Assembly (NCBI RefSeq): GCF_002975405.1
Contig: NZ_PCPS01000002.1
Coordinates: forward strand, 682,001 to 746,000
Length of the DNA stretch: 64,000 bases
Direction: 5' to 3'
Source of the DNA: Arthrobacter sp. MYb229
GTDB lineage: Bacteria; Actinomycetota; Actinomycetes; Actinomycetales; Micrococcaceae
Below are positions 1-64,000 of the stretch, piece after piece (the stretch's first letter is position 1; each line of letters opens with the position of its first letter). Position numbers and translations under genes: made by a program. The notes under the pieces are model-generated. The model did not search any database. It had not been told where the DNA came from and was given only the letters and a program-made list of their open reading frames with translations.

Positions 1-559
1 TAGTTGGAATTTACATCTTATGTAGTATTGGAGAGCCGGCAGCGTTCCGAGGAATAAAAACGATCGCTGACCTCACTATTGGGATGAGTCGCTTGTTCTT
101 TAGGCATGCAGCAAAACTTATTAGGCATACGCCTGACTGTTCTGTCCTAAATTGGGCATGGCCGCGTCAGAAGAAGTTAATGACCTTGGCTAGCCGGGCG
201 CAGAGGCCGGTGGTTGGTTCGCACAGGCATACCTCACTGAGATCGCCGATGTAGAGAATGCCGAATACATAGGTGCAGAAATGTCCACCGAATCTAAGCG
301 GCAAGTCATTTGCTACCTTGCGCAGTCCATTGACAGTACGGACATTTCCACCTGGGCAACGAGTCCGGAAGAGCCGTTGGACAAGGGGCAATTGAATAAC
401 TGGCAGAAGATTGCTCGGAAACTTCGAGAAGTTTCCACGCTGTAGTGATGCGAGATCAAATTCGACTGACGGATTTCGCGAGGCCCACCCAAGCTCGTCG
501 GCGAAGGCAAGGGATCTTTCAACCGCTCAGCCGGTATCCGGTTTCGGATCAGGCGGTCT
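1..559. other. region without an intact gene, left edge
   Basis: No intact coding region is supported before the nitrate operon ends at 560. The only protein-like reading frame is the amber-interrupted one at 158-445, listed separately. Bases 1-157 carry in-frame stops in the direction of that ORF and are less GC-rich than the rest of the window. Bases 446-559 are the downstream flank of the nitrate operon, and I see no convincing terminator hairpin there. Confidence 0.5.
158..445 (+). pseudogene. small acidic ORF interrupted by an in-frame amber codon
   Basis: Reading from ATG at 158, the frame gives MAASEEVNDLG, then TAG at 191-193, then runs open for more than 80 codons to TAG at 443-445. 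The open part contains AQAYLTEIADVENAEY and ends NNWQKIARKLREVSTL, which has the composition of a real soluble, acidic, helical protein. A start at the internal ATG (290) would give only about 50 residues. No good ribosome-binding site precedes 158. I do not recognise the family. The likeliest reading is a decayed gene with a nonsense mutation. A short separate gene starting after the amber codon, or a sequencing error, are alternatives. Codon use is less GC-rich at third positions than in neighbouring genes. Confidence 0.35.
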
Positions 560-2068
560 TCACGCCGGAACTGGCGTCTTGAGCAGCGCTTCGATCACCG
601 CGCGGCAGCCGCCGCAACCGGTGCCTGCCCGGCAGGACTCGCCCACTTCGGCCACCGTGGCGCACCCTGCCTCCACCGCATGGGCCACCTGGCCGTGGGT
701 GGCTCCGGAGCAACGGCAGAGCTGGTCATCCGGTCCCGGTGCCCCCGCAGGTTCCAGCATTCCGGGATCATCAAGCCGCAGCAGCGTCGAACGGTCCGCG
801 GGCAGCGTGCTGCCTCGTTCGTAGCTGAGCACCAGTTCCGCGCTGGTTCTCGGCAGGCCCATGGCGAGGAATCCGGTGAGCACTCCCGCTTGCGATACCA
901 TTTTCAGATATTTGCCCTCTGCCGGATCGGCGAAGACGGTGACCTGGCTGCCGGACTCGTCCCAAAGCCCGGCGGCGATGTCTCCGCCCGCGGTCAGCTC
1001 AAGGCCTTGGCCCTTGAGCATCAGGACATCCGAGGATTCCAGGGACGGAGGTGCGAGGCTGATCGGATCGTGCAGGCTTGGGTCGGCCGGTCCCGGAGCC
1101 GGGGTGCTGAGCATATATTGGGCCAACCAGCCTGCTTGAGCCCAGCCAGGGGCGAGCAGGCCCACCGGCGCTTGGCCGGCGACCTCGGCGCAGTCGCCGA
1201 TGGCGAAGATGCGATGTTCGATGTCCGCGGCGAGATATTCGTTGGTCTTGATTCCGCGGTTGACCGCTAGCCCGCAGCTGGAGGCCAGCTCGGTGCGCGC
1301 ACGCACTCCGGTGGACAGCACCAGGGCCGCTCCTTCGATGATGCCGTGGGTTTGCGTGACCAGTCCGGTGAATCCGGTTTCATCCTTCTGGATTCCGGTG
1401 GCGCGAGCCTCGGAAATCACCTCGACACCGGCGGCGCGCAGGCTGCGGATCAGCAATGTGCCGCCGTCGGCATCCACCACCCGTCCCAAGGGGGCCGGCC
1501 CGTGGTGGATCAGCACCGGCCGATGCCCGGCTTCGGCCATGGCCAGCGCCGCTTCGATGCCCAGGACTCCGCCGCCGAGCACCAGCACCCGGCCGTTGCC
1601 CTGCAAAACCTTGTTGAGGTTCATCGCGTCTTCCAGGGTGCGCAGTGCGAGCACACCGTGGGGGAGCTGGGCCTCGGAATGCGGGTCGAAGTTCAACCCG
1701 TTCAGCGCGGGGATCGTTGGCCGGGCGCCGGTGGCGAAGACCAGCCGGTCGTAGCTCAGCGGATCGGCGTCTTCGAGCAGAACCTGGCGGCGGGAGCGGT
1801 CGACGCGCTTCACGGTGCGGCCCAATTGCAGGACAACCCCGGCGTTGCGCAAGCGGGTTTCATCGACCATGCCCAGGTGCTCGGCGCGGGTGGCGCCGAC
1901 GGCCAGCTCCGCGAGCAGCACGCGGTTGTAGGCCAGGTGCTTTTCGGATGACACCACGATCAGCTCTATGGTTCCGGCGGTCACTGCGGGCAGCAGTCCC
2001 TCAACGAGGGAGGCTGCCACCGGGCCAAACCCGATAATGACAATGCGTTCCTTGTTCTGCAAAATCAA
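560..2068 (-). CDS. FAD/NAD-dependent oxidoreductase with BFD-like [2Fe-2S] domain, nitrate reductase electron-transfer subunit
   Basis: This is the likely NAD(P)H-to-nitrate-reductase electron carrier (NasB-like). It has an N-terminal FAD Rossmann motif (VIIGFGPVAASLVEGL), a second nucleotide-binding motif near residue 165 (VLVLGGGVLGIEAAL) and a C-terminal BFD-type iron-sulphur domain (CRCSGATHG ... CRAGTGCGGC). An ATG at 2089 would extend it, but TTG at 2068 is preferred. That TTG overlaps the TGA of nasC, giving the sequence TTGA, and has AGGAGA six bases upstream, so it is probably translationally coupled. It gives about 502 residues. It is shorter than Bacillus NasB, so the exact partner role is inferred from its position directly after nasC. 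A stand-alone nitrite-reductase-type oxidoreductase is the alternative. Confidence 0.85.
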   Translation of the reverse strand: MILQNKERIVIIGFGPVAASLVEGLLPAVTAGTIELIVVSSEKHLAYNRVLLAELAVGATRAEHLGMVDETRLRNAGVVLQLGRTVKRVDRSRRQVLLEDADPLSYDRLVFATGARPTIPALNGLNFDPHSEAQLPHGVLALRTLEDAMNLNKVLQGNGRVLVLGGGVLGIEAALAMAEAGHRPVLIHHGPAPLGRVVDADGGTLLIRSLRAAGVEVISEARATGIQKDETGFTGLVTQTHGIIEGAALVLSTGVRARTELASSCGLAVNRGIKTNEYLAADIEHRIFAIGDCAEVAGQAPVGLLAPGWAQAGWLAQYMLSTPAPGPADPSLHDPISLAPPSLESSDVLMLKGQGLELTAGGDIAAGLWDESGSQVTVFADPAEGKYLKMVSQAGVLTGFLAMGLPRTSAELVLSYERGSTLPADRSTLLRLDDPGMLEPAGAPGPDDQLCRCSGATHGQVAHAVEAGCATVAEVGESCRAGTGCGGCRAVIEALLKTPVPA

Positions 2069-4215
2069 GACTCTTCTCCTAAGGGGCATAGCGAGACGGG
2101 GACATGCTTGAACTCGGGCATGGCGCTGAGCGGATCGACGACCGCGGGAGTCAGGACGTTCGCGTTATTCTTGCCGGGAAAATGGAAGGGAAGGAATACG
2201 GTGTCCAGGCGAATCGTGGTGGTCAGCGTGGCGCGTGCGACCATGTTGCCTTGCCCGCTTCCCACCCGCACCCGCTGGCCGTCGGTGATGCCGTGGTTCA
2301 GCGCGGTGGCCGGATGGATTTCCAGTCTGGCCTCGGGCGCCGCCGCCTGCAGTTCGGCCACACGGCGGGTTTGCGCACCGGACTGGTAGTGTTCCAGCAA
2401 CCGGCCGGTCACTAGTGATATTGCGCCGGGCTGGGAGTCCTGCGGCGCAGTGGCCGCTGGATAGACCGCGACGAGCTTCGCCTTGCCATCGGGATGGGCA
2501 AAACGTTCCACGAAGAGCCTCGGCGTACCCGAACGGACCCCCGGCTCTCGGGAAATTGTTGCTTCGGCGGGGCAGGGCCAATAGATGGCCGCTCCCGCAT
2601 CGAGGTCGTCCCAGTCCACCCCCGAGTAGTCCGCCAGTCCTCCGGCTGAGGCGCGGCGAAGCTCCTCGAAGACCTCGCGGGCGTCGGTGGAGAAGTGGCC
2701 GGGGGAGTCCAGGCGCTTGGCGAGTTCGGCCATGATCCACAGTTCGTTGCGTGCCTGGCCCGGTGCGTCCAGAGCGGCACGGCGGCGCAGCACCCGCCCT
2801 TCCAAGTTGGTCATGGTTCCTTCCTCCTCGGCCCACTGCAGCACCGGGAGCACTAGGTGGGCCTCGGATGCCGTTTCGGAAAGGAAGAAATCGCAGACCA
2901 CCAGGAAGTCCAGCCGGCGCAACCCCTCGATAACGCGCGAGGCATCCGGGGAGGAAACGGCCGGGTTGGAGCCATGAACCAAAAGCATGCGCGAGCCCTG
3001 CTCGGAACCCAAGGTGTGCAGCAGCTCGGCGGCGGGAATTCCGGGACCGGGAATGATCTCCGGGTCAACTCCCCAGACCTTGGCCACATGCCTGCGGTGT
3101 TCCGGGTCGGTGATCTTGCGGTAGCCGGGCAGTTGATCGCACTTTTGCCCGTGCTCGCGCCCGCCCTGTCCGTTGCCCTGTCCGGTGATGGTGCCGAAGC
3201 CCCCGGCGCTGCTGCCGGGCAGGCCCAGCAGCAACGCCAGATTGATGGCTGCGGTGGTCGTGTCGGTGCCGTTGGCATGTTGTTCCACCCCGCGGCCGGT
3301 GAGGATGTAGACCGGGCGGCCCTCGTTTTTTGCGCTGCTTGCGGCGTCGGCCAGCGCGCGAGCGGTGCGGCGGATCTCGGTGGCCGGAACGCCGGTAGCC
3401 TTCTCGACGCGTTCGGGCCACCACGCGGCCAGGGAGCTGCGCAGCTGCGCCAACCCGTTGGTCCGGTCTTCGAGGTACCGTTCGTCCGCCAGCGATTCGG
3501 CGAGCAGCACATGGGACAGGCCCAGCAACAGCTGCAGATCGGTGGCGGGGGTGGGCTGCAGATGCCATCCGGCCCCGTTGGCCGAGAGCTCGGCGGTGGT
3601 CGAGCGGCGCGGATCCACCACGATCAGCCCCCCGCTGCTCCGGGCACCCTCCAGATGGCGGACGAACGGCGGCATGGTGTCGGCCACGTTGGATCCGAGC
3701 AGCAGGATCATTCCCGCGCCGTCGAGGTCGGCCAGGGGGAACGGCAATCCCCGGTCCAGGCCGAAGCTGCGGTTGCCGGCCATGGCCGCCGAGGACATGC
3801 AGAACCTGCCGTTGTAGTCGATGCGCGAGGTACCCAGCGCCAGCCGGGCGAACTTGCCCAGCTGGTAGCCCTTCTCATTGGTCAACCCGCCGGCACCGAA
3901 TACCGCCACCGCATCCGCGCCATGCTCGGCGCGGATGCTGCTGGCGCGTTCGGCAATCAAATCCAGTGCCGCTTCCCACCGGATGGGCGCAAAGGAGCCA
4001 TCTGACTGGCGCAGCAGCGGCTCGGTCACCCGTTCGGGGTGGCCGAGCAACCGTGCGGCGCTGTAGCCCTTGCGGCACAGCGCCCCGCCGTTGGTTTCGA
4101 AGTTCCGTCCCTTGAGCGCCACCGGTTCGGCTGCCTGGGCGGTGGCGGCAGGTTCCAGGGTGATGCCGCATTGCAAGGCGCAGTAGGGGCAGTGCGTATC
4201 GGTGAGGGAGGTCAT
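2065..4215 (-). CDS. nasC: assimilatory nitrate reductase catalytic subunit (molybdopterin oxidoreductase)
   Basis: The predicted 716-residue cytoplasmic enzyme reduces nitrate to nitrite using a bis-MGD molybdenum cofactor and a [4Fe-4S] cluster. The N-terminal cluster ligands are visible as CPYCALQC (Cys9, Cys12, Cys16), with a fourth Cys at about 47 in GALCRKGY. Other features of the DMSO-reductase superfamily follow: an FCMSSA segment, LLLGSNVADTMPP, VIVDPR-like text and a C-terminal molydopterin-dinucleotide binding domain. There is no Tat signal, as expected for an assimilatory enzyme. The ATG abuts the TAA of narK, and the stop overlaps the next gene, so the three genes form one operon. 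Formate dehydrogenase is an alternative family member, but the nitrate transporter next door argues for nitrate reductase. Confidence 0.93.
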   Translation of the reverse strand: MTSLTDTHCPYCALQCGITLEPAATAQAAEPVALKGRNFETNGGALCRKGYSAARLLGHPERVTEPLLRQSDGSFAPIRWEAALDLIAERASSIRAEHGADAVAVFGAGGLTNEKGYQLGKFARLALGTSRIDYNGRFCMSSAAMAGNRSFGLDRGLPFPLADLDGAGMILLLGSNVADTMPPFVRHLEGARSSGGLIVVDPRRSTTAELSANGAGWHLQPTPATDLQLLLGLSHVLLAESLADERYLEDRTNGLAQLRSSLAAWWPERVEKATGVPATEIRRTARALADAASSAKNEGRPVYILTGRGVEQHANGTDTTTAAINLALLLGLPGSSAGGFGTITGQGNGQGGREHGQKCDQLPGYRKITDPEHRRHVAKVWGVDPEIIPGPGIPAAELLHTLGSEQGSRMLLVHGSNPAVSSPDASRVIEGLRRLDFLVVCDFFLSETASEAHLVLPVLQWAEEEGTMTNLEGRVLRRRAALDAPGQARNELWIMAELAKRLDSPGHFSTDAREVFEELRRASAGGLADYSGVDWDDLDAGAAIYWPCPAEATISREPGVRSGTPRLFVERFAHPDGKAKLVAVYPAATAPQDSQPGAISLVTGRLLEHYQSGAQTRRVAELQAAAPEARLEIHPATALNHGITDGQRVRVGSGQGNMVARATLTTTIRLDTVFLPFHFPGKNNANVLTPAVVDPLSAMPEFKHVPVSLCPLGEES

Positions 4216-5613
4216 TTAGATTCCTTGCTGTGCAAAGATGCTGCCGCGGCGTACGTAGCAGAACCAGGTCACTGCCATCAGCAGCAGATACAGCCCGACG
4301 AAGACGCAGAATGCCGGGAGGTAGGATCCGGCTCGGGAGACCGAAAGCCCCAGGGCCTGCGGGACCAGGAATCCGCCGTAGGCGCCAATGGCCGAGATCA
4401 GGCCCAGGGCCGCCGCGGATTTGCGGGCCGCTCCGACGCTGTCCTTGCCGATATCCGCCCGCAAGGCGAAGACGGCCGGGATCATTCGGTAGGTCGAGCC
4501 ATTGCCCACGCCGCTGGCGGTGAACAGTATCAGGAAGAGTCCCAGGAACACCCAGAAGTTCGAAGCCGACAAGGTGAGCACCAGCCCCACGGTGATCAGC
4601 GCCATCAGCGACAATGAAGCCAGCGTGATGCGCGCGCCGCCGAAACGGTCGGCGAGCTTGCCGCCGTAGGGGCGGGCCAGGGAACCGACCAGCGGGCCGA
4701 GGAAAGCCAGAGTAATCGTGGCGGTGCCCAGCGCGAAGCCGGAATATTCGGTGAACGTATCGGCGATCAGCTTCGGGAATACCGCGGAGAAGCCAATGAA
4801 CGAACCAAAGGTGCCGATATACAGGGACGAGATGATCCACAGATGCGGTTCGCGCAGGCAGGCCAGGGCTCCGCGCAGATCCGAGCGCGCATTGGACAGG
4901 TTATGCATATTGCGCAGGGCGCCGAAGGCGGCGAGCAGGATGAACGGGATCCAGACGATGCCGGCCATCGGCAGCTGCAGGGAGCCTGCAGCGAATACGG
5001 TGATGGCGACCGGCACCAGCAGCTGGGCTACTGCCGCCCCGAGGTTGCCGCCGGCGGCGTTCAGGCCCAAGGCCCAGCCCTTTTGCGCCGCAGGGTAGAA
5101 GTAGGTGATGTTGGCCATCGAGGAAGCGAAGTTGCCGCCGCCGAACCCCGCAAGGCCTGCCAGCGAAAGCATGACCCAGAACGGGGTGTCGGTATTTGCG
5201 ACGGCAAGAGCCAGGCCGCCGGCCGGGATCAGCAGCAGCAAGGCCGAGACGACGGTCCAGTTGCGTCCGCCGAAACGGGCCACCATGAACGTATAGGGAA
5301 TGCGCAGGGTGGCACCGACGAGGCTTGGCATGGAGATCAGCCAGAAGAGCTGGGAGGTGCTGTATTCAAAACCGGCCGCCGGCAGGTATACCGCGACGAT
5401 GGCGAATAGCTGCCACACCACGAAGCCGAGGAATTCGGCGAAGATCGACCAGCGCAGGTTGATTGCCGCGGTTTTCTGGCCCACGCTATTCCAGAATGCA
5501 GGGTCTTCGGCGTCCCAGTTGTTGATCCAGCGTCCCTTGGACAACTGAAGCGACGCGTCGACTGTAGCGACACCGCGACCCATCTGGGGCTCTGACTCTA
5601 AATTGATACTCAC
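4216..5613 (-). CDS. narK: nitrate/nitrite MFS transporter (NNP family)
   Basis: This 465-residue, roughly 12-TM protein imports nitrate, or exchanges nitrate and nitrite, for the reductase encoded just downstream. The nitrate-signature segments of the NNP family are present: AGFGGGNFASSMANITYFYP near residue 150 and ALGLNAAGGNLGAAVAQ soon after. It starts with GTG at 5613, preceded by an AGAGGGAA ribosome-binding site. The stop codon is directly followed by the nasC ATG. It is first in the operon, and a GlnR-like sequence lies about 130 bases upstream, which would fit nitrogen control. Confidence 0.93.
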   Translation of the reverse strand: MSINLESEPQMGRGVATVDASLQLSKGRWINNWDAEDPAFWNSVGQKTAAINLRWSIFAEFLGFVVWQLFAIVAVYLPAAGFEYSTSQLFWLISMPSLVGATLRIPYTFMVARFGGRNWTVVSALLLLIPAGGLALAVANTDTPFWVMLSLAGLAGFGGGNFASSMANITYFYPAAQKGWALGLNAAGGNLGAAVAQLLVPVAITVFAAGSLQLPMAGIVWIPFILLAAFGALRNMHNLSNARSDLRGALACLREPHLWIISSLYIGTFGSFIGFSAVFPKLIADTFTEYSGFALGTATITLAFLGPLVGSLARPYGGKLADRFGGARITLASLSLMALITVGLVLTLSASNFWVFLGLFLILFTASGVGNGSTYRMIPAVFALRADIGKDSVGAARKSAAALGLISAIGAYGGFLVPQALGLSVSRAGSYLPAFCVFVGLYLLLMAVTWFCYVRRGSIFAQQGI

Positions 5614-6162
5614 GCGAATCGTTCCCTCTCGCTGCTAGCTGGTGCTTTCAGCTTTCCAGAGGGGCATTTCACTCAGGTACGGTCGGTGTTGCACCGAAGG
5701 GAACTTAAATTCACGGCGCTTGCCGCCGCCGCGGTAGATCCTCGTAATCTGTTCGAAATCAGCGGTATTTTCCCTAGTGGCAGACCCTAGTCGTGGCACC
5801 CGATGCGGCTTGCAGCGCAATGGCTGTCAGGGAAAGAAGATGGCGCTCGCCGATCCATCCATGGTTTCCGGGCCTCTGCCCGTTTATGCCGGGAGCGCTA
5901 GGAGCAGCCAGGCGCCGCGGCTTGAATCGGCCGGCTAAGCCCCTGATCGGGGGCCTATCTTCTTCGCTCGGGATTTCAGCGATATTTCTTCAAGAAATCC
6001 CGACCACCGAATCCGGGCGCGGAATAGAAACCCGAGCCCACGGAAACAAGCCGGGCAAAGTGCAGAAGGCTCGGCATTAATTGGCTGCCTGGGCCCAGAG
6101 CACGTTGCATCGACCGATATAAGCCGCAGGCGGGGGTGAGGGCCCAGCTAACAAGTAGCGAG
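5614..6162. other. intergenic region between moaA and narK
   Basis: About 550 bases separate the end of moaA from the start of narK, both on the minus strand. Open frames exist, but their composition (Arg/Pro/Gly-rich, no ribosome-binding site) does not support a gene. The region should hold the narK promoter and the GlnR-like site. A short GCCCC-TGATC-GGGGGC hairpin at about 5938-5953 may help end the moaA transcript, but no U-tract follows it. Confidence 0.45.
5744..5759 (-). promoter_or_regulatory. possible GlnR-type box upstream of narK
   Basis: Plus-strand sequence GTAAT-N6-GAAAT resembles the actinobacterial GlnR consensus GTnAC-N6-GAAAC, with one change in each half. It lies about 130 bases before the narK start. 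GlnR is the known global nitrogen regulator of nitrate assimilation in Streptomyces and mycobacteria. The match is imperfect and could be chance. Confidence 0.3.
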
Positions 6163-7206
6163 CTACCCGCCGATATACGACATCTCGATGCGTTTGCGGT
6201 CCCCAGGCTCCAAGGCCGCGCGCAGCTCCGAATAGTTGTCATCGCGTTTGCTCCACAGCCCGCCGAGCGCCAAGGAGATGTCCCGGTCGGTGGCTTCGGA
6301 GCGCAGCAAGGCGCGCAGGTCCGTGCCTTCGGAGGCGAAGAGGCAGGTGTACAGCCGGCCTTCGGCCGAGACCCTGGCCCGCGTGCAATCGCCGCAAAAG
6401 GCGCCGGTGACCGAGGAAATGACGCCGATTTCACCCGACCCGTCGGCGTACTTCCAGCGTTTGGCGGTCTCTCCCATTTGCGTTGGCGCGGCGGGTTCGA
6501 GCCGGTGCCGGGCGGAGATCCGCTCGATCACCTCGGCGGAGGGCACAACCTCTTCCAGCTGCCACTGGTTGGAGGCCCCGACGTCCATGTATTCAATGAA
6601 TCGCAGCACATGCCCGGTGCCGCGGAAGTGCTCGGCGAGGTCGAGGATTTCGTCGTCGTTGACTCCGCGCTTGAGCACGGTATTGATCTTCACCGGGCCG
6701 AGGCCGGCTAGTGCCGCCGCGTCGATGGCGGCAAGAACCTTGTCGACCGGGAACTTGACGTCGTTGATGGCTTGAAAGCGCTCGTTGTCCAGCGAGTCGA
6801 GGGATACCGTCACACGGTTCAGTCCGGCCTCTTTGAGCGCGGCCGCCTTGATGGCCAAGGCCGACCCGTTGGTGGTCATCGCGAGATCTACCGGTTTTCC
6901 TTCTGGCGTGCGCAGCGCCGCCAGCCGGGAAATCAGGTCCTCGATTCCGCGCCGCAGCAGCGGCTCGCCGCCGGTGAGGCGAAGTTTGCTGACGCCGAGG
7001 GACACCGCGATACCCGCAAGCCGCTCAATTTCTTCGAAGCTCAGCAGTTCCGAGCGTTCGCGGAACTGGAAATCCTTGCCGAAGACTTCCTTGGGCATGC
7101 AGTAAACGCAACGGAAATTGCACCGGTCGGTCACCGAGATCCGCAGGTCTCGCAATGCTCGGCCGCGCGCGTCTGCCACTTTGATGGGGTCTACGTTCAG
7201 AGCCAC
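6163..7206 (-). CDS. moaA: GTP 3',8-cyclase, molybdenum cofactor biosynthesis
   Basis: This radical-SAM enzyme converts GTP to 3',8-cyclo-7,8-dihydro-GTP, the first step of molybdopterin synthesis. The N-terminal SAM-cluster motif CNFRCVYC has Cys29, Cys33 and Cys36. The C-terminal second cluster is shown by CGDCTRARV followed by YTC. The protein ends in Gly-Gly, as MoaA proteins require. The start is GTG at 7206 because AGGAGG lies seven bases upstream; an ATG at 7269 would add an unlikely leader. The gene sits between two molybdoenzyme operons (nitrate reductase and xanthine dehydrogenase), which explains its location. No other moa/moe genes are in the window. Confidence 0.96.
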
Positions 7207-7828
7207 GGTGCACCTCCTGAAAAAGTACTGATTGGGTGACTTCAAGCTATTGACATGGGAAGACTGCATCCGCGCAATGTGCGAAGCTACCGAGGTGGTA
7301 GGTCAACATTGAATTCTTGAGGCCTGGCCGCCGATGGTCCGCGGCGAAAATTCGATGTCGCCAAAGGGCCGCCGGCAAGAGACAAGTGATTCGAAGTCGA
7401 GAATACCTTGGATCGTGTTGACCCGCATCACTTCGACCCACTTTGACCTCGGAAGTCGGCCGGCAGCGCAGCTGCCGCATTTGCTTCGTGGATCGGACCG
7501 CCTGCGCTGGCGGGCCGAGGCGCAAGGTTTTTGTCGATTTTTTTGCTTCCTCCAGCTTCCGCCGCTGCTGGTCATCGGCACTTGTCGGTGCCGAAACGGG
7601 GTGGAATCCGGGCGGGCAAAATGTTCATGATGCGAAAAAGCTATTTCAAAAAAGTGTTGCGCAGGTCACATTCCGTTGATAATCTCGTAGCTGTCTATGG
7701 CGGGCACCCATCTCTGGGTCGCTATCTACCGGGCGTGCAACTGATCTATTTCAGCAGATGAGTACGGTCGGCGCCCGAGATAAACGGGACCGTTCGGCTG
7801 GCTTGTCCGAAGCATGAGGAGCCACGCG
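7207..7828. other. divergent intergenic region, moaA / guanine deaminase
   Basis: About 620 bases separate the divergent starts of moaA and the deaminase. Short open frames here lack ribosome-binding sites and recognisable motifs. A T-rich stretch lies at about 7528-7548. A TTGCGC...GATAAT pair (7657-7683) is a weak promoter candidate for the purine genes, with a spacer of only 15 bases. No gene is supported. Confidence 0.45.
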
Positions 7829-8314
7829 ATGAGCGTTACTACCACTGGCCAAGACTATCTTTCGATGGCCATCGATATTGCCACCACCAATGTCCGCAAC
7901 AACGGAGGTCCTTTCGGAGCCGTTGTTGTCTCTGCCTCGGGGCGGATCTTCGAGGGAGTCAACCGCGTCACCGCGAACAACGACCCCTCCGCCCATGCCG
8001 AGGTGGTGGCCATCCGCAACGCGGCCGCCGCGCTGGGCACCTTCGACCTAAGTGGATGCGTGCTCTACAGCAGCTGCGAGCCGTGCCCGATGTGCCTGGC
8101 CACCTCGCTGTGGGCGCGCATCGACAAGGTCTACTTCGCCGCCAACCGGCACGACGCCACCGACGCTGGCTTTGATGATGCGGTGTTCTACGAATACTTT
8201 GAACCCAATTCCAGCCGCGCGCTGATGCCGGTGGATTGTTTCCAGAGCGCCAGCAAGGAGCATTTGAAGCCTTTCCAAGAATGGGACTCGCTAGAGACCC
8301 GGACGGACTATTAG
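7829..8314 (+). CDS. guaD: nucleoside/guanine deaminase, CDA fold
   Basis: This 161-residue zinc deaminase most likely converts guanine to xanthine. It has the cytidine-deaminase-fold zinc site: His56 and the catalytic Glu58 in HAEVV, and Cys86/Cys89 in EPCPMC. The length matches Bacillus GuaD (about 156 residues). The start is ATG 7829 with GAGGAG seven bases upstream. It precedes a purine permease and the xanthine dehydrogenase genes, so its product xanthine would feed directly into that enzyme. tRNA adenosine deaminase (TadA) is the alternative, but the neighbours and the aromatic-rich C-terminus favour guanine deaminase. Confidence 0.88.
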   Translation: MSVTTTGQDYLSMAIDIATTNVRNNGGPFGAVVVSASGRIFEGVNRVTANNDPSAHAEVVAIRNAAAALGTFDLSGCVLYSSCEPCPMCLATSLWARIDKVYFAANRHDATDAGFDDAVFYEYFEPNSSRALMPVDCFQSASKEHLKPFQEWDSLETRTDY

Positions 8315-8325
8315 GGGACCGGGCC

Positions 8326-9840
8326 ATGACTATGACAAGTCGCCCGCAAGCCGAACCGAAGAAAACGGGCAATGCAGCCAAGCCGGGTAGTCTGCAAGCG
8401 CGCCCCGGCGGTCCACGCAATCTGCTTGATGCGTACTTCCGGATCAGCGAACGTGGTTCCACGCTCGCGCGGGAATTTCGCGGTGGAATCGTCACGTTCT
8501 TCACGATGGCCTACATCGTCATTCTCAATCCCTTGATCCTCGGCGGATTCAGCGCCGACGCCGCACCGGTGGATGTCGCCGGAACCTGGCTGCCGGCAGC
8601 GCAGGTCGGGGCCATGACCGGGCTGACCGCCGGGGTCATGACCATCATGTTCGGGGTGATCGCCAACCTGCCCTTTGGGCTGGCCGCCGGCTTGGGCATT
8701 AACTCCTTCCTTGCGGTCTCGGTCATCCAGGAGGTCACCTGGGCCGAAGCCATGGGGCTGGTGGTGATCAACGGCGTGCTGATTGTGGTCTTCGGAATGA
8801 CGGGCATTCGAACCGCCATCTTCCGCGCGATCCCGAAGGACCTGAAGGCCGCGATTACGGTGGGCATTGGCCTGTTCATTACCTTCATCGGGTTCGTGGA
8901 CTCCGGCTTTGTCACCCGCACACCCGCAGGTCCTCCGGTCCAGCTGGGAGATGGCGGATCGATCGTGTCGATCCCGACGATGATCTTTGTGATTGGGCTG
9001 CTGATCATGGGCGCGCTGGTAGCCCGTGGAGTGCAAGGCGCGATCCTGATCGGCATCGTGGTCTCCACCGTGCTGGCCGTCGCCGCGGAGCTGGTTTTCA
9101 AGATCGGTGCGGGCAGCGCGGATAACCCGCACGGCTGGCATCTGAACATCCCGGTGCTCCAGGGGCAGGTGGTCGCGCTGCCGGACATGTCGCTGGCCGG
9201 CGACTTCGATCTCTTCGGTTCCTTCTCCCGCATCGGTGCGCTCGCGGCGACGATGCTGGTCTTCACCCTGGTGTTCACGAATTTCTTTGACGCCATGGGA
9301 ACCATGACCGGGCTGGCCAAAAATGCGGGCCTTGCGAAAAAGGACGGCACCTTCCCGAGGCTCAAGGCCGCATTTGTGGTGGAAGGCCTGGGTGCGGTCG
9401 CCGGCGGCATGGGGTCCTCATCCTCGAATACCGTGTATGTGGATTCGGCCGCCGGCATCGGGGAAGGGGCGCGCACCGGCTTGGCCTCCGTGGTCACCGG
9501 GGCGTTGTTCCTGGGGTCGATGTTCTTCACGCCGCTGACCTCGGTGGTGCCCATCGAGGTGGCCGCCGCGGCGCTGGTGCTGGTCGGCACCATGATGTGC
9601 GCGCAGATCCGCGAGATCAATTTCAAGCGATTCTCCTCGGCCCTGCCCGCCTTCCTGACGCTGATCACCATGCCGCTGACCTACTCCATCGCCAATGGCA
9701 TCGGGGCCGGGTTCATCGCATGGGTCGTGGTGAATACCGCGGCCGGCCGCTACAAGAAGATTCACCCGTTGATGTGGGTGGTTGCCGCCGGGTTCTTGGT
9801 CTACTTCGCCCGCGGGCCGATCACCACCCTGCTTGGCTGA
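8326..9840 (+). CDS. NCS2 family permease, adenine/guanine/hypoxanthine type (AzgA-like)
   Basis: This polytopic membrane protein of about 504 residues should import purine bases by proton symport. AzgA-family features include REFRGGIVTFFTMAYIVILN at the N-terminus, GLAAGLGINSFLA, FTLVFTNFFDAMGT and GMGSSSSNTVYVDSAAGI. The start is ATG 8326 with AGGGGA upstream; a second ATG lies two codons later. It begins 11 bases after the deaminase, so the two genes are probably co-transcribed. Together they supply guanine-derived xanthine to the dehydrogenase encoded next. Confidence 0.92.
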   Translation: MTMTSRPQAEPKKTGNAAKPGSLQARPGGPRNLLDAYFRISERGSTLAREFRGGIVTFFTMAYIVILNPLILGGFSADAAPVDVAGTWLPAAQVGAMTGLTAGVMTIMFGVIANLPFGLAAGLGINSFLAVSVIQEVTWAEAMGLVVINGVLIVVFGMTGIRTAIFRAIPKDLKAAITVGIGLFITFIGFVDSGFVTRTPAGPPVQLGDGGSIVSIPTMIFVIGLLIMGALVARGVQGAILIGIVVSTVLAVAAELVFKIGAGSADNPHGWHLNIPVLQGQVVALPDMSLAGDFDLFGSFSRIGALAATMLVFTLVFTNFFDAMGTMTGLAKNAGLAKKDGTFPRLKAAFVVEGLGAVAGGMGSSSSNTVYVDSAAGIGEGARTGLASVVTGALFLGSMFFTPLTSVVPIEVAAAALVLVGTMMCAQIREINFKRFSSALPAFLTLITMPLTYSIANGIGAGFIAWVVVNTAAGRYKKIHPLMWVVAAGFLVYFARGPITTLLG

Positions 9841-9937
9841 GCAGGTGATGAATAAAAGTTGACATTAGTTGCTGTGATGCACTTCACTTAGAATGAATGA
9901 ACTTGATTTTCCATGATCCGAAATTTGGAGGCTAATC

Positions 9938-9988
9938 ATGGCTGGTTGTGTTGCCTGGTCCAAGGGCCAGATCGCGCACGGAGACTAA
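9938..9988 (+). CDS. putative 16-residue leader peptide upstream of xdh operon
   Basis: A GGAGG-type ribosome-binding site (TTGGAGG at 9925-9931) is followed seven bases later by ATG and a 16-codon frame, MAGCVAWSKGQIAHGD, ending with TAA. Two very stable hairpins follow between this stop and the xdhA start. A short translated ORF followed by strong RNA structure and an operon is the layout of a leader-peptide attenuator. Neither the peptide nor its regulated amino acid is recognised; no residue is repeated in a run. It is not part of any longer frame. Confidence 0.45.
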   Translation: MAGCVAWSKGQIAHGD

Positions 9989-9996
9989 TCGTCGCC

Positions 9997-10023
9997 GCGC
10001 GCGGAGGGCTGCCCTCCGCGCGC
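9997..10023 (+). promoter_or_regulatory. perfect 12-bp hairpin in xdh leader
   Basis: GCGCGCGGAGGG (9997-10008) and CCCTCCGCGCGC (10012-10023) form a perfect 12-bp stem with a 3-base loop. The stem holds 11 G:C pairs. It starts nine bases after the leader-ORF stop. No U-tract follows, so it is not a textbook intrinsic terminator. Confidence 0.55.
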
Positions 10024-10035
10024 AGCTCATCGAGT

Positions 10036-10065
10036 GTTTCCCCGGGGCTGGGCCCCGGCGGAAAC
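10036..10065 (+). promoter_or_regulatory. second strong hairpin in xdh leader
   Basis: GTTTCC + CCGGGGC pairs with GCCCCGG + GGAAAC through 13 base pairs around a TGG loop, interrupted only by one bulged C at 10059. It ends 64 bases before the xdhA start codon. Two such structures in tandem within 70 bases suggest a structured regulatory leader. Confidence 0.55.
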
Positions 10066-10129
10066 TAGTCAACCATCCAAAATCATTCATAGTGCGCCTG
10101 AGCTCTCAGGTGCAGGAGGTGTCAGCGGC

Positions 10130-11635
10130 ATGACCGCCGAGACAACGGAAAAATCGAGCTGCCAAATAACCGTCAACGGAACCATCCGTGAATTCGATGG
10201 CCCGCCGCATACCAACGCGCTGGATTTCCTGCGTAGCGAAGGGCTCATCGGGTGCAAGGAGGGATGCGCGGAGGGCGAATGCGGCGCCTGCTCGATCCTC
10301 GTGGCCCGCAGCGACAGGCAGGGGACCCGCTGGACGGCGTTGAATGCCTGCCTGCTGCCGGCCGCATCGCTCGACGGGCAGGAAGTCATCACTTCCGAAG
10401 GCCTGGGCAGCGTGGAAAACCTGCATCCGGTGCAGGAGGAGATGGCCAATCGCGGCGGATCCCAGTGCGGTTATTGCACCCCCGGATTCGTCTGCTCCAT
10501 GGCCGCCGAATACTACCGCCCGGAGCGAATCGCCAATACCGCAGTCATCGCGGAGCACGGCGAGGAGCACCGGTGCGGACCCAATGGATTCGATCTGCAT
10601 TCGCTCTCTGGCAACTTGTGCCGCTGCACCGGGTATCGACCCATTCGTGACGCGGCCTATGCCCTGGGTGCACCGGATGCACAAGATGAGCTTGCCACCC
10701 GGCGAGGGCAAGCCGCACCGGCGGCGGTGTCCACCGATATCACGCGGGTGGACACCCCCACCGGAAGCACCGGTCGCTTCCGGCGCCCGGCCAGCCTGGA
10801 CGCGGCCTTTGGCATCCTGGCCGAGGAACCCGAAACCCTGCTCGTGGCCGGCGGCACCGACTGGGGTGTCGAGGTCAATATCAAAGGTGCGCGGGCCCGC
10901 TCGGTGCTGGCCATCGACCGGCTTGCCGAGTTGCGCCAAATTCACTTCGGCGAAGACTATATCGAACTCGGCGCCGCCTGCACGCTGAGCGAACTCGAAC
11001 GTCTTCTGGCCGGCAAGATCCCGTTGCTCGGCCAGCTCTTCCCGCAGTTCGCCTCCCGGCTCATCCGAAATGGCGCCACCCTCGGCGGCAATTTGGGCAC
11101 CGGTTCGCCGATCGGGGATACCCCGCCGGCGCTGCTGGCGCTGGAAGCGGACCTCGTGCTGGGCAGCGCCTCGGGTAGCCGCATCGTGCCCTTGGCGCAG
11201 TACTTCACCGGGTACCGGCAGACGGTGCGGGCCGCCGGGGAACTGATCACCGCGATCCGCATCCCGCTGCCGCTGGCGGTCCTGACCAGCTTCCAGAAGA
11301 TCTCCAAACGACGCTTTGACGATATCTCTTCGGTGGCCATCGGCTATGCGGTGAGCGTGGAAAACAACTACATCACCAAGGCCCGCATCGGCTTGGGCGG
11401 AGTGGCGGCCACTCCGCTGCGAGCTACCGCCACCGAAGCCGCCTTGGAAGGCAAAGAGTGGTGCTTGGCGACTATCCATGCGGCTGCCGAGCAGATGGCG
11501 CAGGAGGGCACCCCCATGGATGACCACCGGGCCAGCTCAAGCTATCGAAAGGCGATGCTGAAGTCCTCGCTGGAGCGTTTTTTCGCCGAACAGCTCGCCC
11601 GCACCAACGCAGCAAAGGGGGAGCAGATCTCATGA
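10130..11635 (+). CDS. xdhA: xanthine dehydrogenase small subunit (fused [2Fe-2S] and FAD domains)
   Basis: This subunit takes electrons from the molybdenum subunit and passes them to NAD. The N-terminal plant-type [2Fe-2S] site is visible in CKEGCAEGECGACS (residues 42-55). The second, four-helix [2Fe-2S] domain shows CGYCTPGF and later CRCTGYRP. The FAD domain follows from about residue 215, with VAGGTDWGVE and NGATLGGNLGTGSPIGD. The length of about 501 residues suits the bacterial XdhA type in which the Fe-S and FAD parts are fused. The start is ATG 10130, ten bases after AGGAGG. The stop overlaps xdhB by four bases. Confidence 0.95.
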   Translation: MTAETTEKSSCQITVNGTIREFDGPPHTNALDFLRSEGLIGCKEGCAEGECGACSILVARSDRQGTRWTALNACLLPAASLDGQEVITSEGLGSVENLHPVQEEMANRGGSQCGYCTPGFVCSMAAEYYRPERIANTAVIAEHGEEHRCGPNGFDLHSLSGNLCRCTGYRPIRDAAYALGAPDAQDELATRRGQAAPAAVSTDITRVDTPTGSTGRFRRPASLDAAFGILAEEPETLLVAGGTDWGVEVNIKGARARSVLAIDRLAELRQIHFGEDYIELGAACTLSELERLLAGKIPLLGQLFPQFASRLIRNGATLGGNLGTGSPIGDTPPALLALEADLVLGSASGSRIVPLAQYFTGYRQTVRAAGELITAIRIPLPLAVLTSFQKISKRRFDDISSVAIGYAVSVENNYITKARIGLGGVAATPLRATATEAALEGKEWCLATIHAAAEQMAQEGTPMDDHRASSSYRKAMLKSSLERFFAEQLARTNAAKGEQIS

Positions 11636-13986
11636 GCCAGCTTTCACAACGCCCGGAATCGCCCGTAGTCGGCCAGCGCCAGCGCCACGAATCCGCGGCC
11701 GAACACGTCACCGGCACCGCGCGCTACACCGATGATCTGGCGCAACGGCTCACCGGGGTACTCCACGCCTACCCGGTGCAGTCCACCGAAGCCCACGCGA
11801 AGATCCTGGGCCTCGATACCAGCGGCGCCAGCGCAATTCCCGGGGTGGTGCGGGTGATTACCGCCGCCGATATCCCGGGGGTCAACGACCAGGGCGCCAA
11901 ACGCGACGAACCCATGATTCCGGTCGACGAGGTGATGTTCTACGGCCAACCGGTGGCCTGGGTGCTCGGCGAAGATCTCGAAGCCGCCAAGGCCGGGGCG
12001 GGGGCGGTCAAGGTGGACTACGAGCCGCGTGCCTCGCTGATCACCATCAAGGAGGCCATTGCCGCCCAGAGCTTCCACGGGATCAAGCCCACCATCGACA
12101 AGGGGGATATTTCCGGGGCCTTCGCCGACGCGGCACATGTCTTTGAAGGGGACTTCGAATTCTCCGGCCAGGAGCATTTTTATCTTGAGACGCAGAACTC
12201 GCTCGCCCTGGTTGACGAGTCCGGCCAGATATTGATTCATTGCTCCACCCAGCACCCCACCGAAACCCAAGATATCGTCTCCCATGTGCTCGGCATCCCG
12301 GCCCATGAGGTGACGGTGCAGGTATTGCGGATGGGCGGCGGGTTCGGCGGCAAGGAAATGCAGCCGCACGGCTACGCGGCGCTCGCCGCGCTGGGCGCGG
12401 TGCTCACCGGGCGTCCGGTGCGGGTTCGCTTGAACCGCACCCTGGACATGACCATGACCGGCAAGCGCCACGGGTTCTACGCGACCTGGAAGATCGGCTT
12501 CGACGCGCAGGGCAAGATCCTGGCCTTGGATGCCGGCCTCACCGCGGACGGCGGATGGAGCCTGGATCTGTCCGAACCGGTGCTTACCCGTGCGATGTGC
12601 CATATCGACAACGGCTACTGGGTCCCGAATATCCGGGTGCGCGGACGGATTGCCAAATGCCATAAGACCTCACAGACCGCATTCCGCGGCTTTGGCGGGC
12701 CGCAGGGCATGCTGGTGATGGAGGACATCCTGGGCCGGGTCGCCCCCAAGCTGGGGATCGCTGCCCGCGAGCTGCGCCGGCGCAACTTCTACGCGCAGGG
12801 TCAGGACACCCCGTACTACCAGCCGGTGCGCCATCCCGAACGGCTCGACGCGGCCTGGCAGCAGGTCCTGGAATCCGCCCAGATCACCCAGCGCGAGGCG
12901 CAAATCAGCGAATTCAACGCGCGCAATGAGAACACCAAACGCGCCCTGGCACTCACCCCGGTGAAGTTCGGGATCTCCTTCAACCTCACCGCCTTCAACC
13001 AGGGCGGCGCCCTGGTGCTGGTCTACAAGGACGGCTCGGTGCTGGTGAACCACGGCGGCACCGAGATGGGCCAAGGCCTGCATACCAAGATGCTGCAGGT
13101 CGCGGCCACCACCTTGGGAGTGCCGCTGTCCGCGGTGCGCATCGCGCCAACTCGCACAGACAAGGTGCCCAATACCTCGGCCACCGCCGCCAGCTCCGGC
13201 AGCGATATCAATGGCGGCGCCGTGAAGGACGCTTGCGAGCAGATCCAGGCCAGGCTGGCGCAGGTCGCCGCCGGCAAGCTTGGCGTTCCGGCGCATGAGG
13301 TGCGTTTCGGCAACGGAAAGATCACCGCCCTGGGCAAGAGCCAGGAGCTGAGCTGGGAAGAAATTGTGCGGGACGCCTACTTCCAGCGCATCCAGCTCTC
13401 GGCAGCCGGGTTCTACCGGACCGAGGGTCTGCACTGGGATTTGAGCCAGATGTCTGGCACCCCGTTTAAGTACTTCGCCTACGGGGTAGCCGCCAGCGAG
13501 GTGGAGGTCAGCCGCTTTGACGGGTCCTACACTCTGGCCCGAGTGGACATCGTGCATGACGTGGGCGACTCGCTCTCGCCGCTGGTGGATCTGGGGCAAA
13601 TTGAAGGCGGTTTCGTGCAGGGCGCCGGGTGGCTGACCCTTGAAGACCTGCGCTGGGATACCTCGGATGGTCCGGGGCGTGGACGAGTGGCCACCCAGGC
13701 CGCGAGCACCTACAAGATCCCCAGCTTTTCCGAGATGCCCGAGGTCTTCAACGTTTCGCTGCTGGACAAGGCCCATGAGGAAGGAGCGGTGTACGGTTCC
13801 AAGGCGGTCGGCGAACCGCCGCTGATGCTGGCCTTCTCGGTGCGCGAGGCGCTGCGGCAGGCGGTGGCCGAATTCGGTCCGGCCGGCTGCTCGGTTCAGC
13901 TGGCCTCTCCGGCCACTCCGGAGGCGGTGTTCTGGGCCATTGAATCCGTGCGCGAGCCGAGCCTGATCGAGGAAAAGGTGCGCTAG
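11632..13986 (+). CDS. xdhB: xanthine dehydrogenase molybdopterin-binding subunit
   Basis: This 784-residue large subunit holds the molybdenum cofactor and hydroxylates hypoxanthine/xanthine to urate. Family segments include the N-terminal AAEHVTGTARYTDD, the FGGKE motif in MGGGFGGKEM, FRGFGGPQGM for cofactor binding, and GSKAVGEPPLMLA, which contains the conserved catalytic Glu. The ATG overlaps the xdhA stop (ATGA). xdhC follows two bases after the stop, so the three genes form one operon. Purine specificity is inferred from the upstream deaminase and permease. Confidence 0.95.
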   Translation: MSQLSQRPESPVVGQRQRHESAAEHVTGTARYTDDLAQRLTGVLHAYPVQSTEAHAKILGLDTSGASAIPGVVRVITAADIPGVNDQGAKRDEPMIPVDEVMFYGQPVAWVLGEDLEAAKAGAGAVKVDYEPRASLITIKEAIAAQSFHGIKPTIDKGDISGAFADAAHVFEGDFEFSGQEHFYLETQNSLALVDESGQILIHCSTQHPTETQDIVSHVLGIPAHEVTVQVLRMGGGFGGKEMQPHGYAALAALGAVLTGRPVRVRLNRTLDMTMTGKRHGFYATWKIGFDAQGKILALDAGLTADGGWSLDLSEPVLTRAMCHIDNGYWVPNIRVRGRIAKCHKTSQTAFRGFGGPQGMLVMEDILGRVAPKLGIAARELRRRNFYAQGQDTPYYQPVRHPERLDAAWQQVLESAQITQREAQISEFNARNENTKRALALTPVKFGISFNLTAFNQGGALVLVYKDGSVLVNHGGTEMGQGLHTKMLQVAATTLGVPLSAVRIAPTRTDKVPNTSATAASSGSDINGGAVKDACEQIQARLAQVAAGKLGVPAHEVRFGNGKITALGKSQELSWEEIVRDAYFQRIQLSAAGFYRTEGLHWDLSQMSGTPFKYFAYGVAASEVEVSRFDGSYTLARVDIVHDVGDSLSPLVDLGQIEGGFVQGAGWLTLEDLRWDTSDGPGRGRVATQAASTYKIPSFSEMPEVFNVSLLDKAHEEGAVYGSKAVGEPPLMLAFSVREALRQAVAEFGPAGCSVQLASPATPEAVFWAIESVREPSLIEEKVR

Positions 13987-13988
13987 CC

Positions 13989-14798
13989 ATGCTGTCCTGG
14001 ATCGAAGCGGTGACGGCACTGCGCAATGAGCGGCGCACGGCGGTGCTGGTCACCGTCACCGCCGTGCGCGGCCATGCCCCGCGTGAAGCCGGCGCGAAGA
14101 TGGTGATCGCAAAGGACGAAATCTTCGGCACCATCGGCGGCGGCAATCTGGAGATGGCGGCCATGGAACGGGCCCGCGAGATGCTCGCGCAGGGCGAAAG
14201 CCAGCCGCAGGGTATGAGCCTGCGGCTGAACGACAAAGCCCCGGCAAAATACGGGCGCCAATGCTGCGGGGGAGAGGTGAGCCTGCTGCTGGAGCCTTTA
14301 CCGGTGCCGGCCACCGTGGCGATCTTCGGGATCGGCAACGTGGGAATGGAACTTGCCCGCATCCTCTCCCGGCATGAGCTGGAATTGCATTTAACCGACT
14401 CGCGTCCCGAGTTCCTCCAGTCGCTGGCGGCTATGGAACCCGGCGTGGCCCGTGTGCATGCGCAGGTGGCGGTGCTGGGCGAACAGGTATTGAGCTGCCT
14501 TCCGGAGGGGGCCCATGTGCTGATCATGACCCACGACCATGCCGAGGATTTCCATTTGTGCGATGCGGCCTTGCGGCATCCGGGGCTCGGATCGATCGGG
14601 CTGATCGGTTCGAAGGCCAAATGGGCCCGCTTCCAGAAGAACCTGGCCGCCAGCGGTCACGGCGAGGCGAAAATCCAGCAGATCCAATGCCCCATCGGCT
14701 TGGCCGAGGTCTCGGGCAAGCAGCCGGCGGTTATCGCAGTCAGCGTGGCCGCCGCGCTGCTGGCCAGGATCAGTTCCGCCAGCAAGGTGCATGCCTGA
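13989..14798 (+). CDS. xdhC: xanthine dehydrogenase accessory protein
   Basis: This chaperone of 269 residues binds and sulphurates the molybdenum cofactor and inserts it into XdhB; it is not part of the mature enzyme. The N-terminal XdhC/CoxI domain shows APREAGAKMVI and GTIGGGNLE. A Cys-Cys-Gly-Gly segment lies near residue 95. The C-terminal Rossmann-like domain has VAIFGIGNVGMELARIL and ends with a typical IGLIGSKAKWARF segment. It is last in the xdh operon and converges on the methyltransferase gene. Confidence 0.94.
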   Translation: MLSWIEAVTALRNERRTAVLVTVTAVRGHAPREAGAKMVIAKDEIFGTIGGGNLEMAAMERAREMLAQGESQPQGMSLRLNDKAPAKYGRQCCGGEVSLLLEPLPVPATVAIFGIGNVGMELARILSRHELELHLTDSRPEFLQSLAAMEPGVARVHAQVAVLGEQVLSCLPEGAHVLIMTHDHAEDFHLCDAALRHPGLGSIGLIGSKAKWARFQKNLAASGHGEAKIQQIQCPIGLAEVSGKQPAVIAVSVAAALLARISSASKVHA

Positions 14799-14828
14799 GA
14801 TCATGTGATCCGCCGCCAGCGGCAGGGA

Positions 14829-15794
14829 TCAGCCCTTCAGGCGTCCGAGTTCGTTGCCGACCCGGGTGATCTGCTCGGGGCCGACCTGGCAGCACCCGCC
14901 GATAATGCGTGCGCCGGAGGCGATCAGTTCCGGCACCGCTCCGGGCAGATCGGTGCCCGGGGTCCCCGGAAGCCAGCTCCGGGCCTCGCGGTCCCAGATT
15001 TCGCCGCTGTTCGGGTAGGCCAGCAGCGAAAGGTCCGTCAGCTCGCGCAGCACCTTCAGGGCCGCGACGGCTACGGGCACCGGGCAGCAGTTCACGCCGA
15101 GCGCGGCAAAGGCGCCGGAATCGTTGGCGATCCGGGCCGCCTCGCGCAGGTCGCTGCCGTCTCCCAGCACCAGCTGTCCGTCCGCGGCGGTGCGCACCGC
15201 GAGGCTGAGCAGCACCGGCAGGTCCAATCCGGCCGCCTCCCCGGCCAGCGCCTGGACCTCGGCCAGGCTCGGCACGGTTTCACAGATCAACACGTCCGCC
15301 CCGGCATCGGCCAGGACCCGCAGACGCCCGCGGTGCCAGTCGGCCAGCTCGGCGACTTCGAGCCCGTAGGCTCCGTCGTATTCGGTGCCGGACCCCGGAC
15401 CGGCGCCGTAGGGTCCCACCGAGGCGGCCACCCAGCGCGCCGGTGAACCGTTCGCCGCTTCGCGGGCCAGCCGCACGCTGGTGCGCAGCAGCTCCTCGGC
15501 CTGCGCGGCGGTCTGCTCGGTGCTCGCACCTTTGCTGGTGTTCGCCAGGCCATCGATGCTGACCTGGTAGGAGCAGGTGGTGGCCAGTTGCGCGCCGGCG
15601 GCGAAGAAGTCGGCGTGGGCGGCGCGGACCTCCTCGGGGCGGTCTTTGAGGATCTGCGCGGACCACAGTTCGCCGCTCACGTCATTGCCGCGCTGCGCCA
15701 GATGGGTGCCGAGCCCGCCGTCCAAGAGCAGCGGCGCGCTGTCTGCGGCGCTCAGCGCCTCGCGGAAATTGAGGGTTTCACTGGGATTTTTCAC
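14829..15794 (-). CDS. mmuM: homocysteine S-methyltransferase
   Basis: This zinc enzyme of 321 residues makes methionine from homocysteine using S-methylmethionine (or SAM) as methyl donor. It has the pattern LLLDGGLGTHLAQRG at the N-terminus, a Cys ligand in GVNCCPV, and the C-terminal zinc pair in IIGGCCQVGPE. It is divergent from an amino-acid permease only 128 bases away, the same arrangement as mmuM/mmuP elsewhere, which supports S-methylmethionine use. The start is ATG 15794. Confidence 0.93.
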   Translation of the reverse strand: MKNPSETLNFREALSAADSAPLLLDGGLGTHLAQRGNDVSGELWSAQILKDRPEEVRAAHADFFAAGAQLATTCSYQVSIDGLANTSKGASTEQTAAQAEELLRTSVRLAREAANGSPARWVAASVGPYGAGPGSGTEYDGAYGLEVAELADWHRGRLRVLADAGADVLICETVPSLAEVQALAGEAAGLDLPVLLSLAVRTAADGQLVLGDGSDLREAARIANDSGAFAALGVNCCPVPVAVAALKVLRELTDLSLLAYPNSGEIWDREARSWLPGTPGTDLPGAVPELIASGARIIGGCCQVGPEQITRVGNELGRLKG

Positions 15795-15922
15795 TTTCCG
15801 AGGGTAACCCGGTGATGGCTTGATGACCGATTATGACGGTCCGTGACAGGCCATGACGAGGGCTGCGCGGAGCAGGGGCACGGCAGTTATTCTTCAAACG
15901 CATTCATTTCAGAAGGAGCCCC

Positions 15923-17365
15923 ATGTCCGAGCTCAGCGCGCCGCCGGCGCAGCAGCCTCCCGCCCGCTCTACTCCGGGCGTTTCGCCCGGCGAATCCGGG
16001 CTGCGCAGAACCATGACCTCCCGCCACCTGGTGATGATCGCGCTGGGCGGGGTGATCGGCTCGGGGCTGTTCGTCTCTTCGGGCTACACGATTGCGCAGG
16101 CCGGACCGCTGGGCGCCGTGCTGGCCTACGCGGTGGGCGCGCTGGTGGCCTATATGGTGATGAGCGGGCTCGGGGAGCTGTCCGCACGCCATCCGGTGGC
16201 CGGCGGGTTCCACGCCCACGCCACCCGCGACCTCGGCCCGGCCTGGGGTTTCACTACAGCCTGGCTGTACTGGATGTGCTGGGCGGTGGCGCTGGCCAGC
16301 GAGTTCACCGCCTCGGGCATCCTCATGCAGCGCTGGTTCCCCACGGTGCCGGCCTGGGTATTCGCCCTGCTCTTCGCGGCCCTGCTGTTCGCGCTGAACG
16401 CGGTGTCCTCGAAGGTCTTCGCCGAAACCGAATTCTGGTTCTCGCTGATCAAGGTGGCCGCCGTGGTGCTCATGATCGTGGTCGGCGCGGCCACGATCCT
16501 CGGCATCAACCCGGCCAGCGAGGCGGGCCCGCTTGGCCTGGCGAACTTCGATACCGGCGATGGGCTGTTCCCGACGGGGATCAGCGGCGTGCTGGTCACC
16601 ATCCTGGCGGTGTTCTATGCCTTCAGCGGCACGGAGCTGATCGGTGTGGCCGCCGGCGAGGCCAAGAACCCGGAACTGAGCATCCCGCGGGCCATCCGCA
16701 CCGCCGTGGTGCGCCTGGCGGTGTTCTTCATCGGCGCCATCGTGGTGATCGCCGCGATCGTTCCCTTCGCCGAGGCGGGCGCAAACGAGAGCCCATTCGT
16801 CACGGTGCTGGATGCCACAGGGCTGCCGGCCGGGGCCGACATCATGAACTTCGTGATCATCACTGCATTGCTCTCCGCGGGCAACTCCGGACTGTATTCC
16901 TGTGCCCGGATGCTGCACGCCATGGGCGCCGCAGGCCAAGCCCCGGCGGTGCTCTCGAAAACCAACCGCCGCGGCGTGCCGATGCTGGCGCTGTGCCTGT
17001 CGCTGCTGGGCGGTTTGGCCTCCCTGCTCTCCGGGGTCATCGCCGCGGACTCGCTGTTCCTGGCGCTGGTCTCCATCTCCGGGTTTGCGGTGGTGGCGGT
17101 GTGGATCGTGATCTGCGCTTCGCACCTGTCCTTCCGCCGGCACCATGTGGCGGTGCACGGCGGCACCGATTCGCTGCCCTATCGGGCCCCGCTGTTCCCG
17201 CTGCTTCCGATCCTGGCGGTGCTTCTGCTGGGCGCCTCGCTGGTCGGTGTGGCCTTCGACCCCGTGCAGCGACCGGCCCTCTGGTTCGGGGTGCCATTCA
17301 CCCTGCTGTGCTTGGGCTACTACCGCTGGCGCCACGGGGCCGGGGTGTTCACCCCGGCGCGCTGA
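15923..17365 (+). CDS. mmuP: APC-family amino-acid permease, probable S-methylmethionine transporter
   Basis: This 12-TM transporter of 480 residues belongs to the amino acid transporter (AAT) family. The N-terminal consensus appears as LRRTMTSRHLVMIALGGVIG, followed by GSGLFVSSG, and IELIG-like FSGTELIGVAAGEAKNP lies in the middle. AGGAGCCC precedes the ATG. Substrate choice is inferred only from the divergent homocysteine methyltransferase; the family also carries other amino acids. The last codons form a 9-bp hairpin (GCCGGGGTG/CACCCCGGC, 17339-17358) that may assist termination. Confidence 0.85.
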   Translation: MSELSAPPAQQPPARSTPGVSPGESGLRRTMTSRHLVMIALGGVIGSGLFVSSGYTIAQAGPLGAVLAYAVGALVAYMVMSGLGELSARHPVAGGFHAHATRDLGPAWGFTTAWLYWMCWAVALASEFTASGILMQRWFPTVPAWVFALLFAALLFALNAVSSKVFAETEFWFSLIKVAAVVLMIVVGAATILGINPASEAGPLGLANFDTGDGLFPTGISGVLVTILAVFYAFSGTELIGVAAGEAKNPELSIPRAIRTAVVRLAVFFIGAIVVIAAIVPFAEAGANESPFVTVLDATGLPAGADIMNFVIITALLSAGNSGLYSCARMLHAMGAAGQAPAVLSKTNRRGVPMLALCLSLLGGLASLLSGVIAADSLFLALVSISGFAVVAVWIVICASHLSFRRHHVAVHGGTDSLPYRAPLFPLLPILAVLLLGASLVGVAFDPVQRPALWFGVPFTLLCLGYYRWRHGAGVFTPAR

Positions 17366-17483
17366 GCGGGCGCTGTGAAAACGCCGGACCCGGGAACTCT
17401 GCGCGGCTCTGGGGAGTTTAACGGGGCCGAGGCGGGCGGAAATCGTGCCGCGGATCCACCAAGGAAATGAGGACGTTGTGGCA

Positions 17484-18242
17484 ATGTTCGACAAGCTATT
17501 GCGCAAGGGAAAGCAGCTGGCCGGGGAGTATGTCCGGGAACAGCTGAACCAGCGCAGCTCCACCGGCCAGCAAAACAACCAGCAGGATCCGCGCGACAGC
17601 CGAAGCCAATCCGGGTACGAAAACCGGGACTACCCGAACCAGCAAGGCGCGGTGCAGCCGCGGACGGCCGGTAGCCAGGGCGCATCACGCGAGGACCAGG
17701 CGGCGATCGAGAAGTACCGCTACATGCTGCGCACCGCGCCGCCGCAGGATATGGAACGCGCCCACAGCGAGGCTTTTGCCCGGTTGACGGTGTCGCAGCG
17801 CGAGCTGCTGCACGCCGAGCTGGCCGAGCAGCTGCCGGCCGCAGAGCGCCCGGCCTCGCAACGGCCGGAGGATCTGGCCCGGGCCGCCACCCGCGCCGAG
17901 GTATCCCGCCCGGGCTTCATGGACAAGCTCCTCTCGCGGGGCGGTTCGGGACGGAAATCCATGGGCGGCATGGCCGCCGGCGCGGCCGGCGGGCTCGGAA
18001 TCGGCCTGCTGGGCGGTGTGGCCGGAGCCTTCATCGGCACCGCGATCGCCGGACCGCTGCTCGATGGCTTCGCGGGGATCGGCGAGGAATTCGGCTCGGC
18101 GGCCGAGGGGCTCAGCGATTCCTTCGCCGGAGCCGGCGAACAGTTCTCCGCGGCCGGAGAGGGCCTGGGCGACCAGGCCGGTGGCGCGTTCGGGGACTTC
18201 CTGGGCGGTGCCGGAGGAAGCTTCGGGGACTTCGAGTTCTAG
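17484..18242 (+). CDS. hypothetical protein, Gln/Asn-rich N-terminus and Gly-rich membrane-like C-terminus
   Basis: The protein has about 252 residues and is not assigned to a named family. The N-terminus (MFDKLLRKGKQLAGEYVREQ) is basic and helical. It is followed by a low-complexity Gln/Asn/Ser/Arg linker, then a helical segment (residues ~75-150) rich in Glu and Arg. A Gly/Ala-rich hydrophobic stretch (AAGGLGIGLLGGVAGAFIG) resembles a glycine-zipper membrane segment. The acidic, Gly/Phe-rich tail ends GSFGDFEF. GTG at 17478 is an alternative start; GAGGA at 17469-17473 is better spaced for the ATG. It stands alone between a permease and a convergent regulator. Confidence 0.75.
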   Translation: MFDKLLRKGKQLAGEYVREQLNQRSSTGQQNNQQDPRDSRSQSGYENRDYPNQQGAVQPRTAGSQGASREDQAAIEKYRYMLRTAPPQDMERAHSEAFARLTVSQRELLHAELAEQLPAAERPASQRPEDLARAATRAEVSRPGFMDKLLSRGGSGRKSMGGMAAGAAGGLGIGLLGGVAGAFIGTAIAGPLLDGFAGIGEEFGSAAEGLSDSFAGAGEQFSAAGEGLGDQAGGAFGDFLGGAGGSFGDFEF

Positions 18243-18370
18243 CACTGGCATGGACCGGCCGCCGTGCATCCTGAACTCGCTGCCAGCGGGAACTCGTGGC
18301 TCTTGACCTGCGGGAAAGAGATCTTGAAGATCGGTCCGCCGGCCACCACGAACACGATCTTGCCCGGCAT
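18239..18370 (-). CDS. possible 43-residue small protein
   Basis: From ATG 18370 the minus strand reads MPGKIVFVVAGGPIFKISF and continues to FPL before a less convincing Cys-rich tail and TAG at 18239. In the first 28 codons nearly every codon ends in G or C, the coding signature of this genome, which a random frame would rarely show. No clear ribosome-binding site is seen. It overlaps the stop of the convergent Gly-rich gene. It may be a real small gene or a remnant whose frame was lost after FPL. Confidence 0.22.
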   Translation of the reverse strand: MPGKIVFVVAGGPIFKISFPQVKSHEFPLAASSGCTAAGPCQC

Positions 18371-18406
18371 TATGGAACACTGCCATCGATCAGGCTGCCC
18401 CGGCCC

Positions 18407-19783
18407 CTATTCCGTTGCGGCTCGTGGACGTTTGACGGTTCCAGAGGCCTCGCCCCAGCGCTTCCCGCTAGCGGCATCCGGCACGCCGCGGCTATGGGCC
18501 AGCGCCGCTGCCTCGGCGCGCGAACGCACATCCAGCTTCTTGAAGAGGTTGCGGACATGGAACTTCACCGTATTCTCGCTGATGCCCAGGGCTGCGGAGA
18601 TCGCGCGGTTTCCCTGCCCCGCCGCCAGCAGTTGGAGCACCTCGAATTCCCGGGCGGCCAGCTTCCATTGGGCCAGATCGGCGGGCATGCTCTGCGGCGC
18701 ATCGAGCGGCAGCACGATCGAGACATCGGTGCCCCACTCGGAGATGACTTCCAGCTCCATCCGCCCGGCCAGGGCTTGCACCTGACGGTTCAGGCGCTCG
18801 ATAGTCGGAGACGCTTGGTCCATGGCGCCGCGTCCGTCGTCACGCATGTTGATCAGCAGGTTCTCCCCGTCGCAGTCCCATTGGGCACGAATCCGGTGGA
18901 TCTGTTCTTGATCCATCATGACCAGCGCCAGCCCGCGCATGATCGAGCGCGCCGCGTAGGCGACTTCTCCGGGCAAGGCCCTGCCATCGGCGGGCGGCTC
19001 GATGAATTGCAGTTCCACTCCGCCGGATTCGCTCAAGGGGCGCAGGTCCTCGCGCAAGCGGGTAAAGGCGCTGCCCACCGGTTCCTCGGCCATGCCATTG
19101 ATCCGGTCATCGAGGGACCGCAAGCCCACCAGGGTCTTCGCCGCCAGGTCGGTGGCCTTGGCTCGTGCCAGCGCATCGCTGAGCTGCGTGCTGCGCAGGG
19201 TGGCCAGCAGAAGGTCCAGGCTGGTGGAGTACTGGTCGACCAGTTCGGTGGTCACCCGGGTGCGTTCGGCCGATACGGCCCGCGATTCACGCAAGTAGGA
19301 GGGCGGCGCGTCTGCGACCTTTTCGCGGATCCGGGCTGCCGTGAGCTGCCAGAGGTAATCAAGCAGATCACGAGAACTGCCGGACTCGGCAGGCTCCTGC
19401 ACCACTACCGGATCAGTCAGCACGAGTAGCGCATTGCTCGGCGGATAGCGCAAGGCAAGGACTTCGCGCGGGGCCCCGCCAATCCCTGCGGTGCCCCGCC
19501 ACCGGTCCTGCTCCGGGTGGGAGCTGCGCAGCTGGTCCAATTCGGCAATGGTCACCCGGGAGGTGATTGCTTCGCTTCCCGCCTTCTTCTGTGGCCGGCC
19601 GGTGCACTCCTCGGTGAAGATCAGCAGCGCGGAGCATTTGACCCACGGCTGCAAGGACGCATGCAGCCGTTCGGCAATCTGCAGCAGCGGCGCGGTAGCC
19701 AGCAGCGACAGCGAATCGAGAAGCTCCCAGAGCCTGGCATCGGAATTCGGGTCGCGTCCAATGAGCTCGTGGAGAGAAACCAT
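18407..19783 (-). CDS. LuxR-type regulator with histidine-kinase-like ATPase domain in the same chain
   Basis: The protein has about 458 residues from ATG 19783; longer in-frame starts exist (up to 19978), and no start has a strong ribosome-binding site. The N-terminal ~200 residues resemble a GAF-like sensor region. A HisKA_3-type helical segment follows, then a HATPase-like part with DDGRGAMDQ (~residue 313) and a GTDVSIVLPL ending. The C-terminal ~70 residues are a NarL/LuxR helix-turn-helix (REFEVLQLLAAGQGNRAISA, then LGISENTVKFHVRNLFKKL). Sensor-kinase-like ATPase and DNA-binding output are therefore fused. No clear phospho-acceptor His is seen. It is divergent from hxlB-hxlA and may control them; this is inference from position. 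Confidence 0.85.
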   Translation of the reverse strand: MVSLHELIGRDPNSDARLWELLDSLSLLATAPLLQIAERLHASLQPWVKCSALLIFTEECTGRPQKKAGSEAITSRVTIAELDQLRSSHPEQDRWRGTAGIGGAPREVLALRYPPSNALLVLTDPVVVQEPAESGSSRDLLDYLWQLTAARIREKVADAPPSYLRESRAVSAERTRVTTELVDQYSTSLDLLLATLRSTQLSDALARAKATDLAAKTLVGLRSLDDRINGMAEEPVGSAFTRLREDLRPLSESGGVELQFIEPPADGRALPGEVAYAARSIMRGLALVMMDQEQIHRIRAQWDCDGENLLINMRDDGRGAMDQASPTIERLNRQVQALAGRMELEVISEWGTDVSIVLPLDAPQSMPADLAQWKLAAREFEVLQLLAAGQGNRAISAALGISENTVKFHVRNLFKKLDVRSRAEAAALAHSRGVPDAASGKRWGEASGTVKRPRAATE

Positions 19784-19943
19784 GACAGTGAGTGTATTCC
19801 ATTCGAGCCTGGCCAGCCTACCCGAATGGGTAGGAAAAGCCGTCACAAGATGGCGTATTGCCCACCCGGCAGATCCGTGAGGATGGATTGTAGACACGGC
19901 GAGGCCCGCAACGGGCACCGAAGCGACCATCGAGAGGAATGGC

Positions 19944-20537
19944 TTGGGTACTTTGCGAACTAAGGCGGAGGCAAGCACCGCAAATCATGTTGTAGCCGCG
20001 CAGGAAATGATTCAGGCGGAGATCGCTGAGACCATGCAGGCCGTCGATCCCGCCCAGGTCGCCGCGGTGGCCGAGCTGGCCATTTCGGCCAAGCGGATCT
20101 TCGTCGCCGGTGCCGGGCGCAGCGGCCTGGTGCTGCGCATGGCTGCCATGCGGCTGATGCATCTGGGCCTCACGGTGCACGTGGCCGGTGATATCACCAC
20201 TCCGGCCATCACCGAAGGGGATTTGCTGCTGGTGGCCTCCGGCTCGGGCACCACCTCCGGGGTGGTCAGAAGCGCCCAGACGGCAGCCGATCTCGGGGCG
20301 CGCGTCGCCGCGGTGACCACGGACCCGGGCTCGCCCTTGGCGCACCTGGCCACCGCAATCGTGCAGGTGCCGGCCGCGCGCAAGACGGACCACGGTTCGG
20401 CGAAGAGCAAGCAGTACTCGGGCAGCCTCTTCGAGCAGTCGCTCTTCCTGCTCACCGAATCGCTATTCCACTGTCTTTGGAACAGCACGGAATTGCCGGC
20501 CGAAGAGCTGTGGCTGCGGCACGCCAACCTGGAATAG
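19944..20537 (+). CDS. hxlB: 6-phospho-3-hexuloisomerase
   Basis: This SIS-domain enzyme of 197 residues converts arabino-3-hexulose 6-phosphate to fructose 6-phosphate, the second step of formaldehyde fixation in the ribulose monophosphate pathway. The SIS core is visible as IFVAGAGRSGLVLRMAAMRL and LLLVASGSGTTSGVVRSA. The start is TTG 19944 with GAGAGG six bases upstream; an ATG at 19939 is out of frame. hxlA follows after 51 bases. Confidence 0.93.
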   Translation: MGTLRTKAEASTANHVVAAQEMIQAEIAETMQAVDPAQVAAVAELAISAKRIFVAGAGRSGLVLRMAAMRLMHLGLTVHVAGDITTPAITEGDLLLVASGSGTTSGVVRSAQTAADLGARVAAVTTDPGSPLAHLATAIVQVPAARKTDHGSAKSKQYSGSLFEQSLFLLTESLFHCLWNSTELPAEELWLRHANLE

Positions 20538-20588
20538 CCCGGGCCGCGAATCCTCCTTGAAAAACACAACAACCGAAAGAAGATCACC

Positions 20589-21212
20589 ATGAAAATCCAA
20601 GTTGCCATCGACCTGCTGACCACCCAGGATGCTCTGGAGCTGGCGGCAAAGGTCGCCCCATACGTCGACATCATCGAGCTGGGCACCCCGCTGATCAAGG
20701 CCGAGGGCCTCTCGGCGGTTGCCGCGATCAAGAGCGCCCACCCGGACAAGATTGTGTTCGCCGACATGAAGACGATGGATGCCGGCGAGCTGGAAGCCGA
20801 CATCGCTTTCGCTGCCGGCGCGGATCTGGTCTCCGTGCTTGGCAGCGCAGACGACTCCACCGTCGCGGGCGCCGTCAAGGCTGCCAAGGAGCGCAATAAG
20901 GGCATTGTGGTCGATCTGATCGGCATCGCGGACAAGGCCGCCCGTGCGAAGGAAGTCATCGCGTTGGGAGCTCAGTTTGTCGAGTTCCACGCCGGCTTGG
21001 ACGAGCAGGCACAGCCCGGTTACGACCTGACTGGCCTGCTCAGCGCGGGGGCGATCGCAGCAGTTCCGTTCTCGGTGGCCGGCGGGGTCAGCATCAGCAC
21101 CATCGCCGAGGTGCAGAAGTCCGGGGCCCAGGTGGCGGTGGCCGGAGGCGCCATCTATGGCGCGGCCGACCCGGCGACCGCGGCCCGCGAGCTCAAGGCC
21201 GCATTGGTCTAA
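20589..21212 (+). CDS. hxlA: 3-hexulose-6-phosphate synthase
   Basis: This TIM-barrel enzyme of 207 residues condenses formaldehyde with ribulose 5-phosphate. The family's DxK-type active-site segment appears in FADMKTMDAGELEADIAF (near residue 58). AELVSVLG-like text and FHAGLDEQA follow, and the phosphate-binding FSVAGGVS lies near the C-terminus. It is paired with hxlB, which defines the RuMP module. In a heterotroph this pair usually serves formaldehyde detoxification or assimilation. A strong terminator follows. Confidence 0.95.
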   Translation: MKIQVAIDLLTTQDALELAAKVAPYVDIIELGTPLIKAEGLSAVAAIKSAHPDKIVFADMKTMDAGELEADIAFAAGADLVSVLGSADDSTVAGAVKAAKERNKGIVVDLIGIADKAARAKEVIALGAQFVEFHAGLDEQAQPGYDLTGLLSAGAIAAVPFSVAGGVSISTIAEVQKSGAQVAVAGGAIYGAADPATAARELKAALV

Positions 21213-21262
21213 GGCACGAAACCTCGGTGGCATCGATAAAATGGAGCCACCCGGAATTGCAT

Positions 21263-21301
21263 AACAAGACGCACGGCTCCACCGGAGCCGTGCGTCTTGT
21301 T
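21263..21301. terminator. bidirectional terminator between hxlA and SPFH gene
   Basis: AACAAGACGCACGGCTCC and its exact complement form an 18-bp stem around an ACC loop. TGTTATTT follows on the plus strand. The right arm ends two bases before the stop codon (21303-21305) of the convergent SPFH gene, so it can serve both transcripts. Confidence 0.88.
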
Positions 21302-21302
21302 G

Positions 21303-22184
21303 TTATTTGTCCTCGTCGCCACCGACCATGGTGATTGGCTGGACGCCTCCGCCGGGGAAGCAGCCGATCGGGCTCTTGCCCGATTCTGCGACGATGTCCA
21401 AGCATTTGGATGTCAGGGTTTCGGGGGTGATGGACCGCTCGAGGATCTTGTTGGCCTCGGCCTCGGCGGCGCTGGTTTGCTTGCGCTGCTCGGCGATGCG
21501 GGTCTTCGCAGTTTCGGCCTGCAGCTCGTTGATGCGATTCTGCGTCGGCTCATCGAAGTTGATGATCGGCAGGGTTACCGAGCGGATGTCGATCTGGGTG
21601 CCGACCTTTTCCTGCATCTTGGTCCGCACGGACTTGGCCAGGCCCTCGAGGTCCTGGCCTCCATCGGCTGGATCGGTGTAGGCCAGCGGGTCGTAGGTCG
21701 CCATGACTTCGTTCAACGCGGCGCGGAAATTGCGATCCACCAGGTTGGACTGGATGCCTTCGAAGGTGCGGTAGTCCAGGAACACGGACATCGCGTCGTC
21801 GGTCTTCAACTGCCACTGGATCGAGGCGTCGACGTTCGCCTTGCCGTTGTTTCCCAGGCGGACCGGGATGGCGCTGTTCGAAGAGTACACATCGTTTTGG
21901 ACCGACCCATCGAGCTTCTCCACGGTTTCCCACGGCGCCTTGAGGTGGAAGCCGTTGCCGATGACGGCGGTGGGCTTGCCCAGGGCGATCTTCACCCCGA
22001 CAGTGCGTGGCTGAACGATGGTGGCCGAGGCGAATCCGAGAACAACCAGCGAAACGACCAGGATGCCGATGCCGGTCAACCGGGCATTTCCCTTGGACTT
22101 CGCGCCGGCTTTCATGCCCGCGCTGCCGAAGACGAAGAATAGCCCGAGCAGGATGCCAATGATGATGAGAACTGTGAGAAACAT
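21303..22184 (-). CDS. SPFH/Band 7 (prohibitin-like) membrane protein
   Basis: The predicted 293-residue protein is anchored by two N-terminal hydrophobic segments (MFLTVLIIIGILLGLFF and GIGILVVSLVVLGFASA). An SPFH domain follows (residues ~60-230), with VQPRTVGVKIALGKP at its start. A helical segment comes next (NELQAETAKTRIAEQRKQTS, then AEAEANKIL), typical of oligomerising prohibitin homologues. Such proteins form ring-like membrane scaffolds that affect protein quality control or lipid domains; the exact role is unknown here. The start at ATG 22184 is chosen because AAGGAAGAGGG precedes it. Confidence 0.88.
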   Translation of the reverse strand: MFLTVLIIIGILLGLFFVFGSAGMKAGAKSKGNARLTGIGILVVSLVVLGFASATIVQPRTVGVKIALGKPTAVIGNGFHLKAPWETVEKLDGSVQNDVYSSNSAIPVRLGNNGKANVDASIQWQLKTDDAMSVFLDYRTFEGIQSNLVDRNFRAALNEVMATYDPLAYTDPADGGQDLEGLAKSVRTKMQEKVGTQIDIRSVTLPIINFDEPTQNRINELQAETAKTRIAEQRKQTSAAEAEANKILERSITPETLTSKCLDIVAESGKSPIGCFPGGGVQPITMVGGDEDK

Positions 22185-22287
22185 GTCCCTCTTCCTTGAT
22201 GTGATGAACACTTAAAGTCTAAGCGATGTACCATCTGGAGGATTCGAGGGAAGATGAGTGATGTTTCACGGATGCTGCAGCGGAAGG

Positions 22288-22497
22288 CTACTTCAGGTGG
22301 CCAACCAGCTCAGAGGCGATGCCGGTGTAGCTGCCCGGGGTCATCTGCTGCAGACGAGCCTCGGCGTCTGCCGGCAAGCCCAGCTCGCCAACGAATTCCT
22401 TCAAACGGGCCGCGTCCACGCGCTGTCCGCGGGTCAGGTCCTTCAGTCGCTCATAAGGATTGTCCATGCCTGCAACGCCGGCAATGGATTCGGCGCG
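22288..22497 (-). pseudogene. purB: displaced 3' end of purB (69 codons plus stop)
   Basis: On the minus strand this segment encodes RAESIAGVAGMDNPYERL and onward to SELVGHLK-stop. It is the C-terminal 69 residues of adenylosuccinate lyase, in frame and with its own stop. It is nearly identical to the end of the intact purB (28771-28983). Differences are Pro for Ser after GELGL, one silent T/G change, Gly for Asp in the last ten residues and a 3-base indel at the terminus. Similarity ends abruptly at 22497. It has no start. It is best explained as the old chromosomal 3' end left behind when the island inserted. Confidence 0.9.
22288..22497. repeat. direct repeat, left boundary of putative island
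   Basis: About 210 bases match 28771-28983 in the same orientation, with only a few substitutions and one 3-base indel. The two copies bracket 22498-28770. Recombination between them would excise the segment and restore a single purB. Confidence 0.88.
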
Positions 22498-22904
22498 TTG
22501 TGAAGTTCGAGCGGACAGGGCTTCATGGAGACGATCGTGCTGCAGGGATACAGCGAAGAATGAAAAGCGCTACGGTCGATCTTAAATATTAGACCCGAGC
22601 AACGAGATGAACGACGAGACGATATCGTTGGCACCTGTGGATGCAGTCTTCAGCCTGTATAGCAGCGTGCATGCTGACAAACCTAGCTCGGCCGCTAGCT
22701 CGGCGTTCGGCATACCCCGACTCGCCGCTCATTAAAGTGCGGTGCAATTGGGCCGGGTGAGCACTGGATTTGTTGTTCGTTCGGTGTGACCGAACGGTGT
22801 GATAGCAACTTGGCCGTTGAACCGCTCCGCAACCTGGACTCTACTTATAGAGAGAGCAAACCATGTGTCTCTAGTCACAGAACCTAGGTCCGAAGGAGAA
22901 CGAA
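22498..22904. other. island left end, promoter region of the MFS operon
   Basis: This 400-base stretch has no supported gene and is less GC-rich than the flanking core genes. It begins exactly where purB homology stops. It contains a palindrome at 22778-22796 and, just before the MFS gene, the ribosome-binding site GAAGGAG. No integrase fragment, tRNA or insertion-sequence end was recognised. Confidence 0.5.
22778..22796. promoter_or_regulatory. palindromic operator candidate upstream of MFS gene
   Basis: CGTTCGGT-GTG-ACCGAACG is a perfect 8-bp inverted repeat with a 3-base centre, about 110 bases before the MFS start codon. It is a plausible binding site for the LysR regulator encoded in the same operon or for another dimeric repressor. 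Confidence 0.45.
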
Positions 22905-24254
22905 ATGGCCGTCACCGCTGCTCCAAAACAAAAAGACAGGGCTTCTAGTACGCCAAATAGTAGGCGAAACTGGGGCATCGTCGTGATGCTGTTGATCTTC
23001 TTTATGCTCAATTTCGCCGATAAGGCGGCTATAGGGCTGGCGAGTACGCCGATTCGAGAAAGCATGAACCTGAGTGCAAGCCAGTATGGGCTGCTTTCAA
23101 GCGCGTTCTTCTGGTTATTCGCGGTCGGGGCGGTCACGCTCACTGCAGTGTTCCGTAGAATCTCTTATAACTGGGCAGCCGGCATCTTGATGATCACCTG
23201 GATTCTGACAATGTTGCCACTGACGGCTCAAACAACTTTTGGTGTATTGCTTGCAAGCCGGATCGCATTGGGTTTCTTCGAAGGCCCCGCGCACGCGCTA
23301 TGCCAGTCCATTGTTCACGAACTTTTCCCCCCTGAAAAGCGTGCTGCCGCAGGCGCTGTGGTCAATGCCGGTTCTTCTCTCGGACCCCTGTTTGCAGCGC
23401 CGATTCTGACTTGGATCATCCTGACCTGGGATTGGCACGCATCTTTCGTCTTCTTGGTGGGCATCAGTATTACCTGGGCCATCGTCTGGTTTTTCTATGC
23501 TGACAAGCTTCCCTTCCGCAAGCGGCGAATAGCCAATGAGCCTAGGGCAGCCAAGGAAGACCCCAACGGCGATATTGTCGTCCCGTTCTACCGTCTGCTA
23601 TTGATACCTAGCTTTTGGGGTCTCGCGCTACTTTCGTTCGCCGGATATCTAATCACCTCGCTGAAGGTTTCCTGGTTGCCTGCCTTCATGAATGAAGGCC
23701 TAGGGTACTCGATGGAAAGTGTCGGCGTATTGGTGACGATCCCGTATATTGTGGCGGTAGTAGTACTACTGGGTGCCGGGTTGCTCTCAGGACACCTATT
23801 GAAGCGTGGCCACTCCTCAAGAATGGCCCGTTCTTTCCTGACTGCTGCCTGCCTGCTGTTCGCCGGAGCATCAATGATCACGTTTACTCAGATCCCGGCT
23901 GGCCCGCTCCAGCTCGTTCTGGTCGTCGCGGCATTCTCCATCAATTCGGTGGCGTTCTCCATCGGATTTGCAGGTGCTTCGGACTTCCTCCCGGCCCACC
24001 AGCGTGCCTCGTTCTTCGGTTGCATAATTGCTGCCTATTCGATCGCCGGAATGGTTGCACCCTACGTACTGGGTCTGATCGTTGAAAGCGCAGCATCCTC
24101 CGTTCAAGGCTATTCGAACGGATTCTTGATCGTTGGCATCACCATCTGCGTATTCGGGGTCGCCGGTGGAATGATGCTCAATCCAGCCCGGGCGCGGACC
24201 CGGCTTCTAGAACTCACCGCAATGTATGAAGCTCGAAAGCAGGTCAGTTCATGA
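22905..24254 (+). CDS. MFS transporter, organic-acid type
   Basis: This 449-residue, 12-TM transporter has an N-terminal half with MLNFADKAAIGLASTPI and the MFS motif region RIALGFFEGPAHALCQS, and a long central cytoplasmic loop before a second set of six helices. The overall look is that of anion:cation symporter-like uptake systems for carboxylates. It starts the island operon: the ribosome-binding site GAAGGAG precedes ATG 22905, and its stop overlaps the CoA-transferase ATG. The substrate is presumably the acid activated by that transferase, but it cannot be named from sequence. The gene is visibly less GC-rich than its core-genome neighbours. Confidence 0.87.
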   Translation: MAVTAAPKQKDRASSTPNSRRNWGIVVMLLIFFMLNFADKAAIGLASTPIRESMNLSASQYGLLSSAFFWLFAVGAVTLTAVFRRISYNWAAGILMITWILTMLPLTAQTTFGVLLASRIALGFFEGPAHALCQSIVHELFPPEKRAAAGAVVNAGSSLGPLFAAPILTWIILTWDWHASFVFLVGISITWAIVWFFYADKLPFRKRRIANEPRAAKEDPNGDIVVPFYRLLLIPSFWGLALLSFAGYLITSLKVSWLPAFMNEGLGYSMESVGVLVTIPYIVAVVVLLGAGLLSGHLLKRGHSSRMARSFLTAACLLFAGASMITFTQIPAGPLQLVLVVAAFSINSVAFSIGFAGASDFLPAHQRASFFGCIIAAYSIAGMVAPYVLGLIVESAASSVQGYSNGFLIVGITICVFGVAGGMMLNPARARTRLLELTAMYEARKQVSS

Positions 24255-25480
24255 ACCAGCAAGCTGGGCCGTTGAAAGGAATCCGGGTACTGGACTTTGG
24301 GCAGTACATTGCTGGCCCGGGCGCCGGCCAGATCCTGTCGGACCTCGGTGCCACAGTCATCAAGGTCGAGAACATTAGCGGTGACCAAGCCCGCAGCATT
24401 GGTGTTTTTGGCGAAGCCATGATCCGTGCCTACAACCGGGACAAGGCAAGCCTGGCACTGGATCTAAGGAAACCCGAGGCACGTGTTGTCGTCCAGCAGC
24501 TGCTCCCGGAAACCGATGTACTGATTCACAACTTCCGCCCCGGGGCGGCAGAACGGCTGGGACTCGGCGCTGAAACCTTGCGCGAGCAGTACCCAGCACT
24601 TGTCTACGGTTCGGTGACCGGGTTTGGAACTCGTGGACCCTCCAGCGATCGTCCGGGACTGGATATCGCTGCGCAGGCAGAATTTGGGATCATGCAGACA
24701 ACAGGTGAAGAAGGTGGAGAACCTCAGCGGATCGGTTTCGCCGCAGTTGACGTGGCAGCAGCAAACTCGCTTGCCACGGGCATCATGGCAGCGCTCTTCG
24801 CCCGCACAACCACACGGGAAGGGGCCCATGTTCAAACATCCTTGATGGAAGCGGCGATTTCCATGCAGGCAGCGACTTGGGGCGAATTCACCATCACCGG
24901 TCAGCCCGGACGGCGCAAGGGAAACGGCCAGGCACACGCGGCCCCCGCCGCGGATCTGGTCCATGTCAGCGATGGAATGATCGTGCTTTCCGCTTACACG
25001 AGTGAGAAGTGGGCAGCGCTCTGCAACGCCATTGGCCACCCCGAATACATTGAAGATCCGAGGTTCAGCGACAATCCGTCCCGCGTTGCCCACCGTTCAG
25101 CACTCCTGGACAGTTTGGGGCAGGCACTCTCCGCGAGCACCCGTGACCAAGCAGTCAAACTGCTCCTGGCCAACGGCATCGTCTGCGGGGCAGTCCGTGC
25201 TTTCGACGAACTGGTGATCGATCAAGATCTGGTCGCATCAGAGGTGCTGATCTCGGTTGAATCCGGCAATGGAAATTACACCTCCCCGGGAGTCCCCTTC
25301 ACACTCGATGGGTGGCGCAGGACTTCCTCCGCCGAAGCGCCCCGACTCGGAGCGCAGAATACTCGGATCCTTGCTGATCTGGGCTATACGGAGGAGCAAA
25401 TCGAAGCACTGCACGTCGCCGGTGTAGTCTCCACGCCACCGATTGCCGCAGCCGGTACCTCGCAACATGCACGTAAGTAA
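24251..25480 (+). CDS. class III (CaiB/BaiF family) CoA-transferase
   Basis: This 409-residue enzyme moves CoA from a donor thioester to a carboxylic acid. The family's N-terminal pattern is clear: LKGIRVLDFGQYIAGPGAG, then DLGATVIKVENISGDQAR. YNRDKASLALDLRKPEAR follows, and RPGLDIAAQAEFG contains the conserved catalytic Asp. It overlaps the transporter gene by four bases and is followed 12 bases later by an acyl-CoA dehydrogenase. It therefore most likely activates the imported acid. Carnitine-type CoA-transferase is one possibility, not proven. Confidence 0.92.
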   Translation: MNQQAGPLKGIRVLDFGQYIAGPGAGQILSDLGATVIKVENISGDQARSIGVFGEAMIRAYNRDKASLALDLRKPEARVVVQQLLPETDVLIHNFRPGAAERLGLGAETLREQYPALVYGSVTGFGTRGPSSDRPGLDIAAQAEFGIMQTTGEEGGEPQRIGFAAVDVAAANSLATGIMAALFARTTTREGAHVQTSLMEAAISMQAATWGEFTITGQPGRRKGNGQAHAAPAADLVHVSDGMIVLSAYTSEKWAALCNAIGHPEYIEDPRFSDNPSRVAHRSALLDSLGQALSASTRDQAVKLLLANGIVCGAVRAFDELVIDQDLVASEVLISVESGNGNYTSPGVPFTLDGWRRTSSAEAPRLGAQNTRILADLGYTEEQIEALHVAGVVSTPPIAAAGTSQHARK

Positions 25481-25492
25481 GGAACTACATTC

Positions 25493-26692
25493 ATGATCAA
25501 CCCCGAGATATTCGAATACGGATTTGATGAGTATCGCAAGCTCATCGCGGAATTCACCGAGCGGGAATTGATTCCCGCGGAAAACGAGATGGTCCAGGCC
25601 GGCGCCGTCCCCGAGCGCCTGCTCAAACGCATGGCGGAGGTAGGGCTTTTCGGCATCTCCATCCCTCGCAAATACGGCGGGCTGGAATGGAACATGGAAC
25701 AGCAAGTTCTGCTGACACTCGAATTCACGAGGGCCTCCTGCGTCTACCGTTCACGATTCTCCACGGTCATCGGTTTGTGCTCCCAAGCGATCCTCGACCA
25801 CGGCACAGAAGAACAACGGGGCAACCTGCTGCCCAAGATGGCCGCCGGCGAACTGGTCACTGCATTCGCGCTGACCGAGGAAGGGGCCGGATCCGATGCG
25901 GCGCAGCTCACCACCTCCGCGACCCTTGAGCACGAACGCTACGTGCTCAACGGCGAGAAGCGATACATCACCAACGCCGGATGGGCTGATGCCTTCGTGG
26001 TTTTTGCACGCACCAACCAGTCGATCTCGGGCGCCAAAGGCGTTTCCGCGCTGATCGTTGACGCCACGCTGCCCGGAGTCACCACTTCGCTGCCCACCCG
26101 CATGAACGGCCATGCCGAGGCACCGGTCGGCGAAATCCACCTCAACAACGTCTCGGTGCCCGCCAGACACTTGTTAGGCGGAGCCGGCGGCGAAGGACAG
26201 GGACTGACTATGGCGCTGCGCGGTATCAACCACGCCCGGCTCCACGTGGCAGCAACTTGTGTTGGCCAGGCAACGCGCATACTCGAAGAAACCACCAGCC
26301 ATGTCAGCAGTCGCAAACAGTTCAACGCCCCGCTGTCCGACCTGGGAGCCGTCCAGGCCGTGCTGGGCGAGTGCTTCGCCGAGGTCGAGGCCGCCCGTGC
26401 GCTGGTCATGGAAGGAGCACGCTCCTTCGACGAGGGAGATGTCCCTCGCCACCGGATCGCCGCGGCCAAGCTCTTCGCCTCCGAAATGGCTGGCCGCGTT
26501 GCCGACAAGTGCCTCCAGCTGCTCGGCGGCGAGGGAATTGTCGGCGACCATCCGATCCCGCGTATGTGGCGCGACGTGCGCGCGCTGCGCATCTACGAGG
26601 GGTCCTCGCCAATTCACGAACGCAATCTTGCCGTAGCTATGATTCGACAAGGGAAGATCGACGGAAAGCTCCCGAATAGCTACCGCGCGTAG
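25493..26692 (+). CDS. acyl-CoA dehydrogenase
   Basis: This FAD enzyme of 399 residues introduces a 2,3-double bond into an acyl-CoA (or acts in reverse as a CaiA-like reductase). Family signatures include FALTEEGAGSDAAQLTTSA, NGEKRYITNAG, and the C-terminal QLLGGEGIVGDHPIPRMWRD with RIYEGSSPIHERN. In the catalytic-base position, Glu in YEGSS is present. It lies directly after the CoA-transferase, so its substrate should be the CoA ester made there. Its GC content is closer to the host average than that of the MFS gene. Confidence 0.93.
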   Translation: MINPEIFEYGFDEYRKLIAEFTERELIPAENEMVQAGAVPERLLKRMAEVGLFGISIPRKYGGLEWNMEQQVLLTLEFTRASCVYRSRFSTVIGLCSQAILDHGTEEQRGNLLPKMAAGELVTAFALTEEGAGSDAAQLTTSATLEHERYVLNGEKRYITNAGWADAFVVFARTNQSISGAKGVSALIVDATLPGVTTSLPTRMNGHAEAPVGEIHLNNVSVPARHLLGGAGGEGQGLTMALRGINHARLHVAATCVGQATRILEETTSHVSSRKQFNAPLSDLGAVQAVLGECFAEVEAARALVMEGARSFDEGDVPRHRIAAAKLFASEMAGRVADKCLQLLGGEGIVGDHPIPRMWRDVRALRIYEGSSPIHERNLAVAMIRQGKIDGKLPNSYRA

Positions 26693-26734
26693 CCCTGCCA
26701 ACGCGCAAAACCGTCTGAAGCCAAGGAGAAAATT

Positions 26735-27706
26735 GTGGAGATTCGCCAGCTCGAGTATTTCTTGGCCGTTGTCGAGCACAACGGCGTCAATCGCGCTGCC
26801 GTCCACCTGCACGTTGCGCAGGCAACGATATCCCAGAGCATCAGGCAGCTTGAGCGCGAACTCAAGCTCGAGCTGTTTCACCGGACGGGGCGCAACATCG
26901 TGTTGAATTCGGCGGGCCGGCTTCTTGTTGACCCGGTTCGCCGAATCCTCGGAGAGGTCCTTTCCACGAAGGACCTCATGCATGGGGCCCTCGAGATGTC
27001 CGTAGGTTCTATCACGATCGGCACGATGCCCGAGATGTCCAGCGAGGCCGTGGCTGCCTGGAGCGGATCGTTCACCAAGCACTACCCTGAGATTCGGATC
27101 GACATGACCGAGTATGCAGATGTTGCAGAGCTCTGTGAAGAAGTGCTCAACGGGCACTGCGAAATCGGATTCACCACTTTCCCGATTCCCGTCGAAAACT
27201 TGCAAACGATCCAATGCGGTGTCCAGCGGATGATGCTGGTCATGCCACCGGGCACCACGCTCCCGGCACACCAGCCGGTCGCGTTGTCCGGGCTGCACTC
27301 GCTGCCACTGGCAGTGAGCAACTTAGCGCACCGAGAAAACGACATCGTCGCAGCGGCACTTCGAGAGCAAGGCATCACCGGTCGGATCAGAGCCTACGTG
27401 CCCACCCGGCACGCGCAGCTGGCCCTGGTGCTGAACGGCAGTGCAAACGCGTTCCTGCCGATTCGGCTTGCCGTGCTCGCGAAGAAACTGGGAGCAGTGG
27501 TCGTCGAAACGGAACCCACGATTCGCACAGACTACGGAATCGTGCACCGTGCTGGCTCGTTGAATCCGGCGGCAGAAAGCTTCATTCGGCAAAGCATGGC
27601 GGTCCTGAACCAATGGGGAGAACTGATCAAGAAGCACCAGGATGCCGGGGAATCGTTGCTCGATGCTGCATTGCTGGCGGACGAAGCGCTGCACGGCAAG
27701 GTCTAG
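26735..27706 (+). CDS. LysR-family transcriptional regulator
   Basis: The 323-residue regulator has an N-terminal winged helix-turn-helix (MEIRQLEYFLAVVEHNGVNR, then AAVHLHVAQATISQSIRQLE) and a C-terminal effector-binding domain. The start is GTG 26735, preceded by AAGGAGAA. Unusually for LysR genes it is not divergent; it lies inside the operon between the acyl-CoA and 3-hydroxyacyl-CoA dehydrogenase genes. It probably senses the pathway substrate or a CoA ester and controls the island promoter. Confidence 0.92.
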   Translation: MEIRQLEYFLAVVEHNGVNRAAVHLHVAQATISQSIRQLERELKLELFHRTGRNIVLNSAGRLLVDPVRRILGEVLSTKDLMHGALEMSVGSITIGTMPEMSSEAVAAWSGSFTKHYPEIRIDMTEYADVAELCEEVLNGHCEIGFTTFPIPVENLQTIQCGVQRMMLVMPPGTTLPAHQPVALSGLHSLPLAVSNLAHRENDIVAAALREQGITGRIRAYVPTRHAQLALVLNGSANAFLPIRLAVLAKKLGAVVVETEPTIRTDYGIVHRAGSLNPAAESFIRQSMAVLNQWGELIKKHQDAGESLLDAALLADEALHGKV

Positions 27707-27779
27707 CCCGCGGGTGCCCCGGCCAACTACCGACAAATCGCCGCACCGGCGAACAACCTATGAACAAACGGATTCAACT

Positions 27780-28661
27780 ATGAATACAAGTAGCGGCGTA
27801 GAGGGCATTTCTAACATCCTGGTCATTGGCGCCGGGACCATGGGACGTCAGATAGCCATGAGCGCGGCCCTGGCCGGCTACTCCACAACCCTCCAAGATA
27901 TCTCCCTCGATGGCCTGACCGCGGCACGCACCGAACACAAGAGCTGGGCCGATTCCCGGGTAGCCAAAGGCAAGCTGGGGCAGGACGATGCCGGCGCTGC
28001 GTTGGATGCACTGGCCTACAGCACGGACTTGAACACCGCGGCCTCCGGCGCGGACTTTGTGATCGAGGCTGCCACCGAGCGTCTGGACATCAAGACGCAG
28101 ATCTTCGAGCAGCTGGGCGTGCTGACCCCGGCCCATGCCATTCTGGCCACGAACTCCTCCACCCTGGGCTCCTCCAAGGTCGCGGAGGCCACAGGGCGTC
28201 CGGCGCAGGTGTGCAATATGCACTTCTTCAACCCGGCGCTGGTCATGAAGTGTGTCGAGGTGGTGCGCCACGGAGCAACAAGCGACGCCACGGTTCAGGC
28301 CGCTATGGACCTGGCCCGCCGGCTGGGCAAGGAGCCGGTGCTGATCAACCGCGAAATCCCCGGGTTCATCGCCAACCGCCTGATGGGTGCGATGCAGCGC
28401 GAAGCGCTGTTCCTGGCCGATGAGGGCATCGCAAGCATCGAGGACATCGACACCACGGCGCGCACCGCGCTGGGCCATCCGATGGGCCCGTTCGCACTGA
28501 TGGACATGGTTGGGCTCGACGTCATCGACTTCATCGCCCAAGCGACTTACGAGGAAACCGGCAACGCAGAGGATGCACCCAACGAACGCATCACGGCGCT
28601 GGTTGCTGAGGGAAAAATCGGACGTAAATCCGGCACCGGGTTCTACGGCTACACGCGGTAG
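27780..28661 (+). CDS. 3-hydroxyacyl-CoA dehydrogenase (3-hydroxybutyryl-CoA type)
   Basis: This NAD enzyme of 293 residues oxidises a 3-hydroxyacyl-CoA to the 3-oxo form. Rossmann motif ILVIGAGTMGRQIAMSAALA lies at the N-terminus. The catalytic His is in MHFFNPALVMKCVEVV, with Asn in NSSTL and REIPGFIANRL further on. The length matches the short, single-function class. ATG 27780 overlaps the end of a seven-codon frame (ATGA), and no strong ribosome-binding site is seen. It is the last gene of the island before the intact purB. No enoyl-CoA hydratase or thiolase accompanies it. Confidence 0.92.
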   Translation: MNTSSGVEGISNILVIGAGTMGRQIAMSAALAGYSTTLQDISLDGLTAARTEHKSWADSRVAKGKLGQDDAGAALDALAYSTDLNTAASGADFVIEAATERLDIKTQIFEQLGVLTPAHAILATNSSTLGSSKVAEATGRPAQVCNMHFFNPALVMKCVEVVRHGATSDATVQAAMDLARRLGKEPVLINREIPGFIANRLMGAMQREALFLADEGIASIEDIDTTARTALGHPMGPFALMDMVGLDVIDFIAQATYEETGNAEDAPNERITALVAEGKIGRKSGTGFYGYTR

Positions 28662-28700
28662 CCCCTTGCCGGAGAAACTACCAGCGGCGTGAAAAATATT

Positions 28701-28736
28701 GAAGAACACCCCCGGCCATTGCAGAGGGTGTTCTTC
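28701..28736. terminator. bidirectional terminator at island right end
   Basis: GAAGAACACCC (28701-28711) pairs with GGGTGTTCTTC (28726-28736) in an 11-bp stem around a 14-base loop. It lies between the convergent 3-hydroxyacyl-CoA dehydrogenase and purB genes. Confidence 0.7.
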
Positions 28737-28770
28737 AAAGCACGGTAAGAACCGCGTAAAACGCTGCGGG

Positions 28771-28983
28771 TTACTTCTGCAGGTGGTCAACCAGCTCAGA
28801 GGCGATGCCGGTGTAGCTGCCCGGGGTCATCTGCTGCAGACGAGCCTCGGCGTCTGCCGACAAGCCCAGCTCGCCAACGAATTCCTTCAAACGGGCCGCG
28901 TCCACGCGCTGTCCGCGGGTCAGGTCCTTCAGGCGCTCATAAGGATTGTCCATGCCTGCAACGCCGGCAATGGATTCGGCGCG
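28771..28983. repeat. direct repeat within purB, right boundary of putative island
   Basis: This is the 3' end of the intact purB, matching 22288-22497 over its length. The terminal codons differ (HLQK here, HLK in the remnant), as expected if this 3' end was delivered by the inserted element. Confidence 0.88.
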
Positions 28984-30186
28984 CATGACCATCTGGATGG
29001 CCTCGGCGAGCACCTCCCAGTTGTGGTCCAGATCCTCTGCGAGTACCGCCTCGGCGACGTCCAAGCGATCCAGGCCCTTGGCGACGTTCGAGATGGCAAG
29101 CACCGAGTGGCCAATGGCGGTGCCGATGTTGCGCTGCGAGGAGGAGTCGGTCAGGTCGCGCTGCCAGCGGCTGGTGACCAGGGTGGCACCCAGGGTGTCG
29201 AGCAGGCCGTTGGAGATCTCCAGATTCGCCTCGGCGTTCTCGAAGCGGATCGGGTTCACCTTGTGCGGCATGGTCGAGGAGCCGGTTGCTCCGGCCACAG
29301 GGATCTGTGCGAAGTATCCGATGGAGATGTAGCTCCACACATCGGTGCACAGGTTGTGCAGGATGCGGTTGAAGCGTGCGATGTCGGCGTAGACCTCTGC
29401 CTGCCAGTCGTGGGATTCGATCTGGGTGGTCAGCGGGTTCCAGGTCAGTCCCAGGTGCTCGACGAAGGACTGCGAAACCTGCTGCCAGTTAGCGGTGGGA
29501 ACCGAAGCGTAGTGGGCGGCATAGGTGCCGGTGGCGCCGTTGATCTTGCCCAGGTACTCGGTCTTCTCGATGCGGTCCAGCTGGCGGGTTAGGCGCCAGG
29601 CAAGAACTGCCAGTTCCTTGCCCAAGGTGGTTGGGGTTGCCGGCTGGCCGTGGGTGCGCGAAAGCATCGGAACGTCGCGGGACTCTTCGGCCATCTTGGT
29701 CAGCTGGGTCACCAGCTCGCGGGCCGCAGGCAACCACACCTGGGTGACGCCGCCCTGGACGCCCAGAGCATAGGAGAGGTTGTTGATGTCTTCGCTAGTG
29801 CAGCCGAAGTGGACCAGCGGCTTTAGGTTGCCAATGCCGATAGCGTCCAGGCGGTTAGCGATGTAGTACTCGACTGCCTTCACGTCGTGGACGGTGACGG
29901 CCTCGATCTCGGCCAGTTCCTTCACCGAGTCGGCGTTGAAGTCCGTGACGATCTTGCGCAGGGCAGCCTGCTGATCGGCGGTGAACGGGGAGGTGCCCGG
30001 CAGCACGGAGTTCTCGGCCAGGTGGATCAACCATTCGATCTCCACGTGAACACGATCGCGGTTCAGCGCCGCTTCGGAAAGGTAGTCAACCAACGGTGCC
30101 ACCGCGCTGCGGTAGCGTCCATCGAGGGCACCAAGTGCCAGGGGTTCATTAGCAAGGGAAGTGCGCGCAATCTCAGCCATGTTCAT
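28771..30186 (-). CDS. purB: adenylosuccinate lyase
   Basis: This purine-biosynthesis enzyme of 471 residues cleaves SAICAR and adenylosuccinate, releasing fumarate. It shows the fumarase/lyase superfamily signature GSSTMPHKVNPIRFE and MLSRTHGQPATPTTLGKE with the conserved His. The coding region is intact although its last ~70 codons lie in the repeat shared with the remnant at 22288-22497. This means the enzyme now ends with island-supplied codons. ATG 30186 is used; a second ATG lies two codons in. No strong ribosome-binding site is seen. Confidence 0.97.
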   Translation of the reverse strand: MNMAEIARTSLANEPLALGALDGRYRSAVAPLVDYLSEAALNRDRVHVEIEWLIHLAENSVLPGTSPFTADQQAALRKIVTDFNADSVKELAEIEAVTVHDVKAVEYYIANRLDAIGIGNLKPLVHFGCTSEDINNLSYALGVQGGVTQVWLPAARELVTQLTKMAEESRDVPMLSRTHGQPATPTTLGKELAVLAWRLTRQLDRIEKTEYLGKINGATGTYAAHYASVPTANWQQVSQSFVEHLGLTWNPLTTQIESHDWQAEVYADIARFNRILHNLCTDVWSYISIGYFAQIPVAGATGSSTMPHKVNPIRFENAEANLEISNGLLDTLGATLVTSRWQRDLTDSSSQRNIGTAIGHSVLAISNVAKGLDRLDVAEAVLAEDLDHNWEVLAEAIQMVMRAESIAGVAGMDNPYERLKDLTRGQRVDAARLKEFVGELGLSADAEARLQQMTPGSYTGIASELVDHLQK

Positions 30187-30339
30187 ATTCTTTCATCACT
30201 GCGTGCACATCACATCTTTTACACACATCCTTCTTTCCACAGCCGGTGCCCAAACGGGCCGAAAGAGGCAGCAGCAGGGTGAAGATGAAGGCAGATTTTC
30301 ACCGATTCGCCGGTGGAGAATGACGGGTGGGAGCTAATC

Positions 30340-30612
30340 ATGATGTTTCAGGCGACCCTGGATTCGGTGGCCTTCCAGCTGGATGACGCCCAGTCAACAA
30401 CGCGTTTCGCCATCGAACAGCTCTCTTCAATCGGTTCGCTGACTTGGAGATCTTCGGCAGGCAAGGCCTTTGCCTCCGAGGTGAGCCAACTCAGTGACAG
30501 GCTCGTGGGACTTACCAAAGCGCTGGGCGAAGCCGAGTCCTATCTGTCGTTGGCCATCGGGGAGATGAACGCGTTGGAAGCGGAGATCCTCAATCAGCGA
30601 ATGGCTTCCTAG
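30340..30612 (+). CDS. small helical WXG100-like protein
   Basis: This 90-residue protein is predicted to be two helices around a central turn (SLTWRSSAGKAF). The Trp at about residue 35 is followed by Arg-Ser, similar in place to the WXG motif of ESX/type VII substrates. Length, lack of Cys, and the helical Glu/Gln/Ser/Leu composition fit the family, but the third WXG residue is not Gly. The start is ATG 30340 after GGGAG; GTG 30313 is less likely. It is two bases from the next gene, so the pair is co-translated and may form a complex. Confidence in the gene is higher than in the family call. Confidence 0.7.
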   Translation: MMFQATLDSVAFQLDDAQSTTRFAIEQLSSIGSLTWRSSAGKAFASEVSQLSDRLVGLTKALGEAESYLSLAIGEMNALEAEILNQRMAS

Positions 30613-30614
30613 CC

Positions 30615-31961
30615 ATGGGATATGACGTCAATTACAACGCCTTGGATTACGCCCAATCGGCTCAAATTTGCCAACAATTCTACGGGCAACTCCAAAGTGT
30701 GGAGACGCAATTGCTGAGAGCCTCGGTGCGCGCGCAAGAATGCCAGCGAGAAGCGCAAACCCAATGCTGGATTAATGGAATCGGTAACCGTGGCTATTCA
30801 CTGGGGATGCTGGCGGACAAATTACGCACCGGCTACCACCACGCGGCCGAGGCCGTGATCGAAGCCCGGAGGTTGGAGGAGAAGGTGCACGCAGCAATCG
30901 AGAACTACGTCAGGGCAGAGACCAGAATCGAGAACTCGATTCTGGTCTCTGCCAAATGGCAGATTCTGCTGGACGCTTGGAACAGCACGCGCAACAACGA
31001 TTCCCGCCCGCCAACCACCGACATGGAAACGCTGCTCAAGCTCTTTGTTTTGCTCTCTTCGCCACGGGACCGGTTTGGCTTTGCGCGCCCGCAGCCCTTG
31101 ATGATGCACGAAACGACCGAAAAACTGGCCGATTTCATCTCTACCTGGGGGCCATTGCGGAGCAAGGAACTGCACCTCGGCGACGCCCAACCGGTGGAAC
31201 AGGTTGAGATCGACGGCACGCTGAACGGCTACTACCAGCTTCACAAGATTCTCAACGATGCGGGACCCAGTGATGATGGGCAGATTCTGATCGCCGAGGC
31301 CGAGCAAGATGGAGAGAACGTTTATCTCGTCATTCTTCCCGGGACTCAGGGGGAGGGCAATGGCAATAATCCCTTTGACACCTACGGCATCATCGATGCG
31401 TTCAGCCTCGAATCGGAGAACTTCGCCGGACCGATCAGCGAGGCCCTGCACATCACTGGCGCCCGCGAGGGCGACGAGGTGATCCTCAGCGGGTACTCGC
31501 AAGGCGGGATTCATATTGCGAATCTGATGAAGAACAGGTTCTTGCGCAAGAAGTTCAAGATGGAAAAGATGCTGACCCTCGGTTCTCCCATTGGCCACAT
31601 AGATCTTCCCGAGGACATTCGAAGCCTGTCGATTGAGGATTCCAAAGACATGGTTCCTGGCACCGACGGGGTGGAGAACAAACGCAAAAAGGATCAAATC
31701 ACCGTGAAATTTGACGGTCCGAGGTTTGAGGAACAGCTCGACGAGGGGTTGTTCGGCAAACCGCACGACCTAGATAATTACGGAGACCATCTCGAAGAGC
31801 TGGTGGAGAACCCGATCCCGGATCTGCACGAGAATCTGCGGGAATTCGGGCTTCCTCCGGGACCTTTGAAATTTCGCAAATTCAAGATCGAACGCAAAGA
31901 GCGCCCGCGAAACACTAAGCATGAAAACTGGGAGGAAGAGAAATACGGCTCAGCCCGCTAG
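30615..31961 (+). CDS. alpha/beta-hydrolase-fold protein with helical N-terminus, possible secreted effector
   Basis: The 448-residue protein has a helical N-terminal ~115 residues (EsxA-like in length, partner-binding candidate). A middle linker follows, then an alpha/beta hydrolase core with the nucleophile elbow GYSQGG (Ser295), an upstream VYLVILPGTQG strand-loop and a downstream MLTLGSPIG strand. The C-terminus is strongly basic and acidic (KFKIERKERPR ... EEKYG). There is no classical signal peptide, compatible with type VII-type export of a heterodimer with the preceding small protein. Lipase/esterase activity is plausible. The DNA contains a perfect 19-bp palindrome inside the coding sequence at 30915-30954. 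Confidence 0.72.
   Translation: MGYDVNYNALDYAQSAQICQQFYGQLQSVETQLLRASVRAQECQREAQTQCWINGIGNRGYSLGMLADKLRTGYHHAAEAVIEARRLEEKVHAAIENYVRAETRIENSILVSAKWQILLDAWNSTRNNDSRPPTTDMETLLKLFVLLSSPRDRFGFARPQPLMMHETTEKLADFISTWGPLRSKELHLGDAQPVEQVEIDGTLNGYYQLHKILNDAGPSDDGQILIAEAEQDGENVYLVILPGTQGEGNGNNPFDTYGIIDAFSLESENFAGPISEALHITGAREGDEVILSGYSQGGIHIANLMKNRFLRKKFKMEKMLTLGSPIGHIDLPEDIRSLSIEDSKDMVPGTDGVENKRKKDQITVKFDGPRFEEQLDEGLFGKPHDLDNYGDHLEELVENPIPDLHENLREFGLPPGPLKFRKFKIERKERPRNTKHENWEEEKYGSAR
30915..30954. repeat. perfect 19-bp inverted repeat inside a coding sequence
   Basis: GGCAGAGACCAGAATCGAG (30915-30933), two bases AA, then its exact complement (30936-30954). It encodes the joint between the helical N-terminus and the linker of the hydrolase protein (RAETRIENSILVSAKW). 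No such symmetry is needed by the protein sequence. Confidence 0.9.
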
Positions 31962-31964
31962 CGC

Positions 31965-32351
31965 TTAGCGCTTTTCCTTGCCAACGAAAAAGCCGAGGAC
32001 TGCCGAAACGATCGAGATGATGATGGTGCCGACAATGGCGTCCCACCAGAATGCGTCGATGCTAAGGCCCACCGGCGTGAACTGAGTCAGCCAGCTGGTC
32101 AGCATCAGCATCAGCGCATTAATGATCACGGTGAACAGGCCCAAGGTGAGGCAAGTGATCGGCATCGAGAAGAACGAGACTATTGGCCGCACCAACGCGT
32201 TGATCAGGCCAAAGATCACGCCCACGATCAAATAGGCGATCGCGGATCCAAGGAGGCCTTCGCTGATGGCGCTGATCTGGATTCCGGGGACAATCCATAC
32301 CGCTGCGGCAAGGGCCAATGCATTAACAATGACTCGAATCAAAAAGCTCAT
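31965..32351 (-). CDS. small four-TM membrane protein, phage-holin-4_2 (DUF360-like) family
   Basis: The 128-residue protein has four hydrophobic helices: FLIRVIVNALALAAAVWIV, AIAYLIVGVIFGLINALV, LTLGLFTVIINALMLMLTSW and VGTIIISIVSAVLGFFVG. The segment GLINALVRPI with ITCLTLGLFTVIINA is typical of the chromosomal 'phage holin family' membrane proteins found widely in Actinobacteria, which are not lysis genes. Function is unknown. The start is ATG 32351; the in-frame extension to 32606 overlaps the divergent aminotransferase and is rejected. Confidence 0.85.
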   Translation of the reverse strand: MSFLIRVIVNALALAAAVWIVPGIQISAISEGLLGSAIAYLIVGVIFGLINALVRPIVSFFSMPITCLTLGLFTVIINALMLMLTSWLTQFTPVGLSIDAFWWDAIVGTIIISIVSAVLGFFVGKEKR

Positions 32352-32433
32352 GAGACAACTTTGCCATAAAAGACTGGAAGCCCGGTGAGCAAAGAATCTG
32401 CCGATTGACCTACCGAGGGCTAGGCTTTGATGT

Positions 32434-33549
32434 ATGAGTGAGAACCCCGTGACCCAAGATTTGGTGCAACCTCGTTCAGTAGTTGCGCGCTTGCCAAAAT
32501 ACGCCGCCGGCAAACCACCGACAGCAATCGAAGGACTTGAATCTTTCAAGTTGTCCTCCAATGAGATCCCTTTTGGCCCATTGGATGAGGTGCGTCGGGC
32601 GGTCATGGAACAGGACGCGCTGAACCGCTATCCGGACAGCCTCTCCACGAAACTGCGCGAGAGCCTCAGCGATTACCTCGACGTACCAGCCGAAGATGTC
32701 GTCACCGGTGCAGGATCGCTCGGCGCGCTGGCGCAGATTCTGACGACCTTTGCCGGTCAGAACGAAGACGGCGTCCAAGACGAGGTTATCTATGCATGGC
32801 GCTCCTTCGAGGCCTACCCAATTTTGGTGCAGAGCGCAGGCGCGCTGCCGGTAGAAATTCCCGTGCTGGAAGATGGCCGCCACGATCTTGAATCGATGAT
32901 CGAAGCAGTCAACGAAAATACCTCGGTCATCTTGCTTTGCACGCCGAACAACCCCACCGGCCCGATCCTGACCCAGAGCGAGGTCGATGACTTCATAACG
33001 AGAGTGCCGCGCAATGTGCTGATCGTGCTGGACGAGGCGTACATCGAGTTTGTGCGCGATCCCGAAGCGGTGGACGGAGTCAACACCTACCGCGAGAATG
33101 AAAACGTGGTGTTGTTGCGCACGTTCTCCAAGGCCCACGGCCTGGCGAATCTGCGGGTTGGCTACAGCGTCGCGCACCCGGAAATCACCGACAATATTCG
33201 TGTCGTCGCCACACCATTTGCGGTCTCTTCAGTGGCGGAAGATGCCGCCGTCGCCTCCTTGGAAAATATCGATAAGGTGCTTGAGCGGGTCAACACCTTG
33301 GTGCAGGAGCGCGAACGCGTGGTGGCTGCATTGAAGGCGCTGGGCTGGGATTTCCCGGCAACCCAGGCGAACTTCGTGTGGTTGCCGCTAGGCGGAAACA
33401 CACAGGCTTTCACCGAACGAGCCCAGAGCCAAGGGCTGTCGGTTCGCGGGTTTGCCGGTGAGGGCGTGCGGATCTCGATTGCCGAGGCAGCGGCCAACGA
33501 CCGGATCATTGAATTATGCAAGAATTCTCTCGATTTAAAGCAGAGCTGA
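32434..33549 (+). CDS. hisC: HisC/Pat-type aminotransferase
   Basis: This PLP enzyme of 371 residues belongs to fold type I, subgroup of histidinol-phosphate/aromatic aminotransferases. Signatures are KLSSNEIPFGP, CTPNNPTGP, DEAYIEFV and RTFSKAHGLANLRVGY, with the PLP Lys in TFSKAHGL. The stand-alone position, outside a his operon and just before the 2-oxoacid dehydrogenase genes, makes an aromatic aminotransferase (pat) role quite possible. The ATG follows within a few bases of a TAGGCT sequence, so the mRNA may be leaderless. Confidence 0.9.
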   Translation: MSENPVTQDLVQPRSVVARLPKYAAGKPPTAIEGLESFKLSSNEIPFGPLDEVRRAVMEQDALNRYPDSLSTKLRESLSDYLDVPAEDVVTGAGSLGALAQILTTFAGQNEDGVQDEVIYAWRSFEAYPILVQSAGALPVEIPVLEDGRHDLESMIEAVNENTSVILLCTPNNPTGPILTQSEVDDFITRVPRNVLIVLDEAYIEFVRDPEAVDGVNTYRENENVVLLRTFSKAHGLANLRVGYSVAHPEITDNIRVVATPFAVSSVAEDAAVASLENIDKVLERVNTLVQERERVVAALKALGWDFPATQANFVWLPLGGNTQAFTERAQSQGLSVRGFAGEGVRISIAEAAANDRIIELCKNSLDLKQS

Positions 33550-33611
33550 CCTGCTTCTAATTCTCGCGTTTTAGACGCCTTGAGATATAGGCTGTTCATT
33601 AGTTAAGCCGC

Positions 33612-33653
33612 TATATGTCCCATAGGGAATGTATTCCTTGTGGGGCATATAAT
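33612..33653. promoter_or_regulatory. large palindrome overlapping the -10 of the 2-oxoacid dehydrogenase operon
   Basis: Bases 33612-33630 and 33633-33651 are 19-base arms that match at 16 of 19 positions, and as RNA the three others would be G:U pairs. The right arm runs into TATAAT (33648-33653), a consensus -10 about 18 bases before the E1-alpha start codon. A dimeric repressor bound here would block the promoter. Confidence 0.65.
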
Positions 33654-33670
33654 TGATCGAAGGAAGTTTT

Positions 33671-34816
33671 ATGCCGCGTGCCGCAACCGAGGCAACGGAC
33701 CAGGATCTGATTCAGATTCTGACCCCGGAAGGCCAGCGTCTGCCCAACGAAACTTATGATTCGTATTTGGGCGATGTTGACGATGACATGTTGCGTGGTT
33801 TTTACCGCGACATGGCGTTGACCCGCAGGTTTGACCAAGAAGCCACGGCCCTGCAACGCCAAGGTCAGCTCTGCCTCTGGGTCCCGCTGCGTGGGCAGGA
33901 AGCGGCGCAAATCGGTTCGGGCCGAGCCACCCGCCCGAAGGACTACATCTTCCCGACCTACCGCGAACACGGTGTTGCGCTCACCCGCAATGTCTCCTTC
34001 TCCGAGATGCTTCGCTTGTTCCGCGGCATCTCCGGCGGCGGTTGGGACCCGCGGGAAAACAACTTCCACATGTACACCATGGTGCTTGCCGCCCAGCTGC
34101 CGCATGCCGCCGGCTACGGCATGGCGATTAATCTTGAACAGCATGGCTGGGATGAAGCGAAACGCGCCGAACAGGGTGACGCGGTGCTGACCTACTTCGG
34201 CGACGGCTCCTCCACCGAAGGCGAAACCCACGAATCGATGGTTTTCGCCAACTCCTTCGACGCACCGGTGGTGTACTTCTGCCAGAACAACCAGTGGGCC
34301 ATTTCGGTGCCATTCGAAGTTCAATCGAAGGTCCCGCTGGTCACCCGCGCCGCTGGCTACGGAATGCCGGGAATCCGCGTGGACGGCAACGACGTGCTGG
34401 CGGTCCTGGCGGTCACCCGCTGGGCCATGGAGCATGCGCGAAGCGGCAAGGGACCGGTGCTGATCGAAGCGGTTACCTACCGCCTCGGTGCGCATACCAC
34501 CGCAGATGACCCGACCAAGTACCGCCAGAGCGAAGAAGAGCTGGCCTGGGCGCCGAAGGATCCGCTGATCCGCATGGAAACCTACCTGCGAGAGAGCAAC
34601 ATCGTCGACGAAGCGTTCTTCGAACAACTCGAACGGGACGGAAACGCGATGGCCGCTCAGGTCCGCAAGGACGCCATGGCCTTCCCCGTTCCGCCGCTGT
34701 CCAAGTCCTTTGAGCAGGTGTACGCCGAAGCTCACCCACTAGTCCAGGAAGAACTGCAATGGCATCTGGACTACGAAGCCGGGTTCGCGGACGAAGCCGG
34801 ACAGGGAGAGAAATAA
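33671..34816 (+). CDS. bkdA: 2-oxoacid (branched-chain type) dehydrogenase E1 alpha subunit
   Basis: This thiamin-diphosphate enzyme subunit of 381 residues decarboxylates 2-oxoacids. The TPP-binding motif appears as TYFGDGSSTEGETHESMVFA with the trailing FCQNNQWAIS. PLRGQEAAQIGSG and TYRLGAHTTADDP are also family features. The start is ATG 33671 with GAAGGAAG upstream. It resembles the mycobacterial BkdA set; because actinobacteria usually use AceE for pyruvate, branched-chain substrates are favoured. NCBI-style annotation might call it PdhA. No E3 subunit gene is in the operon. Confidence 0.88.
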   Translation: MPRAATEATDQDLIQILTPEGQRLPNETYDSYLGDVDDDMLRGFYRDMALTRRFDQEATALQRQGQLCLWVPLRGQEAAQIGSGRATRPKDYIFPTYREHGVALTRNVSFSEMLRLFRGISGGGWDPRENNFHMYTMVLAAQLPHAAGYGMAINLEQHGWDEAKRAEQGDAVLTYFGDGSSTEGETHESMVFANSFDAPVVYFCQNNQWAISVPFEVQSKVPLVTRAAGYGMPGIRVDGNDVLAVLAVTRWAMEHARSGKGPVLIEAVTYRLGAHTTADDPTKYRQSEEELAWAPKDPLIRMETYLRESNIVDEAFFEQLERDGNAMAAQVRKDAMAFPVPPLSKSFEQVYAEAHPLVQEELQWHLDYEAGFADEAGQGEK

Positions 34817-34817
34817 A

Positions 34818-35795
34818 TTGACGACAACCATGACTCTTGCCAAGGCCATCACCAACGGCTTGGACAAGGTGCTTGCATCCAATGACCGCGCCATCCTCAT
34901 GGGTGAAGATATCGGACGCCTCGGCGGCGTGTACCGAATCACCGAAGGGCTGATCGACAAGTACGGTGCCCACCGGGTGATCGATTCCCCACTGGGTGAA
35001 GCCGGAATCGTGGGCGGCGCGGTCGGCATGGCACTGCGGGGGCACAGTCCGCTGGTGGAAATCCAGTTCGACGGCTTCGTCTTCCCCGCCTTCAGCCAGA
35101 TCACCACCCAGCTGGCCAAGATGCATGCCCGCTCCGAGGGGCGGCTGACCGTGCCCGTGGTCATCCGCATTCCTTACGGCGGCGGCATCGGTTCCATTGA
35201 GCACCACTCCGAATCCCCGGAAGCCCTGTTCGTGCATACCGCGGGTTTGCGCGTGATCACCCCCTCCAACGCGCACGACGCCTACTGGATGATCCAGCAG
35301 GCCGCCGAATGCAAGGATCCGGTCATCTACCTGGAACCCAAGCGCCGCTACTGGCTCAAGGGCGAGGTTGATACCGAAGCTCCGGCGCTGGACGCATTCA
35401 AGGCTCAGATAGTCCACCCCGGAGAAGACGCGACCATCGTCGCCTACGGCCCGCTGGTTCCCATCGCGCTGGCTGCCGCGGAAGCCGCCCGCGAGGACGG
35501 CCGCTCGGTTGAGGTGATCGACCTGCGTTCGCTCTCGCCGATCGATTTCGACACCATCACCGAATCGGTGCAGAAGACCGGACGGCTGATCATCACCCAC
35601 GAAGCGCCGACCTTTGGCGGTCTCGGTGGCGAAATCGCCGCGCGCATTTCCGAACGCGCCTTCCTGTCCCTGGAAGCACCTGTGCTTCGCGTAGGTGGAT
35701 TCCACATGCCATACCCCATCTCGAAGGTCGAATCCCAGTACCTGCCGGACATCGACAAGCTGCTCGAAGCCCTCGACCGGTCCTTCGCTTACTAA
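34818..35795 (+). CDS. bkdB: 2-oxoacid dehydrogenase E1 beta subunit
   Basis: This 325-residue partner of E1 alpha forms the alpha2-beta2 heterotetramer. Family segments are LMGEDIGRLGGVYRITEGL, SPLGEAGIVGGAVGMAL and the C-terminal transketolase domain with VEVIDLRSLSPIDFDTI and THEAPTFGGLGGEIAA. The start is TTG 34818 after GGGAGA, one base after the E1-alpha stop; ATG 34830 is an alternative. Confidence 0.9.
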   Translation: MTTTMTLAKAITNGLDKVLASNDRAILMGEDIGRLGGVYRITEGLIDKYGAHRVIDSPLGEAGIVGGAVGMALRGHSPLVEIQFDGFVFPAFSQITTQLAKMHARSEGRLTVPVVIRIPYGGGIGSIEHHSESPEALFVHTAGLRVITPSNAHDAYWMIQQAAECKDPVIYLEPKRRYWLKGEVDTEAPALDAFKAQIVHPGEDATIVAYGPLVPIALAAAEAAREDGRSVEVIDLRSLSPIDFDTITESVQKTGRLIITHEAPTFGGLGGEIAARISERAFLSLEAPVLRVGGFHMPYPISKVESQYLPDIDKLLEALDRSFAY

Positions 35796-35820
35796 GCGCT
35801 AAGGAACCAAGGAGAAAAAC

Positions 35821-37242
35821 ATGACTGTCTTTAATCTTCCCGATGTGGGCGAGGGGCTAACCGAAGCCGATATCGCCTCCTGGAAGGTCTCCGTGGGAGA
35901 CACCGTCGAGGTCAACCAGATCTTCGTGGAAATCGAAACCGCCAAATCGCTGGTCGAGCTTCCCTGCCCCTTTGCCGGGGTAGTCACCGAACTGCACGCG
36001 GGCGAAGGCGACACCGTATTGGTGGGCCAGCCGCTGATCACCATCAACGAAGAAGGCGACCCGGTGCCACCTACCGGTGTCCCCGAACCATTGGAAGCCG
36101 CCAACACCGAAACCCCGGTGGCCTCCGAGGAGCCCGGCCCGTTGGTGGGCTCCGGCCCGGCAGCCGACTCCGCGGTACGCCGCAAGCGCACCAGCCGTCC
36201 GGCGCCTTCGGCCGCAGCTGCGCGGCCCACCCCGCCTCGCGGGAGCGCCAGCGCCGCCGGCCTGGCAGATACGATCTCGCGTCGCGCCCAGGGTCTGGGC
36301 CAGGCGGTGGCCCGCGAGGTCGACCGCCGGAAGCCTGCCATGGCCAACTTTGTCGACCGGGTGCTTGCAAAGCCTCCGGTGCGTCGGCTTGCCAAGGATC
36401 TTGGCGTGGACATCAACGAGATCGTCGGTACCGGCGTGCAGGGTGAGGTCACCCGCGAAGACGTCAATAGCTACCAGGGCCAGCGCGAAGCCGAGCGCGA
36501 CGCGGCACCAACCTACTGGGGACACGGAGCCGAAGGCGGCGCGCTCATCGAACGCACCCAGGTTCGCGGGGTGCGCAAGGCCACCGCAAAGGCCATGGTG
36601 AACTCCGCCTTCAGCGCCCCGCACGTTTCGATCTTCGTGGACGTGGACGCAAGCCGCACCATGGAGTACGTGCAGCGGCTGAAGAAGTCCCGCGACTTCG
36701 AAGGCATCAAGGTTTCCCCGTTGCTGGTGCTGGCCCGCGCAGTGATCTGGGCGGCCGCACGCAACCCCTCGGTCAATGCCTCCTGGGTGGAGACCGAGAA
36801 TGGTGCGGAGATCCACCAGAAGCACTTCATGAATCTCGGCATCGCCGCGGCCACCCCGCGTGGGCTGCTGGTTCCGAATATCAAGAATGCCCATGAGCTG
36901 AACATGCGTGAGCTCGCGATCTCCCTCAACGAGCTGGCCACCACGGCCCGAGCAGGCAAGACCAGCCCGGAAGAAATGCGCGACGGCACGTTGAGCATCA
37001 CCAATATCGGTGCGTTGGGCATTGATACCGGAACCCCGATCATCAACCCGGGCGAGGTAGCGATCGTCGCCTTCGGCACGATCCGCCAGAAGCCATGGGT
37101 TGTCGACGGCGAGGTGGTGCCCCGCTGGATCACCACCCTCGGTGGCTCCTTCGACCACCGCGTGGTTGACGGCGACCTGTCGGCCCGCTTCATGGCCGAT
37201 GTCGCCTCGATTATGCAAGAACCGGCCATGCTGCTGGATTAA
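35821..37242 (+). CDS. bkdC: 2-oxoacid dehydrogenase E2, dihydrolipoamide acyltransferase
   Basis: This 473-residue core subunit transfers the acyl group to CoA. A single N-terminal lipoyl domain carries the modified Lys42 in [11 protein letters not shown]. An Ala/Pro/Arg-rich linker follows, then an E1/E3-binding domain ([19 protein letters not shown]) and the C-terminal catalytic domain with His446 in [10 protein letters not shown]. The linker has an extra Arg/Ala-rich segment (residues ~120-180). AAGGAG precedes the ATG. It closes the operon, followed by a strong terminator. Confidence 0.92.
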
Positions 37243-37255
37243 GCGGTGAAATCAA

Positions 37256-37298
37256 CCCGCCCTGTGAAGTGCCTGAGCACCTCACAGGGCGGGTTTTT
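37256..37298 (+). terminator. intrinsic terminator after bkdC
   Basis: CCCGCCCTGTGAAGTGC pairs with GCACCTCACAGGGCGGG around CTGA with a single A/C mismatch, then TTTTT follows at 37294-37298. Confidence 0.93.
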
Positions 37299-37342
37299 CC
37301 GCGCCCGGTTACTCAAACTCTTATTGATATACTCGGGGCACT

Positions 37343-38833
37343 ATGACTCGACCGTTCGCTGCAGTCCGTTCCTTGCCCCGATTTGGAGCACTGCTCCTGC
37401 CGCTGTTGGCGCTTCTCGCGCTACCGCTCCCAGCACAGGCCCAAGACCTCCGGTCCGAACCGGTTTACCCCACCGTGCAATCAAGCGCCCCGGCGGAAGA
37501 CGAAGAACCAATCCTCATTCCGCGTGTCACCGCGCAGCAAGAGAACTTCTACCTTGCGGTCAGCGACGCGGCTCAAGGCTCGGTCGATACGCGAGAAATT
37601 CTCGATCAGGTACGCCAATCCATGGATCTTTCAAATGCAAAGATTCTGGTTGGAGTCGACCAGAAGCCAAACAACCTCACGGGAGCCGCGCAGCTGGTGC
37701 GAGGCATGCTGCTCTTCGGTGACAGCGACGCGCTCAGCGATGACTGGGTGGAAAACGGCCAGGAGCTGGGGTACGTCGGCAAAGGATGGATTGTCGTCGG
37801 GGTCATGCTGCCCGAAGCCCCGGGAGCACCAACCGAGGTTTCGGTGGAACCGGGCCGCAACGTCACGGCCGTCGGGTCGGGCGCCGAAGACCGCATCCAA
37901 GGAGCCGGCCAGCAGCAGTTCGACGCCCAGAACTACACCCAAGGCCTCATCGAGGTGGCACGGGCCAGCGCCACCGAGCTGAAGGCGCCCAAAGACAGCA
38001 CCACCGCAAAAATCATTGGATTCGGCGTGCTAGGCCTGATCGTGGTTGGAGCGGTGCTCGCAACCTTGATCGCGCGGCATCGCAAGAATCGTGCAGCGGC
38101 TGCCATAGCGCGCAGCAAACGCGGTGACATGCTCGTGGAGCTGCTCCGCCAGCGCGCCTTGCGACTGGACAAGCATGGCGCGCACCCAGCTGCCGGCAAC
38201 CCGGAAGGACCCAGCACGCAGGCGAGCGCGGCAATTAAAAACGCGATTCCACCGCTTAATGCTCGCGCCCGCCAATTGGCCGAACAATACCAAGACGGCG
38301 GTCCGCTCGATGCCGATCGGTTGGCAACCATGGAAAGCACCTTTGCCGATCAGGAAGTGCTGGTCGCGGGGAGCAAAGCGCTCAATAGCCTGCTTGGCTC
38401 GAAATTCCGGAACAAGGACGACTGGAACGCCATCGTGCTCACCCACCGCGAACGGCTCGAAGATACCGCACAATTCCTCAACATGCCGTCAGTCGGGCAG
38501 CTGGCGTGTGTACCACGATTGCGCGCATTGATCATCGAGCACACCAACCGGCTGGACGAGGTGCGCCAATGGGCAGGCGGAAGCCAGCAGCGAAATCAAA
38601 TTACTGCGCAGGTACTGGATGAGCTGTGGACCATGCACCACGAGTTGCAGCGGGAACATGCAACAGCAGTTCAACAGGCTAGAGCCGCAAATTTGAAACT
38701 CATCGACTCATTGCGCGAGCGCATGCTCGGTGACCGGGCCGCGAAGGTCTACTCCGATCCGCTGAGCATCTTGGACCGTGCATACGCACGGGCTGAAGAG
38801 CTGGCCGTCGTGAAGCAACAGGAGAACTCATGA
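37343..38833 (+). CDS. membrane protein with extracellular TPM-like domain (DUF5129/Rv1476-like)
   Basis: The 496-residue protein has an N-terminal signal peptide (LLLPLLALLALPLPAQAQ), an extracellular domain of ~190 residues resembling TPM-fold modules (TREILDQVRQSMD, GWIVVGVMLP), one TM helix near residue 225 (AKIIGFGVLGLIVVGAVLAT) and a long cytoplasmic helical region with Arg/Ala/Gln-rich coiled-coil character. Family naming is tentative. Its stop overlaps the ATG of a larger protein with the same architecture, and the two probably form one membrane complex. Function is unknown. Confidence 0.75.
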   Translation: MTRPFAAVRSLPRFGALLLPLLALLALPLPAQAQDLRSEPVYPTVQSSAPAEDEEPILIPRVTAQQENFYLAVSDAAQGSVDTREILDQVRQSMDLSNAKILVGVDQKPNNLTGAAQLVRGMLLFGDSDALSDDWVENGQELGYVGKGWIVVGVMLPEAPGAPTEVSVEPGRNVTAVGSGAEDRIQGAGQQQFDAQNYTQGLIEVARASATELKAPKDSTTAKIIGFGVLGLIVVGAVLATLIARHRKNRAAAAIARSKRGDMLVELLRQRALRLDKHGAHPAAGNPEGPSTQASAAIKNAIPPLNARARQLAEQYQDGGPLDADRLATMESTFADQEVLVAGSKALNSLLGSKFRNKDDWNAIVLTHRERLEDTAQFLNMPSVGQLACVPRLRALIIEHTNRLDEVRQWAGGSQQRNQITAQVLDELWTMHHELQREHATAVQQARAANLKLIDSLRERMLGDRAAKVYSDPLSILDRAYARAEELAVVKQQENS

Positions 38834-41394
38834 GCCGGCGTCAAATGCTCGATTCGCGCGGTCGTCGATTAAGCCGGCCGCGGTCCTGGGCGGCACTTGG
38901 TGCGATACTCATGGCCCTCATCACCACGCTGGTTGCCGTGCGGGGGTACACCTCGATCCCGGAGGAGCCACTGCACGAGGTGTCGATCGTCGTCGAGGGA
39001 TCGCACGACTGGAACATCAGCCAGTCCACGGTGGACGCGGCACTTGAAAAACAGCCCATCAAGTCGCATAGACCGCTGACGCTCACCGTCACCGACAGGT
39101 ATCTCAGCGGGGATGAACTGCTGCGCGGCGAACTGCCGGGCTACGACGTTCTGCTCTCCACCCAGTTGGAAAATCTTGAAACCGGCAACCAAGACGTTGA
39201 CGAGCGGTTCAACGGCAGTGCGCTGAAATCCGAGTTGGTTTCCGGAGACGACGAGTACCGGGATGCGCGCTTCGAAATCAGCAATTCCTTTTGGGACAAT
39301 GTCGGTCTGGGCCACGGACCGCAAGCGGCGATTGCCGCGGCCGAACGTGCGGCGATTGTGCTCTCCGATGTTCCGGTGCAAAATCCGCTGTATTGGTTCG
39401 GGGCGATTGGCCTATGCGCCATGCTCACCGCGGTGCTGCTGTACTTTGCGCTGCGCTACCGCGCGCGGTGGAGTTCCAGGTATCGCCGTTTCGTGGCCGC
39501 GCAGCGCAAGCTGGCCCGAGTGGTCCTGGACCTCGAAGCCTTGGAAGCGACCTATGCCGCCGCAGCCGAGAGTTCGCGTCCGGAAGGGTTCAGCAAAAAC
39601 TGGCACGACTTGCAAAGCCTGTCATTGCAGGCGGCGCGCAACGAAGATCCGCTGCTGACCTCGCTTTTCACCAAGGCCGAGGCACTGAACCAGAGCACCG
39701 GTGCAAAGCTCTCCGAATTTGAAAACACCAGCCGGAGGCTGACGCAACTAGCCGATGCGCTGATGGGCGCCGGGTCGGTGCACGCAAATCTCGCCGGAAC
39801 CGGAAGTACCTTCGATAAGCTCAGCCGGCCAATCTATGAGGCAGCGACCGCACTGCTGATTCGTCTGGACAAGGCGCCGGGGCGCATGATCTCGGGCCAA
39901 GATGTCCAGGCGTTGCGCACCGACCTTGGCGAGCTCTTGGACGCCTCGACCGGCGACACCGACAGCAAGCAGGCCGTCGCCCGGTGGCGCGAAGCCGAAC
40001 AGCAGCTTGCGCGGCACACCCGCACGCTGATCACCTCGCTGCGCCGCTATCCGCACGGCCGTATTCCCGCAGTGGCGCAGATTTCCCAAGATCATCGGCA
40101 ACTGCGTGAAAGCCTGGGCCTCGAAGCCCCGGAAGAATCAAGCGCCTTGCACCACCTGCGCTTGGCCAATGCCCAGGTGCGAGCCACGCTGGGGGACACC
40201 CTCGCCTCGGATGGCGGCGGGCAAACGCCCGACGCCGGCGCAAAGCCCAACACCGCGATTGCTTCGGCTCGGGGAAGGCGAGGGACCGCCGGTACCGAGG
40301 AACCGGCTCCGCGCCGTCGCGGACTGCTGATCACCCTCGCGGTGTTGACGCTTCTGGGCAGCATGGTTGCCGCCGGATTGCTGGTGGCCAAGCTGACCGC
40401 AAGCCCCGAAGTCGCCAGCGATGGCAGCGGGCAAGGGGTGCGCTTTGAGGTAGATGACCCGGCGGGGATGCTCGTCGAAGAAGATGTCTTGCGCTATATG
40501 GACACCGACTTCGAAAGCGACAGCAGCTTCACCCTCGCGGTACGGGACGCCGAAAGCTATCTTGAATTCCGTCCCCCGGAGCCCGGAAGCACCTTCCGCG
40601 ATGTTCTGCCCGTCAGCATCCTGGAGGCCAAATGGCGTTTGAAGGGTGAATTCAAGGACAAAGTAGATCCGGCAACCGGTGAGCTTCTGCCCGAGGAAGC
40701 GATCATCCCGGTGCTGGTCACCGACGCCGAAAGGACCGTCGTTCCGGGAATCATCAGCTCCGTGGTGCAACGCGGCGAGTTTTCCTGGGGTCGCCTGAAC
40801 GCCTGGGAACACGGGTCGATCAGCGAATCCAGATATTTGGAGATGGAGGTCGCCGGAACCCTGGACGACTACAACGAGGCGCTGGAACGCAACGGGTATG
40901 AGCGAGCCGCGTTCTCCCCGTCGGGCCTCTTCTGGATGCTCAGCTTCATGTTCTTCTTCACCGTCATCAACCTGGTGCTCTTCGTGCGGTACCTGCTCGG
41001 TGCCACGAGCCGCATCAGCCGATTCGGACGCGGCGCAGGGGCCTTGGCTCGGGCGAAGAAGCAGCTCGAAACGTTGATGCTCGGCTTGGACGACGCACAG
41101 CTCAACGCGGTGGCGGTGCTCGGTTCCGGCGGCCAAGGGCGCGCAGATGAAGCCGGGCAGCGGCTCTTCGAACGCGCTCTGGTGATGGCGTGGCACGAAG
41201 CTGAAGAACTCTCGCAGCTTCCCTTGTCCGAACGTTTGCACCAGTCATATGCTCACCGGGTGGCCCACCTGGAACGCTTGGTGGCGATGCTGGGTGAACG
41301 CGATGCAGATGTCGCCCGCCGCGCCAAGGCCCTGGTGGCCGCGACTCGTGGTGCTGGCGGAGATGAGCCGTCCTCGGTCATCCTTCCCGGATAA
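38830..41394 (+). CDS. large membrane protein with two tandem TM-extracellular-TM-cytoplasmic modules (DUF5129-like)
   Basis: The protein has 854 residues. Hydrophobic helices lie near 20-37, 184-205, 498-520 and 699-720. Each pair encloses an extracellular domain and is followed by a cytoplasmic helical region, so the protein looks internally duplicated. The two cytoplasmic parts both carry Arg/Leu/Ala-rich helices (QRKLARVVLDLEALE; AKKQLETLMLGLDDAQL). The first external part has SIVVEGSHDWNISQSTVDAA. Overlap with the preceding gene (ATGA) indicates coupled synthesis. No catalytic motif is recognised. Confidence 0.75.
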   Translation: MSRRQMLDSRGRRLSRPRSWAALGAILMALITTLVAVRGYTSIPEEPLHEVSIVVEGSHDWNISQSTVDAALEKQPIKSHRPLTLTVTDRYLSGDELLRGELPGYDVLLSTQLENLETGNQDVDERFNGSALKSELVSGDDEYRDARFEISNSFWDNVGLGHGPQAAIAAAERAAIVLSDVPVQNPLYWFGAIGLCAMLTAVLLYFALRYRARWSSRYRRFVAAQRKLARVVLDLEALEATYAAAAESSRPEGFSKNWHDLQSLSLQAARNEDPLLTSLFTKAEALNQSTGAKLSEFENTSRRLTQLADALMGAGSVHANLAGTGSTFDKLSRPIYEAATALLIRLDKAPGRMISGQDVQALRTDLGELLDASTGDTDSKQAVARWREAEQQLARHTRTLITSLRRYPHGRIPAVAQISQDHRQLRESLGLEAPEESSALHHLRLANAQVRATLGDTLASDGGGQTPDAGAKPNTAIASARGRRGTAGTEEPAPRRRGLLITLAVLTLLGSMVAAGLLVAKLTASPEVASDGSGQGVRFEVDDPAGMLVEEDVLRYMDTDFESDSSFTLAVRDAESYLEFRPPEPGSTFRDVLPVSILEAKWRLKGEFKDKVDPATGELLPEEAIIPVLVTDAERTVVPGIISSVVQRGEFSWGRLNAWEHGSISESRYLEMEVAGTLDDYNEALERNGYERAAFSPSGLFWMLSFMFFFTVINLVLFVRYLLGATSRISRFGRGAGALARAKKQLETLMLGLDDAQLNAVAVLGSGGQGRADEAGQRLFERALVMAWHEAEELSQLPLSERLHQSYAHRVAHLERLVAMLGERDADVARRAKALVAATRGAGGDEPSSVILPG

Positions 41395-41402
41395 TTTGGG
41401 TA

Positions 41403-42140
41403 TTAGGCTTCCAGAACAATAAAGAGGAAGGCGAGGAACCGCGGGTCTTGGCGGCCGTTGAAAAAATCAGGGAATGTCTCCACGGCTTCTGGAGAGGGGG
41501 CAGGCTCTTCGAGGTGCGTCAGGCGGAAACCTGCTGCTAGGAAAGATGCAAGCATGGCCGACAAGGACCTGTCCCAGAAGGTCAGTTCGGTTTCTTGCCC
41601 GTTCATCTGCCAATTCTCGGTTCTTGAACGGGTTTCGAAGTAGTTTGTCTTCACTCCGGCCTCACGCTGGCCGAGCCAGGTCGCGAACGGGTGCTCGACC
41701 GAGAGGATCAGGCGACCGCCCGGTTTAAGCACACGTTTCATCTGGGCCAGGGTGTCCTGCCAGTCTTCGAGATAGTGCAACGAGAGCGAACAGAGCACAT
41801 CATCAAAGGTATTGTCTTCGAAGGGCAGCGGTGCAGCTAAATCGGCGACTCGCAGGTCCACCCCGGGGCCGAGCCGATCGCGGGCAATGTCGAGCATTGC
41901 GGCGCTGCCGTCGATTCCGATGACGGTAGCTCCGAGTCCAAGCAGGTCGGCAATATTTGGGCCGGATCCGCACCCGGCGTCCAGCACGTGATGGCCTTTG
42001 ACCTCGCCAAGCAGCGCGCGGATTGCAGGACGATTGTAATACTCGTTGAGCAGGCTTGAATCATTTTCGGCGGTATAGCCATCGGCAATGGCGTCGTAGG
42101 CCGCAGCAGCGGATTTCACTTCTACATTTGGGAGCTCCAT
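41403..42140 (-). CDS. class I SAM-dependent methyltransferase
   Basis: The 245-residue protein has methyltransferase motif I (VLDAGCGSGPNIADLLGLGA), motif II/III segments IGIDGSAAMLDIARDR and VADLAAPLPFEDNTFDDVLC, and LKPGGRLILSVEHPF. The N-terminal AYDAIADGY segment is typical of small-molecule methyltransferases of the Methyltransf_11 group. The substrate is unknown. ATG 42140 is preferred; a GTG at 42158 would add six residues. It stands alone downstream of the S9 peptidase. Confidence 0.88.
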   Translation of the reverse strand: MELPNVEVKSAAAAYDAIADGYTAENDSSLLNEYYNRPAIRALLGEVKGHHVLDAGCGSGPNIADLLGLGATVIGIDGSAAMLDIARDRLGPGVDLRVADLAAPLPFEDNTFDDVLCSLSLHYLEDWQDTLAQMKRVLKPGGRLILSVEHPFATWLGQREAGVKTNYFETRSRTENWQMNGQETELTFWDRSLSAMLASFLAAGFRLTHLEEPAPSPEAVETFPDFFNGRQDPRFLAFLFIVLEA

Positions 42141-42280
42141 GCGGCAATACTTGCACACCTAGCTGCCGTTGGCGGAGGAGTTTCGGTCTTGCGCGCCTTG
42201 GGACATGAGCTGAAGTTGATGGGAGCTACCTGTGACCGCGTCATTCCTGGCGCGCGGGCGCCGCAGGTGCCAGAAGCGGG

Positions 42281-42326
42281 AGCGACGGTCACGCTCCCGA
42301 GGCTTCGGGAAGGCACGACCGTCGCT
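42281..42326 (-). terminator. hairpin downstream of S9 peptidase
   Basis: AGCGACGGTC and GACCGTCGCT pair as an outer 10-bp stem, with an inner TCCCGA/TCGGGA stem. It lies 18 bases past the peptidase stop. A U-tract is lacking, so efficiency is uncertain. Confidence 0.5.
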
Positions 42327-42343
42327 GGGGCTAGCGGTATTGG

Positions 42344-44413
42344 CTAGCCGAGCACCTCGGGCAACGGATTGGGCTCGTTGCCTAGGACATTTTGTGAAAG
42401 GAACTCGAAGATCACCTGGTACCAGATCTTGGCGTGCTGCGGACTGAGAATCCAGTGGTTTTCATCCGGGAAGTACAGGAACTGGTGGGCGGTGGTTCCG
42501 TCCGCCTCCTGCGGAAGCCCGGACTCGGCCAATAGCTCGTACCACAAGCGCAAGCCCTCCCCAATGGGTACGCGATAATCCTTGTCGCCATGAATCACCA
42601 GCATGGGCGTCACAATATTCGCCACAGAGTTATGCGGGGAATTGACCTGGATCATTTCCTTGCTCATCTCGCGTGTCCAATAGAACGAGGCATCGGTGGT
42701 CTTGCCGAAACCTTCCAGCGCCCACAGGCTCGCATGAGTCACGATGGCCTTGAACCTATCGGTGTGCCCGGCGATCCAGTTGGCCATGTAGCCGCCAAAC
42801 GATCCGCCCATGGCCGCGGTCCGGGTCTCATCAATATCCGGGCGGGACTCGGCGGCATCGGTGATGGCCATCAAATCCGTATAAGGCTCGAAACCCCAAC
42901 GCCCCCAACCACGCTGGATGAACTGTTGGCCGTAGCCGGTAGACAGCGAAGGGTCGGGCAAGAGCACCGCGTACCCTTGAGCGACCGCCAGCCATGGATT
43001 CCAACGCCAGCTCCAGGCATTCCATGAGCCCAGCGGGCCGCCGTGGACCCACAGCAGCAACGGTGCCTGGGACTTCGGACCGGCAGTTTCGGGAAGGGCC
43101 AGCCAGGCACGCACCGGGGTCCCGTCCTCGGCGGTGGCCGTGACTTCGGTGAGCGTGCCCGGAAGCTCGGGCCGCGCTGCGGGGGAACGCAGCTCGGATA
43201 CCCGCGCGTATTCGTTCTCTTCCAGATCCGAGAGGTGGGTAAGTTCCACCGCCACCGGTTCCGCAGGATATTCGTAGCTTGAGCGTAATGCGTAAGCGGT
43301 CCGCGAATCCGGGCTGATCAGTACGTTGGCGTATGCTCCGGCATCGGTCAGGCGAGTGATCTTGTCCCGGTCCAGCGACAGGTGGAAGATCGGGCTATGC
43401 CCGTGCTCGTCGGCGACGATCAGCAGCGAGTGGCCGTTGGGGAACCAGATGATGTCTTCCGCCCAGCGGTCCCAGCCCACTGCGATTTCGTGGGTTTCTC
43501 CGCTGGCCAGTTCCATAAGCCAAAGGCTCATCACCGGCGCGGTCTCGGGGGTGGAGCGGGTCCAACGGCAGTAGATCAGTTTGGTCGAGTCCGGGCTGAT
43601 CTTGCCTACCGTGTACTCGTAGTCCTGATCCGGAGACAGGAGCATCTCCTGTTCGCCGGAATGCAGATCGATGCGCATCAATCCTGTAGCCACCGAGCCG
43701 CGGCCTTCCGGTACCATCCACTCGGTAATCAGGAACTCGCCGCTATCCGCGGCAGTGAACTCAGCTTCTGTCTGATTCGCACCGATGCCGGGAGTGAGGT
43801 CCCTGAGCGTGCAAGCATCGGCGCTTGAGCTTTCCGGCAGCCGGGTTGCATAGAAATGTGGTGTTTGCGGTCCAAGATCCGCATCCCAATATCGCACCGG
43901 ATAACTGGTGTGCAAGATGGCGGAGATCTTCTTCTCCTTGCGTTCGCCGAGGATCTTTTCCTCATGTTCCAGGTCCTTTGCGCGTGGCAGCCCGGCGGCG
44001 CGTACCAGGAGGTCCTTCTGGTTCCGGGCGAATGTGGTGACCGATTCGATACCTGCCGGATGCGACAGGATCGACCGCGCCTCGCCTCCCGCCTTGGGCA
44101 GCAGCCACGCTTCGGGCTTGGCGTCATCCTTGGCGGAGCGCTTGGACAGAAAGAGCAGATCGCCGGTGGCGGTGAAGTTCGGCTGCGATTCGCCGTTTTC
44201 GCTAAAGGTCAGCCGGCGGGCCGGTTCGTGTCCGCTGGGGTCGATCTCCCAGAGGGCGGAGGTGTATTTTGTTGCGTCTTCGGCAAGCGTGCTCACCGAG
44301 GTGACTAGCCGGGTGCCATCCGGAGAGAGCGCCAGCCCGCCGAGCCGGGAGAGGGAAATGTAGCCATCAAGATTATGAAAGGGTTGCTTTGCATGTGCCA
44401 TAGGACACATCAT
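42344..44413 (-). CDS. S9 family prolyl oligopeptidase-like serine peptidase
   Basis: This 689-residue protein has an N-terminal beta-propeller-like part (repeated blade segments such as LALSPDGTRLVTS, GKISPDSTKLIY, ISPDSRTAYAL) and a C-terminal alpha/beta hydrolase domain. The catalytic triad is visible as Ser in GGSFGGYM, Asp in HGDKDYRVP and His in ENHWI. It would cleave short peptides or acylated oligopeptides in the cytoplasm, as there is no signal peptide. Starts at 44413, 44410 or 44401 are all possible; none has a strong ribosome-binding site. Confidence 0.92.
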   Translation of the reverse strand: MMCPMAHAKQPFHNLDGYISLSRLGGLALSPDGTRLVTSVSTLAEDATKYTSALWEIDPSGHEPARRLTFSENGESQPNFTATGDLLFLSKRSAKDDAKPEAWLLPKAGGEARSILSHPAGIESVTTFARNQKDLLVRAAGLPRAKDLEHEEKILGERKEKKISAILHTSYPVRYWDADLGPQTPHFYATRLPESSSADACTLRDLTPGIGANQTEAEFTAADSGEFLITEWMVPEGRGSVATGLMRIDLHSGEQEMLLSPDQDYEYTVGKISPDSTKLIYCRWTRSTPETAPVMSLWLMELASGETHEIAVGWDRWAEDIIWFPNGHSLLIVADEHGHSPIFHLSLDRDKITRLTDAGAYANVLISPDSRTAYALRSSYEYPAEPVAVELTHLSDLEENEYARVSELRSPAARPELPGTLTEVTATAEDGTPVRAWLALPETAGPKSQAPLLLWVHGGPLGSWNAWSWRWNPWLAVAQGYAVLLPDPSLSTGYGQQFIQRGWGRWGFEPYTDLMAITDAAESRPDIDETRTAAMGGSFGGYMANWIAGHTDRFKAIVTHASLWALEGFGKTTDASFYWTREMSKEMIQVNSPHNSVANIVTPMLVIHGDKDYRVPIGEGLRLWYELLAESGLPQEADGTTAHQFLYFPDENHWILSPQHAKIWYQVIFEFLSQNVLGNEPNPLPEVLG

Positions 44414-44575
44414 TCCACTATTGCCGCTCAGGTACTAGTGCAAGGCACAGATGCGCTCCAAGCAGAAGCCGCGTCGCATCGCGCGAGTTGCGTCCAAGAC
44501 TTAATGCTTTTGATATTGGAATGGCGTGCCGGATAGGGGATCGTGGGAGCGAAGGGGCCCCGCACCCGCTCACCG

Positions 44576-44597
44576 CGGCGTGCCGGCCGGCACGCCG
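44576..44597. promoter_or_regulatory. perfect 22-base palindrome in lipoprotein leader
   Basis: CGGCGTGCCGG directly followed by its reverse complement CCGGCACGCCG. It ends 28 bases before the lipoprotein start codon. It could be an operator or a leader hairpin. Confidence 0.5.
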
Positions 44598-44625
44598 ATC
44601 CGCAGGGACTGTTAAGGAGCCAAAG

Positions 44626-45381
44626 GTGAAACAACTACAACTATCGCTGCGACTGCTGTCGCTAACGGCACTCTCCGCGCTCGCGTTGACTTCGTGCTCG
44701 ACGAATGATCCAAGCCCGGAACCGGCACCGAGCGAGAACACTCAAGTCCCGGACGCCTCGGCAACAGCGCCCGCGCCAAGCCCCGGCGACTCGCAGAGCC
44801 CGAGCGCGGACGAATCCGATAATTCGAGTCGAACCGGAGAAACCGACCTATCTCAAACTCAAGAGATTATGGGCATCGGTTTCCAGCTGCCCGCGGAGTG
44901 GTACGTCGAAGAAGATTGCGATGGCGAATGCATCGAGTACGACAAATGGGAGATCAAGGATCGCAGCGGCGCACACGTGATGACCCTGCTCCCGAATACC
45001 GCGACCTCTCCGGACGGCGACATGAACCTCTATGAACGCGAGCTGCTCAAAGAAGTTCCGATACCCGCACTGGAAACTCCAACGAGTCTAATCGCCGAGT
45101 TTTGGACGGGCACCAGCCAGGATGACGGCGAAAAGGAAACCGGTTTCTCCTTGGCGCTCGTCGATGACCAGGTCCTGAAAGAGCGCACCGAACAACCCGA
45201 TCTGGACTATTTCAAAATCGGCGACAGCCAGGCGCCGATGCTCTGGGTGGAAGAGGAATATATGGAGGATCAAGGCATCGGCGACGATCCCACTCGTGAG
45301 GGCGTGGACAACTTCCTGGCCAGCGACGAGTACCGAACCATCGAAAGCATCCTGCTCACCGTGCGCCATGCGGCGGGTTAA
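44626..45381 (+). CDS. secreted lipoprotein, unknown function
   Basis: The 251-residue precursor has a signal peptide (LSLRLLSLTALSALALTSC) with the lipobox ALTSC, so the mature protein starts at Cys and is anchored to the membrane. A Pro/Ser/Ala/Glu-rich spacer follows, then a globular acidic domain (MGIGFQLPAEWYVEEDCDGE and onward) with two Cys that could form a disulphide. It resembles PsbP-like/LpqN-type actinobacterial lipoproteins only in general layout. The start is GTG 44626, six bases after AAGGAG; the upstream ATG frame is rejected. Confidence 0.82.
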   Translation: MKQLQLSLRLLSLTALSALALTSCSTNDPSPEPAPSENTQVPDASATAPAPSPGDSQSPSADESDNSSRTGETDLSQTQEIMGIGFQLPAEWYVEEDCDGECIEYDKWEIKDRSGAHVMTLLPNTATSPDGDMNLYERELLKEVPIPALETPTSLIAEFWTGTSQDDGEKETGFSLALVDDQVLKERTEQPDLDYFKIGDSQAPMLWVEEEYMEDQGIGDDPTREGVDNFLASDEYRTIESILLTVRHAAG

Positions 45382-45384
45382 ACA

Positions 45385-45422
45385 CCAATGGTGTGGAGCC
45401 CGCTAGAACTCCACACCATTGG
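45385..45422. terminator. bidirectional terminator, lipoprotein / permease
   Basis: CCAATGGTGTGGAG and CTCCACACCATTGG form a perfect 14-bp stem with a 10-base loop between convergent genes, ending nine bases from the permease stop. Confidence 0.8.
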
Positions 45423-45430
45423 CAGGGTGA

Positions 45431-46933
45431 CTAGACCAGGGCCTTCTCATTTCCCGAGTCGCCATTGCTTGCGCGCTCTGCAGCCAGGCGTGCGCTTGCC
45501 AGCTCGTTGATCCGCTTCCGGCTGGCGTACCAGCCGAGAATCAGCAGCGGAACGATGATCGCCAGCGAAGCGATGGTCCAGGTGCCCACCGGATTGTCGA
45601 AGGCCATCATGACCAGCACCGCGGCGAGGAAGACCAGGGTTACCCATCCGGAGATGGGAGCCAGCGGCATCCGGAAGCTCGGACGCTCCAGGCTGCCGCG
45701 GCGTGCGGCCTTGGCCAACGCCATCTGGCACAACACGATCATGCCCCAGGAGGCCAGGATTCCCACGGCGGCGAAGTTCAAGACGATTTCGAAGGCCTTG
45801 GCCGGAACAAAGGCGTTCAGGACCACGCCGAAGACCGCGACGGCCGCGGTGATCAGGATGCCGCCATAGGGCACCCCGGACTTGTTCATGCGTCCGGCGA
45901 AACGCGGGGCCGAACCGTTCAAGGACATGGAGCGCATAATGCGCCCGGTGGAGTACAAGCCGGCATTCAACGAAGACAGCGCGGCGGTGAGCACCACCAG
46001 GTTCATCACCACATCCATGCCCTGAATGCCGATGGAGCCGAAGAAGGTCACGAACGGGGATTCGCCGGCCTTGTAGGCGGAGTAGGGAAGCAGCAAGGAA
46101 AGCAATACCAGCGAGCCGACGTAGAACACCGCGATGCGGATGATCACCGTGTTCACCGCCTTCGGCATGACCTTCTCGGGATCCTTTGCCTCGCCGGCCG
46201 CGGTGCCGATCAGCTCGATCGACGCGTAGGAGAAGACCACGCCCTGCATGAGCACCAGCACCGGCAGCAAGCCGTTGGGCAGCAGCCCGCCGTTGTCGCT
46301 GAGAATCGAGAAGCCCACCTCATGGCCGTCGATCGGGGTGCCGAAGATGACGAAGTAGCAGCCAACAATGAGGAAGCCCACCAGCGCGACGACCTTGATC
46401 AAGGCGAACCAGAATTCCATCTCGCCGAAGGCCTTGACCGAAACCAGGTTCATGCCGAGCACCAGGGCAAGCGCCGCCAACGCCCAGACCCACTGCGGAA
46501 CCGCGCCAATCCAGGAAACGTATTTGCCGAAGAACGCCATGTACAGGGCCACCGCGGTGATGTCCACAATTGAGGTCATGACCCAGTTCAGCCAGTACAG
46601 CCAGCCGGTGGCAAAGGCTGCCTTCTCGCCGTAGAACTCGCGGGCATAGGAAACAAAGGAACCCGAGGTCGGGCGGTGCATGACCAGTTCGCCCAGTGCG
46701 CGCAGGATCAGGAATGCGAAGAAGCCGCAGACCGCGTAGCTCACGACGATGCCCGGACCGGCAGCCGCCAGGCGCCCGCCGGCGCCCATGAACAGGCCGG
46801 TGCCGATGGCGCCGCCAATGGCGATCATCTGCATCTGGCGGGAAGAAAGCCCCTTGTGGTAGTCGTCGTCACCGGCGGTGAGACCCGCCTCGGGCACGTG
46901 CGCCGCGGTGGCGTGGGTGGTGGAATGCTCCAT
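45431..46933 (-). CDS. ansP: amino-acid permease, probable L-asparagine transporter
   Basis: This 500-residue, 12-TM member of the APC/AAT family has the N-terminal signature [20 protein letters not shown] followed by [15 protein letters not shown], and mid-protein [20 protein letters not shown]. It lies 15 bases downstream of aspA in an operon with asparaginase, which makes asparagine (or aspartate) the likely cargo. CAAGGA precedes the ATG. Confidence 0.88.
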
Positions 46934-46948
46934 CGGAATCCTTGCGTG

Positions 46949-48364
<1,416 letters not shown>

Positions 48365-48435
48365 GAGTGCTCACTCCTGATTTTAGGCGCACTAAATGCA
48401 CCATGGGTGTTGGATAGAAATTGAAAATCGTCGGG

Positions 48436-49437
48436 TTAGAGTGCTGTCAGTTCGCCGACAGGCTCTCCGCCGCCCAGGGCGGGGGAAGACGCCAAATCTT
48501 CCAGCGCCGCGGGCGCCTGGTCTCCAAGATGGCTGGCCAGCAGCTTGACGGTGATCGGCATGCGTGCCCGGTCTGAGCCGTCGGAGATCTTGACCGCCAG
48601 CGAGGAACCGTCGGGCAGGCCAACGGCCTGGATTCCTTCGAAACCATCCTTGGCCACGGCACCGGGCACCGCGCGCATGAGCTCGGTGACGTCGCGCCCT
48701 TCGCCGGCGACCAGTTCTGGATAGGCGCGCATGGAAGCAGCTACGCGGCCCTCGGCGGTGTCCGGCGCGGCCTTGGCCAATTTGGCGAAGCCGCGAGCCA
48801 GCGCGGCGAGGGTCATGGGGTAGACCTGGGTGCCGCAGCCGTCGGTGCTGATCGTGGTGATGCGCTCTTCGGTGAGTTCTTCAACGATCTCGCGCAGCGC
48901 CGCCGCCAGCGGGTGGGAGGCAGCCAGATAGTTTTCGGTCGCCCAGCCGTTGTGCTTGCACATGGCCAGCAGCGCCGCATGCTTTCCCGAGCAGTTCTGC
49001 GCCAGTTGGGTGGCGCTGCCGCCGCCGGCAAGCCAGCTGGCCCGTTCGGCCACACCGTAGGGCAGGTCGGTGGAGTTCCCCAGCTCCGCGAGCTCCAGCC
49101 CTGCGTCGCGCAGCGTCGAATGGGCTACCTGCTGATGGCGCGGCGCACCGGAATGGCTGGCGGCAGCCAGCGCGATCTGCTCCTGGCTCAGTTCCAGGCC
49201 GGAGCGCAGAATGGCCACGGCAAAGAGCGGCTTCAGCGCCGAACGCGGGTAGAAGCGCGCCTGCTGATCTCCCAGCGCGGTGATGACCTCACCCTGCGGA
49301 TCGAGCAGCACCGCCGAACCGTAGTGGATCGATTCGAGCATTTCGCCACGGCTGGCGGAGACCAGCGGCACATGTTTTGGAAGCTCTGCACCAGCGCACT
49401 GCGCCAATCCCGCGGAAGCGGCGGCTGAGGGGGTCAC
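48436..49437 (-). CDS. L-asparaginase II family protein (PF06089 type)
   Basis: This 333-residue hydrolase splits asparagine to aspartate and ammonia. It belongs to the thermolabile Rhizobium-type family, not to the E. coli type. Visible motifs are SRGEMLESIHYGSAVLLD, RSALKPLFA, AAASHSGAPRHQ, NCSGKHAALLAMCKHNGW and DGCGTQVYPMTLAALARGFA. The Ser and Lys in YPRSALKPL suit the recently described Ser-Lys active sites of this family. The GTG start overlaps the gntR stop (GTGA). Confidence 0.93.
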   Translation of the reverse strand: MTPSAAASAGLAQCAGAELPKHVPLVSASRGEMLESIHYGSAVLLDPQGEVITALGDQQARFYPRSALKPLFAVAILRSGLELSQEQIALAAASHSGAPRHQQVAHSTLRDAGLELAELGNSTDLPYGVAERASWLAGGGSATQLAQNCSGKHAALLAMCKHNGWATENYLAASHPLAAALREIVEELTEERITTISTDGCGTQVYPMTLAALARGFAKLAKAAPDTAEGRVAASMRAYPELVAGEGRDVTELMRAVPGAVAKDGFEGIQAVGLPDGSSLAVKISDGSDRARMPITVKLLASHLGDQAPAALEDLASSPALGGGEPVGELTAL

Positions 49438-50138
49438 TTGGAACTCCTGACGATAGTTGAAACTGCTTGTTGCACGGCGCTCAGGTGTTCGGCCATCGCC
49501 TGGCCGGCGGCTTCGGCGTCGGACGAGCAGATGGCGGCGACGATCTTGCGGTGCTCGGAATTCGAGGGGGAGCGGCGTCCGGTGACGAGGTTGACCGTCT
49601 CGGATTGGCGGGCCATGGCCTCGCGGATGTCGCCCACGACGCGGTCGAAGACGGAGTTGCCGCTGGCGCGGGCGATCGCCGCATGGAAGGCGGCATCGAG
49701 TTCCACCCAGGCTTCGGCGCCGTCTTCGGCTTCCATCTCCTCGATGAGGCCGCTCAGCCGCTCCAGGTCCTCGGAGGTGCGCCGGGCGGCGGCCAATTCG
49801 GCGGCGGGGATCTCGATATGCGGGCGTGCCTCATAGAGGTCCGCCGAGGAGAAGGTGCCGAGCACCAGATCCCGGGTGGGCCGGTGGGAGATGACGAAGG
49901 TGCCGCGGCCGGTTTCGGTGCGGGTCAATCCGAGCGCGGCGCAGGAACGCAGGGCTTCGCGGACCACCGAGCGGCTGACCCCGTAGGTCGAGGCCAGACT
50001 CGCTTCGGAGCCGAGCTTGGCGCCGAGCGGGATCTCCTGGGCCTCGATGGCTGCGCGCAGGGTGTTGAAGACCGCTTCGGAGGCGCTGGTCCGGGCGATC
50101 GGTTGCTGTCCGGCTGTCCAGCTGTCTGACAGGTTCAT
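49434..50138 (-). CDS. GntR-family (FadR subfamily) transcriptional regulator
   Basis: The 234-residue regulator has an N-terminal winged helix (LGSEASLASTYGVSRSVVRE, then ALRSCAALGLTRTETGRGTF) and an FCD effector domain with Asp/His metal-binding positions (ELDAAFHAAIA; EHRKIVAAI). It starts the asparagine operon and overlaps the asparaginase gene, so it probably autoregulates and senses Asn, Asp or a related acid. An ATG nine codons upstream of 50138 is possible but adds a poor sequence. Confidence 0.92.
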   Translation of the reverse strand: MNLSDSWTAGQQPIARTSASEAVFNTLRAAIEAQEIPLGAKLGSEASLASTYGVSRSVVREALRSCAALGLTRTETGRGTFVISHRPTRDLVLGTFSSADLYEARPHIEIPAAELAAARRTSEDLERLSGLIEEMEAEDGAEAWVELDAAFHAAIARASGNSVFDRVVGDIREAMARQSETVNLVTGRRSPSNSEHRKIVAAICSSDAEAAGQAMAEHLSAVQQAVSTIVRSSK

Positions 50139-50223
50139 GAGTACCAGTGTGCGGGTGTGATGCACCCTACGTCAAGTTGATTCGGCAGGGCTTGCGATCG
50201 GACTAGTCAACGGCGTGCGGACA

Positions 50224-50255
50224 CCGGGAGAGTGGGGCGTTGCCCACTCTCCCGG
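50224..50255 (-). terminator. hairpin downstream of SRPBCC gene
   Basis: CCGGGAGAGTGGG and CCCACTCTCCCGG form a perfect 13-bp stem with a 6-base loop, ten bases past the SRPBCC stop. No U-tract is present. Confidence 0.6.
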
Positions 50256-50264
50256 CAGCCTGAT

Positions 50265-50708
50265 TCAGCGTTCCGTGGATTCCAGGATCTGCTTCAAGGC
50301 CCGCAGGTCCGCGGCGTTCGCGCGGCGCATCAGCGGTGCCATGAGCGGAGCGAAGATCCGGCCGAAACCCGCCGGCTGGCCATCGTTGCGCAGGCGCACG
50401 CGGGTGCTGTGGGCATCGACGGTTTCGAAGCGGTAGCTGGTGCGCATCGGAAACGGGCCCTGCGCGGTGGACATCACGAGCAGCTTCTCAGGCACCAGCT
50501 CGATCACCTCGTAGACGTAGGACAGCTCCCGGCCTAGGAAGCGGGCCTCGAAGGCGGCGCGCGCTCCGATCGAGAATTCCCCGTCCGTCAACCGGCGCAC
50601 CGAGCGGATGTTCCGGTACCAGGCCGGGGCATTAAGCGGATCCACTGCGTAGTCGGCCACCGCCCGAAGCGGGCGGTGGATGACGATGCTGGTGGTGACG
50701 TCGACCAT
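50265..50708 (-). CDS. SRPBCC (START-like) family protein
   Basis: The 147-residue single-domain protein has a helix-grip hydrophobic-ligand cavity typical of the polyketide-cyclase/START superfamily (TTSIVIHRPLRAVADYAVDP, WYRNIRSVRRLTDG). The role is unknown. It is the last gene of an ArsR-headed operon, 12 bases after the preceding gene, which carries a related SRPBCC domain. Confidence 0.82.
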   Translation of the reverse strand: MVDVTTSIVIHRPLRAVADYAVDPLNAPAWYRNIRSVRRLTDGEFSIGARAAFEARFLGRELSYVYEVIELVPEKLLVMSTAQGPFPMRTSYRFETVDAHSTRVRLRNDGQPAGFGRIFAPLMAPLMRRANAADLRALKQILESTER

Positions 50709-50720
50709 GCTGCGTGGCCC

Positions 50721-51701
50721 CTACGCGCCGCTCGGAACTCGGCCGGTGAAGGCGACCAGTCGATCGAGGCTGCCGGCCGATTCGGCAACCACCGTTTGCG
50801 GCCCGAAGGAGCCGGATTCGCGTTGCGCTGCGCCGACGGTTCCTTGGGCAATTCCCAGCACGTAGTCGGCAAACCCCGGATCCACCGCATAGTCCTGGCC
50901 GGTGGCTTGGGCCAGGTCCCAGCCGTGCACCAGCAGTTCCAGGTTCAGAATTCCGGCGACCACCGGAGCGGGCAAAACCGCAAAACCGAGGTCGATCTCT
51001 CCGGCCAAGCCGCGCGCGTTGAGGGCTTCGAGGGCCGCTTGGGCGAGATTCGCGATGCGCGGTTCCGGCGCCAGCTCGGGAGCGTCGGCTAGCTGGGCGC
51101 CAAGGGCCGATCCGATGCCCGCGAGATTGCCGGCCAGGTGGTCAATCAGCTCCGAAACATTGAAATCCTCGCAGGGTGTAGGGCGCGTGGCATCCTCGGC
51201 GGTGAGGTGGTACAGCGCGAGCTGCAGTGCCGTGAGGGCGGCTTCGGCGGCTTGGATCGCGTTCTCCGGTTCCGGGGTGGCGTTCCATTCATCGGCCACG
51301 GCCTGCCCGGTTTCGGCGAAGCGCGCCAGCCGGTCCAGGAAGTGGTTCCAGCCCTCGGCATGGCCGGCGGACTGCTCGGCGTTCAGCCCCTCGTGCCGCA
51401 AGGTGACCGCGGTGCCTTGGGCGAGCGGTTCCAACGTGATGAAGACGGTGGAGTCGCCCGGCGGCACGGCGTCCGAGCCTTCCCAGCCCCAGGTGAAGAC
51501 GAGGCGGCGGCCCGGCTCGATTTCGGTGAATGTGCCCGATGCCTGGTGGCCCGGACCCATGGTGAAGCGGAATCCGCCGCCAACGGTGAGGTCTACGCGG
51601 CAGGCGACGGTTTGCCAGCGGCGCAGGCGTTCGGGTTCGGTGACTAGTGCGAAGGCCGCGTCGGCGTCGACTGGAAGGATGACGGTTCTCTCGTAGCTCA
51701 T
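50721..51701 (-). CDS. fusion of AHSA1/SRPBCC domain and DinB-like (TIGR03086) domain
   Basis: In 326 residues, the N-terminal ~140 form an AHSA1-type SRPBCC domain (MSYERTVILPVDADAAFALV, GRRLVFTWGWEG). The C-terminal ~180 match mycothiol/DinB-like TIGR03086 proteins (SELIDHLAGNLAG, LLVHGWDLAQATGQDYAVDP with the metal-ligand His). ATG 51701 overlaps the arsR stop (ATGA). Such pairs follow ArsR genes in many actinobacteria; substrate is unknown. Confidence 0.85.
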   Translation of the reverse strand: MSYERTVILPVDADAAFALVTEPERLRRWQTVACRVDLTVGGGFRFTMGPGHQASGTFTEIEPGRRLVFTWGWEGSDAVPPGDSTVFITLEPLAQGTAVTLRHEGLNAEQSAGHAEGWNHFLDRLARFAETGQAVADEWNATPEPENAIQAAEAALTALQLALYHLTAEDATRPTPCEDFNVSELIDHLAGNLAGIGSALGAQLADAPELAPEPRIANLAQAALEALNARGLAGEIDLGFAVLPAPVVAGILNLELLVHGWDLAQATGQDYAVDPGFADYVLGIAQGTVGAAQRESGSFGPQTVVAESAGSLDRLVAFTGRVPSGA

Positions 51702-52042
51702 GATGATTCTCCATCTCTCGGGGTTGCTGACGGGGCGGGCAGCTCTGCGGCGAGTTGCTTGGCCTCGGCAACGAGGAGGTCTAGCTCGTTGTTCCAGAAT
51801 GAATCGAGCAGGGCTTTTAGCCGCAAGACCCCCGTGGTGTTGAGCGAATAGTAGCGGCTGCGGCCTTGCTTGCGGGCGTCCAGAAGCCCGACCTCGCAAA
51901 GCAGCAGCAGGTGCTGGGATATCGCGGAGCGAGAGACGGTGAAGTGTTCTGCCAGTTGCGACACCGTGCATTCACCTGAACCCAGCAATTGAAGCAGCCG
52001 CCTGCGGTTAGGCTCCGCGGCAACTTCCAGTAAATCCTGCAT
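51698..52042 (-). CDS. ArsR-family winged-helix repressor
   Basis: The 114-residue regulator has the HTH GECTVSQLAEHFTVSRSAISQ and a wing RKQGRSRYYSLN. It lacks the Cys-rich metal site of metal-sensing ArsR proteins: its Cys residues at CTVS and LLCEVG are not paired as a metal box. It therefore probably senses another cue. It leads an operon of SRPBCC and DinB-like genes, and a palindromic operator sits directly before its start codon. Confidence 0.93.
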   Translation of the reverse strand: MQDLLEVAAEPNRRRLLQLLGSGECTVSQLAEHFTVSRSAISQHLLLLCEVGLLDARKQGRSRYYSLNTTGVLRLKALLDSFWNNELDLLVAEAKQLAAELPAPSATPRDGESS

Positions 52043-52044
52043 GG

Positions 52045-52074
52045 TTAATACGTTAGCGTCGACTAACGCATTAA
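52045..52074. promoter_or_regulatory. operator of the ArsR operon
   Basis: TTAATACGTTAG-CGTCGA-CTAACGCATTAA is a 12-bp inverted repeat with one mismatch and a 6-base centre. It begins two bases upstream of the arsR start codon, so bound repressor would block its own promoter. Confidence 0.78.
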
Positions 52075-52197
52075 GGCAAGGTTTTTCTCGGTCTATTTCG
52101 CCAGTTCCGTCGATACCCGTGGCGTTTTGATTGGCCGAATCGGGAAAGCAGTAATCATCCGGATTGCCTCGCGGGATATTGAGCGGAAAGTTTAATC

Positions 52198-52239
52198 AAA
52201 AAAAGGGGAGGACCGAGCGTACGCTCGGTCCTCCCCTTT
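52198..52239 (-). terminator. intrinsic terminator after fabH-like gene
   Basis: On the minus strand a 19-bp perfect palindrome (AAAGGGGAGGACCGAGCGT and complement, 52202-52239) is followed by a run of seven T residues. It ends 15 bases after the ketosynthase stop. Confidence 0.93.
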
Positions 52240-52254
52240 GGGGATTCGTTGCTA

Positions 52255-53205
52255 CTACGGGATTGTGATGATCTGCCCGGCGTAGGACAGGCCGCCGCCG
52301 AAGGCGAAGAGCAGGGCCTTGGAGCCCGAAGGCAGCGGATCATCCGAGGCCATCAGCTTGGAGAGGGCCAGCGGCACCGAGGCGGCGGAGGTGTTGCCGG
52401 AGTAGACCACATCGGTGGCAACCCGGGCGTTCGGTGCACCGATCTTCTCGGCCAGCGGTTCGATAATGCGCAGGTTCGCCTGGTGCAAGACGATTGCATC
52501 CAGCTCTTCGGGCTTCATATCTGCGCGCTCGATGATCTTCGAGGCGATCTTTGGAAGCTGCGTGACGGTCCAGCGGTAAACGCTCTGGCCATTCTGCGCG
52601 AACTTCATGTCGTTCTCAGCTTCGATGCGCACCGCGTCGGAAAGCGAAGGAACCGAGCCCCAAACCACCGGGGAAATCTCAGCGGTTTCCGAGGCGGTGA
52701 TAATGAAAGCGCCCGCGCCATCGGCGGTCAGCACGCAGGTGGTGCGGTCGGTGAAGTCGGTGTAGTCGGTCAGCATTTCCGCGCCGATCACCAGCGCCTT
52801 GGTCGAGCTGCCGGCGGCGATGGAACCCTGGGCCAGGCCTACCGCGTGGGCAAAGCCGGAGCAGGCAGCGTTGACGTCCATCGTTGCCGGGCCCTGCTCC
52901 ATGTCCAGCGCCTGCGCCACGCGGGCGGCCATATTCGGCGAACGGTCCTCGGCGGTGCAGGTGGCCACGATGATCAGGTCAATGTCCGTGGCATCGATAT
53001 CCTCGGCATTGTCCAATGCCATTTTTGCGGCCTTGATGGCCATGGAATCGACGGTCTCGACTCCGGTGCCCCAACGGCGCTCCTGGATGCCAACGCGGCG
53101 GGTGATCCATTCGTCACTGGTTTCGACCAGCTTCTCCAACTCGGTGTTGGGCACGATGCGCTCTGGCTGGAAGTGGCCAAAGGCTACGACTTTGCTGCCG
53201 GTCAT
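52255..53205 (-). CDS. 3-oxoacyl-ACP synthase III family protein
   Basis: This 316-residue ketosynthase condenses an acyl-CoA starter with malonyl-ACP. The FabH triad is visible: Cys in VNAACSGFAHAVG, His in VLHQANLRI and Asn in YSGNTSAASVP. The start is ATG 53205 with AAGGAG eight bases upstream. It stands alone, not inside a fab operon, so it could be a FabH paralogue or act in specialised acyl synthesis (e.g. OleA-like). Confidence 0.9.
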   Translation of the reverse strand: MTGSKVVAFGHFQPERIVPNTELEKLVETSDEWITRRVGIQERRWGTGVETVDSMAIKAAKMALDNAEDIDATDIDLIIVATCTAEDRSPNMAARVAQALDMEQGPATMDVNAACSGFAHAVGLAQGSIAAGSSTKALVIGAEMLTDYTDFTDRTTCVLTADGAGAFIITASETAEISPVVWGSVPSLSDAVRIEAENDMKFAQNGQSVYRWTVTQLPKIASKIIERADMKPEELDAIVLHQANLRIIEPLAEKIGAPNARVATDVVYSGNTSAASVPLALSKLMASDDPLPSGSKALLFAFGGGLSYAGQIITIP

Positions 53206-53457
53206 GAGTTTAGCTCCTTGGAAAATTAATACTCTTGCACTCAAGGTTAGTCGTTTTGTTGCCTACTCGCTGTTCACATCTGCTCTGCGGCCTATGAGAT
53301 TGACCGGAAAACCGGCGAAGCCTCCGAGAAAAGCGTACTTTTCACGGCTTTTCGGCCGGATTCATGACGTTGTGGTTCGTTGTTCACCTGTCGGCCAACA
53401 GTGTGCGGTGCAATGGTGGGAAAGCTCCGGATCAGGAATCGAGGATAGGGGAGAACG

Positions 53458-54117
53458 ATGTCTGCAACTCACGTAAAGACTGCCGAACTAATGAGCCTAC
53501 GCCCGGTTCCGGGAATCGGGCCGAACCGGCTCTATCGGGCCACAGCCCTGAGCAGCTTTGGCCCGCGTGCTATGGAACAATTTCAGGGTTTAGACGTGGG
53601 CACGCTCATCGATCTGCGCGAATCTCAGGAAATCCAGCCAGAGTCCATTCCGGTGCTGGCGGGGCTGCGCTACCGAGCGATCTCGCTGTATTCCGGTCAG
53701 CTGCCGGTGGACAGGACCCTCGGCGAGGTGCAACGAATCCTCCTGGACGGCCGGGGTGCGCGGCTAGTGGCGGCCCTTCGTGCGATTGCCAATGCCACCG
53801 GCGGAAGCACCGTGGTGCAATGCCGAACCGGAGAAGAGCGTACCGGGTTGGTGATCGCTCTGTTGTCGGCGGCCCTCGGCATGGACCGGGCCCAGATCGT
53901 GGCCGATTTCGCTCCAGAGTCTTTTCGAACTGCAGACACGCAATGGCAACGTGACCGAGCGACCCTGAGCGACACCCTCGATTGGTTGACCGATAGCTAC
54001 GGTTCGATCTCCGGCTACCTGCTCAGCAAGGGGTTCACCGGGGCAGAACTTCGACGGCTGCAATCGCTGGCCAAGCATGCGGCACCCCGTGAGCTGCGCA
54101 GCCTGGTGGCAAGCTGA
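53458..54117 (+). CDS. tyrosine-phosphatase-family protein
   Basis: The 219-residue protein of the PTP-SAC/MptpB-type family has the P-loop VQCRTGEERTG, with Cys122 and Arg128 in the CX5R pattern. Gln replaces the usual His before Cys, and the usual Ala-Gly-Lys-Asp residues are Arg-Thr-Gly-Glu-Glu. The N-terminal region GPNRLYRATALS and DLRESQE match the family. It starts an operon with a metallophosphoesterase whose ATG overlaps its stop (TGATG). Confidence 0.85.
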   Translation: MSATHVKTAELMSLRPVPGIGPNRLYRATALSSFGPRAMEQFQGLDVGTLIDLRESQEIQPESIPVLAGLRYRAISLYSGQLPVDRTLGEVQRILLDGRGARLVAALRAIANATGGSTVVQCRTGEERTGLVIALLSAALGMDRAQIVADFAPESFRTADTQWQRDRATLSDTLDWLTDSYGSISGYLLSKGFTGAELRRLQSLAKHAAPRELRSLVAS

Positions 54118-54977
54118 TGAAAACGCTGAACGTAGTTCATCTGAGCGACACCCACCTGTGTGCCGAAGGCAAGCTCCTGCACGGCACCATCGACGCGTGG
54201 GCTCGCTTGCGCGCCGCGCTCCACGCGGCCAAGCACTTCACTCCGGACGTTGTGGTGGTGACCGGGGATATCGCAGACCGTGGGGCACCGGTCCATGAAC
54301 GAGCCGCGAAGCTATTTGCGAAGTTCGAAAATGAACTGGGCTGTCCCATCATTGCCGTGCCGGGCAATCACGACCCCCAAGAGTCGGTCAATGAAGCATT
54401 TAATACCTTCCGCCTGTCCACCGGACCCCATATCGCAAATACCGTGCACGAGATCGACGGACTGCGCATTATCGGTCTGGATAGCGGAGGCTATCGCGAG
54501 GCTCGCGGATGGCTCGATGCGCCGCAACTTCGCTGGCTATCCTCTCTGCTCACCCAGCCGGCCCCGCGCGGTTCGCTGATCCTGATGCACCACCCGCCGG
54601 TGGAAGCGATGGCCGCGGAGCTATCCGGACGCGGACTGGCAAATCCCGAAGACCTCGCCCTGATACTGAGCGGCAGCGATGTGCGCGGGATCCTATGCGG
54701 CCACTTCCACCAAGCCGGTGTCGGGCAGCTGAAGGGTACAAACGTTTTCATGGCCCCGGCAACCTCCTACAACACCAACGCCTACGCACCACAGGAGATC
54801 TTGAGCGGACCGGAAAGCTCATGGTTTTCCTTGCTGCAAGTTGATGCGCAGTCGATCCGGAACAGTCCCGTCCCGGTCCGGCACGGTACACGCAAGAACA
54901 AGAACCAAATCGCAAGTAAAACGACTAACGCAACACGTGCCAGAATTCCGGCACATTCGAGAGAGACATCATCATGA
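54117..54977 (+). CDS. calcineurin-like metallophosphoesterase (CpdA-type)
   Basis: The 286-residue metal-dependent phosphodiesterase shows the five motif blocks: LSDTHL, VTGDIADRG, PGNHD, MHHPPVE and GHFH. This order matches cAMP phosphodiesterase CpdA and related proteins. The basic C-terminal tail (RHGTRKNKNQ) is extra. It overlaps both neighbours by one or four bases, so the three phosphatase genes are coupled. Confidence 0.92.
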   Translation: MKTLNVVHLSDTHLCAEGKLLHGTIDAWARLRAALHAAKHFTPDVVVVTGDIADRGAPVHERAAKLFAKFENELGCPIIAVPGNHDPQESVNEAFNTFRLSTGPHIANTVHEIDGLRIIGLDSGGYREARGWLDAPQLRWLSSLLTQPAPRGSLILMHHPPVEAMAAELSGRGLANPEDLALILSGSDVRGILCGHFHQAGVGQLKGTNVFMAPATSYNTNAYAPQEILSGPESSWFSLLQVDAQSIRNSPVPVRHGTRKNKNQIASKTTNATRARIPAHSRETSS

Positions 54978-55534
54978 ACGCAACAGAAATCGTCTTCGTG
55001 CGGCACGGAGAAACCGAATGGAATCGCGCCGGGCGCTTGCAAGGCCGCAGCGACCTGCCCATGAACGAAACCGGGCGCCGCCAGGCCCAGCAAGCGGGCA
55101 TGGAACTGGCAGCGGCCGGGGCATGGGACGCGGTAGTTTCTTCCCCGCTTTTCCGCGCTCGCCAGTCTGCGCAGGTCATCGCCGATCTGCTCGCCGTGCC
55201 CCGCGTGCAAGAGTTCTCGGAGCTGATGGAACGGGACTACGGCGACGCCGAGGGCACCATCGTGGCCGGGTTGAGCGAGGAAAATATCCACCGCCTGATG
55301 GACCTGGGGGAGAGCGAAGAGCACCTAGTGGAACGCGCGATCAACGTGCTGTTCAAGATCTCCATGCAGCACCCGGGGCAGCGAGTAGTTGTGGTCAGCC
55401 ACGGTTCGCTGATTCGCTCGGTGCTCACCGAGTTGCACGGACCGGGCCAGGAGAGGGTTGCGAACGGAGCGGTCATCCGGGTAGAGGCCGAGCTGCTGAC
55501 CAATTATGTGGCCCGTGAGCCACTGTGGCACTGA
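54974..55534 (+). CDS. histidine phosphatase family protein
   Basis: The 186-residue phosphoglycerate-mutase-like enzyme has the catalytic RHGETEWN motif (phospho-His in IVFVRHGETEWN) and the second His in VVVVSHGSLIRS. The Glu for acid catalysis is in ELMERDYGDAEG. It overlaps the metallophosphoesterase by four bases (ATGA). The substrate is unknown. Confidence 0.92.
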   Translation: MNATEIVFVRHGETEWNRAGRLQGRSDLPMNETGRRQAQQAGMELAAAGAWDAVVSSPLFRARQSAQVIADLLAVPRVQEFSELMERDYGDAEGTIVAGLSEENIHRLMDLGESEEHLVERAINVLFKISMQHPGQRVVVVSHGSLIRSVLTELHGPGQERVANGAVIRVEAELLTNYVAREPLWH

Positions 55535-55550
55535 CTCCGTACTGAAAAGA

Positions 55551-55592
55551 GAAATCCACGTTGACCTCAAGTCAACGTGGATTTCATTTTTC
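55551..55592 (+). terminator. intrinsic terminator after phosphatase operon
   Basis: GAAATCCACGTTGAC and its complement GTCAACGTGGATTTC form a 15-bp stem with loop CTCAA, followed by ATTTTTC. Confidence 0.92.
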
Positions 55593-55612
55593 GGCTGGCA
55601 ACTGCCGCCGAG

Positions 55613-56782
55613 CTAGAGCGAACGCAGGAGCACCGAAGTGCCCTGACCGCCGCCGCCGCAGATGCCGACTGCCCCGAGCGAACCGGAGCCAAGTTCCTGC
55701 AGCTGGCGTGCCAGCGTACCGATGATGCGAGCGCCGGAGGCCCCGATCGGGTGGCCCAGCGCGATCGCGCCGCCGTGCGGGTTCACAATCTTGGCATCAA
55801 GGCCCAGCGTGGCCGTCGACTGCACCGAAACGGCGGCGAAAGCCTCATTGATTTCCACGACCTGCAAATCTGCGGCCTTGGCTCCTGCCTTGTCCAACGC
55901 GGTATTGATCGCGTTGGACGGCTGGTCGTGCAGGGTGCGGTCCGGGCCGGCGACGAATGCGTGGGAGAGGATTTCGGCCAGTGGCTTCAACCCCAGACGT
56001 TCCACGGCGGCATCGCTTGCCAGCACGATCGCGGCGGCGCCGTCGGTAATCTGCGAAGAGTTGCCGGCGGTCACGGTGCCGTCCTTGGCGAAGGCAGGAC
56101 GAAGACCCGACAGGGAATCGACGGTAGTCTGCGGGCGGATCCCGTCGTCGGCAGCAAATACGGTATCGCCCTTTCGGCTGCTCACCGTGAAGGGGGCGAT
56201 TTCCCCGGCAAAGAATTCCCCGGAGGCTGCGGCGCGCTGGTGCGAGGCCGCGGCGACCTCGTCCTGCGGCTGGCGGCCCAGCTTCAGCGTGGTGTTGTGT
56301 TCCTCGGTGGAGATGCCCATGGAACGCTTCTCATGCGCATCGGTCAAACCGTCATAATCCAGGGTGTCGAGCATTTCAATGGCACCGTACTTGGTGCCCG
56401 CGCGGGCGCGCTGCACATGGGGTGCCAAGGACATCGATTCCTGGCCGACGGCCAGCACCACGTCAATCTCGCCGCTGGCGATCAGCCGTTCGCCGGCCAC
56501 CACGGCTTCGGCGCCCGAAAGGCATACCGCGTTCAGCGTGATGGCCGGAACATCCAGCCCCACCCCGGCGCCGACCGCGGTCTGCCGTGCCGGGTTCTGC
56601 CCGGCGCCAGCCTGCAATACCTGTCCGGCGATCACGCGCTGGACCTCGCTCGGTGCAACCCCGGCGCGTTCCAGTGCAGCCTTGGCCGCGTGGGCGCCCA
56701 GCTCGGTTGCGGGGATGCTTGCCAGCGCGCCGTTGAAGCGCATAAACGGGGTGCGTGCGTAGCCTACAATTTTGACGCTCAT
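55613..56782 (-). CDS. thiolase, acetyl-CoA acetyltransferase type
   Basis: This 389-residue enzyme has Cys in [11 protein letters not shown] (near 88), His in [17 protein letters not shown] and the second Cys in GICGGGGQG. The sequence resembles biosynthetic-type acetyl-CoA acetyltransferase (AtoB) more than beta-ketoadipyl-CoA thiolase. It is last in an operon with CoA-transferase subunits: acetoacetyl-CoA from the transferase would be split here to two acetyl-CoA. The ATG overlaps the preceding gene's stop by four bases. Confidence 0.93.
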
Positions 56783-57429
56783 GCTGTGAGGTCCTCCTGG
56801 AGTTCGACGATGAATTTTGCTGCGGTGATGTCCTTGATGCTTTCCGGAGTTTCGCCCGGGGCCACCTGGCGTAGCACCAGTTTTGCATTAACTATGTCGA
56901 AGACGGCGCGGTCCGTGATGATTCGATCCACCACGCCGACCCCGGTCAGCGGCAGGTCGCACTTTTCCACGATCTTCGAGCTGCCGTCCTTGGCCACGTG
57001 ATCGGTCAGCACGATGACCCGGGGGGTGCCTGCGACCAGATCCATGGCGCCGCCCATGCCCTTGACCAGCTTGCCCGGGATGGTCCAGTTGGCCAGGTCG
57101 CCGTTGGCGGCAACCTGCAGGGCACCGAGGATCGCCGTTTGCACGTGGCCGCCGCGGATCATGCCGAAGGACATGGCCGAATCGAAGAAGCTTCCGCCGG
57201 GAAGAATCGTCACCGTCTGCTTGCCGGCGTTGATCAGGTCCGCGTCCTCTTCGCCTTCGAAGGGGAAGGGGCCCATGCCCAACAGGCCATTCTCGCTTTG
57301 CAGCTTGACCGAGACGCCCGCCGGTAGGTTGTTCGCCACCAGGGTGGGAATGCCGATCCCAAGGTTTGCGTACTGGCCGTCGGTCAGTTCGCTGGCGGCC
57401 AGTGCCGCCATCTGATCTCTATTCCACAT
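56779..57429 (-). CDS. scoB: 3-oxoacid CoA-transferase subunit B
   Basis: This 216-residue subunit carries the catalytic Glu in the family's ESENGLLG-like segment, seen here as [19 protein letters not shown]; the motif reads Ser-Glu-Asn-Gly. [15 protein letters not shown] opens the domain, and [20 protein letters not shown] follows. It is two bases after subunit A, with which it forms a heterotetramer. Confidence 0.93.
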
Positions 57430-57431
57430 GC

Positions 57432-58136
57432 TTAGGCCTCCTGCTTCGGGCGGACGGTGAGCTGTTCGATGTCCTTGACGTCGTCGGCATCGACGAGCGT
57501 CGAGACGAAAATACCTGGCGTTTCCACCAGAGACGGATCGAGGTAGTCCGCACTAATATGCTCGGCCTCGGCGAAGGTATGCCGCCCGGACATGGCGGCA
57601 AGCGGATTGAAGTTCTTCGAGGTCATGCGGTAGCGCAGATTGCCTTCGCCGTCCGCCTCATAGGCGCGGACCAACGCGATGTCGGCGACGATGCCGCGTT
57701 CCAAGATCGCCAGCTTGCCGTCGAATTCCATGACTTCTTTGCCCTCGGCCACGGGGGTGCCGACGCCGGTCGGCGTGAAGAAGGCGGGGATCCCGGCGCC
57801 CCCTGCGCGCAAGCGTTCGGCCAAGGTGCCCTGGGGGACGAATTCAACTTCGAGATCCCCGTCGAGGAACTGCTGGGCGAAGAGCTTATTTTCCCCCACG
57901 TAGGAGGCCAGCACCTTGGAGACCTGCTTGTTCTCCAGCAGCACGCCTAGCCCTTTTCCATCAACGCCCATATTGTTGGACACGATGGTCAGGTTGCGAG
58001 CCCCCGAGTCGCGCAGGGCGGTGATCAGGCGGTTGGGTATCCCGCTGAGCCCAAAACCGCCAACGGCAACGGTCATTCCGTCCTTGACCACGGCGGCAAG
58101 TGCCTGAGCGGCGTCCTCACGATACTTCGTTGACAT
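57432..58136 (-). CDS. scoA: 3-oxoacid CoA-transferase subunit A
   Basis: This 234-residue subunit binds CoA through the motif [19 protein letters not shown] and contains [14 protein letters not shown] and [20 protein letters not shown]. It starts the operon at ATG 58136 with GGAG seven bases upstream. With subunit B and the thiolase, it forms an acetoacetate (or 3-oxoadipate) breakdown unit. An IclR-type palindrome sits 16 bases upstream of the start. Confidence 0.93.
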
Positions 58137-58152
58137 TTTCTGACTCCATCCG

Positions 58153-58165
58153 TCCATATTATGGA
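58153..58165. promoter_or_regulatory. IclR-type operator in scoA promoter
   Basis: TCCATATTATGGA, a 13-base palindrome, lies 17-29 bases before the scoA start codon. Two related palindromes occur at the divergent IclR gene, which suggests shared control. A further partial copy, CACACTATGGA, lies at 58275-58285. Confidence 0.65.
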
Positions 58166-58367
58166 TTTGAGTGTTCCCTATCTTCGAAGGTAGTAACTCG
58201 AAGTCCGTAGCTCAATAGTTATGGGAAAAGAACTCGATATTGCTCGACAGGTGAAGAGCAATCCCCAATTCGTTCACACTATGGACACTTGGAGGAGTAG
58301 TAGCCGCGCCGCCCAAAGTGCATCCGCGCCATTGCGTTGGGCCGCTTATTGAATGCGTCATGTTCCT

Positions 58368-58398
58368 CATATTATGGACTGCTTCGTTCATAATATGG
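58368..58398. promoter_or_regulatory. paired IclR-type operators over the regulator start
   Basis: CATATTATG (58368-58376) and CATAATATG (58389-58397) are palindromes whose centres are 21 bases apart, two helical turns. The second overlaps the start region of the IclR gene, so autoregulation is likely. CATAAT in the second could also be the -10 of a leaderless promoter. Confidence 0.65.
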
Positions 58399-58400
58399 TC

Positions 58401-59189
58401 ATGAGCAAATCTCCTGCCGGTGCACAGGTCGTCGGACGCTTGGCCGCGGTATTGCGTGCGGTCAGCACCTCCATGCCGGAAGGAATCACGACCACGCAGG
58501 TCGCGCGGCTTACCGGGCTCGCGCGGCCGACGGTGCACCGGCTGCTGACAGCGCTGGTCGCCGAGGGCTTCTGCGACCACGACCACCGGGCGGGGCGCTG
58601 GCTGCTGGGCCCCGAGCTCTATCTGATGGGTGCGGTAGCGGCCGAACGCTACGACATCAGCGAGCTCGCCAGGGGGCACGTGACCGCGTTGGCCGAAGAA
58701 TCCGGGGAGAGCGCCTTTCTCTCAGCCCGGCGCGGAGACGAAACGGTCTGCCTGCTGCGCCAAGACGGAGCATTCCCGATCCGTTCGTTTGTCCTCTATG
58801 AAGGCCGGCGCTTCCCGCTCGGGGTCGCCTCGGCAGGCATCGCGATTCTCGCCTTTCTTCCCGAAGAGCTCGTCGAACGCTATCTGGCTAGCAACAACCT
58901 CGTGGCCGAGTACGGCCAAGCGCACAGCGCCAAGCAATTGCGCCGCAAAGTGGAAGAGACCCGCACCCTTGGCTACTCGGTTAATCCGGGGCTCATCGTC
59001 GAAGGCAGCTGGGGGATCGGGGCCGCGGTCTTCGATGCCTCGGGCCAGCCAGCCTGGGCGCTGAGCCTGACCGGAATCGAATCGCGCTTCGAGGTGGCCC
59101 GGCAAGAATCGCTGGGCCAATTATTGCTGCACCACGCGCATGAGCTGTCGCTGAAACTTCGCGGATCGGGACTGCCGGCCAACAGATAG
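58401..59189 (+). CDS. IclR-family transcriptional regulator
   Basis: The 262-residue regulator has an N-terminal winged HTH (GITTTQVARLTGLARPTVHR, then LLTALVAEGF) and a C-terminal GAF-like effector domain with SAFLSARRGDETVCLLRQDG and GVASAGIAILAFLP. Starts at 58395 and 58401 are both possible; no ribosome-binding site is seen, so translation may be leaderless. It is divergent from scoAB-thiolase and probably responds to an oxoacid. Confidence 0.9.
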   Translation: MSKSPAGAQVVGRLAAVLRAVSTSMPEGITTTQVARLTGLARPTVHRLLTALVAEGFCDHDHRAGRWLLGPELYLMGAVAAERYDISELARGHVTALAEESGESAFLSARRGDETVCLLRQDGAFPIRSFVLYEGRRFPLGVASAGIAILAFLPEELVERYLASNNLVAEYGQAHSAKQLRRKVEETRTLGYSVNPGLIVEGSWGIGAAVFDASGQPAWALSLTGIESRFEVARQESLGQLLLHHAHELSLKLRGSGLPANR

Positions 59190-59309
59190 GCCAGGTCGTC
59201 CGATCCCACGCCAGGTCGCTGGGACTCGCTGGGTGTCAACGACGAGCCGGGCATTTTTCTCGGGTAACGTACGAATCAGATCGCCCGAGCACGAAGAGGA
59301 AAGCTGGCA

Positions 59310-60413
59310 TTGGTGAACACCATCCCGCAAGGCTTATTAACCCCGCAAATCCTGGTCGACGTCGATATTCTCGAGCGGAACATCGACCGCGTGGCGCAGA
59401 ACGTTGCAGGCAAAGGACTTGCCCTGCGACCGCACGCGAAAACGCACAAGATGCATGAGATCGCCGCCCGCCAGCTCGATTCCGGAGCAGTGGGACTGAC
59501 GGTCGCAACCATCGGGGAAGCCCTGACCTTCGCGCTGCACGGGGTGGCGGATCTCTTTGTCGCTTTCCCCTTGTGGGTATCCGAGGTCCAAGCGGCACGC
59601 ATTCGCAAGTTGCTGCGCTATGTCAGGCTCTCCTTGGGCACCGACTCCGTTGCAGCCGTCGAGCAGCTTGCCCGGCAGCTGGGAGACAAGGCCAACAAAT
59701 TAGGATTGATGATCGAGATCGACAGCGGTCACCACCGCAGCGGTGTGCACCCCCGCGGCGCATTGGATGTCGCCCGCGCCGCCCGCGATGCCGGGCTGAA
59801 CGTCATTGGCATTTTCACCTTCCCCGGTCATAGTTATGCACCGGGCCGGGCGCAAGAGGTAGCCGCGGAAGAACAGCAAGCGCTCGCCGAAGCGGCCGGC
59901 TTGCTCCGCGAAGACGGCTTCGAACTCAAACGCATCAGCGGCGGCTCCACGCCGACGGCAGAGCTTGCGGACAATTCGTTGCTGACCGAGGTGCGCCCCG
60001 GCGTTTATGTATTTGGCGACGCGCAGCAGTTCGAACTGGGACGCTGCCGCTGGGAAGACATCGCCTTGAGCGTTGCCTCCACGGTGATCAGCCGGCATGA
60101 AGGGGACGAACTCATCCCGCGGCGGATCGTCCTGGACGCGGGCAGCAAGATCCTCGGCGGCGACCGCCCCGCCTGGGCCAGCGGATTTGGCCGGATCCTT
60201 GAAAACCCGGACGCGCGGATCAGCGCGGTATCCGAACACCACGCAACGGTGGTGTGGCCCGAGGACCAGCCGCTTCCCGCCCATGGGGAGCAGCTCCGCG
60301 TGATCCCCAACCATGTGTGCGTGGCGGTGAACCTGGTGGATCAGGTCACCGTGCTCCGCGCCGGCGAGGTCGCCGAACGGTGGGACGTGGCGGCCCGCGG
60401 GCTGAACTACTAG
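59310..60413 (+). CDS. D-threonine aldolase / D-serine dehydratase-like PLP enzyme
   Basis: The 367-residue fold-type III PLP enzyme has the PLP Lys in LRPHAKTHKMHE, GLTVATIGEALTFA, and the phosphate-binding ISGGSTPT. The C-terminal metal site shows SEHHATVVW and PNHVCVAVN (His and Cys), as in D-threonine aldolases and D-serine dehydratases. TTG 59310 or the adjacent GTG 59313 start it, after GAAGAGGAAAG. The gene likely handles a D-hydroxyamino acid. A hairpin terminator follows. Confidence 0.9.
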   Translation: MVNTIPQGLLTPQILVDVDILERNIDRVAQNVAGKGLALRPHAKTHKMHEIAARQLDSGAVGLTVATIGEALTFALHGVADLFVAFPLWVSEVQAARIRKLLRYVRLSLGTDSVAAVEQLARQLGDKANKLGLMIEIDSGHHRSGVHPRGALDVARAARDAGLNVIGIFTFPGHSYAPGRAQEVAAEEQQALAEAAGLLREDGFELKRISGGSTPTAELADNSLLTEVRPGVYVFGDAQQFELGRCRWEDIALSVASTVISRHEGDELIPRRIVLDAGSKILGGDRPAWASGFGRILENPDARISAVSEHHATVVWPEDQPLPAHGEQLRVIPNHVCVAVNLVDQVTVLRAGEVAERWDVAARGLNY

Positions 60414-60490
60414 GGTTTCGTATCTCGGATTCACTGAGGGCGCGAAAGGCAATATTTCGCGTTCAGGCAGTCTATGCATCCGGGATGGCC

Positions 60491-60524
60491 TGTAGCGCTG
60501 ATGCGACTTCGCACCAGCGCTACA
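60491..60524. terminator. bidirectional hairpin between aldolase and monooxygenase genes
   Basis: TGTAGCGCTG pairs with CAGCGCTACA, with an inner TGCGA/TCGCA stem and one A/C mismatch, between convergent genes. No U-tract is present. Confidence 0.6.
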
Positions 60525-60530
60525 ACGTGG

Positions 60531-61853
60531 TTAGACGTGTGCGGCGTGGTTGTCTGACCGCGCTGTTGCGGCCGGCGAAATCTGGTGCGCCGGGTCAAGG
60601 TCGATTTGCGACATATGCTCAAGGTATCCGCGCTGGATATCGATTTGCTCCGCGACATATTTGGCATCGTGCCAAACTCCCCAAATGAAGCTCGAGCCGC
60701 GGCTTGACTGCCAAGGCTGGCCCAAGAAGTAGACGCCGCTCTCTTCGGATACACCTCGCTGATGGAGAGGCCTTCCCTGCTCATCGAAGGTATCCACCTG
60801 CAGCCACTGGTAGTCGACAGCAAAACCCGTGGCCCAGATGATAGTAGTCACTCCAGCGGCTTCCAGATCCATTTCCAGGATGGGATGGACAAGTTCTTCC
60901 GGATCATCGCCGAGGACTCGGGCCTGCGGCTCTTCGGGGAAGTTCAACCCATTGCGCGCAATGTAGGCATCCGCCTCATCGAGTACTGACAGGAAGTTCG
61001 CATCTCCATTGGCAATGTTGCGGGCCAGATCCGGGGCGAAACGCATTTTCCCCATCGAATAAGTTTCGGTGCGTCCGAGCAGTTTGATGCCGCCTGCCGC
61101 CAGTTCGCGGAAGTTCACGGTATGTCCGCCGTTGGCGCCGCTGACCGCGATGGTGACGTGCTCGGCACCCTTGGGAGGCGCTGCGGCTGACCATTTATCC
61201 AGAACGCCAAGCCACCAGCAGAAGTCCTGGCCGCGATACTGGCGCGGCGGTCGATCGTGGGGACCAACCGACAGGTAGACCTGCCGGCCGGCTGCGCGCA
61301 GCTCGTTGGCGATCTGCACCCCCGAAGATCCTGCTCCGACTACCAGCACGCCACCATCCCGTAGCTGCTGCGGGTTTCGGTACGAATGCGAATGCATTTG
61401 GGTGAGCGGGGAAGAATCCGCGACGATGGGAGGAATAACGGGTATCTGGAATGGGCCGGTGGCCGCAACGACGAAGCGGGTGTTTATGATCCCCTCGGAC
61501 GTTTCAACTTTAAAGCCCGGCTTGCCGTTGTTCCTCTGCACGGATTTAACTTCGACGCCGCTGCGAATTGGTGCCCCAAAGCCTTCTGCATAAGCGGCGA
61601 AGTAATCCGCAACGCTCTCCTTGGGTGCAAATCCGTCGGCGGGAACATCCGCAAAAGTCATGCCTGGGAAACGGTCATGCCAAGCCGGGCCATTGGCAAC
61701 TAGCGAATCCCAGCGTCCGGTGCGCCAGCGTTCGGCTATGCGGTCCTTTTCCAGGACGATATGGGGAACCCCTAGATTTGTTAGATGTTCGCTCATCGCG
61801 ACTCCGGCCTGTCCTGCGCCGACAACTAGAACTTCCGTCTCTTGACTCGACAT
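60531..61853 (-). CDS. flavin-containing monooxygenase-like NAD(P)/FAD oxidoreductase
   Basis: The 440-residue protein has the FAD motif VLVVGAGQAGVAMSEHL, a second Rossmann motif VLVVGAGSSGVQIANEL, and the FMO/CzcO-like segment WRTGRWDSLVANGPAWHDRF. ATGPF and WATGFAVDY are conserved ATG-type motifs. The substrate is unknown. The start is ATG 61853 because GGAGG lies five bases upstream. It is downstream of, and separate from, the aspartase-like gene. Confidence 0.9.
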   Translation of the reverse strand: MSSQETEVLVVGAGQAGVAMSEHLTNLGVPHIVLEKDRIAERWRTGRWDSLVANGPAWHDRFPGMTFADVPADGFAPKESVADYFAAYAEGFGAPIRSGVEVKSVQRNNGKPGFKVETSEGIINTRFVVAATGPFQIPVIPPIVADSSPLTQMHSHSYRNPQQLRDGGVLVVGAGSSGVQIANELRAAGRQVYLSVGPHDRPPRQYRGQDFCWWLGVLDKWSAAAPPKGAEHVTIAVSGANGGHTVNFRELAAGGIKLLGRTETYSMGKMRFAPDLARNIANGDANFLSVLDEADAYIARNGLNFPEEPQARVLGDDPEELVHPILEMDLEAAGVTTIIWATGFAVDYQWLQVDTFDEQGRPLHQRGVSEESGVYFLGQPWQSSRGSSFIWGVWHDAKYVAEQIDIQRGYLEHMSQIDLDPAHQISPAATARSDNHAAHV

Positions 61854-62142
61854 GCCAACCTCCATTGCTATTAATAGTCAGATTCGATGCGACGTGGCAC
61901 TGTCGTGTGCTCCCGATTCACCGCGTCGCGGGGAATCTTTCGTCTATTGGGGTACCTTCAGAAAACCGTATTTCAGCACATCATTCAAACATTTGTTCTC
62001 GCTAATCTGCATCGGATTTTCAGATGTAGAGTGGCGCTCAAACCAGGATGCCGGTGCGCCGATAGGCGATTCGAATTCCAGCCATCGAAGAATTCGCGGT
62101 TAGGCAACCCAAGCTGAGCGGGAACGATGCTTCTGCGCTTTG
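61854..62142. other. intergenic, aspartase-like / monooxygenase
   Basis: About 290 bases with no supported gene. It is less GC-rich than average in its centre and has no obvious hairpin. It should carry the monooxygenase promoter. Confidence 0.4.
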
Positions 62143-63600
62143 CTATGCCAGCGGAACGCTCGCCGCGACGCCAGTTAAGTTAGCGGGCGAGAGCAAGGTA
62201 TCGAGGAGGCCGGGATCCACCAGGCCGTAGGACAGCACTAATTCCTTGATGCCTTGCCCGCTGGCTAGGGATTCCTTGGCCAGGTTCGCCGCGTTCGCGT
62301 AGCCGATATGGGGTGCTATTCCCGTGATGATGCTGACCGATTCGGACATGCGTCGTGCCAGAACTGGTTCGTTGGCCGTAATGCCGTCGACGCATCTGGT
62401 GCGCAGGGTATGGCAAGCGGAGGCCAGCCACTGCAACGACTCGAGGAGGCAATCGACCATCACCGGTTCAAAGGCGTTCAGCTGCAACTGGCCGGCTTCT
62501 ACTGCCATTGTCACGGTTGCGTCGGCACCCACCACCCGGAAGGCGACCTGGTTCACGACCTCCGGAATCACCGGGTTCACCTTCCCCGGCATGATCGAAG
62601 AGCCGGCTTGGACCGCGGGCAGGAAGATTTCATTAAATCCTGTTTGCGGGCCGGAGGAAAGCAGGCGCAAATCATTGCAGATCTTCGACAGCTTGACGGC
62701 CGAACGCTTGAGCACGCCCGAGAGCAGCATGAATACTCCGGTGTCGGAGGTCGCTTCAACCAGATCGCGGGCGGATACCAATTCCAGGCCGGTCAGGTTG
62801 TTGAGTTCCCGAGTTACCAATGCGCGGTACTCCGGGTGGGCGGTGATTCCGGTGCCGATGGCCGTAGCGCCGAGGTTGATTTCCGATAAATGCGCCGGCA
62901 GCTCGGATAACCGGGCCAAGTCTTCGCGCAAGGTTTCGGAAAATGCAGCAAATTCCTGGCCTAAGGTCATCGGGACGGCATCCTGCAGCTGCGTCCTGCC
63001 GATCTTGAGGATCTGGGCAAACTCGAGTCCTTTGGCCGCAAAGGAATCAACCAGGAGCTGGTGTTCGGCGCTGTAGTCTCGCAACGCCGAGAGCAAGGCG
63101 ATCTTCACCGCGGTGGGGTAGGTGTCGTTGGTGCTTTGGCCCATGTTGACGTGGTCAATCGGGTCGAGCTCGTGGTACGCGCCCTTGGCGAATCCCAGAA
63201 TCTCCAGTGCACGGTTGGCGATGACCTCATTGAGGTTCATATTGGTGCTGGTGCCGGCGCCGCCCTGGATGCGGTCAACGGGGAAATGCGCGTCGAAGAG
63301 CCCGTCGCGGACCTCCAACGCGGCTTGGTCGATGGCGGCCGAACGTTGCGGATCGAGCAGCCCCAGGCTGGTGTTGGCCCTGGCCGCTGCACACTTGACT
63401 GCGCCAAAGGCCCAGACCAGTGAGCGCAGGCTGCCCACGGGGCGCCCGCTGATGGGGAAGTTCTCGACGGCTCGGAGGCTGCTGATGCCCCAATAGGCAT
63501 CGGCCGGCACTAGGCGTTCGCCAAGCGAATCACGCTCAAGGCGTGTGGCGGGAACGTGGCGCTCTTCGGCTCCGGCGGCATTGGGTAGAGAGGTATTCAT
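62143..63600 (-). CDS. aspartate ammonia-lyase-like enzyme (second copy)
   Basis: The 485-residue enzyme is a paralogue of AspA at 46949-48364, with GSSIMPGKVNPVIPEVVNQ, GGAGTSTNMNLNEVIAN and KIGRTQLQDAVPMTLGQEF conserved. The N-terminus is longer by about 15 residues. The start is ATG 63600; it lies eight bases after an M20 amidohydrolase gene. That context suggests it uses the amino acid released by the amidohydrolase (aspartate or an analogue). Confidence 0.88.
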   Translation of the reverse strand: MNTSLPNAAGAEERHVPATRLERDSLGERLVPADAYWGISSLRAVENFPISGRPVGSLRSLVWAFGAVKCAAARANTSLGLLDPQRSAAIDQAALEVRDGLFDAHFPVDRIQGGAGTSTNMNLNEVIANRALEILGFAKGAYHELDPIDHVNMGQSTNDTYPTAVKIALLSALRDYSAEHQLLVDSFAAKGLEFAQILKIGRTQLQDAVPMTLGQEFAAFSETLREDLARLSELPAHLSEINLGATAIGTGITAHPEYRALVTRELNNLTGLELVSARDLVEATSDTGVFMLLSGVLKRSAVKLSKICNDLRLLSSGPQTGFNEIFLPAVQAGSSIMPGKVNPVIPEVVNQVAFRVVGADATVTMAVEAGQLQLNAFEPVMVDCLLESLQWLASACHTLRTRCVDGITANEPVLARRMSESVSIITGIAPHIGYANAANLAKESLASGQGIKELVLSYGLVDPGLLDTLLSPANLTGVAASVPLA

Positions 63601-63607
63601 GATCGGT

Positions 63608-64000
63608 TCACTCGTTTCCTGCGTTTCGGGGTATCCCGACAAAATCCAGTGCCGTCAGCGCCAAAGCGATGGCACCGTCGTGGATGGCAAGGTTGGCCGC
63701 GCCGCCAATGCAATGTGCGGCAAATTCGGGTTGGTGATTGGCCGCAGGGAAGCAGCCCAACCCGATGTAGGGGTGGATCGCAGGGACTATTTGGGAGACG
63801 TTGCCCATGTCGGTTGAGGCGCGGTTCATGGTGGCTTGTTCTGGCGGGGCGTCGAAGGTTCGGCCCAGTGCCTGGGCATGGGCCGTATAGATATCCAGGG
63901 CCCGCTGCTCTGTGCGGAACTCCGAGTAGGGTTCGGACTCCGGGGTGATCTCCAGTTGGGCTCCGGTTGCCAAGGCCCCTGCTTCGAAGCACTTGTTCAC
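63608..64000 (-). CDS. M20 family amidohydrolase, C-terminal part (cut by window end)
   Basis: The last ~130 residues of a metal-dependent M20D-type amidohydrolase are seen, with CFEAGALATGAQLEITPESE, MNRASTDMGNVSQIVPAIHP and HCIGGAANLAIHDGAIALAL, close to AbgB/p-aminobenzoyl-glutamate-hydrolase relatives. The conserved DMGNVS and HP segments fit the family's C-terminal metal ligands. The start lies beyond base 64000. It is followed by the second aspartase-like gene in the same operon. Confidence 0.85.
   Translation of the reverse strand: MNKCFEAGALATGAQLEITPESEPYSEFRTEQRALDIYTAHAQALGRTFDAPPEQATMNRASTDMGNVSQIVPAIHPYIGLGCFPAANHQPEFAAHCIGGAANLAIHDGAIALALTALDFVGIPRNAGNE

Follow-up and report, generated by a model that had tools for sequence, protein, structure and literature searches.

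How did a block of metabolic and regulatory genes come to lie directly behind the essential housekeeping gene purB (adenylosuccinate lyase) of Arthrobacter sp. MYb229, with a second copy of the purB 3′-end displaced to its far side? The origin of islands without integrases is often unexplained, and this locus, located in a 64,000 nt window (the whole stretch of DNA analysed), is of that kind. The genome of the window is designated G000, and the survey genomes that need a name are G014, G017, G066, G101, G108, G152, G250, G278, and G680. The features, in window coordinates, are as follows:

28771..30186, minus strand: intact purB, the anchor gene, an unbroken ORF of 471 aa (Pfam Lyase_1 3.7e-49, ASL_C 1.4e-43)
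28771..28779, minus strand: last codons of the intact purB (ending in QK and stop), the approximate switch from host purB to incoming DNA; unlike the LK and stop of the orphan, which ends like the purB of G017
28700..28768, minus strand: terminator hairpin and spacer that arrived with the cluster, 77% identical over 64 nt to the DNA directly after purB in G066
27642..28661, plus strand: 3-hydroxyacyl-CoA dehydrogenase (Pfam 3HCDH_N 1.9e-56, 3HCDH 1.5e-28), its true start probably lying downstream, near 27800, as the first Pfam-matched residue is 59
26735..27706, plus strand: LysR-family regulator (Pfam HTH_1 3e-20, LysR_substrate 1.6e-27)
25493..26692, plus strand: acyl-CoA dehydrogenase (Pfam Acyl-CoA_dh_1 1.3e-40 and further domains)
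24251..25480, plus strand: class III CoA-transferase (Pfam CoA_transf_3 8.4e-111; no NCBIfam cut-off reached)
22905..24254, plus strand: MFS transporter (Pfam MFS_1 3.9e-43)
22498..22765, no strand: 268 nt filler between the cluster and the orphan tail, without counterpart in G066 or G108
22288..22497, minus strand: orphan purB tail, the last 70 codons without a purB start, followed by the host flank
21303..22211, minus strand: SPFH/Band 7 gene (Pfam Band_7 2.6e-19), which adjoins purB in G017

The 210 nt orphan was found to match the end of the intact purB at 97.6% identity and in the same orientation, with an E value (4e-101) that rules out a chance repeat. Scanning the window for direct repeats (≥45 nt, seed 14) gave three families, of which the purB-tail repeat pairs 22277–22497 with 28763–28983 (221 nt, 95%, ungapped) and the other two are 72–75% alike; in the whole 3,998,291-base assembly the purB-tail repeat has exactly two matches and no third. 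Its identity breaks off sharply at 22497, on the gene-inward side, and on the other side ends at about the purB stop codon, the C-terminal residues being DHLQK in the intact gene and GHLK in the orphan. The insert proper thus extends from 22498 to 28770 (6,273 nt). An earlier sequence-only reading of this locus had described two near-identical, directly oriented purB ends, an abrupt end of the match at 22497, a terminal HLQK/HLK difference, and an unbroken purB, and this anatomy was upheld in each part. The reading had also allowed for an assembly artefact, which is unlikely, because both junctions lie inside one 932,938-base contig and the assembly of G066 has the same anatomy.

In the related species G017, purB is directly followed by the SPFH gene, and the 6.27 kb segment is therefore an insertion; this empty site is the one that the sequence-only reading had named as a check of its insertion claim. 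The same pattern was found in a second genus, where the 241 nt orphan tail of G066 is 99.2% identical to the purB of that genome. Here the empty site is seen in a near relative, G152, with purB directly followed by the post-orphan DNA of G066 (95.3% over 2.3 kb). From purB outward, these 2.3 kb of the G066 flank show no loss compared with G152, which is approximately 1.5 kb longer further out. The complete cluster was present in 3 of 395 family genomes (G000, G066, and G108), every time directly after purB, and the DNA that G000 shares with G066 ends at about 22766 (WIN +6005). G014 has other cargo after purB and a 45 nt orphan tail (93%). An order-wide search of 396 genomes returned G000 and a single 1 kb match at 68% (G680). 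In the family, cluster, tail, terminator, and order-wide searches, the two best candidates per genome were scored, and weaker second copies can therefore be missed.

In G000, G066, and G014 the insertion begins either at the purB stop or no more than a few codons from it, and in G000 and G066 the switch to incoming DNA falls in the last few purB codons. The terminator after the intact purB is common to G000 and G066; beyond G066, the segment 28700..28768 matched another 7 of 395 genomes, over only 22–34 nt, and by eye it is unlike the terminators of 17 same-genus species. In G066 and G014 the terminator that follows the orphan resembles the one after purB in a relative. The DNA directly after the G000 orphan gave no alignment to the G017 terminator, the alignment resuming approximately 55 nt further on, and the orphan side is therefore native by its gene only, which weighs against the capture reading given below. 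The proposal that the host 3′-end was replaced by an incoming one holds: the orphan lies on the host side, and it is the intact purB whose last codons and terminator came with the insert.

Each tail matches the purB of its own host, though the G000 and G066 tails are only 77–81% alike, and the G000 tail is, after its own genome, closest to its own genus; a tail donated from another genus is thus ruled out. A mosaic purB from a distant donor was likewise rejected, as in the comparisons made no switch to another genus occurs within the G000 gene, the last 212 nt of which are less conserved than its middle. At 97.6–99.2% identity to the host purB, the tails may originate from the host or from the donor. 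Five inner differences separate the orphan from the intact copies in G000 and G066 together, and four of them alter the amino acid. Four of the five lie at sites where at least 12 relatives (of 17 or 13) have the intact base, and the fifth is a variable third position, with the intact base in 10 of 17 relatives and the orphan's in 2. Over the same purB stretch, all seven codons changed between G066 and G152 are synonymous, and the two sets of changes differ (Fisher p = 0.010 with codons counted by script and the last codons left out; p = 0.032 in hand counts that include one amino-acid change in the last codons). Judged by the host match and the mostly amino-acid-changing differences, the orphan tails look like exact copies that decayed afterwards. 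Later gene conversion between the repeats could be an alternative source of host-like tails.

We lean towards the view that a horizontally acquired catabolic cluster was placed directly after purB by homology-anchored (RecA-type) recombination and not by an integrase. The incoming DNA would have brought the cluster together with a purB 3′-end and a terminator of its own, from a donor in which the cluster adjoins purB. A crossover in the purB tail, for which RecA would be responsible, would have linked the incoming last codons, and with them the terminator and the cluster, to the purB of the host, while the far end would have been joined without homology inside purB, approximately 212 nt (G000) or 244 nt (G066) before the stop. 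The fragment may have lost part of its end and become circular ahead of a single crossover, or it may have bridged two sister chromosomes. The predicted product is an intact purB with a new terminator, the cluster, a start-less copy of the purB tail that would have decayed after insertion, and the old host flank; the layout of intact gene, insert, start-less gene-end duplicate, and host flank is indeed present, as in a single-crossover insertion. Counting against this capture, no donor for G000 or G066 was found, that is, the cluster beside a near-identical purB without an orphan; G108 has this layout, but its cluster is 77% alike.

A classical site-specific island, in which an integrase used the purB 3′-end as attB, a purB-like tail of the element restored the gene, and the integrase was lost or acted from elsewhere, is unlikely. 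Integrase islands at gene 3′-ends (tRNA genes, guaA) restore the gene end and have direct repeats at both borders. The purB locus resembles them in its restored end (471 aa), its long flanking direct repeats, its known empty sites (G017 and G152), and the insertion at or a few codons from the stop in three genomes, and 12 tyrosine-recombinase matches of G066 lie elsewhere than purB. The switch in the last codons also counts against capture, since a site-specific stop-codon event would favour that position and an unconstrained crossover along a long homologous gene would not. However, the insert contains no integrase gene, as had been remarked from the sequence, all five genes being metabolic or regulatory (Pfam). 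No tyrosine-recombinase match (PF00589) was found on the purB contig of G000, G014, G066, or G108, and no serine-recombinase match (PF00239) on that of G000, G014, or G066; all matches of the latter three genomes are on other contigs. Genome-wide, G000 and G014 have only two tyrosine-recombinase matches each, which we infer to be XerC and XerD. Unlike integrase-island borders, the purB repeats match their hosts and vary both in length (45, 210, and 241 nt) and in their inner ends, leaving no constant att core; the earlier comment that a shared segment of 210 bases is long for a site-specific recombinase goes in the right direction. Of the two options that the sequence-only reading had offered, an immobilised integrase island thus did not withstand these comparisons, and homologous recombination is the better one. 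A phage origin was rejected, as megablast found no match between the insert and phages, and so was a plasmid origin, with a single 474 nt 3HCDH piece at 75% on plasmids; relatives of the CoA-transferase protein occur on 831 plasmid records, all below 60%. A tRNA target was discarded, as there is no tRNA in the window. In the accessible parts of the literature on purB as an island site, an island adjoins purB in one S. aureus strain, with no preferred site, and the other mention of purB is a strain genotype.

It is rather improbable that the cluster already adjoined purB when the two genera diverged and has stayed there, with many losses through recombination between the tails and with gene conversion keeping the tails alike. 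Three species share its position and order, deletion between the tails would recreate exactly the observed empty sites, the G066–G108 cluster identity (77.7%) is similar to that of two other loci of this pair (71–80%), and between G000 and G066 purB (83.7%) is more alike than the cluster (79.4% over 5.9 kb). This cluster value nevertheless exceeds that of the long stretches of two xerC/xerD-bearing loci in the same pair (67–69%, with one 244 nt stretch at 84%). Moreover, the cluster is absent from 17 of 18 species in one genus and from 13 of 15 in the other, all of which would require loss, the G108 copy has no orphan tail, and the orphan flanks are unlike between the two genera. That the orphan tail has nothing to do with the arrival of the cluster, the purB end having been duplicated locally in an event of its own and placed between the SPFH gene and an insert already present, is very unlikely: the 268 nt filler does separate tail from cluster, and small gene duplications are known (including a pneumococcal case described, in the available part of PMC3784515, without flanking repeats), but independent events would be needed, two of them with the same cluster (G000 and G066) and one with other cargo (G014).

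The proposed homology-anchored capture at purB has a laboratory counterpart in E. coli, where, according to the available part of PMC3240628, incoming DNA with a lacZ end led to 60 exceptional clones, 56 of which showed by PCR a sign that the lacZ end was duplicated; 14 were sequenced (109–950 bp), and the events were read as single crossovers of circular molecules missing part of the lacZ end. As at purB (210 and 241 nt), foreign DNA lies beside a gene-end duplicate of variable length and no integrase is needed, although the 45 nt tail of G014 falls below that range. Unlike this construct, the purB case is natural and occurred twice with the same cargo. Homology-facilitated illegitimate recombination in S. 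pneumoniae, A. baylyi, and P. stutzeri, as covered in the same excerpts (PMC3240628), would share the single homologous anchor, for which the purB tail is the candidate as the sequence in common, and the single non-homologous joint, and it shares the lack of an integrase; recipient DNA is generally deleted in such events, whereas it is duplicated at purB, which counts against the capture reading. The T6SS loci of V. cholerae, Rhs loci, and CDI loci, with their displaced immunity genes and orphan tails, likewise combine a constant upstream part with variable downstream cargo and an old 3′ piece displaced downstream, and for the T6SS loci an anchor by homology combined with an illegitimate joint at the far end was proposed (PMC5361080 and PMC3150448, available parts). 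The purB locus differs from these in its housekeeping anchor, its catabolic cargo, and the lack of toxin-immunity selection.

More tentatively, and with some doubt, the purB 3′-end of these actinobacteria may be an integrase-free entry point, where a purB-ended fragment is captured after the stop with its own terminator and leaves a host-derived tail as a footprint, the catabolic operon having entered each of two genera independently. What follows purB would accordingly change while a homologue of the upstream neighbour stays: one genus has 10 kinds of downstream neighbour in 18 species and the other has 7 in 14, and a homologue of the upstream neighbour was kept in 17 of 17. Most neighbour changes in this small survey lack any tail, which counts against capture. 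Among 94 purB regions, a set that includes genomes chosen for two matches in the earlier family survey, orphan tails reaching the purB end were present in three (G000, G066, and G014); the other 22 of the 25 matches listed stop short of it (16–59 nt, 71–100%). The family survey gave a second purB-tail match in 6 of 295 genomes, including the same three; those of G101 (45 nt, on another contig), G250 (32 nt, 214 kb away), and G278 (an inverted partial purB) were set aside. Among the 80 purB loci listed, mostly from distant taxa and 76 of them with at least 1 kb downstream, one match reached the last 40 nt of purB (31 nt at 81%, L110). Together with the empty sites and the terminator that travels with the cluster, orphan tails that match their hosts would form a legible record of how DNA can enter next to a conserved housekeeping gene through ordinary recombination. 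Should this hold generally, events of this sort could be dated and counted in any genome from displaced gene tails, and gene-tail footprints could, if this is true, be a general marker of recombination-driven gene acquisition.

As for the cargo, the five-gene insert probably serves the breakdown of an organic acid, and its 3HCDH protein is 86.4% identical to that of G066 and 76.6% to that of G108. The filler at 22498–22765, located at the presumed non-homologous joint, was rejected as a second copy of own-genome DNA, with only 34 nt and 26 nt matches (E 0.06), and its tested ORFs had no Pfam or NCBIfam match; by eye, it contains a possible remnant of a helix-turn-helix regulator.

Two copies of the purB 3′ end, which the sequence-only reading had described as bracketing about 6.3 kb, were borne out by alignment, and the intervening segment of 6,273 nt carries five plus-strand genes:

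28771-30186, minus strand: purB, with Pfam Lyase_1 and ASL_C
22288-22497, same orientation as purB: orphan purB tail, a start-less copy of the last 210 nt of purB, 97.6% identical
22498-28770, plus strand: insert, with genes for an MFS transporter, a class III CoA-transferase, an acyl-CoA dehydrogenase, a LysR regulator and a 3-hydroxyacyl-CoA dehydrogenase (domain search)

No third match to the purB tail was found in the 3,998,291-base assembly, and purB is present in all 18 genomes of the genus, its nearest named records among the matches listed being those of Paenarthrobacter and Pseudarthrobacter (82%), which puts the genome in or near the Micrococcaceae. None of the NCBIfam models shown for the insert genes reached its cut-off; the cluster substrate is predicted to be a small organic acid activated via CoA transfer. 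The GC content was 59.4% in the cluster, 62.6% in the window and 60.1% in the right flank, and third-position GC rose from 62-63% in the MFS and CoA-transferase genes to 74-75% in the LysR and acyl-CoA dehydrogenase genes and 82-84% in purB, the SPFH gene and the adjoining OMPdecase/HPS-family gene. At 22766-22904, 5′ of the MFS gene, a repeated ACCGTTCGGT/ACCGAACG motif, seen by eye also in G066 (a relative in another genus) and G108 (a further family genome), is a possible regulator-binding site.

The empty site that the earlier reading had proposed to look for in relatives was found in the same-genus G017, in which the SPFH gene directly follows purB, the arrangement expected before insertion. 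When the best two candidates per genome were scored, the complete cluster was detected in three of 395 family genomes, namely the window's own, G066 (80%) and G108 (77%, its dehydrogenase being more distant), each time directly after purB, and 396 order-wide genomes added one partial match (68%). Within the G066 genus, 2 of 15 genomes have the cluster. Beyond it, G066 carries an orphan tail of 241 nt, 99.2% identical to its own purB, followed by DNA that matches its near relative G152 from purB outward (95.3% over 2.3 kb), and the insert is absent at purB of G152. No orphan tail was found at the G108 cluster locus.

Different DNA follows purB in G014, another family genome, where 1.2 kb separate the gene from a 45-nt purB tail (93%):

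L029 (purB locus of G014), 294-1553: reading frame with an internal stop, then the 45-nt purB tail

The piece past the stop gave a weak Abi_2 match (2.2e-4, 22 bits, below the curated cut-off of 25.6), and the frame appears to be Abi-like (phage defence), interrupted by a stop codon. Beyond the tail lies a terminator resembling the one after purB in its relative G013 (48 nt at 79%).

The orphan side is the old one, to judge from relatives: behind the G066 and G014 orphans stands a terminator resembling the one at purB of a relative, and behind the window orphan the same gene as after purB in G017, the ~55 nt directly 3′ of it giving no alignment to G017. The terminator after intact purB differs from the orphan-side one and is related between the window genome and G066 (77% over 64 nt), with other matches in 395 genomes limited to 22-34 nt in seven genomes. 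Together with the altered last purB codons in the window (LQK versus LK), this shared terminator indicates that the incoming DNA started within the final purB codons and supplied a terminator of its own.

Each tail matches its own host's purB, and the window and G066 tails are just 77-81% alike. Inner differences from the intact copy number 3 in 200 nt in the window and 2 in 235 nt in G066; at four of these five sites the intact base is backed by relatives (17/17, 17/17, 13/13 and 12/13), and the remaining one falls on a third position that varies (intact base in 10 of 17 relatives, the orphan's in 2). Four of the five change an amino acid, whereas all seven changed codons between G066 and G152 over the same stretch are synonymous (Fisher p 0.010; 0.032 once one last-codon amino-acid change is also counted; 0.031 with the window genome versus G017 added, 19 synonymous and 9 not). 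The tails therefore look like copies of the species' own purB that have since decayed without function; such host-matched tails would not be expected of one element's tail carried across genera, unless overwritten by gene conversion.

On this anatomy and on precedents, we favour purB-anchored recombination. In a study of E. coli receiving DNA with a lacZ end, PCR gave signs that this end had been duplicated for 56 of 60 exceptional clones; the 14 that were sequenced had a duplicated stretch of 109-950 bp, and the authors read them as single crossovers of circular molecules minus part of the lacZ end (PMC3240628). In S. pneumoniae, duplications are reported to arise from donor DNA bridging two chromosome copies (PMC3784515). 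Either a single crossover of a circular molecule with the purB end partly lost or donor DNA bridging two chromosome copies would leave an intact gene, the insert, a start-less tail and the old flank, and both could be compatible with the window. The circular route would require a nearly conspecific donor already having the cluster after purB; bridging would allow a more distant one. In its way of working the insert resembles a gene-end anchored insertion, and in the window genome as well as in G066 the change to incoming DNA comes right at the end of purB, which fits strand exchange up to the end of homology.

A site-specific event at the stop codon would account for that change as well, but an integrase-type island at the purB end is unlikely, and neither this class nor the immobilised element that the sequence-only reading gave as one option was adopted, because an integrase and a constant repeat were tested for and not found. 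Among the tyrosine and serine (PF00239) families covered, tyrosine-recombinase matches numbered 2, 2, 12 and 13 in the assemblies of the window genome, G014, G066 and G108, none on the purB contig, which in G066 spans 29.6 kb and bounds the search there, a farther recombinase gene being possible; the serine matches of the first three all lie off it. Classical homology-facilitated illegitimate recombination was not adopted either, since DNA is duplicated instead of deleted. The literature searched, as far as its text was available, held no description of purB as an island site. Three consecutive tyrosine recombinase matches in G152 (G152:C1:1362380-1364762, ~31 kb from purB on the upstream side), resembled by a trio in G066 (C43), look like a mobile module with three recombinases, and nothing points to a connection with the insert.

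The border after purB is variable. The gene upstream has a homologue in 17 of 17 same-genus relatives (33-89% identity), SPFH directly follows purB in 1 of 17, and the first ~1 kb past purB is of 10 kinds in 18 species of the genus, and in the G066 genus 14 species show 7 kinds (its fifteenth genome, G233, left out). Orphan tails reaching the purB end occur in 3 of 94 regions with at least 1.5 kb downstream (the window itself, 17 genomes from the same genus, 14 from that of G066 with G066 among them, and 62 others, with G066, G250 and G278 chosen for two purB-tail matches in a prior family search), so that most neighbour changes occurred without such a footprint.

In G278, L131 (G278:C1:727634-728299) pairs a complete purB with a second, inverted copy of the gene's last 168 codons (99.6% DNA identity), 3′ ends facing each other ~90 bases apart; this is either a palindrome from the assembly or a genuine inverted duplication. 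Upstream of the window's purB, 30313-31961 encodes a 99-aa protein, with a homologue beside purB in 17/17 relatives, and one of 448 aa in which a lipase-like GYSQGG motif was seen by eye; both stay below the Pfam cut-offs, and they may be a secreted-protein pair. Elsewhere in the window, 47250-48105 and 62459-63314, 72-75% alike and 15,209 bases apart in register, are probably paralogous genes.
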